Source: Blastocatellia bacterium (GTDB lineage Bacteria > Acidobacteriota > Blastocatellia > HR10 > J050). From it: a stretch of 38,945 bases of DNA. This document shows positions 1-38,945 of this stretch, in pieces. The stretch is from positions 1 through 38,945 of the forward strand of contig JANWZE010000066.1 in NCBI GenBank assembly GCA_025054955.1. Reading direction: 5' to 3'. Within the stretch, counting starts at the first letter, position 1. Every line of letters starts with the position of its first letter. Below the pieces are notes generated by a model. That model was given only the letters and a program-made list of their open reading frames with translations. It was not told where the DNA came from and did not search any database. The position numbers were made by a program, and so were the translations under genes.

Positions 1-200
1 CGCTTGGCTCAGCCGGCGCACTCCAAGAGAGAGTCAGGAGCGTATGAGAATGCGTTTTGGAGTGCGGTGGCAAGCCCGCGGGGCGCGACGCCGCTTTGGC
101 CTGGTGGGTCGTGTTGGGAGCGAAAGCGCCGTCGCCGCTTGCTCTGCCTGCGCACTCCAAGATAAAGCCAGGAATTGCCCATGTGTTCGCGCTCGCCACG
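1..200. repeat. Dispersed repeat R1, copy 1 (cut by window edge)
   Basis: This stretch aligns almost base for base with 4121-4322, at roughly 90% identity by eye. The unit carries a GC-rich segment ending in GCGCACTCCA and, about 50 bases on, its inverted counterpart beginning TTTGGAGTGCGG. The two halves can therefore fold on each other, like paired REP/BIME elements. The first base of the window already lies inside the unit. I see no convincing gene in 1-266. Confidence 0.85.
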
Positions 201-212
201 AACGATGAAAAT
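170..212 (+). repeat. Dispersed element U, copy 1
   Basis: Short element with the family start AGGAATTGCCCATG and the family end CCACGAACGATGAAAAT. The central stem is weak here (GTG/CGC). It is followed by the linker ATTCTTTCGTGAGG...TTCGTGGGC that also follows the copy at 3925. It lies downstream of the P1 peptidase stop codon. Confidence 0.6.
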
Positions 213-266
213 ACCATTCTTTCGTGAGGTTCGGTGTTTCGTGGGCTATTCTCAGCGGAGAGGAGG

Positions 267-1274
267 TCAACTCTCCAGAAGGTAAGAGGCGATCTCCTTG
301 CAACCGGGCAAGCCCGGCAAGCTCTCAGCATGCAGAACGGCATTGACGACGGCCTGCGCCATGACTTCAGCAGCGATGGCGCCGACGAGAGCAACATTGA
401 CCGGCTCGGGATGATCCCCGGTAGCGAGAGCGAAGATGGTGTCGCCATCCAGCGGTGAATGAACCGGGTTGATCGTTCGCGCCAAGCCATCATGCGCCAT
501 CTGCGCCACCACGGTAGCTTGTGATTTGCTTAGCGCGGCGTTGGTAGCAACCACACCAATTGTGGTGTTCTGGCCTTCGGTGAGGCTCTCCATGGGGACA
601 CCAGATTTGATCTGTTCAATGACGTTGATCAGGCGTTGACCATCCGCTGATCGTACACCGGCCAGCAGTCGGCCTGTCACCGGGTCAGAGACCTGACCCC
701 ACGCATTGACGGCCACAATCGCGCCAACAACGACGCCGTCGGCCAAGCGAATGCTGGCCGTGCCCAGTCCCGCTTTCATCGCCCGTGTCGGGCCAAGCAC
801 TTTGCCCACAGTTGCGCCAGCGCCGGCGCCGACATTGCCTTGAGCGACCGCGCCAGTCCTGGCTGCTTGACAAGCCTTGTAGCCGGATTCGCCTGTTGGT
901 CGAATAGACGGGTCGCCCAGTTGCAAGTCGAAGAGGATCGCGGCAGGCACAATCGGCACTTTGGGAACGTTGGGGAGCCGCGTGTCAAATCCAATGCCAC
1001 GTTCTTCCAGATATTGGACGACGCCCGACGCGGCATCCAAACCAAAAGCGCTTCCTCCCGATAACACGACGGCGTGAACTTGTTGGACAAGATTGATCGG
1101 ATACAGCAAGTCTGTTTCGCGCGTTCCCGGCGCGCCGCCGCGTACATCAACGCCAGCCACGGCGCCCGCTTCGACCAGCACGACGGTGCAGCCCGTTGGC
1201 CGGCGTGTATCTGTGAATTGTCCGACTTTGACGCCGACTACATCTGTGATTGAACCGGATGATGCGTCCATCAT
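267..1274 (-). CDS. P1 family (S58/DmpA-NylC-like) self-processing peptidase or amidase
   Basis: Member of peptidase family S58, the N-terminal nucleophile hydrolases that cut themselves into two chains (DmpA aminopeptidase, BapA, nylon-oligomer hydrolase NylC). Visible family marks are the N-terminal SITDVVGVKVGQFTD, the GGSAFGLDAASGV block near residue 73, and ESLTEGQNTTIGVVATNA near residue 229. The expected autocleavage is between Asn236 and Thr237, leaving Thr as the nucleophile, as in NylC rather than the Ser of DmpA. A GTG at 1325 would add 17 residues, but the ATG at 1274 fits the usual N-terminus (MMDASSGSITDV) and has a weak GGAAG upstream. Length 335 aa is normal. No signal peptide is seen, so it is probably cytoplasmic. 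The family is clear; the substrate is unknown. Confidence 0.93.
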   Translation of the reverse strand: MMDASSGSITDVVGVKVGQFTDTRRPTGCTVVLVEAGAVAGVDVRGGAPGTRETDLLYPINLVQQVHAVVLSGGSAFGLDAASGVVQYLEERGIGFDTRLPNVPKVPIVPAAILFDLQLGDPSIRPTGESGYKACQAARTGAVAQGNVGAGAGATVGKVLGPTRAMKAGLGTASIRLADGVVVGAIVAVNAWGQVSDPVTGRLLAGVRSADGQRLINVIEQIKSGVPMESLTEGQNTTIGVVATNAALSKSQATVVAQMAHDGLARTINPVHSPLDGDTIFALATGDHPEPVNVALVGAIAAEVMAQAVVNAVLHAESLPGLPGCKEIASYLLES

Positions 1275-1385
1275 GTTATCTTCCACCGTATGGTTGATCG
1301 CGCGAGCGTACCGCTTCTGAGCCACACAGAAGCGAGCAGCTTACGTCCTGCGTGAAATCTTTCTCTGGTTGATTGGCATCAGGGA

Positions 1386-2309
1386 CTAAAACCGTATGCC
1401 AGGCTGTTCCTGGCGTGTGCGCAGCCGTATCTTGGGATTGTTCGCAATCAGGAGCAACCGACGATTATTATGGATATTAACCTCTCTGGGCTTGTAGGAA
1501 AGTTGATACCAACGTTCAGCCAGTTCTTGCAAAATATGTTGAGCGGCGTCGCTCGCGTCCTTCAGTGGGAAGGCGCGTCCGCCGGTCATTTGGGTGAGTT
1601 TCTGCACCACCTCGGCTGGCTTAGGTCCAAAGCGGCGTGACGCGCCATGCGTGCGATCGGCCGCTTGCAGCACATAGACGACGATGCTTTCGCGTTTGAG
1701 ATTGTCCAGGACAACATTGAACGGCGTCTTACTTTGCCAATCGTAACCGTCGCTGATCAGAATTAACACGCGCTTGGTCACGCCCACTTGCTGACGGAAG
1801 ACAGCGGTGATGATGTCTGCAATCGCGTCCAGCAGCCGAGGAGACCCCTTGATGCGAAACAGCGCCGTGCCTGCTTGCAACTTCTTACGGTCGTCGGTGA
1901 ACTCTTCAATCACTTCAGGCTGTTCGTCGTAAGCGACCAACATCATCTGATCGCCTTGATACAAATGGGCGGCCAATGCTTTGACTGCTTTGCTCAAATC
2001 GTCAAGGCTGGCTTGCAAGCGTTCGGTGTTATCCACCAGAACGACGATTCTGGCTGGAGAATAATCAGGCCGAAAGTATTCGATCTGCTGCGGCACACCA
2101 CCGTCATACAACTCAAACTGCTCGCGCGCGATGGCCGTCGGATCAAGCTCGCTGCCCGCTTCCAGAATCACCGGCAGGATGACGTTTCTAACGCCGGTCT
2201 CTGCTGGTGATCGAACGTTGGCTTGCGCAGCGGCTACGCTGACGCCCGCCAGTATGCACACCAACGAGAGCATCCATAATTTCATGAGCTGATCTCCAAT
2301 CTGCCGCAT
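1386..2309 (-). CDS. Secreted VWFA domain protein with degenerate metal site
   Basis: Resembles the VWFA-related proteins abundant in Acidobacteriota. It has a signal peptide (KLWMLSLVCILAGVSVAAAQ), a short beta region, then a von Willebrand A fold: strand ARIVVLVDNTERLQASLDD, later RVLILISDGYDWQSKTP. The usual DxSxS metal-site motif reads DNTER and the expected Thr loop reads GSPRLLDAI, so two metal-ligand positions are altered. The final Asp (ISDGYD) remains. The open frame extends to 2402, but the ATG at 2309 is preceded by GAGGAGG with 8-nt spacing. A second ATG at 2285 also has GGAG and gives a tidier signal peptide. It is exported; the ligand is unknown. It may be a protein-binding domain that no longer needs a metal. 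Confidence 0.85.
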   Translation of the reverse strand: MRQIGDQLMKLWMLSLVCILAGVSVAAAQANVRSPAETGVRNVILPVILEAGSELDPTAIAREQFELYDGGVPQQIEYFRPDYSPARIVVLVDNTERLQASLDDLSKAVKALAAHLYQGDQMMLVAYDEQPEVIEEFTDDRKKLQAGTALFRIKGSPRLLDAIADIITAVFRQQVGVTKRVLILISDGYDWQSKTPFNVVLDNLKRESIVVYVLQAADRTHGASRRFGPKPAEVVQKLTQMTGGRAFPLKDASDAAQHILQELAERWYQLSYKPREVNIHNNRRLLLIANNPKIRLRTRQEQPGIRF

Positions 2310-2479
2310 CGGCTTGTCCTCCTCAACCATAAAAGTACGGGATCGCTTGCTAAATTTCAACCGCGTCGCAAACGAGCTCAAGCCGCCCGCTGGTTGAAGC
2401 ATGGCATTGGCAGCCGGCTACGCATCAGCGCAGGCGCACGCGCCGGTTTGATTGTCACAGGTCGAGTGGGACGTCTAGT

Positions 2480-2779
2480 TTATAAGGCTTTGCTATCGGT
2501 TTTCGTCTCAGGCGTGGCCGCGCTCTTGGTCTCGCTTTGACTCTTGGGTTCGGATTTTGATTCGGCTTTGCCGTCAGACGATTTGGAGTCACCGCTCCCT
2601 TTGCGGGCGTAATCCGTGATGTACCAGCCACTGCCTTTGAACTGAAAGCCGACCGGCGAGAGTAACCGCTCTAGCTTGCCGCTGCATCGGCGACAGCGCT
2701 TCAGTGGCGGGTCGGTCATCTTGCGCATGACTTCAATCCGTTGGCCGCATTTGGTGCATTCATACTCGTAGATCGGCAT
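2480..2779 (-). CDS. FmdB family zinc-ribbon regulatory-like protein
   Basis: Typical FmdB/CxxC_CXXC_SSSS protein. It opens MPIYEYECTKCGQRIEV, has a second pair RCRRCSGK, then LLSPVGFQFKGSGWYITDYA, and ends in a low-complexity Ser/Lys/Glu tail. The four cysteines should bind one zinc ion. Family members are small and often annotated as transcriptional regulators, but for most the role is not shown. The start has GGGAGG 5 nt before the ATG. At 99 aa it is a normal length. It is encoded separately from the VWA gene, with a 170-bp gap. Confidence 0.93.
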   Translation of the reverse strand: MPIYEYECTKCGQRIEVMRKMTDPPLKRCRRCSGKLERLLSPVGFQFKGSGWYITDYARKGSGDSKSSDGKAESKSEPKSQSETKSAATPETKTDSKAL

Positions 2780-2817
2780 TCAAACCTCCCAGATTGAATA
2801 TCACAGCGCGATAGTGT

Positions 2818-2925
2818 AGCAATCGTCAGCGCGCGCTTCAAGCGCATGCTCGGTCGCCCGTTGCCGCGCCGTGTATTTGGCCGTTTGGCAGCAATCGTCA
2901 GCGCGCGCTTCAAGCGCATGCTCGG
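2818..2925. repeat. 36-bp exact direct repeat, two copies 72 bp apart
   Basis: The same 36 bases (starting AGCAATCGTCAGCGCGCGCT) stand at 2818-2853 and 2890-2925. Inside each, the GCGCGCTTCAAGCGC part can fold. They lie just upstream of the fmdB-like gene on its minus-strand promoter side. The rest of 2926-3100 shows nothing I can name. Confidence 0.9.
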
Positions 2926-3100
2926 AGCTGCCAAATCAATCAGCGCGTGGCTTTGAACTTCTTGCTCCGACTGGCTAATATGTACGCTCACAAAAGTGCA
3001 GGGGCGTTGCGCGAGGGCCGATCGTTGATGATGCTCTTTGAGATCATGCAAACGCCTGATGTTAGCCCGCCCAAGACTGAATCTCTTGGGCCTATTTCTC

Positions 3101-3149
3101 GCAGGAATTGTTCATGGCGCTCGAGCCGACGCCCAAAGAGAATGAAAAA
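3101..3149 (+). repeat. Dispersed element U, copy 2
   Basis: Begins GCAGGAATTGTTCATG, has a central stem GGCG (3116-3119) pairing with CGCC (3130-3133), and ends AGAGAATGAAAAA. It lies 87 bp before the start of the TerB-like gene, in the same direction. Confidence 0.55.
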
Positions 3150-3235
3150 CTGATTTCTCAACGAATGAAATGTGACAGCGAATATTTTATCCGCTGGCGC
3201 CTTTCATCCGTTGGCGGGATTTTTCGGAGGATTGA

Positions 3236-3847
3236 ATGCCAAACACCCCATTTGACGAATTAAGACGGACAAAAGAGGAAGAATACTTCCGCAAGAAAGA
3301 GCAGGAACTGATCGAGAAATTGCGACGCCGCGCCACGCTCCAAGCGGAGCGACGTGAGATGGCCGAAACGAGCGGCATCACCAATGAAGATGTCTTACGC
3401 GACTTACAAGACCTCGGCTACACGCGCGAGACGGTCAGTCTTTGGCATCTGGTGCCGTTGTTGTATGTCGCCTGGATTGATGGCGACGTCACCAACCAGG
3501 AGCGTGAGCGTCTGCTGGAATTGGCGCGCACACGTGGCATCCAGGAGGGCAGCCCCGCCTATCAACAACTGGTGGATTGGATCAGTCATCGGCCGCCACG
3601 AGAATTCTTCGAAGGCACGCTTCGGGCTATTCGACATCTGCTGGCCTCATTACCATCAGGGGAGCAAGAGGCATGTCGGCAGGACCTCGTGGCTTGTGCT
3701 ACTCAGATCGCTGAAGCGTCTGGCGGTCTGCTGGGGTTGACGCCGAGCATCTCAAAAGCGGAACGGGAACTCATCGAGCGGTTCACCACCGAGCTGGTCA
3801 ATCATCATCAAGCCGCCGCGCAACAGGTGATGGCCGAATTGAGCTAG
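3236..3847 (+). CDS. TerB-like / DUF533-type helical protein
   Basis: 203 aa with two parts. Residues 1-45 are a highly charged helix (EEEYFRKKEQELIEKL) that could form a coiled coil. Residues 60-200 are an all-helical region whose LLYVAWIDGDVTNQERERLL matches the TerB/DjlA-type signature (helix, acidic turn, helix). The fold is found in tellurite-resistance TerB and co-chaperone proteins and often binds metal at the acidic turn. No signal peptide or membrane segment is seen, so it is likely cytoplasmic. GGAGG lies 5 nt before the ATG. Nothing nearby suggests tellurite resistance, so the name describes only the fold. It stands alone between repeat-rich gaps. Confidence 0.8.
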   Translation: MPNTPFDELRRTKEEEYFRKKEQELIEKLRRRATLQAERREMAETSGITNEDVLRDLQDLGYTRETVSLWHLVPLLYVAWIDGDVTNQERERLLELARTRGIQEGSPAYQQLVDWISHRPPREFFEGTLRAIRHLLASLPSGEQEACRQDLVACATQIAEASGGLLGLTPSISKAERELIERFTTELVNHHQAAAQQVMAELS

Positions 3848-3924
3848 AGCCATTTTCCATTGCCTTTGGCCTGGGCGTCGCGCATCCTGCTGCCTCATGC
3901 ACGCCGGAGCGTGCGCTCCCAGCG

Positions 3925-3976
3925 ATTTTCACAGGAATCGCCCATGAGCGCCGCGCTCGCCACGAAGCATGAAAAT
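3925..3976 (+). repeat. Dispersed element U, copy 3 (best folded)
   Basis: Outer arms ATTTTCA (3925-3931) and TGAAAAT (3970-3976) pair perfectly. Inside, GAGCG (3946-3950) pairs with CGCTC (3954-3958) over a CCG loop. Between them are the family start AGGAATCGCCCATG and end CCACGAAGCATGAAAAT. A linker with TTCTTTCGTGAGGC...TTCGTGGGCG joins it to the next copy. Confidence 0.7.
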
Positions 3977-4012
3977 ACAATTCTTTCGTGAGGCTCGTGT
4001 GTTTCGTGGGCG

Positions 4013-4106
4013 ATTTTCAGAGGAGTTGTTCATGTCGCGCGGGACGACGCCCAGAAACGATGAAAAACGCCACAGGCGGGAACGCCTGTGCCACCTTTTC
4101 TGAGGA
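4013..4106 (+). repeat. Dispersed element U, copy 4, plus CACAGGC hairpin
   Basis: Outer arms ATTTTCA (4013-4019) and TGAAAAA (4061-4067); central stem GTCG (4034-4037) with CGAC (4045-4048). It is followed by a perfect CACAGGC/GCCTGTG hairpin and a T-rich run. The segment 4020-4106 is closely matched at 32755-32841. Its CATG could open a 23-codon reading frame preceded by GAGGAG. Confidence 0.75.
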
Positions 4107-4120
4107 CAAAGCGCCGTCGG

Positions 4121-4322
4121 CGCTTGGCTCTGCCGGCGCACTCCAGGAGAGAGTCAGGAGCGTATGAGAAATCGCTTTGGAGTGCGGCGGCAAGCCCGCG
4201 GGGCGCGACGCCGCTTTGGCCTGGTGGGTCGTGTTGGGAGCGAAAGCGCCGTCGGCGCTTGGCTCTGCCGGCGCACTCCAAGATGAAGTCAGGAACCACC
4301 CATGAGCGCCGCGCTCGCCACG
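4121..4322. repeat. Dispersed repeat R1, copy 2, ending in a truncated U element
   Basis: Full copy of the repeat that opens the window. The core GCGCCGTCGGCGCTTGGCTC occurs twice inside it (from 4111 and from about 4246), and an inverted relative (TTTGGAGTGCGGCGGC...) lies between. The last 32 bases (4291-4322) are a U element with the GAGCG/CGCTC stem, but the ATGAAAA end is replaced by a CACAGGC hairpin relative. The whole gap 3848-4429 is thus a mosaic of repeats, with no gene seen. Confidence 0.85.
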
Positions 4323-4429
4323 GCACAGGCAGGAATGCCTATGCTACATTCTCGCACGAGGAACTGAGGAGACGTCAGACGAGTCGTTGCACCTGATCTT
4401 CCAGGGACGTCCGTCTACTGACGTCCGAC

Positions 4430-5242
4430 TCACATCGGCATCATCCACAACGGCGCGCCGCTCAGGCCGCGTATCAACTCCAGCTCCATCTCGACACGAT
4501 CCATTGTGCGGAAGAGCCGGCTGAAGAGGCCGCGGCGGCGCGGCGTGACTTCGATCTTCCGCGGCTTGCCAACTAGATGCGCCAATTCTGCTGCTAATTC
4601 GACAGCGCGCTCTAATCCGCCGATTTCGTCCACCAAGCCTAATTCTTTGGCCTGTCGGCCGGTGAAAATGCGTCCATCAGCGAATGAACGGACATGTTCT
4701 TCAGGCAAATTCCTACCGGCCGCCACCGCTTGCACAAACTGGTTGTAGGTGTCGTCAATCAGCTCCTGCAACAACGCGCGTTCTTCTTCCGTCAGCGGAC
4801 GAAACGTGGAGAGGATGTCTTTATACGGGCCAGATTTGACCACTTCGGATTCAATGCCGATTTTCTGGTAGAGCGCTCGCAGGTTGTTCGCCTTCAGAAT
4901 GACACCGATGGAGCCGGTGAGCGTGCCCGGATTGGATACGATTTTGTCTGCGGCGACAGCCACATAGATGCCTCCTGAAGCCGCCACATCGCCAAGCGCT
5001 GCAACCACCGGCAAGCCGCGCCGGCGCAGGTTTTGAATCGCCTGATGAATCTCTTGCGATGTGCCGACCGTGCCGCCCGGACTGTTAATGCGCACGACCA
5101 GGGCGCGCGCCCGCAGCGGCTCGACAGCTTCCAATGCTTCCAGCACTTTGCGCCGTGACGCGCCGAACTCGCTGTCGGAGATGATCCCTTCCACCTCAAC
5201 AATAGCCACCCGATTCTTTTTTCTCCACCACAAGAGCGTCAT
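4430..5242 (-). CDS. sppA: Signal peptide peptidase SppA, short form
   Basis: Serine-lysine peptidase of family S49, which breaks down signal peptides left in the membrane after secretion. With the ATG at 5242 as residue 1, the nucleophile is Ser89 in GDVAASGGIYVA and the general base is Lys141 in KSGPYKD. Their 52-residue spacing equals that in Bacillus SppA. Also visible are INSPGGTVG and GRIFTGRQAKELGLVDEIGG. It is the single-domain form (270 aa). The N-terminus (MTLLWWRKKNRVAIVEVEG) has no clear membrane anchor, which is unusual, since SppA normally has an N-terminal transmembrane segment. A GTG at 5260 would overlap alr by 14 nt. It is the last gene of the dnaB-alr-sppA group. Confidence 0.94.
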   Translation of the reverse strand: MTLLWWRKKNRVAIVEVEGIISDSEFGASRRKVLEALEAVEPLRARALVVRINSPGGTVGTSQEIHQAIQNLRRRGLPVVAALGDVAASGGIYVAVAADKIVSNPGTLTGSIGVILKANNLRALYQKIGIESEVVKSGPYKDILSTFRPLTEEERALLQELIDDTYNQFVQAVAAGRNLPEEHVRSFADGRIFTGRQAKELGLVDEIGGLERAVELAAELAHLVGKPRKIEVTPRRRGLFSRLFRTMDRVEMELELIRGLSGAPLWMMPM

Positions 5243-5246
5243 ACAT

Positions 5247-6425
5247 TCATACGACCACACGTGTCACACGACGGCTGATGCCGCAGGTGATCTCATAGGA
5301 AATGGTTCGCGCTTTTCGCGCCAGCTCAGCGGCTGTCACGCTGAGGCCATCGCGCTGACCCATCAAGACGACTTCATCGCCGAGCGCCACATCAGGCACG
5401 TCGGTCACATCAATCAACGTCAAATCCATACTGACGCGCCCGACCACCGGCGCATATCGGCCGCGAATGATCACGCGCGCTGTGTTGGAAAACGCCCGCA
5501 TGTAGCCATCTTGATAACCAATCGGCAACGTGGCAATCTGGCTGGGCCGCTCGGTCACAAATGTGCCGCCATAGCCGAGCGGCGAGCCGGCTGGCACACG
5601 CTTCAGCAAGATAATTTGCGAATGCAGCGACATGACCGGTTTCAATACCAGCGCCGGCGAATACAATCCATACAATGCGCCGCCAGGCCGAACCATTGTG
5701 CCCCAGGTTTGCGGATGTCGAAACACGGCCGCGCTGTTGGCTGCATGAATCTCTCTCGGTTGATGCCCGGCTGCTCTGATCATCGCCAGCGCGTGCTCAA
5801 ATCGTTCCATTTGTTGCCGCGTAAAGGCGTCCTGCCGCGGCTCATTAGCTGAGGCTAAATGGGTCAACACGCCATCCATCCTCACATGGCTGTAGCGACG
5901 AAGGTGATCCAGAAACGATGCTAACTGATCCATCGGGACGCCCAGGCGGCCCATGCCGGTATCCACTTTCAAGTGATAGGAAGCGACCATGTCGCGGGCA
6001 CGCGCGGCGGCATCGAGTTGTTCGATAGCCCACTCGCTGTAGATGTCCGGCGTCAGCTTGAAATCCAGTAGCAGCGGGGCTTGTCCTTGATAAAATCCGC
6101 CGAGGCAGAGAATCGGTCGTGTCACCCCTGCTTGCCGCAGCGCGACTCCCTCTTCTGGCAATGCCACGCCGAACCAATCGCAACCAAGCGTCTCCAGATG
6201 CCGAGCGACCAACACTGCATCGTGCCCGTAGGCGTCAGCTTTCACGGCGGCGAGAATCTTGGTGTGAGCGCCAACACGCTCTTTGATCACGCGAAAATTA
6301 TGCGTCAGATGATCCAGATGAATTTCAGCCCATGTGGGACGACCAACTGGTTGTGTCCGCCGATGGCCGTGTGGCGCGTGCTGCTGCGTCATCGCCGTCG
6401 AATTGTCGGGCTGCGTCATAGCCAT
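5247..6425 (-). CDS. alr: Alanine racemase
   Basis: PLP enzyme making D-alanine for peptidoglycan. The PLP lysine is Lys62 in AAVKADAYGHDAV. Other marks are HLKVDTGMGRLG, the GSPLGYGGTF tyrosine segment, PIGYQDGYMRAF, and GRVSMDLTLIDVTD near the C-terminus. The 392 aa include about 25 extra residues before the domain, so the ATG at 6392 (MTQQHAPHG) is a possible later start. It lies 15 bp after dnaB and about 4 bp before the chosen sppA ATG, so the three genes are probably one transcript. Cytoplasmic. Confidence 0.96.
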   Translation of the reverse strand: MAMTQPDNSTAMTQQHAPHGHRRTQPVGRPTWAEIHLDHLTHNFRVIKERVGAHTKILAAVKADAYGHDAVLVARHLETLGCDWFGVALPEEGVALRQAGVTRPILCLGGFYQGQAPLLLDFKLTPDIYSEWAIEQLDAAARARDMVASYHLKVDTGMGRLGVPMDQLASFLDHLRRYSHVRMDGVLTHLASANEPRQDAFTRQQMERFEHALAMIRAAGHQPREIHAANSAAVFRHPQTWGTMVRPGGALYGLYSPALVLKPVMSLHSQIILLKRVPAGSPLGYGGTFVTERPSQIATLPIGYQDGYMRAFSNTARVIIRGRYAPVVGRVSMDLTLIDVTDVPDVALGDEVVLMGQRDGLSVTAAELARKARTISYEITCGISRRVTRVVV

Positions 6426-6440
6426 TCGTTCCAGGCCAAG

Positions 6441-7790
6441 TTAGAACGCCGATTCTTCCATGAGATTCTCAAAGCGCGTGAACTCACTCAGAAATGCCAG
6501 TTCAATTTTGCCCGTCGGGCCGTTGCGTTGCTTGGCCACAATCAATTCAGCTTTGCCTTCAGTCTCCGGCGTTCTGTTGTAGAGGTCTTCTCGAAACAAA
6601 AATGCGACCACATCAGCGTCCTGCTCCAAACTTCCGCTCTCCCGCAGATCGCTCAACTGTGGCCGATGATCGGTGCGCGCTTCCGGCGCGCGGCTAAGCT
6701 GCGAAACGGCGATGAGCGGCACCTGCAAATCTTTGGCCAGACTTTTGAGGTCACGGGAAATTTGCGAGACTTCTTGCTGACGGCTTTCAGCGCGTCCGCG
6801 GGCGCTCATCAGTTGCAAATAGTCAACGATGAGTAGGTCTAATCCACGTTCATGTTTGAGCCGCCGCGCTTTGGCGCGCAGCTCCAGTGGGCTGATGCCC
6901 GGCGTATCGTCAATGAAGATGCGGCACTCGGCCAATCGGCGCAATCCTTCCGCCAACCGCTTCCACTCATCGCGATTGAGAAACCCGTTGCGAAAGCGTT
7001 GCATGTTGATCCGCGCCTCTGAACAGAGCAACCGCATGACCAGTTGCTCTTTGCTCATCTCCAGTGAGCTAATTCCTATGACATGGCCAGCGAGCGCCGC
7101 ATTCTGCGCGATGCTCAGCACAAAGCTGGTCTTTCCGACCGAGGGTCGAGCCGCAACGATGATCAAATCGCTCGGCTGAAGCCCCGACGTCATGCGATCG
7201 AAATCAATGAAGCCGGTGGCCAAGCCGGTGATCATCTGCGGACGGCCGGCTCGCTGTTCGACCAGTTCCAACTGCTGCTTCGCGACCTCGCCAATGGGCG
7301 CAAAGCCCACTTTGGTCCGCGCCTCGGCAATATCCAGAATGGCTTTCTCAGCCTTGTCCAGAATCAGGTCGGATTCTTCTTCCTGCTCGAAGCACTCGCT
7401 GATGATCTGATTGGACACAATGATGAGCCGGCGCAACAGCGCACGGTCGCGTACAATCTTGGCGTAGTGTTCGATGTTGCGCAGGTACGGCGTCCCGTCC
7501 ATCAGCGCGGCAATGGCGCTGACGCCGCCAACCTGCTCCAGTTCTCCCGAGCGGTCCAATTCCTCCCGCAGCGTAATCGGATCAATCGGACGATCCTTTT
7601 CAAACAGCGCCACCATCTTGTCAAAGATGCGCCGATGCGCATCCAGATAGAAATCATCGCGGCTCAGGATTTCCAGCGCCTGATGGAGTGTCGTGTTGTC
7701 AATCAAGATCGCGCCGAGGATAGACCGTTCCGTCTCGATGCTGTGCGGCAGTGACCGCTCGGTTGTCATCTCTTTCAGTGATTTGGCCAT
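6441..7790 (-). CDS. dnaB: Replicative DNA helicase DnaB
   Basis: RecA-fold hexameric helicase that unwinds DNA at the replication fork. The N-terminal domain starts PHSIETERSILGAILID (primase-interaction domain). The Walker A motif is ARPSVGKTSF with Lys220. Walker B lies in LDLLIVDYLQLM, followed by SQLSR and the arginine-containing C-terminal block KQRNGPTGKIEL. The length (449 aa) is standard, and there is no intein or insertion. The reading frame opens with GTG at 7799, but the ATG at 7790 has AGGTGA upstream and is preferred. It is first in the dnaB-alr-sppA group. The link of replication and cell-wall genes is common in bacteria. Confidence 0.97.
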   Translation of the reverse strand: MAKSLKEMTTERSLPHSIETERSILGAILIDNTTLHQALEILSRDDFYLDAHRRIFDKMVALFEKDRPIDPITLREELDRSGELEQVGGVSAIAALMDGTPYLRNIEHYAKIVRDRALLRRLIIVSNQIISECFEQEEESDLILDKAEKAILDIAEARTKVGFAPIGEVAKQQLELVEQRAGRPQMITGLATGFIDFDRMTSGLQPSDLIIVAARPSVGKTSFVLSIAQNAALAGHVIGISSLEMSKEQLVMRLLCSEARINMQRFRNGFLNRDEWKRLAEGLRRLAECRIFIDDTPGISPLELRAKARRLKHERGLDLLIVDYLQLMSARGRAESRQQEVSQISRDLKSLAKDLQVPLIAVSQLSRAPEARTDHRPQLSDLRESGSLEQDADVVAFLFREDLYNRTPETEGKAELIVAKQRNGPTGKIELAFLSEFTRFENLMEESAF

Positions 7791-7885
7791 GCTCGTCACC
7801 TACGCCCGGCCTAGTTTACTACAACCATGCCACCACACAAAACCCTGTTCATGACTGCTACAGGATTGGCCAGTGCCAGAAGAAT

Positions 7886-8061
7886 CTGTACGGGGCGCTC
7901 GCTGTGGCGCCCCGCCCAAACGGCCTCGACTCTGACAGAGCCCAAGCTCGACAACATCCTGTACGGGGCGCTCGCTGTGGCGCCCCGCTCCTACTACCTC
8001 GACTCCGACAGAGCCCAAGCTCGACGACACCCTGTACGGGGCGCTCGCTGTGGCGCCCCGC
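7886..8061. repeat. 73-bp tandem repeat with three identical hairpins
   Basis: A 30-base block beginning CTGTACGGGGCGCTCGCTGT occurs at 7886-7915, 7959-7988 and 8032-8061. In each, CGGGGCGC pairs with GCGCCCCG over the loop TCGCTGTG. The spacers between blocks are also alike (CTCGAC..TGACAGAGCCCAAGCTCGAC), so the period is 73 bp. It lies in the divergent gap between dnaB and the secreted P-domain gene. Confidence 0.92.
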
Positions 8062-8116
8062 TCCTACTGCCTCGAATATGCAATTCTTTCGTGAAGTTCG
8101 TGTGCTTCGTGGGGCT

Positions 8117-8167
8117 ATTTTCAAGGGAATCGTCCCCATGCAACGACACACCACGAAGCATGAAAAT
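8117..8167 (+). repeat. Dispersed element U, copy 6
   Basis: Outer arms ATTTTCA (8117-8123) and TGAAAAT (8161-8167) pair perfectly, as in the copy at 3925. Inside are AGGGAATCGTCCCCATG and CCACGAAGCATGAAAAT. It is preceded by the TTCTTTCGTGAAG...TTCGTGGGGC linker. The central stem is not obvious in this copy. Confidence 0.6.
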
Positions 8168-8186
8168 GGTTATTTTTAGAGGAAGC

Positions 8187-8215
8187 TTGTCCTACTACTA
8201 ACTGGCTAGTATAAT
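8187..8215 (+). promoter_or_regulatory. Sigma70-type promoter for the secreted P-domain gene
   Basis: TTGTCC at 8187-8192, a 17-nt spacer, then a perfect TATAAT at 8210-8215. It is about 140 bp before the start codon at 8355 and points towards it. Confidence 0.6.
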
Positions 8216-8354
8216 CCCGCCGGTTTCAGCGTCTGCTGCGTTACAATGTTGAAGCCATCATGAGTACTCAACGGAAGAAGTCCCCGCCACGAGCAGGTAG
8301 CGAGGGCGGCCTGAAGGGAGTGGGCATGCAATGTAAAGCTATGGGAGGAACTTT

Positions 8355-10751
8355 ATGGAAACACTCAAACGACATTTCGCATCGTTCTGTATTTTGCTTC
8401 TGGCTGGTGTGCTGGTCATATCCGGCGGTGCTGCAACCCGACAGCCTAACCGTCCGGATGATCCTCAAACCAACCTCAAGACGTTAAAAGCCCAATTGCT
8501 CCAATTGGAGATAAAGCAATTAGAAGAGGCCATTGCTGAAATGCAGCGGCAAGAAGACCTGCTGAGCGACAAAGTGCGTGCGGAAATCGCCGAGCTGCAA
8601 GCGCAACGGCAGCAACGGCAAGACCAACTCGATCAGTTGGCCTTGGAGATCAACATACCCGACATCCTGCCGGGTCAAGACCTTCAACAGCAGATCAACG
8701 CCGTCAAAGCCCAGATCATGAAGATCGAGCTGGACGACGTCAAAACGCAGATACGGCAACTGAAACAAGCAGGTGATAAAGGCTCGCCACTGATGCTCTC
8801 ACTCAGAGAGCGTTATCAGAGTCTGCAGCGCGAATACAATCAGTTCACCAAGCTGCCGGTCACCAGCACGCCGCAGGAGCCGGCTGCGCCGGAAGTGGTC
8901 TTCTCGAATCCAGCGCCAATTACGATTCCAGGTACCGGCACTAGCGGCCCGGCCGCGCCGTATCCCTCGACCATCACTGTCAGCGGTTTGACGGGAGTGG
9001 TGACGGATGTCAATGTCACGCTCACAGGTGTGAGTCACACATTCCCGGATGACATTGACATTCTGTTGGTCGGTCCGGGTGGGCAGACGCTTGTGCTGAT
9101 GTCGGACTGCGGCGGTAGTCCTGACATTACAGGCATCACGCTGACGTTTGATGATGCGGCAGCCACTTTACTTCCCGACTCCACTTTGATCGCTGCTGGA
9201 ACGTATAAACCGACGAACTATGGTACTGGGGATGCATTCCCGGCCCCGGCTCCGGCCGGGCCTTACAATAACCCGGCAACGGCTGGCACGGCGACGCTGG
9301 CATCGGTGTTCAACGGCATTTCCCCCAACGGCACTTGGGGCCTGTTTGTGGTGGATGATGTTGCCGGCGATGTTGGCGGCATTTCCGGTGGGTGGAGTTT
9401 AGACATCACCACTACCGGCGCTGCGCCTGTGAATGACTTTTGCGCTGGCGCCATCACGCTGAGCTGCCCCGGCACGCTCACAGCCGACACAACCATGGCC
9501 ACAGACAGCACGGTCAATGTCAACTGCGGCAATTTTGGCGATGACAAGGACGTTTGGTACAAATTTGTCGGTGATGGCGGAACTCACACCATCTGCACCA
9601 ACGGCAGCAACTACGACACGATCATTCAAATCTACACCGGCACATGTACCTCGTTGAATGATGAACCGTATTGCAATGACGATTGCTCCTTATTTCTATC
9701 TCTTCTTCACTCGTCCGTCACCTTCACGGCGGCGATGGGTGTGACGTATTTCATTCAAGTCTCAGGGTTCGCTGGCGCTAGCGGCAATCTGGTGATCAGT
9801 TGCGATAACGCTGCGCCAACAGTGACGCCCAGTCCGTTAAGTTACGGTTCGGTGCATCTTGGGTTGACGAGCGCGGCGCTGTTGACCACGGTGGATACGA
9901 CCGGTTGCGGCAGCGTGACGTTCACGAGCATCACCGAGGCGGGGACTAATCCGGGTGACTTCAGCCAGACACTGCCCGCCACGCCGTTCACGTTGAATGA
10001 TTGCAGCACATCGGTGACGTTCCCGTCCACGTTCAGTCCGACCGGACCGGCCTGTGGCGGCCCGCGCAGTGCCACGCTGACTTACACGACCAGCGCCGGT
10101 ACGATCGTGCAGACGCTCACCGGCACAGGCACGAACACAGCGCCGGTGGCCAATGCCGGACCGGATCAAACGGTGCCTGAAGGCGCATTGGTGACATTGG
10201 CCGGTTCAGCCACCGACAGCGATGCCCACGACGCCGGCGGACCGTTCACGTTCGCTTGGACGCAGACGGGCGGGCCGCCAGTGACGCTGAGCAATCCGGC
10301 AGCGGCCAATCCGACGTTCACCGCGCCCGAAGTGCCCAACGGCACGTGCGTCACGCTGACGTTCTCGTTGGTCGTATCTGATCAGCACGGTTGCCCGGAT
10401 GCCACGCCTGACACAGTGCTCATTCGCGTTGCCGATACTATCGAGCTGAGTGATGACAGCAACGGCAATTGCGTGAAGATCACGATGACATGCACCACAG
10501 CGGGCGCAGCCGTCTATTGCTTCAAGACAGGCGCTGGAACGACATTCACCGGCCCCTGCACGGTCACGGTCAGCGGCAATACCATCAACGTGCAAAGCAC
10601 GGCGGCGGACCCGAACGCGCTCCAAGGCATTCTGGACGTGGGTCGCTGCCGTGGGAATGCGCGGTTGACGATCAGCCGGCTGACGCCGACAGTGACGCAT
10701 ACCATTACATCGAATGTGAACGCATGTAACGACACATGCGCATGTCCGTGA
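8355..10751 (+). CDS. Large secreted protein: coiled coil, P-domain, PPC-like and PKD-like domains
   Basis: 798 aa, with GGGAGG just before the ATG. Visible order: signal peptide (residues 1-27); coiled coil of Gln/Glu/Leu repeats (about 40-170, e.g. QLEIKQLEEAIAEMQRQ); proprotein-convertase P-domain (about 200-355: FPDDIDILLVGPGGQ ... SPNGTWGLFVVDDVAGD); a PPC/CUB-like beta domain (about 365-485, DKDVWYKFVGDGG); an Ig-like choice-of-anchor-D-type domain (about 490-595, ending LTGTGTNTAPVA); a PKD/REJ-type domain (about 597-695, NAGPDQTVPEGALVTLAGSATD); and a Cys-rich C-terminal domain ending NACNDTCACP. No protease catalytic domain is present, although P-domains usually follow one. I infer a surface or extracellular adhesion role. 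No sorting tail was recognised. It is transcribed alone and closed by a strong terminator. Confidence 0.85.
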   Translation: METLKRHFASFCILLLAGVLVISGGAATRQPNRPDDPQTNLKTLKAQLLQLEIKQLEEAIAEMQRQEDLLSDKVRAEIAELQAQRQQRQDQLDQLALEINIPDILPGQDLQQQINAVKAQIMKIELDDVKTQIRQLKQAGDKGSPLMLSLRERYQSLQREYNQFTKLPVTSTPQEPAAPEVVFSNPAPITIPGTGTSGPAAPYPSTITVSGLTGVVTDVNVTLTGVSHTFPDDIDILLVGPGGQTLVLMSDCGGSPDITGITLTFDDAAATLLPDSTLIAAGTYKPTNYGTGDAFPAPAPAGPYNNPATAGTATLASVFNGISPNGTWGLFVVDDVAGDVGGISGGWSLDITTTGAAPVNDFCAGAITLSCPGTLTADTTMATDSTVNVNCGNFGDDKDVWYKFVGDGGTHTICTNGSNYDTIIQIYTGTCTSLNDEPYCNDDCSLFLSLLHSSVTFTAAMGVTYFIQVSGFAGASGNLVISCDNAAPTVTPSPLSYGSVHLGLTSAALLTTVDTTGCGSVTFTSITEAGTNPGDFSQTLPATPFTLNDCSTSVTFPSTFSPTGPACGGPRSATLTYTTSAGTIVQTLTGTGTNTAPVANAGPDQTVPEGALVTLAGSATDSDAHDAGGPFTFAWTQTGGPPVTLSNPAAANPTFTAPEVPNGTCVTLTFSLVVSDQHGCPDATPDTVLIRVADTIELSDDSNGNCVKITMTCTTAGAAVYCFKTGAGTTFTGPCTVTVSGNTINVQSTAADPNALQGILDVGRCRGNARLTISRLTPTVTHTITSNVNACNDTCACP

Positions 10752-10835
10752 TTCCTCTAATCAGATGGAGACAGGCGAGCACGAGCGTTGACATCTGACC
10801 GGCTCGGCTCGCCTGTGCCACAACACAATGAGAGA

Positions 10836-10886
10836 AACGGCAAACCTCAGGCTGACGGCCTGCGGCTCTGAGGTTCGCCGTTTTTT
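10836..10886 (+). terminator. Rho-independent terminator after the P-domain gene
   Basis: AACGGCAAACCTCAG (10836-10850) pairs with CTGAGGTTCGCCGTT (10868-10882) with one imperfect pair, directly followed by a run of T. It lies 85 bp after the stop codon. Confidence 0.9.
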
Positions 10887-10923
10887 CTTCTACCAATCGG
10901 GAAGGGAAAGGCCTCCGTTGGAG

Positions 10924-10971
10924 GGGCGTTGCTGTGTGGGTGCCCGCTAACGTGTGGTGTTTTTGTGTTGC
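10924..10971 (+). repeat. Dispersed hairpin element R3, copy 1
   Basis: Matches 17386-17434 with a one-base indel. GGGCGTT and GGTGCCC flank the loop GCTGTGTG and pair using G-T wobbles; the second copy pairs perfectly. Then comes GTGTGGTGTTTTTGTGTTGC. The rest of 10972-11320 holds AT-richer, low-complexity sequence (TTTCGATATTCGGATTTCGG) and no gene I can support. Confidence 0.7.
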
Positions 10972-11326
10972 TGCAACGCACGGTTGTAAGGGAATCCCTG
11001 TGTCGTCGCCCATCAGAGAGTAGCGGGATGTGCATCGTCTGGGTCAGGGATCATCCCTCCAATTCCCAGGGCGCCTTGCAGAGGCGTCCCGCGTTCTCCC
11101 GTTAGCTCGTTCATGCGGTGAGCCGCTCGCCGCGAACATCCATGCCAACTCCCGGGTGTAACTTTTGTGAAACAAGGATTGGGCAGTGTTTGGAACATTG
11201 AGATTTTGAACGTTTCAACTTATTTAGGATTTCGATATTCGGATTTCGGATTTCCCTCGAAGAGGGGCTTGGGATTTCAAAATCGCCTGGCGGAGCAAAG
11301 TAGCGAACCGGCATTTCTGACCTTTC

Positions 11327-11355
11327 TTGACGATATCAAATGACTCATGTATAGT
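11327..11355 (+). promoter_or_regulatory. Sigma70-type promoter for the hybrid histidine kinase
   Basis: TTGACG (11327-11332), a 17-nt spacer and TATAGT (11350-11355) make a near-consensus promoter 66 bp before the start codon at 11422. Confidence 0.75.
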
Positions 11356-11421
11356 CCCGTTCACTAAGCAAACCGACCCGGAGAAGAGCACAGGCCGTTG
11401 AATGCTTTTTGGTGAGGCACG

Positions 11422-13314
11422 ATGTTAGCAGACCATTCACTCTATCGCATCTTGTTGGTTGAGGATGATCCGGCCCATGCGACATTGATCCGGCGGGCGC
11501 TGCACAAGGAGCGGCCGCAGGATCAGGTTGTCGTGAGTGAATCGTTGCAGAGCACCTGGGAGCAGCTTGATCAACAAGCGTTCGATGCTCTTGTCGTTGA
11601 TTTTTCGCTGCCCGATGCCAGCGGATTAGAGTTATTGCAAGAGTTGCGCGTGCGTGGCCTGGACGTGCCGGTCATTATTGTGACTGGTCATGGCGACGAA
11701 ATGACGGCTGTGCAGGCGATGAAGCTGGGGGCGTTCGACTACATTGTCAAATCCCAAGATTACGCTCGCGCACTGCCGCTCGTTGTGTATCGCGCGATCG
11801 AAACCAAGCGGCTGGAACGTCAACTGGCCTCGGCTGAAGTCCGCTATCGGCTGCTGTTTGAGCAAGCCCAGGATGCCATCGGCATCATGGACCAGAACAT
11901 GCGCTTTTTGGATGTCAACTCGGCGTGCTCGGAGCTCAGTGACTACACTCGCGAAGAGCTGTTGAATATGACGGTTCTTTCACTGGTGCGACCGGAGGCC
12001 GTGGAAACAGCGCGACAGTTGTTCGAGCAGTTGCGGCGGCATGGTTCGTTGCGCATCTCAGAATGCCGCATGCTCCGCAAGCAGGGGACAGAGGTTGTGG
12101 TGAGCGTCTCAGCGGTCGCATTGAGCGAAGGCGTCTACCAGTTCATCGCCCGCGATGTGACAGAACAGAAGCGGCTCCAGCAAGAGCTCTTCCAGATGCA
12201 AAAGATGGATAGCATCGGCAAATTGACCAGCGGCATTGCCCATGATTTCAATAATCTGCTTGGCGCAATTCTGGGATATGCCTCGTTGTTGAAGTTGGAA
12301 TTTGATCCTCAACACCCGCTTTACGGCTTTGTTGAGACGATCGAATCATCGGCGCAACGAGGCGCTGATCTGGCTCGTCAGTTGCTCGCCTTCGGGCGCA
12401 AAGAGAAAGCGCAGACCAGCCCGGTTAATCTCAACAAGATCGTCGAGGAAGTGCGGCGGCTGCTGGCTCATACCATCAGCAAGCGGATCGAGATCATCGT
12501 TCATACGGATGATGAGCTCTCTATGGTCGAGGGCGACGCCGGACAATTGCAACAGGTCCTGCTGAATCTGTGCCTCAATGCGCGTGATGCCATGCCGCAG
12601 GGCGGACGACTCGTGCTGGAGACGCGCAACATTGTTTTGGACGAGGCGTTTATTCGCAACCATCCGGGCGCGCAAATCGGACCGCATGTGATGGTGTCAG
12701 TCACCGATACAGGCTGCGGCATGGATCAGGAAACGCAGCAACGCATCTTTGAACCGTTCTTCACCACCAAGGAACAGGGACAAGGCACAGGCCTTGGGTT
12801 GGCGATGGTCTACAGCATTGTGCGTAATCATGAAGGGGTGGTGCGCGTCTACAGTGAACCTGGGCATGGCACAACCTTTGTCATTTACCTGCCGGCCTCG
12901 AATCGCGCTGAGATGGTGATCGAAACAGCGCCGGTGGAGAGTCGAGGTGGGAGCGAATTCGTTCTCGTTGTTGACGACGAAACGGCGATTCGCAATCTGC
13001 TCAGCGACGTGTTGACCAGCGCCGGCTATCGCGTCATGACTGCAACAAACGGCGTGCAGGCCATACGGATTCTGGAACAAGAACCAGATATTGAGCTGGT
13101 CATTCTTGATATGATCATGCCGCAGATGGACGGCAAGGAAACTTATGAGCGATTGCGCGCGCACCGGCCTGACTTGCCGGTGCTCTTTTCTAGCGGATTC
13201 AGTCGGCACAATCTGACGCAGGAGATGCTCAACCATCCCCGCACGCATTTCATCCAGAAGCCCTATGTCGTGCATGACCTGTTAATGGCGGTGCGCCGCG
13301 TCTTGGATGAATAG
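11422..13314 (+). CDS. Hybrid sensor histidine kinase: REC-PAS-HisKA-HATPase-REC
   Basis: 630 aa, no membrane segment or signal peptide, so a soluble signalling protein. The N-terminal receiver (about 8-125) has acidic pocket EDD and phospho-acceptor Asp60 in VVDFSLPD. A PAS domain (about 140-250, LLFEQAQDAIGIMDQNMRFLD) follows. The dimerisation domain has phospho-His274 in SGIAHDFNNLLGAIL. The ATPase domain shows N-box LNLCLNARDAMPQGG and G-boxes DTGCGMD and GTGLGLAMV. The C-terminal receiver (about 510-630) has Asp563 in VILDMIMPQMDG. The order suggests that input arrives by phosphorylation of the first receiver, or through the PAS ligand, and leaves through the second. No DNA-binding domain or separate response regulator is next to it. 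The target is unknown. Confidence 0.95.
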   Translation: MLADHSLYRILLVEDDPAHATLIRRALHKERPQDQVVVSESLQSTWEQLDQQAFDALVVDFSLPDASGLELLQELRVRGLDVPVIIVTGHGDEMTAVQAMKLGAFDYIVKSQDYARALPLVVYRAIETKRLERQLASAEVRYRLLFEQAQDAIGIMDQNMRFLDVNSACSELSDYTREELLNMTVLSLVRPEAVETARQLFEQLRRHGSLRISECRMLRKQGTEVVVSVSAVALSEGVYQFIARDVTEQKRLQQELFQMQKMDSIGKLTSGIAHDFNNLLGAILGYASLLKLEFDPQHPLYGFVETIESSAQRGADLARQLLAFGRKEKAQTSPVNLNKIVEEVRRLLAHTISKRIEIIVHTDDELSMVEGDAGQLQQVLLNLCLNARDAMPQGGRLVLETRNIVLDEAFIRNHPGAQIGPHVMVSVTDTGCGMDQETQQRIFEPFFTTKEQGQGTGLGLAMVYSIVRNHEGVVRVYSEPGHGTTFVIYLPASNRAEMVIETAPVESRGGSEFVLVVDDETAIRNLLSDVLTSAGYRVMTATNGVQAIRILEQEPDIELVILDMIMPQMDGKETYERLRAHRPDLPVLFSSGFSRHNLTQEMLNHPRTHFIQKPYVVHDLLMAVRRVLDE

Positions 13315-13402
13315 AGGTTGACCCAGCACAGGCCGATTGGCCAGAGACGCGCGGCTGGCTTGGATGAGCCGGTCAGCCCCACCCGCGTGCACAGAGGTAA
13401 CT

Positions 13403-13924
13403 ATGAGAGAGATTCTGATCATTGTGATGTTGATGACGCCGCTCATGCTCTCGGCCCCGCAAGCGGGACGACACCGCGAAGAGCCGCCCAGCGCCCCAAC
13501 GGATGCGACCACGCCGGTGAAAACAGACACGCCACGACCGGTCTTGGTCAACATGACGCCGGACGAGTTTGACGCCTGTGGTCTAAAGAAGCTCTCGGAG
13601 GAAGAACTCAACCGCTTGGACCGCTGGTTCCTTCAACTGCTGGTGAAGCTTCAATCGCTGCCCAAAGAGCGCAGCCTCACCTTCGACCGTTCTGGCGAGG
13701 CTTCGACCGGCCGGACGACGGCCGAAAGCCGGCAACGAGACCTGGAACTGCAGGTGCAGGACTTAGAATCTCGCTTAGCGATCATTCGGCGAGAAACAAC
13801 CCGCATGTCGTTTGACATCACGCAAGCGCGCCTGGCCGCTTCGCGCGGCGATTGGTCTTCGCTCACTAGCACACTGCATGGGTTGGAAACCTCGCTTCGA
13901 CAGATTGAACGCGCCAGTCAATAA
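13403..13924 (+). CDS. Small secreted protein with coiled coil
   Basis: 173 aa starting at the ATG at 13403, which has AGAGGTAA just upstream; the longer open frame from 13337 lacks a ribosome site. A signal peptide (REILIIVMLMTPLMLSAPQA) is followed by a Pro/Thr-rich stretch. Next is a short block MTPDEFDACGLKKLSEEELNRLDRW, which resembles the F..aGL.KLS..EL..Ld.W motif seen in many secreted proteins. The final 65 residues are a predicted helix with heptads (QRDLELQVQDLESRLAIIR). It is 88 bp downstream of the kinase and may share its transcript. The function is not recognised. Confidence 0.75.
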   Translation: MREILIIVMLMTPLMLSAPQAGRHREEPPSAPTDATTPVKTDTPRPVLVNMTPDEFDACGLKKLSEEELNRLDRWFLQLLVKLQSLPKERSLTFDRSGEASTGRTTAESRQRDLELQVQDLESRLAIIRRETTRMSFDITQARLAASRGDWSSLTSTLHGLETSLRQIERASQ

Positions 13925-13961
13925 GGGCCTATTGTCCGCTGAAGGGAGCCGGTCGCGCGAC

Positions 13962-13991
13962 TTGATTTTTAATCAAGGCCAGTAGTATTCT
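13962..13991 (+). promoter_or_regulatory. Possible promoter for the esterase gene
   Basis: TTGATT (13962-13967) and TATTCT (13986-13991) are 18 nt apart. The first overlaps a small palindrome CTTGATT-TTT-AATCAAG (13961-13977) that could be an operator or a weak hairpin. Confidence 0.35.
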
Positions 13992-14041
13992 CTCGAACCC
14001 TGCTTTTACAAGAGAAATCCTAAACCATCAAGGAGAGGGTC

Positions 14042-14779
14042 GTGCATAAGGAATATCATCGTTGGTATAGTCCGAATTTAGGTCAAGAGATGCCGTTGGT
14101 GGTATATGGTCACTATGGGTGGCCGCTGTTGATGTTTCCGACGGCGGGGGCTGATTGTGAAGAGTATGAACGCTTCAACCTGATTGATGCCATTGCGCCG
14201 CATTTGGACGCGGGGCTGGTCAAGATTTATTCGATCAATAGCATTAACCGCGAGTCGTGGTTAGCCGATCACGTGCCGCCGCCCGAACGCGCCCGCCGAC
14301 AAGTGCTCTATGACCGGTATGTCGCTGAGGAAGTGGCGCCATTCATCCAGTGGCACTGTCAAACACCGGGCATCCCGATTGCCACCAGCGGCGTCAGCTT
14401 CGGCGCCTTTCACACAGCCAATACGCTGTTCAAACACCCCGACAAATTCAAATGTGTCATCGCCATCAGCGGCAGCTACGACATTCGCCCGTACTGCCAT
14501 GGCTACCATGATGACAACGTCTACTTCAATAATCCGGTGGAATATCTACCCAATCTGGAAGACCCTGTCATTCTTGAGCAGCTTCGCCAATGTTCGATTA
14601 ACATCATTACCGGCCAGGGCGCCTATGAAGCTCCGGAGCGATCCTATCAACTCTCGGAAATTCTCTGGCGCAAGGGCATCCCTCACAATCTGGATGTCTG
14701 GGGGCACGACGTCAATCACGACTGGCCTTGGTGGTATCGGATGTACAATTACTATCTGCCCAAATTGTTTGGACGATAG
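14042..14779 (+). CDS. Esterase-like alpha/beta hydrolase
   Basis: 245 aa, starting with GTG preceded by GGAGAGGG. No signal peptide, so likely cytoplasmic. It resembles the esterase D / antigen 85-like family: PLVVYGHYGWPLLMFPTAGADCEEYE at the start, a nucleophile elbow SGVSFGAFHTANTLF with Ser119, and a late GHDVNHDWPWW containing the likely catalytic His. The acid residue is probably in the segment around ITGQGAYEAPE, but I cannot fix it. The family cleaves carboxylic esters or acts as acyl transferase. It sits 84 bp before an acyl-activating fusion gene in the same direction, so a lipid-related role is possible but unproven. Confidence 0.82.
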   Translation: MHKEYHRWYSPNLGQEMPLVVYGHYGWPLLMFPTAGADCEEYERFNLIDAIAPHLDAGLVKIYSINSINRESWLADHVPPPERARRQVLYDRYVAEEVAPFIQWHCQTPGIPIATSGVSFGAFHTANTLFKHPDKFKCVIAISGSYDIRPYCHGYHDDNVYFNNPVEYLPNLEDPVILEQLRQCSINIITGQGAYEAPERSYQLSEILWRKGIPHNLDVWGHDVNHDWPWWYRMYNYYLPKLFGR

Positions 14780-14862
14780 TTGATCATAGCCACTGATGGG
14801 CTGACGTTCACAGCTCAGCAGACGGACGCTCAGTCATGGTCGTTGGTGAAGAGGTTCAGCTC

Positions 14863-17349
14863 ATGCCGGAGACGCTCAATCAACAGATTGAACTCTGCCG
14901 CGCTTTTGGCGAGCGTGTCTTTTGTTATCACCGTACGGAACTGCGCCGATTCGTCTGGAGCTATGCCCAGTTGTTCGATCATGCTGACCGCATGGCAGCC
15001 GCGTTGCGCCGGCGCGGTGTGCAGCGCGGCGAGCGCATCATGATCTGGGGACCCAACGGCCCCGAATGGATCATCGCCTATCTTGGCGGCCTGCTGGCTG
15101 GCGCCGTCATCGTCCCGATTGATGTGCGGCAGACAAAGGATTTTGCTTTGCGCGTCGCTGCTGAAACCAAACCGCGATTAATAGCCCGCACGCGACTGCT
15201 GCCGGGCGATGGATTCGATCTACCACAACTGATCCTCGAAGAGTTGCCGCTGCGCTTGTCTGAGGTTGAGCCGCAACGCTTCGACGATGTTGCGCCTCAG
15301 CCCGATGATCTGGCATTGATCATGTATACGTCCGGCACGACGGCTGTCCCTAAAGGCGTCATGGTGACCCACCGGAACATCACAGCCAATTACACGGCCG
15401 TGCAGAAGGCCATCCCGCTCCAGGGCCATCACACGTTCTTATCATTACTCCCGCTCAGTCACCTGTATGAACAGACCGGCGGGTTTTGGTATCCGGTCGC
15501 CCGCGGCGATTCGATCGTCTATCTGCAAACGGTCACGCCCAAGGCGATTGAACAGGCGTTTCGACACGAACATATTCGCGCCGTGCTGGCTGTGCCACGA
15601 CTGCTGCAATTGCTCAAAGACGGCTTCGTGCGCAAACTCCCGATCTCAGAATCGCGGCTGGAGAGGTTGTTGCGATGGACGGAGCCGCTGCCCAGGTCGG
15701 TCAAGAAATTGATCTACTTCCCGCTGCACCATTTCATCGGGTGGGATTTCGCTTACTTCGTGTTGGGCGGCGCGCCGCTCGATCCGGCGCTGCAACTGTT
15801 TTGGGAGCGATTAGGATTTATCGTCCTGCAAGGCTATGGCTTGACTGAAACCGGTCCGGTCATCACGGTTAATCGGCCAGAAGCACGCCGGCTCGGCTCG
15901 GTAGGGCAGGCCTTGCCGGGATTGGAAATGAAACTCTCGCCAGCGGGAGAAGTCCTCACACGTGGCCCACACGTGACGCCGGGCTACTTCCAACGGCCTG
16001 ACGCGACGCGGGAATCGTTCACCGAAGACGGATGGTTTCGCACCGGCGATCTGGGTCGCCTTGACGAGGACGGCTTTCTGTTTTTACAGGGACGATTGAA
16101 AGAATTGATCGTGACCGACGCTGGAGTCAACGTCTATCCGCTCGACATCGAATCTGTGCTCGACCGGTTTGACGGCGTGCGAGAAAGTTGCGTCGTCGAA
16201 TTCAAAAAACGCATCCACGCAGTGCTGCTCATGGACGAACACGCCAAGCCGCGCGCTGCCGAGATTATCAGCCAGGCCAACCGACAACTGGACGAAGCAC
16301 AGCGCGTGCAAGCCTTCACCGTCTGGTGGGAAGACGATTTCCCACGCACCACGACGCTCAAAGTCAAAAAAGGTGAGGTGCTGGCCAAACTCCATGCGCG
16401 GGAGGCGGCGGCTGACATAGCGGTTCCTGCTGCCACAGCCGTTGTTGACGACATTGCGGCGTTGGTGGCGCGTATTGCTGACGTGCCGGTCACACAGATC
16501 ACGCCTCAGTCAAAACTCGGCGATGATCTGGGGCTCAGTTCCATTGATCGCGTCGAGCTGGTCAGTTTGATCGAATGGGAAAAGCGAATAGACCTGGGTG
16601 ATGTTGATCTCACGCCAGAGATGACCGTCGCCGAGTTGCGCCAATTGATTGAACGGAATCAACCAGACCGCGCGTCTCTGAAATTCCCGCGCTGGGGCCG
16701 ATGGCCGATTATCCGTTGGTTGCGCGAGTTGCTCCAGCTTGCTGCGCTGTTTCCGATCTTCCGCCTGTTTGTTCGCCTCACGATCAAAGGGCGCGACGTC
16801 CTACCAGCGCCCGACTCAGGCCCGTATGTGTTCATTGCCAATCACACCAGCCATGCCGACACAGCAGCCATCCTCTATGCTTTGCCTGGCAGATTCCGTC
16901 GGCGACTGACCGTAGCCGCCTGGGCTGAGTTCTTTTTGCGGCCGGGCCAGCCTCTGCTGTCGTGGCTCTTCCGTTGGGTGTTGTATCCGTTCTTGGTGGT
17001 GCTGGCGCACATCTACATGATCCCGCAGCAACGGTCGCCGCGCCTGAGCTTGCAATACACCGGCGAGCTACTGGATCATGGCTATCACGTGTTGATTTAT
17101 CCCGAAGGCGAGCGCCACGCCAGCAATCAGATGGCGCCGTTCATGGATGGGCTCGGATTGATGGTCACGGATATGCGGGTGAGCGTCATACCGATCAAAC
17201 TCGATGGATTGGATAGGACTTTGCCTCGTGGCAGCGCCTTTCCTCGGTTCGCCAGCGCCACGCTCACGTTTGGCCAACCGATTCCGCCGCAAGCGGGCAC
17301 GCATGCTGAGATCGCGGCGCGTTTGCGTGAAGCTGTCAAATCGCTCTGA
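14863..17349 (+). CDS. Three-domain fusion: AMP-dependent acyl ligase, acyl carrier domain, PlsC acyltransferase
   Basis: 828 aa. Domains in order: an acyl-adenylating ANL ligase (about 1-510) with P-loop MYTSGTTAVPKGVMVTHRN, YGLTETGPV and GWFRTGDLGRLD; an acyl-carrier domain (about 525-600) with DDLGLSSIDRVEL, where Ser560 should carry phosphopantetheine; and an acyltransferase (about 625-828) with NHTSHAD (the HX4D motif, His661/Asp666) and YPEGERHASNQM. The likely logic is fatty acid to acyl-AMP, to acyl-carrier thioester, to lysophospholipid or another alcohol. E. coli Aas has acyltransferase and ligase in the opposite order and no carrier domain. The ATG at 14863 has GAGG upstream; the ATG at 14836 has none. 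Hydrophobic stretches in the last domain suggest membrane contact. The acceptor is unknown. Confidence 0.9.
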   Translation: MPETLNQQIELCRAFGERVFCYHRTELRRFVWSYAQLFDHADRMAAALRRRGVQRGERIMIWGPNGPEWIIAYLGGLLAGAVIVPIDVRQTKDFALRVAAETKPRLIARTRLLPGDGFDLPQLILEELPLRLSEVEPQRFDDVAPQPDDLALIMYTSGTTAVPKGVMVTHRNITANYTAVQKAIPLQGHHTFLSLLPLSHLYEQTGGFWYPVARGDSIVYLQTVTPKAIEQAFRHEHIRAVLAVPRLLQLLKDGFVRKLPISESRLERLLRWTEPLPRSVKKLIYFPLHHFIGWDFAYFVLGGAPLDPALQLFWERLGFIVLQGYGLTETGPVITVNRPEARRLGSVGQALPGLEMKLSPAGEVLTRGPHVTPGYFQRPDATRESFTEDGWFRTGDLGRLDEDGFLFLQGRLKELIVTDAGVNVYPLDIESVLDRFDGVRESCVVEFKKRIHAVLLMDEHAKPRAAEIISQANRQLDEAQRVQAFTVWWEDDFPRTTTLKVKKGEVLAKLHAREAAADIAVPAATAVVDDIAALVARIADVPVTQITPQSKLGDDLGLSSIDRVELVSLIEWEKRIDLGDVDLTPEMTVAELRQLIERNQPDRASLKFPRWGRWPIIRWLRELLQLAALFPIFRLFVRLTIKGRDVLPAPDSGPYVFIANHTSHADTAAILYALPGRFRRRLTVAAWAEFFLRPGQPLLSWLFRWVLYPFLVVLAHIYMIPQQRSPRLSLQYTGELLDHGYHVLIYPEGERHASNQMAPFMDGLGLMVTDMRVSVIPIKLDGLDRTLPRGSAFPRFASATLTFGQPIPPQAGTHAEIAARLREAVKSL

Positions 17350-17385
17350 TACCAATTGCAGAGCGAAAGACCACGTTTTTTGTAT

Positions 17386-17434
17386 GGGCGTCGTTGTGTG
17401 GACGCCCGCTGCGTGTGTGGGGTTTTTGTGTTGC
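17386..17434 (+). repeat. Dispersed hairpin element R3, copy 2
   Basis: GGGCGTC (17386-17392) pairs perfectly with GACGCCC (17401-17407) over an 8-nt loop, followed by GTGTGTGGGGTTTTTGTGTTGC. Like copy 1 it stands shortly after the stop codon of a plus-strand gene. It could help end transcription or protect the 3' end. Confidence 0.7.
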
Positions 17435-17474
17435 GGTGGCAGCCGCCCACCAGAGGGTAACCAGACGTGCAACG

Positions 17475-17574
17475 TCTGGCTGCCTTCGCCTGGGCCGCAT
17501 GCGCGGCCTCATGGTTCGATGGGCGGATACAGACATTACAATCTGGCTACCTTCGCCTGGGCCGCATGCGCGGC
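17475..17574. repeat. 33-bp direct repeat, two copies
   Basis: TCTGGCTGCCTTCGCCTGGG and the following 13 bases stand at 17475-17507 and, with one change, at 17542-17574. Each contains the palindrome GCCGCATGCGCGGC. I see no gene in 17350-17784. Confidence 0.85.
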
Positions 17575-17784
17575 TCAGCAGAAACGAGCGTAGCATAAGT
17601 AAGCAAGACCAGATGCTCGCAGAAACTCAGAGACTGGTGCTTGGGACGTTCTGCTCTGCGTGTCCTTCATCAAACAGGGCTTTCCGCCAGACTATTGGTA
17701 TGAGAAGCACTGCATAGGGCGTCCTCAGAGGCGATTGGCACGAGGCTACCGGCTGGCTCGTCCGTGTGTCACGGTGAGCGCCAC

Positions 17785-18060
17785 TTAGTCCTCTTCCAGC
17801 CAATGCTCGATCGGGATCGAAAGCAGCGGGTACTTGAGCCGGAGTTGTACAACTTTGTCTGCATATCCTTTTCGTGCCGCTGAGCCGTGCGTGCGTTCGA
17901 GTGCGACTTGCTCTTGTTTGAGCGCGCGAATCTCCAGGCGATATAGATCGTTGAGGAATTCACGGATCAAGGCTGGCTCGGTTGTCGGTTTTGGCAAGAT
18001 GCCGAAGCGTTGGAGTTCATCGAGCACAGCGGATTTGTACCGATAGGATTTTGGATTCAT
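17785..18060 (-). CDS. Conserved-looking hypothetical protein
   Basis: 91 aa from the ATG at 18060, which has GAAGG upstream; an ATG at 18099 would add 13 residues. It is soluble, charged and mostly helical (LDELQRFGILPKPTTEPALIREFLNDLY ... VALERTHGSAARKGYADKVVQLRLKYPLLSIPIEHWLEED). No motif is recognised. The even composition and good start suggest a real gene. Nothing around it indicates a role. Confidence 0.6.
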   Translation of the reverse strand: MNPKSYRYKSAVLDELQRFGILPKPTTEPALIREFLNDLYRLEIRALKQEQVALERTHGSAARKGYADKVVQLRLKYPLLSIPIEHWLEED

Positions 18061-18422
18061 ACGACCTTCGCTCTCCGAGTCAATCGGTTCATTCAGCATA
18101 ACGGTCTCAGAATGTTCATACAGATTCCTAGCTCCTTGGCCCTGTGCAGTTCACCGGGGCGCTCAGAAAAGCTACCTCAGCGTTCGACACAATGGCCAGT
18201 CCAAATCTCAACCGATTGATTGGCTCCTCTGTAGTCAGAAAAGCTCTCGGAGCACTCAACAGAATTGCCCGAGCAGGCGCGAAGCGAATCTTTCACCTCT
18301 GAGCGTTTTCCCAGGGAGCTTGCGCTCTGCTTGTTGATAAGGAGCAGTCCGAGCCTGAACGCAGCGGATGTGGCTGGGCGGTTTCCTGGTGCTTGGCGAC
18401 TTCCTTCTTATGGCTGGGCGTC
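18061..18422. other. Gap without a supported gene
   Basis: No open frame here looks like a gene. The only structure I see is the 40-bp imperfect duplication at its right end (18371-18450), which runs into the TPR gene. Confidence 0.6.
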
Positions 18423-18450
18423 TTACTGTCGCTTGGCGACTTCTTCCTTC
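18371..18450. repeat. 40-bp imperfect tandem duplication across the TPR gene 3' end
   Basis: 18371-18410 and 18411-18450 are alike (TGGCTGGGCG...GCTTGGCGACTTC in both). The second holds the last codons and stop of the TPR gene. In the first, the stop position reads GAA instead of TAA, so it looks like a spare copy of the gene end. Confidence 0.85.
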
Positions 18451-19430
18451 AGGAGCTTGATCTTTTCTCGAACCTGTGCAGCGAGCGGACTTTCGGGAGC
18501 CACTTTGAGGAACTCATCAAACTCAGCCAACCCCTCAGCATATTTTTCTTGCAAAACAAAGACATTACCGAGCAGCAGATAGAGCGTGCCGAATTTGGGC
18601 CGAGCTTGCCGAGCGATTCGCAAGTTTTTCTCGGCGTTCTCCAGTTGATCCATTCCATAGTAAGCGCGGCCTAGTTCAAAGTAGACGTGCCATTCAGTTG
18701 GCATCAACCGTTGCGCTTTGAGCAAATGCTTCTCGGCGTCAGCATGCTGCTCAGCATCGTTGCAAAGCACGCCCATACCTAGATGGGCTTCGGCCAATTC
18801 GCCGTTGAGTTCTAGCGCGCGGGTCAACGCTTTACGAGCAAGGTCAGGATTTCGCAACCGGATGTAGGCAATACCTAGACCGCTGTGCGCTTGAGCAAAT
18901 GCTGCATATTCTTCGATCGCCGCCTGGAAATAGCCCACGCTCTTTTCGACTTTTTGGCGGTCCAACTCTTTGCGTCCCTTCTGATATAAAGCCTGCGCCT
19001 TGGGAGGAATTGAAAGCTGATGCACCGATATTGCTTCAGGCAACGCGCCGTCAGGCACACCAATGCTGCGCCGAAGCGCCACCTCCAGGTTTTTCGACCC
19101 GCCGAATATCTCAATGGCCTGATTGATTGAAATGAAGCCGCTGGCCGACACGTTGACGCTGTAGGAGCCTTCTCTGAGGTTGTAGAAAGCAAAGCGGCCG
19201 GCGTGGTCGGTATGCGTCGTCTGCCCGTTACCGCTGCGAACGGAGGTCAGCACGATCCGCGCCATATAAACCGGTACGCCGCTTTCATCAACGACGCGGC
19301 CCTCAATGTAGAAATTGGTCAGCCGAGCACCGGAACTCAACCCTGGCGTTCGCTGCCCTTGCGCCAGGGCCGTCGGCATACACCAGACAAGCAAACAGAT
19401 CATGAAGAATCCTCTGATGCGCATCTTCAT
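18423..19430 (-). CDS. Secreted TPR protein with carboxypeptidase-regulatory-like domain
   Basis: 335 aa from the ATG at 19430, which has AGGGGA upstream; the longer frame to 19544 is not supported. A signal peptide (MRIRGFFMICLLVWCMPTALAQ) is followed by an Ig-like carboxypeptidase-regulatory domain (about 40-120: GRVVDESGVPVYMARIVL ... AGRFAFYNLREGSYSVNVSASGF). Next come at least four tetratricopeptide repeats (about 150-325), e.g. AQAHSGLGIAYIRLRNPDLARKAL. Its N-terminal domain is of the same type as those opening the two TonB receptors just upstream on this strand. I infer a periplasmic or outer-membrane partner for scaffolding, but no direct evidence is visible. The C-terminus ends EEVAKRQ at a local duplication. 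Confidence 0.88.
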   Translation of the reverse strand: MKMRIRGFFMICLLVWCMPTALAQGQRTPGLSSGARLTNFYIEGRVVDESGVPVYMARIVLTSVRSGNGQTTHTDHAGRFAFYNLREGSYSVNVSASGFISINQAIEIFGGSKNLEVALRRSIGVPDGALPEAISVHQLSIPPKAQALYQKGRKELDRQKVEKSVGYFQAAIEEYAAFAQAHSGLGIAYIRLRNPDLARKALTRALELNGELAEAHLGMGVLCNDAEQHADAEKHLLKAQRLMPTEWHVYFELGRAYYGMDQLENAEKNLRIARQARPKFGTLYLLLGNVFVLQEKYAEGLAEFDEFLKVAPESPLAAQVREKIKLLKEEVAKRQ

Positions 19431-19667
19431 GTGATCCCCTTGCGAAAAAGAGACGGAAGACGTGGGATTGAAGACCGGGAATGACTGTCTGCCGCCCACG
19501 GTCTCCATCACGTCCATCCATTCTTCGAGCAGGCTGCTGCTCATGGCCGATTCTTGTGGATGTAGGATTGACCGCAGAGGTCGTAGAGAAAAACAAGACT
19601 CAGCGACATCTGCGGTCCCATCCTTTGTGATTCGTGACGTCCAGCTAGCAGATGAGCTTGCTCCAGA

Positions 19668-19698
19668 CTGACCAGCGCATTGAGTATACGCTGGTCAG
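19668..19698 (-). terminator. Hairpin downstream of the first TonB receptor
   Basis: CTGACCAGCG (19668-19677) pairs perfectly with CGCTGGTCAG (19689-19698), 31 bp after the receptor stop codon on the minus strand. There is no T-run, so it may be a weak terminator or a 3'-end stabiliser. Confidence 0.5.
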
Positions 19699-19728
19699 CC
19701 CAGAGATTGACTCCGAAGAAATCGGGAC

Positions 19729-22700
19729 CTAGAAAATGTACCTCACGGTCATGATCATGGTCCGTCCACCGACGTTAGTCTGTCCGAGGTTGAGGAACGT
19801 ATCCACGTTGGTGGCGTTGCTTACGGTTCGCGCCGGAATGACGGTGAAGTTCCGATACATGAACACATTGAACACCTCCCAGCGGAGCTGCAACGACTGG
19901 CTTTCACCGAACGTGCGGATGTTCTTAACCAATGCTGCGTCCAGGTTACGTGTGTCACCAACGCGCTCGGTATTGCGGCCTGCTGTCCCGACAATGCCCG
20001 AGTTGGTCGGATTAAACACATAGAACGGATTGGCGACATTGGCTGCTGTCGGCAACGGGTATGTGCCGCTCAGGTTGATGCTCGGGCGCTGCGAATCGGT
20101 AACCGTTGCAATCTGGCCGGGCAGAATGCCCAGAGCATTGGCGCTGTTGAGCACCGTGTACGGAATGCCTTTAGCCAGTACGGCAATACCCGAAACCTGC
20201 CAACCGCCCAGTATTCGGTTCATGATCGGATTGCTCTCCATGAAGTTGGGGAATTGGTAAATGAAGTTGGCCACGAACCGGTGTGGTTGGTCAAATCCGG
20301 AGCGAGCTCGATCCAACTTATAGTTGAGCGGATTGGCCGGCAGCGTATTATTCGTCTGACCACCCAGAATGTCATCGCTATCGTTGATGAACGAGCTGTA
20401 GGTGTAGTTGGCCTGGAACTGCAAGCCACGGCTGAAGCGCTTCTCCACCGTTAGTTGCATTGAGTGATAGACGGACTGGGCTAACCCGTCGCCAACGAGG
20501 ATAGAGCCACGCGTTGGGTCAACGCGATACCCCGTAATCTGACCCTGCGCATTGCGGATGGGTTGCAGGTTGGGCAGAATCTGCGCGTAGACGCTGGGGT
20601 TGGCATTGACAGCCGCGGCGGTGAACCCCAAATTGGTCTCCACCTCGCGAACCAGCTTCACCCCGCGCGAGCCGACGTAGTACAGCTTAAACACATAATC
20701 GCTGTAGAACTGTCGTTCGATACCCAGTGAGAATTGTTGCCCATACGGTTGGGCAATTCGCTTGTTGGGCGAGTAGAGTCGCACAGGCAGCGTGTTGGGA
20801 TTGCCGCCCCGCGCCACAAAATCTTGTGGCGTCGGTGGCGCCGGACGGTTGGCCGGATTGAACAGGCGCTGTCCGGTAATCGGGCTGATGGAGACGGTCA
20901 CCCCGCGTGGGAAATTGCGCGAGTTGTTCAGCAAGATGTTTTGAAACACCTGGTCATAGGAAATGGCGTAGCCGCCGCGAATGACCGTGCGGTCTGTGCC
21001 GAGCAAACGTCCCAGCCAGCCCTCTCTGCGTGGGCTCCAGGCAAAACCGAAGCGCGGCGCCCAGTTGTTGATGTCTGCCTTGGCGTTGGAGAAATAGCCG
21101 AACGGCGCGCTGGTGAACTCGTAGCGCACGCCCAGGTTGAGCGTGAAGTTTGGTTTCACGCGGAAATCATCCTGGAAGAACGCGCCGACCTCGGTCGTGC
21201 GTGCTGGCACATACCCGTCGCCGGCAAATTGCGAGAAGCTCGCGTTGCGGTCAAAGAGGAAATCAGCCAATGAGGGATATGTGACAGTGCCTCGCGAATT
21301 GGGCGCAAAGAACGAATTGAGCTGGTATCGGAGGATGTTCACACCACCCTTGAGCGCGTGCCGCCCGAAGCTATGAGAGATGTTATCCGTGTACTCATAG
21401 ACATTATCAGTGCGGAACTGCGGGAAGTTGGCGTTGCCCACCGCATTGAAGCCGGTGATGGAGAACGAAGGCGGCAGATTCTCCGGGAACTTAATCCGCC
21501 GTCGAGAGTAGGTGAAGCGAAACTCATTGACGGTGGTCGGGCCGAACAAGTGAACCTCATTGAGCGTGAGGCTCTGATCCCGTTGATTCTGTCCGATCTC
21601 ATTACCGGGAATCGCCGATGGCGAACCGGGGTCCTCAAAGTTGAAGATCAGATACCGGCCAGAAAACGTGTCTTTCGGGCCAAGCCGTGTGTCAATTTTC
21701 GGCATCCAACGCCACGAGTCTCGCCCATAGGGGAACGAGCCGGTCAGCGCTCGATTGAACTGTTGCAAAGGCACGGCGACATTGCCGCCAGGCGTCGCCA
21801 CAGTGATCGAACCGCGCGGTGTCGGGTCGTTGGCTGTCGGGAACGTCTGAGTTAGGAAGTCCAACGCTCCCGGCGCAAATTGACTGGCGGCGGCCCGCAA
21901 ATTGGCCAGCCCTTGCGGCGAGATGGCGATGGTCGGTGTGGGCACGGCCGTTGTACGGTACCACTCGCGATCATAGCTGTTGAAGAAGAAGGTGTGATTC
22001 TTCTTAATCGGACCCCCGATGGTGAATCCACCCAGGTGATCAACAACCACGCCACGAGCGCGTCGCAGCGCCTGCTTTTCGGTCAAGCCCGCCGCGCGAG
22101 CTGCCTTGAAGGTGCGTTCTTCTCCGGTGGTCAGCGCATCGAAACTGTTGCCATTCCAGGTGTACATCACGATCCCGTGAAACTCGTTCGTGCCTGACCG
22201 TGTGATCACGTTCACATAGGAACCGGAGTTGCGACCATATTCAGCCGAGAAGTTATTGGTCACCAGTTGGAATTCTTGAATCGCTTCGGGTGGCAATGTT
22301 TGCCGCGGGATGGAAAGTGATTGGTCGTTGTTATTGGCGCCGTCAATCGTGAAGTTGTTCGAGCGTGTGCGACCACCGTTCACAGAAAACCCGGAACCGG
22401 GGCGACCATTGTTATTCGGTGTCGTGCCCGGCTGCAGCAGCGCCAGCCCAGTTAAGACATTCCGTCCTGGCAGCTCCAAAATGCGTCGTGATTCGACCGA
22501 CTTACTGAGTTGACTCTTGGTCATCTCAATGATCGGCGCTTCGGCTGTCACGGTCACGACTTCTTGGCCGGCTGTCGGTTCCAAAACGAGGTCAACTGAT
22601 GTATCCACAGCGACCGACACAGCAATCGGCTGCCGAATCAATGTGCGAAAACCGGGTGCTGCCACTTGGACAGAATACTGTCCCACCGGCAGCGTCGAAA

Positions 22701-22917
22701 CTCGATAAAGACCTTGATCATTAGTCGTCGTCTCTCGAGTCAAGCCAGTCTCGATGTTCTTGATTGTCACCTGAGCCCCGACGATCACAGCTCCACTCGG
22801 ATCGGATACAGTTCCGCTGATCGAACCATAGATCGTCTGAGCGAGCGCAATGGCTCCGCTCAGCACAAACAAGAGGCTCAGAGCGCATAGCCTCCATAGC
22901 ACTGATGCTTGCTTCAT
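19729..22917 (-). CDS. Oar-like TonB-dependent outer-membrane receptor 1
   Basis: 1062 aa from the ATG at 22917, which has AAGGAGA upstream. Order: signal peptide (MKQASVLWRLCALSLLFVLSGAIALAQ); carboxypeptidase-regulatory domain (about 28-110, GSISGTVSDPSGAVIVGAQV); plug domain (about 125-240, with NNFTIDGANNNDQSL and NNFSAEYGRNSGSYVNVITRSGTNEFHG); then a long beta-barrel ending in Phe (TMIMTVRYIF), the usual outer-membrane C-terminus. I see no clear TonB box. Proteins of this type import large substrates such as oligosaccharides, peptides or siderophores, or act like Myxococcus Oar. The substrate cannot be told here. It lies 258 bp downstream of receptor 2, separated by a terminator. Confidence 0.93.
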   Translation of the reverse strand: MKQASVLWRLCALSLLFVLSGAIALAQTIYGSISGTVSDPSGAVIVGAQVTIKNIETGLTRETTTNDQGLYRVSTLPVGQYSVQVAAPGFRTLIRQPIAVSVAVDTSVDLVLEPTAGQEVVTVTAEAPIIEMTKSQLSKSVESRRILELPGRNVLTGLALLQPGTTPNNNGRPGSGFSVNGGRTRSNNFTIDGANNNDQSLSIPRQTLPPEAIQEFQLVTNNFSAEYGRNSGSYVNVITRSGTNEFHGIVMYTWNGNSFDALTTGEERTFKAARAAGLTEKQALRRARGVVVDHLGGFTIGGPIKKNHTFFFNSYDREWYRTTAVPTPTIAISPQGLANLRAAASQFAPGALDFLTQTFPTANDPTPRGSITVATPGGNVAVPLQQFNRALTGSFPYGRDSWRWMPKIDTRLGPKDTFSGRYLIFNFEDPGSPSAIPGNEIGQNQRDQSLTLNEVHLFGPTTVNEFRFTYSRRRIKFPENLPPSFSITGFNAVGNANFPQFRTDNVYEYTDNISHSFGRHALKGGVNILRYQLNSFFAPNSRGTVTYPSLADFLFDRNASFSQFAGDGYVPARTTEVGAFFQDDFRVKPNFTLNLGVRYEFTSAPFGYFSNAKADINNWAPRFGFAWSPRREGWLGRLLGTDRTVIRGGYAISYDQVFQNILLNNSRNFPRGVTVSISPITGQRLFNPANRPAPPTPQDFVARGGNPNTLPVRLYSPNKRIAQPYGQQFSLGIERQFYSDYVFKLYYVGSRGVKLVREVETNLGFTAAAVNANPSVYAQILPNLQPIRNAQGQITGYRVDPTRGSILVGDGLAQSVYHSMQLTVEKRFSRGLQFQANYTYSSFINDSDDILGGQTNNTLPANPLNYKLDRARSGFDQPHRFVANFIYQFPNFMESNPIMNRILGGWQVSGIAVLAKGIPYTVLNSANALGILPGQIATVTDSQRPSINLSGTYPLPTAANVANPFYVFNPTNSGIVGTAGRNTERVGDTRNLDAALVKNIRTFGESQSLQLRWEVFNVFMYRNFTVIPARTVSNATNVDTFLNLGQTNVGGRTMIMTVRYIF

Positions 22918-23090
22918 AGAATTCTCCTTTGTCAAATGAAAAGTAATAACAGCATTCCACATCAGGTATGAGCAAGTTGCGTGCCACCAGCCAGGTTGAG
23001 ATTATCTAGTTATTCTTCAACGGATTGGTGAGATCAGCCGGCCAGCCCATCCAAAATTTTGGAAAAAATCACCGGAAAAATGGAAATCGC

Positions 23091-23141
23091 AAAAAAACAC
23101 AAACCCCGTCGAGGATCATTTCGGGTTGATCCTCGACGGGG
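23091..23141 (-). terminator. Strong rho-independent terminator between the two receptors
   Basis: Arms 23104-23118 and 23127-23141 (CCCCGTCGAGGATCA and its complement) make a perfect 15-bp stem with an 8-nt loop. On the minus strand this is followed by TTTGTGTTTTTTT. It closes the receptor 2 transcript, so receptor 1 needs its own promoter. Confidence 0.95.
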
Positions 23142-23175
23142 TGAAGCGCTTGCCACTACGACAAACGAGGGTGAT

Positions 23176-26100
23176 TTAGAAGATAATCTTCAACGCCATT
23201 TCGATCGTGCGACGGCCGTTATTCAACAGGCTGAACGAACCATCGTTCTCCTGGAAGTTGAAGAAAGTGCGGCCGGCTTGATCCAGCGTGATGTTGTTGG
23301 GAATGCCAAAATTGGGATGATTCAGCGCATTGAACAGATTCAACTGGTACTGAATGCTGACCCGCTCGGTGATGCGCGTGGTTTTGAAGAGGCTGAAGTC
23401 AAACGATTCGATGCGGTCACCTGCGAACGTGTTCCGCCCGATATTGCCAAACGGCGTGCCAAATATGCGCGCGGCGCCTGCGCCGTTGACGATAAAGCGC
23501 ACATCATTGGGCGTGACCGGCGTGAACACGCGCGGCGTGCGGTTCAAATCATTCAACAACCAGAAGCCCGTGGGGCTCTGACGCAGAATGGGCAAGTTGC
23601 CCGTGCCGGTTCCGCAGAAGCCATAAAACACACAGGCATCAACGTCGGTGATGGCGACGCGATCCTTCGGCGCGTTGGGATTGCCGGAGAACGGTCGGAA
23701 GTGCGATTGGCTGCCGAAGAACGACGCCATGAACGTTGAGTCTTCGTAAGGATTACGCGCCGAGTTGGCATGGGTGGGCGTAAACAGCCGTTGGGTTTGC
23801 AGGCGGAGTATGCCGTTGGCTTGCCAACCGCCAAGGATGCGGCCCAGCACACCCCGCTGATCACGCGCGACAGGGATGTCCCACACCCAGTTGAGAGTGA
23901 AGACGTGACGCGCGTCAAAGCCTGAGTTGCCACGCTCGGCACGGGTAATATCGAGCGGGTTCTGCGCGACTGCAACCGAATTGCCGCCATCAAAGGAGAA
24001 GACCTCGCTGGAATTGTCAATGGCATGGCTCCAGGTGTAGGTGATGCCGCTGCTCAATTGATTAGCTAAGCGGGTCTCAAATCGCGTCTGCAAGCCGTGA
24101 TAGATAGACTGCGCGCCATTGATGCGTTCACGCGCTACACCAAACGGGAACAATCGGCCATTGCAGGCCGCTTCGTTATCACGGGTGGCCGGATTGTCCG
24201 TGCAGGTGAGCGGTCGGGCGGTTGGCGGCAGCAGGTTGGCAAAGCCAGGGAAGTTAATCGTAGTGACTGTCCCATCGGCTGTTTCCAATCGCGCCTGCCG
24301 CGAGAATCCGTTGACCAAATTGCCGATGAACGGATTGGCATTGATCGTTTGGAACAACCCGATGCCATGCGTGCCGACATAACGCGCCTCAAACACAAAG
24401 CTGCGTCCAATCTCGCGTTGTAACCGCAACGACCATTGTTCGCCATAGGGCGAGCGGAACTTGGGATTGACCGTGGTGCGAACAAAAAATTCGGGGTTGA
24501 ATGTGTTAAACGCGATGACGCCGGCTTGTATGGCAGCGTTGCGCACGACATCGCCGGTTGGCACATTCGATGGCACGCCGATGCCGGTGACCGTCGTCAA
24601 GAAGACAACCGGAGCCGAGGTTGAGATATTCAGCAGCAAGTTGTAGAACGTGGCGTCATAGGCAATGCCGAAACCACCCGAAATGACCGTCTTGTTTTCG
24701 CCAAAGAGCCAGCGTCCCCACCGCGGCGTGTAAACGAACCCGAGGCGCGGTGCCCAATTGTTGCTATCGGTTTTGATTCTCGGAGTGGTGCGCGCCGACA
24801 GGTCCAGATTTTGTCGCCAAAACGCGCCGCTGGAACTTTCGCGTGCTCTGGTGATGTCATTGAGCAGGTTGATCGGCTGCCCCGTGTTTTCATAGCGCAC
24901 ACCGAGATTCAACGTCAGGTTCTCCCGGATGCGCCAGTCGTCTTGGAAGTAATAGAATTGATCGAACTCGTCGTAGACTAACGTCGCCGGCCCCAGAGCG
25001 ACGGTCAACGAATTGGGATTGTTGGCGCCCAGCCGTGTCCCGTCAGCGAACAGGTAAGCACCGTTGACATTTGGCAAGAATGGGACCTTGTTCTCCAGTT
25101 TTCGAAAATCGAAGCCCGTTTTCATCTGGTGGCGCCCAAACGTCAACACCAAATTGTTGGCGAATTGATATGATTCGACCGTTCGCCCTTGTGGCAGGTT
25201 GGTGGCCGGGCCGACGTTAAGCAGTGCCGAGCCGTTAGCTGCGCGGAAACCAGCCAGATTCAAAAATGTCAATGCCTTGTCAATGTCATCCGGATGAGGA
25301 ATCTGGCCTTTGCCGCCCGTCTTACCGCCGCCGAAGATGACAAACAGCCGCGAGTAATTCACACGAAACTCATTGAAAATGCGACTGGACAATTGCCAGT
25401 TCCAGCCGCCACCGAGTTGTCGCGTTTGCAATGGAACATCACCGGTGAAACCACCGACGCCAACCAGTTGATCCGGCCCCGGACGATCCTGCCAGAAGAA
25501 CCGGCCCCACACACGATGTCTGTCACTGAGCGCTGCATCGCCGCGCAGATTGTACTCATCCCAATTGGTCGCGCGTGGGACGAAGCGTTGGACGGCCGCC
25601 ACCGGCACGGTCGTGTTGCCAACGGTAATCGTTGATTGAGGCACATCCGGTCGGATGGTCGGATTGCCAATCGGCAGCGAAAACGCCGAGTAATCGGCAT
25701 AATACTGCACCGCCGGATTATTCGGAAAGGCTGCCTTCAGTTGCTGGATGCCTTCCGGCGTCGGCGCTAACGAGGTCGTGCGCAAATCTACCGACCCGGG
25801 ATTGCGAATGAACTGCCCTCCAGTGAAAAACCAGACACGGTTTTTCACCACAGGCCCGCCAAAGGAGTAGCTGAACACATTGAACAAATTGGGCAGCGGG
25901 TCTTTCTGAGTTCCCGTCCGCCGTTCGATGTTGGTCAATGAGTCGAACAGTTTTCGGTTACGGTGATACCACGCTGCTGTGCCGTGATATTCATTGGTGC
26001 CGGACTTGGTGACGATGTTGACGACAGCTCCTTGATTCCGTCCATATTCAGCCGAAAAGTTGTTGGTGATAACCTGAAACTCAGCCACAATATCCGGGTT

Positions 26101-26748
26101 CTGCACGAAATAATTCGGCCCGCCGATGGACAGGTCATTGTTGTCAACACCATCAATGGTGAAATTGTTGGCGCGAGCCCGATTGCCGTTGACCGATAAC
26201 GTCACGCCATTGCTGTTGACATTGCCAAAGCCTGGTGTGACACCCGGCACTAATAAGGCAACCCGATCCAGTCCGCCACCTGCTGTGTTGATTGGAATAC
26301 TTGTCAGTTTGCGTGTGTCAAAGGTGGTCGAGATTTGAACATGGTCTTTTTGCACGACGATTTCGCCGCCGCCCTCGATGGTCACTGTTTCTACAACAGC
26401 GCCCGGCTCTAGTTGCAGGTCAACAACGGTTTCATTTCCCGCTGTGACGTTGATGTTGGTATATTCCAATTTCCGAAAGCCGACGGCTTCGACCGTGATT
26501 GCGTATGGGCCAGGCGTGAGGGGCGAAAACCGGTACACGCCCTCGCCGCTGGTCTGGGTCCGGTACTCAATACCTGTTGCCATGCTTTTGCCCGTTACGG
26601 TGGCGCCGGCCACGACCGCTCCATTGGCATCAGTAACAATTCCGCGTATCCCGCCACTGAGCGTTTGAGCGGACACGTGTGGCGTCCAGAGGGCAAAGAA
26701 CACAACACTGATGCTAAAGAGAGACACCACTGATGTGAATCGTTTCAT
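23176..26748 (-). CDS. Oar-like TonB-dependent outer-membrane receptor 2
   Basis: 1190 aa from the ATG at 26748, with GGAGGGAG directly upstream. Same architecture as receptor 1 but clearly diverged: signal peptide (MKRFTSVVSLFSISVVFFALWTPHVSAQ), carboxypeptidase-regulatory domain (GIRGIVTDANGAVVAGATV), plug with NNFTIDGVDNNDLSIGG and NNFSAEYGRNQGAVVNIVTKSG, and a barrel ending in Phe (RTIEMALKIIF). Two cysteine pairs occur near the barrel end (TCTDNP...EAACNGR and ACVFYGFCG), unusual for barrel strands and probably in extracellular loops. The substrate is unknown. The pair probably arose by old duplication and now serves different ligands. Confidence 0.93.
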   Translation of the reverse strand: MKRFTSVVSLFSISVVFFALWTPHVSAQTLSGGIRGIVTDANGAVVAGATVTGKSMATGIEYRTQTSGEGVYRFSPLTPGPYAITVEAVGFRKLEYTNINVTAGNETVVDLQLEPGAVVETVTIEGGGEIVVQKDHVQISTTFDTRKLTSIPINTAGGGLDRVALLVPGVTPGFGNVNSNGVTLSVNGNRARANNFTIDGVDNNDLSIGGPNYFVQNPDIVAEFQVITNNFSAEYGRNQGAVVNIVTKSGTNEYHGTAAWYHRNRKLFDSLTNIERRTGTQKDPLPNLFNVFSYSFGGPVVKNRVWFFTGGQFIRNPGSVDLRTTSLAPTPEGIQQLKAAFPNNPAVQYYADYSAFSLPIGNPTIRPDVPQSTITVGNTTVPVAAVQRFVPRATNWDEYNLRGDAALSDRHRVWGRFFWQDRPGPDQLVGVGGFTGDVPLQTRQLGGGWNWQLSSRIFNEFRVNYSRLFVIFGGGKTGGKGQIPHPDDIDKALTFLNLAGFRAANGSALLNVGPATNLPQGRTVESYQFANNLVLTFGRHQMKTGFDFRKLENKVPFLPNVNGAYLFADGTRLGANNPNSLTVALGPATLVYDEFDQFYYFQDDWRIRENLTLNLGVRYENTGQPINLLNDITRARESSSGAFWRQNLDLSARTTPRIKTDSNNWAPRLGFVYTPRWGRWLFGENKTVISGGFGIAYDATFYNLLLNISTSAPVVFLTTVTGIGVPSNVPTGDVVRNAAIQAGVIAFNTFNPEFFVRTTVNPKFRSPYGEQWSLRLQREIGRSFVFEARYVGTHGIGLFQTINANPFIGNLVNGFSRQARLETADGTVTTINFPGFANLLPPTARPLTCTDNPATRDNEAACNGRLFPFGVARERINGAQSIYHGLQTRFETRLANQLSSGITYTWSHAIDNSSEVFSFDGGNSVAVAQNPLDITRAERGNSGFDARHVFTLNWVWDIPVARDQRGVLGRILGGWQANGILRLQTQRLFTPTHANSARNPYEDSTFMASFFGSQSHFRPFSGNPNAPKDRVAITDVDACVFYGFCGTGTGNLPILRQSPTGFWLLNDLNRTPRVFTPVTPNDVRFIVNGAGAARIFGTPFGNIGRNTFAGDRIESFDFSLFKTTRITERVSIQYQLNLFNALNHPNFGIPNNITLDQAGRTFFNFQENDGSFSLLNNGRRTIEMALKIIF

Positions 26749-27080
26749 ACTCCCTCCGATGATGTTTGGTTTGTTGCTGACTAAGTAAGGCCACCCAAGG
26801 TGACTCACCACGATCCATACCTACCACCTACCACTGAGCTTTTGAGCTTACGCCACCAGTCGCAACACCGCCTATTATTCACACGAGACCGCGCCATGTC
26901 CAGCATTTTGTGACAAGTTTCCTGGTCAAAATCCACACGGCGCAGGTGGTTTCGCGTCCTCGACCAGAAAAGCGTTTCGTCCGCGGACGCCAATCAGCAG
27001 TGGCTTGCTGGCAGCCATGAACCTTGTGCTTCGTTCAACGCACAACCAAAGCGGGGCGCAGGCGTCCCGCCTGTGATCCA

Positions 27081-27128
27081 TTCACATCGTTTCCGGGCGG
27101 CGTTACCGACGGCATGAACAACTCCTGC
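27081..27128 (-). repeat. Dispersed element U, copy 7, minus orientation
   Basis: Read on the minus strand it begins GCAGGAGTTGTTCATG, ends CGGAAACGATGTGAA, and is then followed by the palindromic CACAGGCGGGACGCCTG, the same order as at 4013-4106. The central stem is short (CCG/CGG). Confidence 0.6.
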
Positions 27129-27139
27129 AGAAAAGGCAG

Positions 27140-27184
27140 GCGCAGATTCATTGATGAACAGATTTTCAATCAGTGAATCTGCGC
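27140..27184 (-). terminator. Hairpin downstream of nuoI (possible terminator)
   Basis: GCGCAGATTCA.TGAT.GAA (from 27140) and its near-complement (27165-27184) form a long stem with a small bulge. A second perfect hairpin, CGAGCAACTC/GAGTTGCTCG, stands at 27221-27244. Both lie after the nuoI stop codon on the minus strand, but neither has a clear T-run. Confidence 0.45.
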
Positions 27185-27332
27185 TCGTTTTCCCCGTTTC
27201 TGGGGGGTGACTGGGTGACACGAGCAACTCCGCTGAGTTGCTCGCCAGATGCTTCTGGCTGGCTTCCTTCTCCAGGGCGGCTGCCAACGCTTCATTGTGG
27301 ACTTAGACTCTCTCGGAATGATCTATCCGCGC

Positions 27333-27806
27333 TCAGGGGATCAATCGGATATTTGGCGAAATTTTTCGGTTCGAGGCCAGCAGTTTGTCTTTCGTCAAAA
27401 TCATCTGCTCGCGGCTCTCCCACGCCAGCTCGAAATCGGGTCCCATTGTGATGGCATCCTCCGGGCAGGCTTCTTCGCAATAGCCGCAGAAGATACATTT
27501 GCCGTAGTCAATGTTGTAAACCTTGGCATACCGCGTATCAATGCCGACGCGCTCGGCATAAGGGCGGGGGTCTTCAGCCGCTTCAATGTAAATCGCATCA
27601 GCCGGGCAGGCGATGGCGCACAGATAGCAGCCGACACATTTTTCTTTGCCGTTCTCATCCTGATTTAACACATGCAAGCCGCGGAAGCGGCGCTCGATCG
27701 GAATCGGTTCGTCAGGATACTGAACGGTGTCACGTTTACCGGGAATGTGCCGAGCCGTCATGGCCAGCCCTTGGGCAATTGCTTTAACCACTTCTAACAC
27801 TGCCAT
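27333..27806 (-). CDS. nuoI: NADH-quinone oxidoreductase subunit I
   Basis: 157-aa ferredoxin-like subunit of respiratory complex I carrying two 4Fe-4S clusters. The two cysteine sets are CVGCYLCAIACP and CIFCGYCEEACP, with YAKVYNIDYGK between them and the expected YPDEPIPIERRFRG near the N-terminus. AAGGAGAT lies about 11 nt before the ATG. It should sit on the cytoplasmic arm of the complex, passing electrons towards quinone. No other nuo gene is within the window: the upstream neighbour is a divergent Uma2-like ORF and the downstream one a receptor gene. It is either an isolated subunit gene or a fragment of a scattered nuo set. Confidence 0.95.
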   Translation of the reverse strand: MAVLEVVKAIAQGLAMTARHIPGKRDTVQYPDEPIPIERRFRGLHVLNQDENGKEKCVGCYLCAIACPADAIYIEAAEDPRPYAERVGIDTRYAKVYNIDYGKCIFCGYCEEACPEDAITMGPDFELAWESREQMILTKDKLLASNRKISPNIRLIP

Positions 27807-27917
27807 AAGCTGATGATCTCCTTCGGACGAAAAACGTGAGTCGGCATTCTAGCAGAAGAATCGCCATCGCGCGAGATGTTGTTTGCCGCTTGTTGGCTAT
27901 GGTAAGCTGATGGCGGT

Positions 27918-28388
27918 ATGGCCGTCAAAAAGCAGTTGCTGCGAACAGCTCGCCTGAGTCATCAAGACGAGCTCGCGCTGCCGCAGATTGAAGGATGCCA
28001 TGAGATCAATCAGGTGGAGTTGATCAAGGCGTCGCCGGCGCTAGCGGCGGCTCATCAATGGATAGCCGGGATTCTGATGCTCATCCAAGCCGAGCGAGTA
28101 GAGGCGAGTGCTAATGATATGATCCAAGGCGCGCCGGACCTGGTCGCCGAAATTTCATGGCCGGCCAACACGCGCACCCGCGTTAACGGCAAGCTCAACG
28201 AGGATGCGTCTATCGGCGTGGCTCACTGTTGGGTCATCTGTCCCCAAGCGCTGACGATTGAGCAGGTACGGCTGGGCAAAAAAGCATGGAAGCGCGAGGC
28301 CATGAATCGTCTCCGAGACAAACCGCCGGCTGCGTTCTTGTCGGCCTTCTCTTTCAAGGTTGATGAGCTTTTCGCTAAGACAGCATGA
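27918..28388 (+). pseudogene. Degenerate Uma2-like (DUF820) endonuclease ORF
   Basis: 156 aa. The C-terminal half GAPDLVAEISWPANTRTRVNGKLNED...GVAHCWVICPQALTIEQVRL follows the Uma2 pattern (gaPDLvvEilSPst....K...Y...GV.eYWlvdP). The N-terminal part (HQWIAGILMLI) fits the family start. About 60 residues of the middle are missing, including the usual second PD block, and the conserved ST, Y and EYW positions are changed. There is no internal stop. It is probably a decaying copy of the many Uma2 genes such genomes carry, or a diverged short form. Its stop overlaps the rfaE2 start in ATGATGA, so it may still be translated to couple the next gene. Confidence 0.65.
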
Positions 28389-28867
28389 TGAAAATCCTTG
28401 ACAGGGAAACTTTGTTGGTGGAGCGCCAACGATGCCGCGAGCGGCATCAGCGGGTTGTCTTCACCAACGGCTGTTTTGATTTGATTCATCCTGGTCATGT
28501 GCGTTATTTGCGTCAGGCTCGCGCGTTGGGCGATTGCTTGATCGTGGCTATTAACAGCGATCGGTCGGTGAGGGAGCTGAAGGGGCCAGGCCGCCCGATT
28601 CTCGATCAAGATGAACGTTGCGAGGTGCTGGCGGCGCTCGAATGCGTGGATTACGTGACCGTGTTTGACGAACCAACGCCGCGTGAGCTGATCGCAGCGT
28701 TGCTGCCCGACGTGCTGGTCAAAGGGGGCGACTGGCCGCTTGATCAGATTGTTGGGCGTGCGGAAGTCGAAGCAGCAGGCGGACAGGTCTATTCTCTGCC
28801 GTATGTGCCAGGATACTCCACGTCGAGCATCATCGCTCGAATCCAGCAATTGCCGACAACGGATTGA
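28385..28867 (+). CDS. rfaE2: D-glycero-beta-D-manno-heptose 1-phosphate adenylyltransferase
   Basis: 160-aa nucleotidyltransferase giving ADP-heptose for the LPS inner core. It shows the family start [17 protein letters not shown], with the HxGH nucleotide-binding motif, then [49 protein letters not shown] and the end [11 protein letters not shown]. It corresponds to the C-terminal half of E. coli HldE; the kinase half is not in the window. It starts at ATG 28385 or the adjacent ATG 28388, overlapping the Uma2-like stop. Its TGA overlaps the mfd ATG by one base. Cytoplasmic. It supports a Gram-negative envelope with heptose. Confidence 0.95.
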
Positions 28868-31800
28868 TGAATGAGCAGCGGTCACATCTGGCCATGAGCA
28901 TGACGCCGATCGGTCAGTCTCTGTGCGAGACCGAGCCGTTTAGGAAATTGCTTCAAGCTTTGTCAGCCCATCAAACTGTCTCGGTGAGCGGATTGCTCGC
29001 CGGTGGCGCCAAAGCGTTGGTTGTCGCAACGCTGGCGGCAGCGACACAAAGAACAATCGCCTACGTTTCTCCTGAATCCGAATTGGACTCGTTCGCCGAT
29101 GAAGTTCAATTCTTTTACAACTTGATCGGCGCTCAGTCACCGGCTGCCGAGAACCGACAATCAGCAACGGTCGTCATTCCAACGTTTGATGTTGATCCAT
29201 ATCGCGGTGTATCGCCGCATGCCGGGGTCTTGACATCGCGCGCTTATGCGTTGCATCGGCTGGCTCGGAATGATGCGGCGATGGCCGTGATTCCGCTAAG
29301 GTCGCTTTTAACCCGGACCGTTCCTCCGCAGTTCATCAAACAGCTTGGTTGCGAGCTGATCGTGGGCGGTGAGTTTGACTTCGCCGCCCTGGTTGCTCAC
29401 CTCCGGCGGTTAGGCTATCGGCAGGAGGATGTTGTCACCGAGGTCGGCGAGTTCAGCGTCCGTGGTGGCATCTTGGACATGTTCACACCGGCGCACGAAC
29501 GTCCGTTGCGCGTGGAATTTTTCGGCGATGTGGTGGAGTCCATCCGCGAGTTTGACCCGAGCACGCAACGGTCGGTGGCGCAACTGTCGCGCGCCGTCTT
29601 GGCGCCGATCTCAGAAATTCTGTCCGAGCCGTCCACGTGGTATGCCTGGGCTGAAGCGGCAACGGCGCGGTGGACCGATCCGATCTTCCGTCAAGACCTG
29701 ACAGCCAAATGCGCAGCAGCCGAAGCTGGCCAGGCGTTTCAAGGATGGGAATTTTTAGCGCCGCTGGTTCAGCCGCTCACGAGCACGTTGTTCGATTATT
29801 TGACTGACGCGCTGTTCGTCTATGATGAGCCGATGCTGCTTCAGGCAGAGACAGAAAAGTGGCATGAGCAGATGCAGGCTCTCTATGATGAGGCGGTCGT
29901 GTCCGGCCAACTCGCGTTGGAGCCGGAACAGTTCTTTCTGACGCCGCAAGAGGCATGGTCACGAATCCGCGAACAGCTTTGCATAAGTCTTTCGTCGCTG
30001 GATGCTGACGTTGGACGCCGCAGTAGAGCGTGGGACTACGAAACGTCGCGTCCGCCTTCGCCCGGCGCCGATTGGTCATGGACGGAGGCTGCGCAGGAGA
30101 TCATCATGTCTGCCTCGCCGATGCCTCGACTTCATGGGCAGCTCGCGCGGCTCGTCCAGCAGATTAGGAATGCGCAGCAGGCTGAGATGGCCGTCTGGAT
30201 TGTCGCCCGCTCATCGGGCATGGCCGAGCGGCTCGCGCAGATGCTGCGGGATTATCAGATCGAAGCTGAGGTAGGCTATCCAGGCCGGGAAGCAGGCGTC
30301 GAAGCGTTGGCGGCTTCTGGACTGACTTGCCCACAGGTGCTCGTGGGAAAACTGACCAAAGGGTTTCAGGTGTCGTGGGCTCGCCTGAGCATCTTTTCTG
30401 AGCGTGACATTTTTCAGGAAGATGAATCGGAGGCGGTGGCCGCGCCTGCGCCCGGACGAGCCAAGCTGTCGGTATTTCTTTCGGACCTGCGCGACCTCAA
30501 ACCCGGCGATTACGTCGTTCATGTTGATCATGGCATCGGGCAGTTTCAAGGACTGGTTCAACTGGATCGGCATGATCCACGCGAGTTCCTGTTGTTGCAT
30601 TATGCGGACAGCGCCAAGCTTTATGTGCCGGTTGAGCGGCTCGATCTAGTCCAAAAATACTCCAGCCCCGATACCACGGCGCCGGCGCTGGATCGGCTCG
30701 GCACAGCCGCTTGGCAGCGAACCAAAGCGCGGGCGCGACGCGCCTTGCGCGACATGGCCGATGAGCTGCTGAAGTTGTACGCCGAGCGGCAACTGGTTCA
30801 GGGCATTGCCTTCAGCGCCGACACGCCCTGGCAGCAAGAATTTGAGGACGGTTTCGAGTTTGAACTGACGCCCGATCAGCAAACTGCGCTCGACGAGATC
30901 AAACAAGACATGGAACAGCCGACTCCGATGGATCGGCTGCTATGCGGTGATGTTGGTTTTGGTAAAACAGAAGTCGCCATGCGGGCTGCGTTCAAAGCGG
31001 TCATGGATAATCGGCAAGTCGCCGTGCTCGCGCCAACAACCCTGCTCGCCTCACAACATCTGCGAACCTTTCAACAGCGATTCGCCCCGTTTCCTGTCAA
31101 CATTGAGATGCTTTCGCGACTTCGCTCCCGCAAGGAACAACAACGGATACTCGCGGGCCTGGCTGAAGGTCGCATTGACGTCATCATTGGAACGCATCGG
31201 CTGCTGAGCAAAGACATCGTCTTTCGCGACCTCGGCTTGGTGATCGTTGACGAAGAGCAACGCTTCGGCGTCGCCCACAAAGAGCGACTCAAGCAGTTGC
31301 GCCGCCGCGTGGACGTGTTGACGCTCTCTGCGACGCCGATTCCGCGCACGCTCAGCATGTCGTTGATGGGGCTTAAACCGATGTCGGTGATTGAAACGCC
31401 GCCGCGTGACCGCCTCTCTATTCAAACAATTTTTGCGCCGTTCTCTCAAGCTATCATCAAAACAGCCATCGAGCGGGAATTGGATCGCGACGGACAAATC
31501 TTTTTCATTCACAATCGCGTTGACTCGATTCATGCGATGGCCGAGATGATCCGCCAGCTTGTGCCGCATGCGCGGCTGGGCGTAATCCACGCGCAGATGA
31601 GCGCGCGTCAGTTGGAGCTTACGATGATGAAATTCATCCAGCATGAACTAGATGTGCTTGTCTCCACCACGGTCATTGAGAACGGCATTGATATTCCACG
31701 AGCCAACACGATCATCATCAATCATGCGGACCGATTTGGACTGGCTGAGCTTTACCAACTGCGCGGACGAGTCGGACGATCGAATCGTCGCGCTTATGCC

Positions 31801-32484
31801 TACCTGTTGGTTCAATCAGAGCGCGCGTTGACGCCTATAGCACGTCGCCGGTTGGCCGCCATCAAAGAGTTTTCTGACCTAGGCGCTGGCTTTCGGCTGG
31901 CCGCAATGGACCTGGAATTGCGCGGCGCTGGCAATCTGCTCGGCGCCGAGCAATCGGGTCACCTTCGAGCCGTCGGCTTTGAATTGTATTGTCAGATGCT
32001 GGAGCAGGCCGTGCGCGAGCTGCGCGGCGAACAGATCGAAGAGCCGGTCAATACACAGATTGACCTACAAGTGGATATTCGCATCCCTCAAGAGTATGTG
32101 CCGGAGATGGGACAGCGGCTGCGCCTCTATAAGCATGTGGCTTCGGCAACGGATGAGCGCCGATTGCAGGAACTGGCTGAAGAGATGCTCGATCGCTACG
32201 GCCCATTGCCCGAATCTGTTCAAAACCTGCTCGAATATGCTCGACTGCGACGCCATGCCGTCGCTATGCGAGTGCTCGCCATCAGCAAGCAACGTGGGAT
32301 AGTATACATCAAGTTTGACCCTCAAGCCCGCATCAACATAGAGAACGTGTTTCAATTCGTCCAACAGCATGAAGCCCAGCAGGCGCGCTTCTCGCCGACC
32401 GGTGTGTTGAGTTTCCAGCCGCTGGCCTCCGGCGGACGAGACCTGTTGCTTGAATTGAAAACTTGCTTGATGAACTTCCAGTGA
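28867..32484 (+). CDS. mfd: Transcription-repair coupling factor Mfd
   Basis: 1205 aa, slightly longer than the usual 1150. It removes RNA polymerase stalled at DNA damage and recruits the UvrAB excision system. Order: UvrB-like N-terminal module (about 1-330, PTFDVDPYRGVSPHAGVL, FSVRGGILDMFTP); middle linker; RNA-polymerase-interacting domain (LKPGDYVVHVDHGIGQFQG, about 545); translocase with Walker A GDVGFGKTEVA (Lys700), DEEQ box near Asp795, and GRVGRSNRRAYAYLL; then the C-terminal UvrA-masking domain. The ATG at 28867 overlaps the rfaE2 stop as TGATG, so the two are translationally coupled. A TTG at 28864 is less likely. Confidence 0.97.
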   Translation: MNEQRSHLAMSMTPIGQSLCETEPFRKLLQALSAHQTVSVSGLLAGGAKALVVATLAAATQRTIAYVSPESELDSFADEVQFFYNLIGAQSPAAENRQSATVVIPTFDVDPYRGVSPHAGVLTSRAYALHRLARNDAAMAVIPLRSLLTRTVPPQFIKQLGCELIVGGEFDFAALVAHLRRLGYRQEDVVTEVGEFSVRGGILDMFTPAHERPLRVEFFGDVVESIREFDPSTQRSVAQLSRAVLAPISEILSEPSTWYAWAEAATARWTDPIFRQDLTAKCAAAEAGQAFQGWEFLAPLVQPLTSTLFDYLTDALFVYDEPMLLQAETEKWHEQMQALYDEAVVSGQLALEPEQFFLTPQEAWSRIREQLCISLSSLDADVGRRSRAWDYETSRPPSPGADWSWTEAAQEIIMSASPMPRLHGQLARLVQQIRNAQQAEMAVWIVARSSGMAERLAQMLRDYQIEAEVGYPGREAGVEALAASGLTCPQVLVGKLTKGFQVSWARLSIFSERDIFQEDESEAVAAPAPGRAKLSVFLSDLRDLKPGDYVVHVDHGIGQFQGLVQLDRHDPREFLLLHYADSAKLYVPVERLDLVQKYSSPDTTAPALDRLGTAAWQRTKARARRALRDMADELLKLYAERQLVQGIAFSADTPWQQEFEDGFEFELTPDQQTALDEIKQDMEQPTPMDRLLCGDVGFGKTEVAMRAAFKAVMDNRQVAVLAPTTLLASQHLRTFQQRFAPFPVNIEMLSRLRSRKEQQRILAGLAEGRIDVIIGTHRLLSKDIVFRDLGLVIVDEEQRFGVAHKERLKQLRRRVDVLTLSATPIPRTLSMSLMGLKPMSVIETPPRDRLSIQTIFAPFSQAIIKTAIERELDRDGQIFFIHNRVDSIHAMAEMIRQLVPHARLGVIHAQMSARQLELTMMKFIQHELDVLVSTTVIENGIDIPRANTIIINHADRFGLAELYQLRGRVGRSNRRAYAYLLVQSERALTPIARRRLAAIKEFSDLGAGFRLAAMDLELRGAGNLLGAEQSGHLRAVGFELYCQMLEQAVRELRGEQIEEPVNTQIDLQVDIRIPQEYVPEMGQRLRLYKHVASATDERRLQELAEEMLDRYGPLPESVQNLLEYARLRRHAVAMRVLAISKQRGIVYIKFDPQARINIENVFQFVQQHEAQQARFSPTGVLSFQPLASGGRDLLLELKTCLMNFQ

Positions 32485-32636
32485 ACGGCTTACAATCTCA
32501 CGCCTGTGAATGATGATGCAAGGACTGCTTGTGTGCTCGTCATGTTTCAGAGGGTCAACATGCCACGACAATGTGACATGCGCCAACGAAATCGTGCCTG
32601 GCGATTGGTGTCATTCGTGGCTCACGTTGCAAGGCG

Positions 32637-32672
32637 TTCATGGAGCTTGGCGTCGCTCAGAAACGATGAAAA
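32637..32672 (+). repeat. Dispersed element U, copy 8
   Basis: TTCATG followed by the stem GAGC (32643-32646) with GCTC (32655-32658), then AGAAACGATGAAAA. The stem sequence differs from all other copies but still pairs. Confidence 0.6.
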
Positions 32673-32754
32673 TCTCGCCGCCGATGAACACGGCCGGGCA
32701 CGGATCAGGCGCGTCATCCGTGTGAAACCGTGTGTCCATCCGTGGTGGTGTTCG

Positions 32755-32841
32755 GAGGAGTTGTTCATGTCGTCTGAACGACGCGAGAGAAACGATGAAA
32801 AACGCCACAGGCAGGAATGCCTGTGCCACTTTTTCGGAGGA
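32755..32841 (+). repeat. Dispersed element U, copy 9, with CACAGGC hairpin, at the foldase start
   Basis: Close match to 4020-4106. The central stem is GTCGT (32769-32773) with ACGAC (32778-32782). The last bases CGGAGGA serve as ribosome site for the ATG at 32845. Confidence 0.8.
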
Positions 32842-32844
32842 GTC

Positions 32845-33891
32845 ATGAAGAAGATTCTACTGATGAGTTTGTTGCTCGTCAGCTTCAGCGCAGCCGGTTA
32901 TGCCCAAGAGGAGCCGGTGACGGTGGATGGCATCGTCGCGCGCGTCAACCGTGATATTATCACGCTCTCGGCCTATCGCCGCGCGCAAGAGGACCTGCGC
33001 CGTGAATTGGAACAGCAATTCCAAGGTCGAGAATTGGAAACCCAGTACCAGCAAGCGTTGAAGCAGTTGCTCCACTCGTTGATTGATACACAATTGCTTG
33101 TGCAGAAAGCTGATGAGCTGGGGCTGACCGTCGAAGCCGAGATTAACGAGTATCTGATTGAATTGGCCAAGCAGAATAAGTTTGCGCCTTCACAGATTGA
33201 CGACATGCTCCGCCAGATGAATCTGGACCCGGATCAAGCGCGGCAGTTGCTGCGTGTCCGTTTCTTACGCGAGCGTGTGATCGGGCGCGAAGTCTACCCG
33301 CGCGTCTTTCAAAACATTCTCGACAAGGACATTGATGAGTTCTATCAGAAGAACCTGGATCAATTCACCGAACCAGCCGCCGTCAAGCTCAGCGAAATCT
33401 TCATCAAGTTTGAAGGGCGCACGCGCCGCGAGGCCGCTCAGTTGATTGAGCAATTGGTGGCGCAGTTGATCGGTGGGGCCAGCTTCGCCGAATTGGCCAA
33501 GAAATACTCCAATGGCCCAACGGCGGCTGATGGCGGCAATCTCGGCTGGTTCAATCTGGAGCCGCGCCCCGAATTAGGCGAGGCTCAACGAAAAGCCATT
33601 GAGGGCAAACAGGTCGGACAGATCACCGACCCGATTGAGTTCGCCGATGGGATTCGGCTGCTGCGCATTGACGAGCGGCGTGAGCGAAAGGTCAACCCGT
33701 TGACTGCGGAGCTGCGCCGGCGCATCAGCATATTCATTGCTCAACAGCGGATTGAAGGGGCGGTCGAAGAATATCTGAAAAAACTGCGCGAGGACGCATT
33801 CCTCTGTATCGCGGCTCCCTATCGAAACAACGATGATCGTATCCCCAGTTGCTCCATCACTTCTGAGGTTAGGGCTTCCGCATCGAAATAG
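32845..33891 (+). CDS. Exported parvulin-type peptidyl-prolyl isomerase (SurA/PpiC-like)
   Basis: 348 aa from the ATG at 32845 (GGAGGA 4 nt upstream). The open frame reaches back to 32506, but a signal peptide begins only here (MKKILLMSLLLVSFSAAGYAQ). A SurA-type N-terminal helical domain (about 25-170: VDGIVARVNRDIITLSAYRRA) is followed by one rotamase domain (about 178-275: VKLSEIFIKFEG ... FAELAKKYSNGPTAADGGNLGW). It should work in the periplasm, helping outer-membrane proteins such as the TonB receptors to fold. The last 25 residues have no family match. The stop is 18 bp before pyrK, so it may be co-transcribed with the pyr genes. Confidence 0.93.
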   Translation: MKKILLMSLLLVSFSAAGYAQEEPVTVDGIVARVNRDIITLSAYRRAQEDLRRELEQQFQGRELETQYQQALKQLLHSLIDTQLLVQKADELGLTVEAEINEYLIELAKQNKFAPSQIDDMLRQMNLDPDQARQLLRVRFLRERVIGREVYPRVFQNILDKDIDEFYQKNLDQFTEPAAVKLSEIFIKFEGRTRREAAQLIEQLVAQLIGGASFAELAKKYSNGPTAADGGNLGWFNLEPRPELGEAQRKAIEGKQVGQITDPIEFADGIRLLRIDERRERKVNPLTAELRRRISIFIAQQRIEGAVEEYLKKLREDAFLCIAAPYRNNDDRIPSCSITSEVRASASK

Positions 33892-33909
33892 GCTTAACCT
33901 TCGGTCAAC

Positions 33910-34728
33910 ATGATTGACGTGACTGCCACGGTTTTGGACAACCGCCGTCAATACCAGGATTATTGGCGGCTGCGCGTGCGGGTTCCGGCCGCGTATGATG
34001 TGCAAGCCGGTCAATTTGCTATGCTCCGCGTGCATGGGCAACTTGAGCCGATTCTGCGGCGGGCGATGGTTTACTATCGTATTTGGCCGAGGCCAACCGG
34101 GCTGGACGCGGAATTTATTTATCGCGTGATTGGACGAGGCACCACGCAATTGTCGCTTGCTCGCCAGGGCGATCATGTGGACGTGCTCGGCCCGTTGGGT
34201 CGCGGCTTCAGCATTGACCCGCAGGTAACAACCGGAACGCCGGTGGCGCTCGTTTCGGGTGGCATCGGCATACCGGCTGTTTATCTGTTGGCTGAAAAGC
34301 TCATCGCGCGTGGCGCGCGACCGATCCTGTTTCACGGCGATCGTACTAGTGATGTTGAACACGGGCTCGTCTGCGTCGGCGATTTTGTTGATTTGCTCGG
34401 CCCTGACGCGGTCATCTGCGCGACGGAAGATGGCTCGCTTGGCCAACGCGGCTTCGTGACCGTCCCACTGGAAGCCGAGTTACGTCGTGGCTCGTTTCGC
34501 CCGGCAGCCATCTACGCCTGCGGCCCCGAACCGATGATGAAGCGGGTCGCGCACCTTGCTCAAGAATTCGCTGTGCCCGCGTATGTTTCACTGGAAGCGG
34601 CTATGGCTTGCGGCTTTGGCGTGTGCATTGCCTGCGCGCAGCGCGTCCGGCGCGACGGAGAGGAACAGTACGTGCGCGTCTGTGTCGAAGGGCCGGTCTT
34701 TCGCGCTGACGAAGTAATCTGGGCGTAG
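33910..34728 (+). CDS. pyrK: Dihydroorotate dehydrogenase electron-transfer subunit PyrK
   Basis: 272-aa flavoprotein of the class 1B dihydroorotate dehydrogenase, passing electrons from PyrD to NAD+. It has an FAD-binding barrel (VQAGQFAMLRV, YRVIGRGTTQLS), an NAD-binding part (VALVSGGIGIPAVYLL, YACGPEPMMKRV) and a 2Fe-2S site with cysteines spaced CX4CX2CX15C (MACGFGVCIACAQRV ... VRVCVEGPVF). All four cysteines are present. Cytoplasmic. It begins 18 bp after the foldase gene; pyrD follows after 56 bp. Confidence 0.97.
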   Translation: MIDVTATVLDNRRQYQDYWRLRVRVPAAYDVQAGQFAMLRVHGQLEPILRRAMVYYRIWPRPTGLDAEFIYRVIGRGTTQLSLARQGDHVDVLGPLGRGFSIDPQVTTGTPVALVSGGIGIPAVYLLAEKLIARGARPILFHGDRTSDVEHGLVCVGDFVDLLGPDAVICATEDGSLGQRGFVTVPLEAELRRGSFRPAAIYACGPEPMMKRVAHLAQEFAVPAYVSLEAAMACGFGVCIACAQRVRRDGEEQYVRVCVEGPVFRADEVIWA

Positions 34729-34741
34729 AGGCAGTGGCGAG

Positions 34742-34776
34742 TGTTCACTGACCACTGTTGACTGTTCACTGACCAC
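34742..34776. repeat. 14-bp direct repeat between pyrK and pyrD
   Basis: TGTTCACTGACCAC stands at 34742-34755 and 34763-34776, joined by TGTTGAC. It fills nearly the whole gap before pyrD, just upstream of its start codon, where no clear ribosome site is seen. Confidence 0.85.
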
Positions 34777-34784
34777 GAACCGTT

Positions 34785-35696
34785 ATGATTGATTTGAGCG
34801 TAGAGATCGCCGGCATTCGTTTCAAGAACCCGGTACTCGGTGCCAGCGGCACGTTCGGCTATGGATTGGAATTTGCCGAACTGATAGACCTGAATCGGCT
34901 GGGAGGGTTTTGTACTAAAGGTCTTTCGATCGAACCGCTGCCGGGCAATGCGCCGCCGCGTATTGTTGAAACGCATGGCGGCATGCTCAATTCGATCGGT
35001 TTACAAAACATCGGTGCGCGCGCGTTTGTGCAGGAGAAGCTGCCGCTGCTCCGGCGTTACGACACGCATGTCATCGCCAACGTCTTTGGTTTCTCACCGG
35101 ACGAGTATCTGGAGGTGATTCGCGTGTTAGAAGATAGCGAAGGCGTGGCAGCGTATGAATTGAACATCTCTTGCCCAAATGTGAAGAAAGGCGGCATGGA
35201 GATTGGCAATGATCCAGTGGAAGCAGCTCGCTTGACCGAAGCAGTCAAGCGCCTGGCGCGGCGTCCGGTGATCGTCAAGTTGTCGCCGCATGTGCGCAGC
35301 ATTGCTGAAATCGCTCGCGCCGTGGAAGCTGCCGGCGCTGATGCGCTCTCAGTAATCAACACCATTTTGGGCATGTCGGTGGATATTTACAAACGGCGGC
35401 CTCGGCTTGGCGCGACGATGGGCGGACTGTCGGGCCCGGCCATCAAGCCGCTGGCCGTTCGCATGGTATTTGAAGCGGCGCGCGCTGTGCAAATTCCTAT
35501 CATCGGCGTCGGCGGCATCGCCACCGCTCAAGATGCGCTCGAATTCATTATCGCTGGCGCAACAGCCATTCAAGTCGGCACGGCGAACTATTACGATCCG
35601 GCCGCGACGATCAAAATCATTGACGGCCTCCATGCCTACTGCGATGAACAAAAGATTGAACAGATTCGCCCATTGATTGGCTCACTGGAGGTATAG
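34785..35696 (+). CDS. pyrD: Dihydroorotate dehydrogenase, class 1B catalytic subunit
   Basis: 303-aa FMN barrel enzyme turning dihydroorotate into orotate in pyrimidine synthesis. Key blocks: [46 protein letters not shown], the catalytic cysteine in [41 protein letters not shown] and [33 protein letters not shown] Cys rather than Ser base, and the neighbouring PyrK, identify the NAD-linked 1B class. It starts at ATG 34785. pyrF follows after 3 bp. Confidence 0.97.
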
Positions 35697-35699
35697 TAG

Positions 35700-36500
35700 A
35701 TGACAGAGACAAGCACGCAGCCTCGCAACCGGTTGGTCATCGCGCTTGATGTGGAAACGCGCGCCAACGCATGTGCGCTCGTTGATCAACTCAGAGAGTT
35801 GGTTGGCTGGTTTAAGATCGGCAGCCAGTTGTTTACAGCGGAAGGGCCTGAGCTTGTTCGCGAGTTGGTTCGCCGCGATGTGAAAGTCTTTCTCGATTTG
35901 AAATTCCACGACATCCCGTCAACCGTTGCCAAAGCGGGCATTGAAGCCACACGGCTGGGCGTCGCCATGTTCAATGTGCACGCGATGGGCGGCGCAGAGA
36001 TGATGCGCGCGGTGGCCGACGCGGTGAGCGAAATGGCGGAACGCGAAGGGCTCCAACGACCGGTGATCTTGGCAGTGACGTTGCTGACGAGCTTAGGTCC
36101 CAACGACGTGAAGCAAATTTTTATCGCCGAACGCATTGAGAATGTGGTAACCGGTCTAGCCAGACTGGCCAGCGAATCGGGATTAGATGGCGTGGTCTGT
36201 TCACCACAAGAAGCCATGCTGATTCGGCATCACGTCAATCGGCCCGATTTTGTGATTCTCACGCCGGGCATTCGTCCGTCATGGGCAGCGGCGCAAGATC
36301 AGAAGCGCGTGTTGACGCCGACCGAAGCATTGCAGGAAGGCGCCGATTATATCGTCGTTGGTCGGCCTGTGACGGATCATGCTGATCCGGCAGCAGCCGC
36401 CCGTAGGATTTTGGAAGAAATCGAGGCGTTTGAGCGGCAACCCGATCAACCCATCGGGCGCTATCCGAACTATGCGCAATTCGGCCCGCGTGACTATTAA
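35700..36500 (+). CDS. pyrF: Orotidine 5'-phosphate decarboxylase
   Basis: 266-aa barrel enzyme making UMP from OMP, the last step of pyrimidine synthesis. It shows NRLVIALDVET, WFKIGSQLFTAEGP, the catalytic charged set DLKFHDIPSTV, VHAMGGAEMM, and the phosphate-binding end LTPGIRP ... GADYIVVGRPVTD. It is about 25 residues longer than many homologues, at the C-terminus (QPDQPIGRYPNYAQFGPRDY). It starts 3 bp after pyrD, so the two are co-transcribed. Its TAA overlaps the stop codon of the convergent transporter gene. Confidence 0.97.
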   Translation: MTETSTQPRNRLVIALDVETRANACALVDQLRELVGWFKIGSQLFTAEGPELVRELVRRDVKVFLDLKFHDIPSTVAKAGIEATRLGVAMFNVHAMGGAEMMRAVADAVSEMAEREGLQRPVILAVTLLTSLGPNDVKQIFIAERIENVVTGLARLASESGLDGVVCSPQEAMLIRHHVNRPDFVILTPGIRPSWAAAQDQKRVLTPTEALQEGADYIVVGRPVTDHADPAAAARRILEEIEAFERQPDQPIGRYPNYAQFGPRDY

Positions 36501-38902
36501 CGAAACAAACCTTCCACGAAACCGATTTGCCAGGCGAGGAACAGGCCAAATATAACGCTGCACATGCCGGCGGTCATTTTGATGCCTTGATTGAACCGGC
36601 TGAATCGCTCCGCCGTCAAGACAAACGGCATACCGATCATCGAACTCATCAGCAGCATGCCCCCAATCGAACCAAGACCGAAGACGACAATGTAGGCCAG
36701 GCCGAGCCACGGTGACGGGATGGTCGTCAACACGAGCAGCATCAACGCGGCGCTGCCTGCTAACCCATGAACCATGCCGATCAAGAGTGGTCGTTTGGCG
36801 TGATCGAGCACATGTGGCTCTTCGTGATGGTGCGCGCCCGGCACATGCACGTGCGTATGTGCATGATGTTGCCCATCGGCGTGCGTGTGAGGATGACTAT
36901 GTATGCTCACCCGCCATGTCTTCCAGATCAGGTTCGCGCCAAGCGCGATCAGCATCATCGCAACACAAAATTCCATGCTCAGAGCCACACGATCAGGAAT
37001 CGTCAATCGCAGTCCAATCACAAGCAGCCCAACGAGCAACAACGACGTGGTGTGCCCAACGCCCCAAAACGCGCCGATCAATGACGAGCGTTTCAGGCTC
37101 TTGTGCTCGCTAACAATCGTGGACACAGCGATCAGATGGTCGGGATCGAGCGCGTGCTTCAAACCTAAAACAAATCCCAATCCCAACGCCGTCCACACGA
37201 CCGGATCAGACGAGAGCGCCGACATAAATCCCGATTGGATGGTCATCAATAACGAGACGCCGGCTGCCAGGTCTAACAGGTTCACCTGCACAATGCCGCC
37301 ACCAACGAGGGCTTGATACACAATCACTAATCCGAGCATCGTAATCATCGCGCTAGAGCATAGCGGCAAGCGGCGCACAAGTCCACCCTGCCAGCGAAAC
37401 CGATTGAGCGCTTGCTTGACATAGAGCACGAGCACACCGATGCCAATCAGCACGGAGGCCAATCCCAGACTAAACGCGACAATCAAGAGCATGCCAAATC
37501 CGATTCGATTCAGACTGATTGCGCTGAGCAGTACAACCAGCGCCGAAGGACACGGAACAAGGCCACCGGAAATGCCCATCGCGACGAGGCTCGCCGGCGT
37601 AATTTTGTCAATCTGATGCGAATGCCCGTGAGCGCCATGATGATAATCGTGATGCCCGCGACGATGCTGGCGTTCATCCTGGTGATGACCAACATGGTGC
37701 GCGTGGTCATGAGCGCCATGATGATGCTGGTGATGCCCGCGATGCTGCTGGTGCTCATCCTGGTGATGACTAACGCGGTGAGTGGGGTCCTGATGAGAGT
37801 GATCGTGATGGACGTGAGGGTGGGTATGGCTGTGGCTGTGAAGCTGGGCGTATCGTTTCACAAATTGCCACAGACCAATACCCACAATCATCATGCCCGA
37901 TACAAATCCAAGCCAAGGGTAGAGCTGTTCGGGCAAAATGTATCGAGAGGCAAACAAGGCCACCAGGCCAAGGGCAAACACGCCGGCTGTATGTGTCAGC
38001 GTGACGACCGCTCCGAGCAAAAAGGCATGCTTGATCGTCCCGCGTGAACCGACCAAATAAGCGGCGACGACCGTCTTGCCATGCCCCGGCGACATAGCAT
38101 GAACGACGCCGAGCATCAAGGCGACAAGCAGTGAGAAGAAGAGGATTTTGGTGGACACCTCGTTGGTCGTGATCAATCGGGTAAACCGATCACCGCGCGG
38201 TTGCCGGTCGCTAAGTGGAGAAACGGACACGCTGGCCTGTGGAGCTGTTGAATTCCATGCGACATTCGCTCTCGGTATTGCAACGGTGAACGCTGCGCGT
38301 GACTGTTGTGGCGGCGCAATGGTTGGGTCGGCTGGATAGCTGGTCAATTGTTGACTGCGGTCTCGCGCGGGGACTGTAGAGTCGGTGAGATATAGTCCAT
38401 GACCAGCCGTGGCAATGATCTCGCGCCAGCCGACCCGTTCGGCATAATTCTCGTCACTGTAGATGATGCGTCGCGGCTGCCCATCGCCGGCGGGTAGCGG
38501 CACAAGATAATCAACGGTGATGAGCAACGTCGGCAGATTGCCGGCGCCGGGTTGTACCAACAGGTCGCTACCAACTACCAGGAGAACGGCTGCCCGCCCA
38601 TCAATCAGCAGGCGTTGACCGCGGGTGAGTTCTTCAACCTTCCACTGCAAGTAGGCGCGGCGTTCATGCAGCGAGATGTCACCGTCGCCACTGGTATCCA
38701 ACAATGACATCTCCTGGAACGTGGGAATCTCGGCCATATCCAGCCGATAACGAATGTGCAATCCATCGCGCTCGGCACGCAGCGCCGTGTAGTGGCTGAT
38801 CGAAAAATTGCCCATCGGATGCGCTATCACAGCCGTCGCCGATAAGCCGAGGATGGCCATGATCCAGAGTGTCACTCTTGCTCTCATCGTGATAATGCTC
38901 AT
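36497..38902 (-). CDS. Double nickel/cobalt transporter-like fusion with His-rich linker
   Basis: 801 aa from the ATG at 38902; ATG 38887 or TTG 38935 are alternatives, all with weak ribosome sites. Order: signal or anchor helix; an exported domain (about 28-240) with an EF-hand-like loop DTSGDGDISLHE (69-80); a first NicO/RcnA-type membrane module with HAMSPGHGKT (His268); a cytosolic or periplasmic His-rich loop (about 365-440); more helices with SGGLVPCPSALVVLL; then a second module with HALDPDHLIAV (His583), typical of NiCoT/UreH-type permeases, its own His-rich loop (about 665-700), and final helices. The modules are known for Ni2+/Co2+ uptake or, in RcnA, efflux. The direction and metal are not visible. 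No other metal gene is nearby. The frame is continuous. Confidence 0.88.
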   Translation of the reverse strand: MSIITMRARVTLWIMAILGLSATAVIAHPMGNFSISHYTALRAERDGLHIRYRLDMAEIPTFQEMSLLDTSGDGDISLHERRAYLQWKVEELTRGQRLLIDGRAAVLLVVGSDLLVQPGAGNLPTLLITVDYLVPLPAGDGQPRRIIYSDENYAERVGWREIIATAGHGLYLTDSTVPARDRSQQLTSYPADPTIAPPQQSRAAFTVAIPRANVAWNSTAPQASVSVSPLSDRQPRGDRFTRLITTNEVSTKILFFSLLVALMLGVVHAMSPGHGKTVVAAYLVGSRGTIKHAFLLGAVVTLTHTAGVFALGLVALFASRYILPEQLYPWLGFVSGMMIVGIGLWQFVKRYAQLHSHSHTHPHVHHDHSHQDPTHRVSHHQDEHQQHRGHHQHHHGAHDHAHHVGHHQDERQHRRGHHDYHHGAHGHSHQIDKITPASLVAMGISGGLVPCPSALVVLLSAISLNRIGFGMLLIVAFSLGLASVLIGIGVLVLYVKQALNRFRWQGGLVRRLPLCSSAMITMLGLVIVYQALVGGGIVQVNLLDLAAGVSLLMTIQSGFMSALSSDPVVWTALGLGFVLGLKHALDPDHLIAVSTIVSEHKSLKRSSLIGAFWGVGHTTSLLLVGLLVIGLRLTIPDRVALSMEFCVAMMLIALGANLIWKTWRVSIHSHPHTHADGQHHAHTHVHVPGAHHHEEPHVLDHAKRPLLIGMVHGLAGSAALMLLVLTTIPSPWLGLAYIVVFGLGSIGGMLLMSSMIGMPFVLTAERFSRFNQGIKMTAGMCSVIFGLFLAWQIGFVEGLFR
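37629..37774. repeat. 81-bp tandem duplication inside the transporter His-rich linker
   Basis: 65-base matching blocks at 37629-37693 and 37710-37774 have an 81-bp period, or 27 codons in frame. They encode two versions of a HHQDE...HRGHH..HHGAH.H unit. Confidence 0.85.
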
Positions 38903-38945
38903 GCTGCGCCTGTGCGCGTGGCCAGCGCTTCCCAACGAAGCATAC

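Follow-up and report, generated by a model that had tools for sequence, protein, structure and literature searches.

The stretch of DNA analysed here, hereafter the window, covers 38,945 nucleotides and is contig 66 of a host assembly of 4.69 Mb that is 99.5% complete. Its intergenic stretches carry copies of Element U, a repeat present as several hundred tiny hairpin DNA elements, adjoining AGGA, in this Acidobacterium. The preliminary description had listed nine similar elements as one family with an AGGA..T....CATG start: the copies are real and related, but they fall into two related types, namely type A, with the layout AGGAATCGCCCATG-stem-GCCACGAAnnATGAAAAT, and type B, with the layout AGGAGTTGTTCATG-stem-GCCCAGAAACGATGAAAAA. 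We built two covariance models, R1 from 52 type B copies and R2 from 69 type A copies, both partly trained on copies of the window, so that several of the window matches arise by construction (those at 32630, 8124 and 4290 lie outside the training sets). Together the models recover all nine listed elements, with that proviso, and add a tenth at 27188-27234 on the minus strand.

On the plus strand, the first copy is a type A element at 169-211 (R2, 58.6 bits), which the module scan places between the end of a module D and module E words at 214-246. A type B element at 3101-3148 (R1, 49.9 bits, and the sequence itself) belongs to a unit that runs via its slot to TTTTTCGGAGGA, the Shine-Dalgarno (SD) sequence of the gene with its ATG at 3236. 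One array combines a type A element at 3932-3975 (R2, 66.4 bits); a module E at 3979-4011, lying in the slot between TGAAAAT and ATTTTCA; a type B element at 4019-4066 (R1, 72.8 bits); and, as the right end of that B unit, a module C hairpin with TTTTCTGAGGA at 4067-4107 (module scan; repeat D7, shared with 32788-32841). It is followed by a D/H module at 4121-4290 (repeat D1 and module scan) that ends in AAGTC before AGGA, and by a truncated type A element at 4290-4327 (R2, 26.3 bits) that runs into a C hairpin at 4321-4347. The D/H module is about 141 nt long, positions 1-141 being 95% identical to 4121-4261; it has long inverted arms, GGAGTGCG/CGCACTCC, and joins other modules at AGGA. Further along lie a type A element at 8124-8166 (R2, 44.1 bits) with a module E before it at 8083-8114; two minus-strand type B elements, at 27081-27128 (R1, 56.3 bits; followed on that strand by a C hairpin at 27052-27076) and at 27188-27234, the tenth copy (R1, 44.5 bits); and, again on the plus strand, a degenerate type B element at 32630-32672 (R1, 34.3 bits) and a type B element at 32754-32801 (R1, 65.3 bits). 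The last is continued at 32802-32844 by a module C hairpin, TTTTTCGGAGGAG and a spacer, the AGGAG here being the SD of the gene with its ATG at 32845. None of the A or B copies of the window lies in a credible gene, as had been claimed for all copies; in a wider 824-kb sample of the host genome 12 of the 222 A/B calls, which count some sites under both types, have their midpoints in crude gene calls.

Comparison of the copies reveals a full unit of the form AGGA / (G)TTGTTCATG or (A)TCGCCCATG, a short hairpin whose sequence is free, GCCCAGAAACGATGAAAA (another writing of the type B right flank) or GCCACGAAnnATGAAAA, a slot, TTTTC(A/T)G and AGGA /, where the slashes mark the borders of the unit. 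The slot holds another hairpin or a repeat word. The outer arms TGAAAA(T)/(A)TTTTCA, already noticed as ATTTTCA/TGAAAA(T) and taken for arms of the element, are indeed present; they belong, however, to a second palindrome, and it is in the loop of this palindrome that other repeat modules are housed. What defines the element is its slot together with the AGGA junction, both absent from the preliminary description. The modules found with it on the same strand in the intergenic stretches of the window are C, an ACAGGC..GCCTGTG hairpin; E, which consists of CACGAA words (CACGAA/TTCGTG); D/H, of the form GGAGTGCG..CGCACTCC; and the F and G hairpins.

We tabulated the 14 nt on either side of every AGGA in the arrays. 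Modules A, C, D and E end there and are continued, in many combinations, by the beginning of an A, B, F or H module or by a gene spacer with its ATG, and 62 of 65 multi-module arrays lie wholly on one strand. These context statistics rest on the 824-kb sample, which was partly picked around matches, so that its densities are biased upward; it yields 167 A calls and 55 B calls, with some sites under both, together with 83 C and 45 E modules. Among tandem genes, 35 arrays run in the sense and 11 in the antisense direction; 16 lie between divergent and 13 between convergent genes. A bias to the leading strand is not established: it is followed by 38 of the 60 arrays (p 0.05) and, outside tandem contexts, by 14 of 23 (p 0.4). 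In 28 of 118 cases the SD-preceded start of a long frame lies no more than 60 nt from the end of the array, as against 0 of 116 for the opposite ends read outwards (Fisher p ~1e-9) and 7.9% for random intergenic points; in the window this applies to the arrays in front of the genes at 3236 and 32845. Where the intergenic sequence of the host is free of arrays, 39% of AGGAG occurrences are themselves SD-placed. The SD coupling is thus no stronger than expected of intergenic AGGAG generally, and the best description of the target is AGGA(G), of which the SD is the common intergenic form.

Beyond the window, positions 3925-4072 used as a blastn query give 67 matches on many contigs of the host genome, and the 14-nt start motif, with at most 2 mismatches, gives 949 genome matches as against 185 for the reversed pattern, numbers well beyond what chance would produce. 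R1 matched 12 of 396 genomes of the phylum, mostly of the same class, with 8 matches in the more distant genome G126; the three weak, isolated matches beyond the class probably reflect chance. Copies are seen in the host (G000), G006, G018 and G126, with none detected in most relatives. Related copies are patchy across other Acidobacteriota families, and the common skeleton recurs with different slot contents in further families as well as, beyond the class, in G126. A scan with a strict B pattern of one genome per species, over 84,980 species, found eight stretches: five on Acidobacteria MAG contigs, one on a Blastocatellia MAG contig, one on a contig of a MAG labelled Deltaproteobacteria and one in Ureibacillus (L162), the last of which looks like chance. 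The Deltaproteobacteria-labelled stretch (L166, 350-600; JAHKKJ010000378.1) comes from a contig of 4.8 kb, where a real-looking B-type element neighbours a large GTTCGTAGTACCGGCTTCAGCCGG palindrome, and points either to inter-phylum transfer or to a misbinned contig.

The clearest view of the unit comes from sibling species of G018, in another genus of the class than the window's own species. G018 has about nine B units, all with one and the same slot hairpin, GGGACAGGTTCnGAACCTGTCCC. At locus L086 it reads CCCAA AGGAG/TTGTTCATG...CCCATTTTCTG AGGAG/CATCTTTCA ATG, whereas the empty sites read CCTTTTT AGGAG/CAATATCCA ATG in G043 and CTCCAC AGGAG/CACGATTCA ATG in G033, with flanks alignable on both sides. 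At L117 the unit of G018 faces an empty site in G033, the same place in G046 and G043 being taken by other, unrelated palindromic inserts; at L111 it faces an empty site in G046, with a further 13-nt difference. At these three loci of one genus, therefore, about 85 bp (the element, a species-specific hairpin and TTTTCTG) lie between AGGAG and the gene spacer, with AGGAG at both ends. L078 versus G009 was left out of the comparison because its upstream flank is not alignable. It follows from the alignments that the mobile unit begins immediately past one AGGA(G) and takes in the whole of the next; as the right-hand AGGAG has the former spacing to the start codon, the gene retains its SD. Either of the two flanking AGGA may stem from the host or from the element. 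Among eight assessable units of G018 five are clearly SD-coupled, a count that excludes L118, the flanks of which are not orthologous up to the element. The suggestion that Element U is a non-autonomous hairpin mobile element is supported by these insertions versus empty sites, by the hundreds of dispersed copies and by the free combination of modules at AGGA. A side observation concerns L125 and L127, where two siblings carry different, unrelated palindromic inserts before the same AGGAGG of the gene ATGCAAGCAGAAAG, as if the SD of this gene were a repeated target for several hairpin families.

While the flanks of the element are conserved, its centre varies freely. We picked copies by their flanks only and compared them with chimeras joining halves of different copies, a control that ignores the relatedness of copies: a stem of at least 4 bp is present in 34.5% of distinct host centres versus 16.3% (sd 3.0) in chimeras, and in 45.7% of distinct centres from other genomes versus 13.0% (sd 5.2). 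Paired column changes are likewise seen: in type B, column pair 21-27 is TA in 23, CG in 18 and GC in 2 copies, and at pair 19-29 CG, TA, AT and GC are all present; type A has 22 copies with TA and 19 with AT at pair 17-27. A possible outer pairing of type B, GTT-G-TTCAT with ATGAA-AAC, hardly covaries and is hence uninformative. As had been proposed from the nine copies, the stem thus appears to be kept as structure rather than as sequence, in the host and in other genomes alike, although template switching in hairpins could be an alternative source of the paired changes.

Such a stem might belong to an RNA, and an RNA motif had been one of the two original suggestions. In its fuller form this reading holds that a structured 5'-UTR RNA, a riboregulator or attenuator, stands before many genes and controls translation or termination; it would account for the sense bias of 35 to 11 in tandem contexts, the arrays ending in an SD, the paired changes in the stem and the TTTTT after C hairpins. 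We consider it very improbable. A search of the window against Rfam gave 0 matches at or above the gathering score, the RNAalifold consensus has zero energy, and G-T mismatches in the stems are in no excess over A-C, so that nothing points to RNA rather than DNA. Moreover, of 75 arrays 40 are either antisense or outside a tandem context, many copies being antisense to the adjacent genes or placed between convergent ones; the modules are shuffled and repeated, and sibling species have empty sites. An ATG does stand 3-12 nt past AGGA(G/A), most commonly at 6 nt, in 102 of 124 A copies and 40 of 45 B copies (84% overall), and a TGA overlapping GGAG closes some B+C units, both of which would suit small upstream ORFs in which AGGAG-N6-ATG opens a leader peptide coupled to the next gene. 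This is extremely unlikely: the phase from ATG to TGAAAA is mixed, all three being seen (40/26/7 in A, 14/13/5 in B), and the length of the uORF in type A ranges from 8 to 95 codons between the 10th and 90th percentiles, so that there is no conservation of a peptide or of a stop position. The ATG of the element may simply be part of the recognised DNA.

Two further explanations concern how the copies arose. It is quite improbable that there is no present transposition and that slippage, tandem duplication and recombination at AGGA and TTTTC words, with hairpins homogenised by template switching, produced the arrays. L050 has identical tandem units at a distance of 78 nt, all junctions share AGGA homology, and template switching can yield paired changes, all of which fits such a process; it fails on the single near-identical units at unrelated loci of G018 that are empty in its siblings and on the hundreds of dispersed copies. 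Movement as REP elements by a resident RAYT, a comparison already proposed in the preliminary description, is unlikely despite several resemblances. Like the REP/BIME sequences mobilised by RAYT (TnpA-REP; GTAG superfamily; PMC2817692, PMC3733652, PMC6006769), Element U is short, intergenic, palindromic, non-autonomous, clustered and present in hundreds of copies, with a stem kept as structure; moreover, Y1 genes are common in the class, and the host has a RAYT-like one. However, the foot of the hairpin is without a GTAG/GTGG tag (the bases before the inner stem are TCAT in B and CCAT/CTAT in A; alignments A4 and A5), the copies are co-oriented where REPs alternate, and they meet at AGGA junctions with SD regeneration. 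The stand-alone Y1 gene of the host, which encodes 148 aa (L031, 720-2210; G000:C135), lies amid dense tandem palindromes of the different, GTAG type (GTAGCCAGACGTGAAACGTCTGG) and is not flanked by Element U. Nor do Y1 genes track the elements: G006, 97% complete, gave 0 Y1 matches despite at least 14 copies (14 R1 matches), and none was detected in G008 and G009, though copies are present. On account of the Y1 gene's own GTAG repeats and of the copy-rich G006, we rejected a resident RAYT as the mobiliser. The other Y1_Tnp domain match of the host (L032, 1500-1773; G000:C75:22380) lies inside a 1324-aa open frame that also holds repeat words (GGGAACGCAGGCGTCTCGCCTGC) read in frame. An IS91-type Y2 transposase, also considered and rejected, was found only in G126 among eight genomes tested, and not in G000, G006 or G018.

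Taken together, Element U probably forms the core of one family of mobile DNA elements, short, palindromic and non-autonomous, in the Acidobacteriota, mainly the Blastocatellia. The right-hand AGGA of each unit would serve as the target for the next, which would lead to co-oriented mosaic arrays, and tandem duplication, as L050 suggests, may add further units. IS200/IS605 transposases cut next to a tetranucleotide (PMC6006769). The ends of such elements (IS608, ISDra2) offer an analogy in the tetranucleotide at the left end, its equivalent at the right end and the subterminal hairpins, and AGGA(G) flanks the insert on both sides at the three loci with empty sites; Element U differs in its AGGA target, in having no internal gene and in that no cognate Y1 transposase was found. 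From this resemblance in target, right-end tetranucleotide and shape-kept hairpins, a single-strand (HUH-type) endonuclease acting in trans is proposed to read the hairpin by its shape and cut 3' of AGGA, which is an uncertain proposal and the weak step of the explanation. The mobilising enzyme would either have been lost or belong to another family. Effects on expression would be tolerated by-products, given that the SD is regenerated. A more specific and tentative possibility is a distinct class of mobile hairpin that targets the SD core itself, placing an SD-spaced ATG downstream of the old SD and a fresh SD ahead of the old start codon, such that insertion would be nearly silent for translation and 5' leaders would grow into co-oriented SD ladders.

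By analogy, then, the family would work like REPs and the ends of IS200/IS605, while in identity we would treat it as an unnamed family rather than assign it to the REPs. CGTC-tagged REPs (PMC3733652) are also palindromic repeats without a dedicated transposase, but Element U has no unpaired CGTC tag, the CGTC of some B copies being inside the stem and lost in others. BOX, RUP and SPRITE of Streptococcus pneumoniae (PMC3049150) are likewise modular, clustered, parasitic and non-autonomous, with nested insertions and a lean to the coding direction; their sequence is unrelated, and neither an SD target nor SD regeneration is reported there. Classical MITEs, moved by a DDE transposase, have terminal inverted repeats and duplicate host sequence at the target; in Element U, AGGAG stands at both ends but may belong to the element, and the AGGA borders carry no long inverted repeat. 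We found no described AGGA- or SD-targeted hairpin element in the open-access subset of the literature that was searched; insertion at AGGA/SD with regeneration of the SD, and mosaic arrays that are co-oriented, are distinctive and, in that subset, undescribed. The family illustrates how a mobile element can shelter in the ribosome-binding site, the few most exposed bases before a gene, because it regenerates that site. It also provides a natural series of 5' leaders differing by whole modules and, as an orphan system, allows its enzyme to be looked for in a limited group of genomes, copies being present in G000, G006, G018 and G126 and undetected in most relatives. The window also holds two other repeats: a GTACGGGGCGCTCGCTGTGGCGCCCCG hairpin in three 73-nt tandem copies at 7886-8104, the third diverging, and, at 2818-2925, a 36-nt sequence, AGCAATCGTCAGCGCGCGCTTCAAGCGCATGCTCGG, present in two identical copies 72 nt apart.
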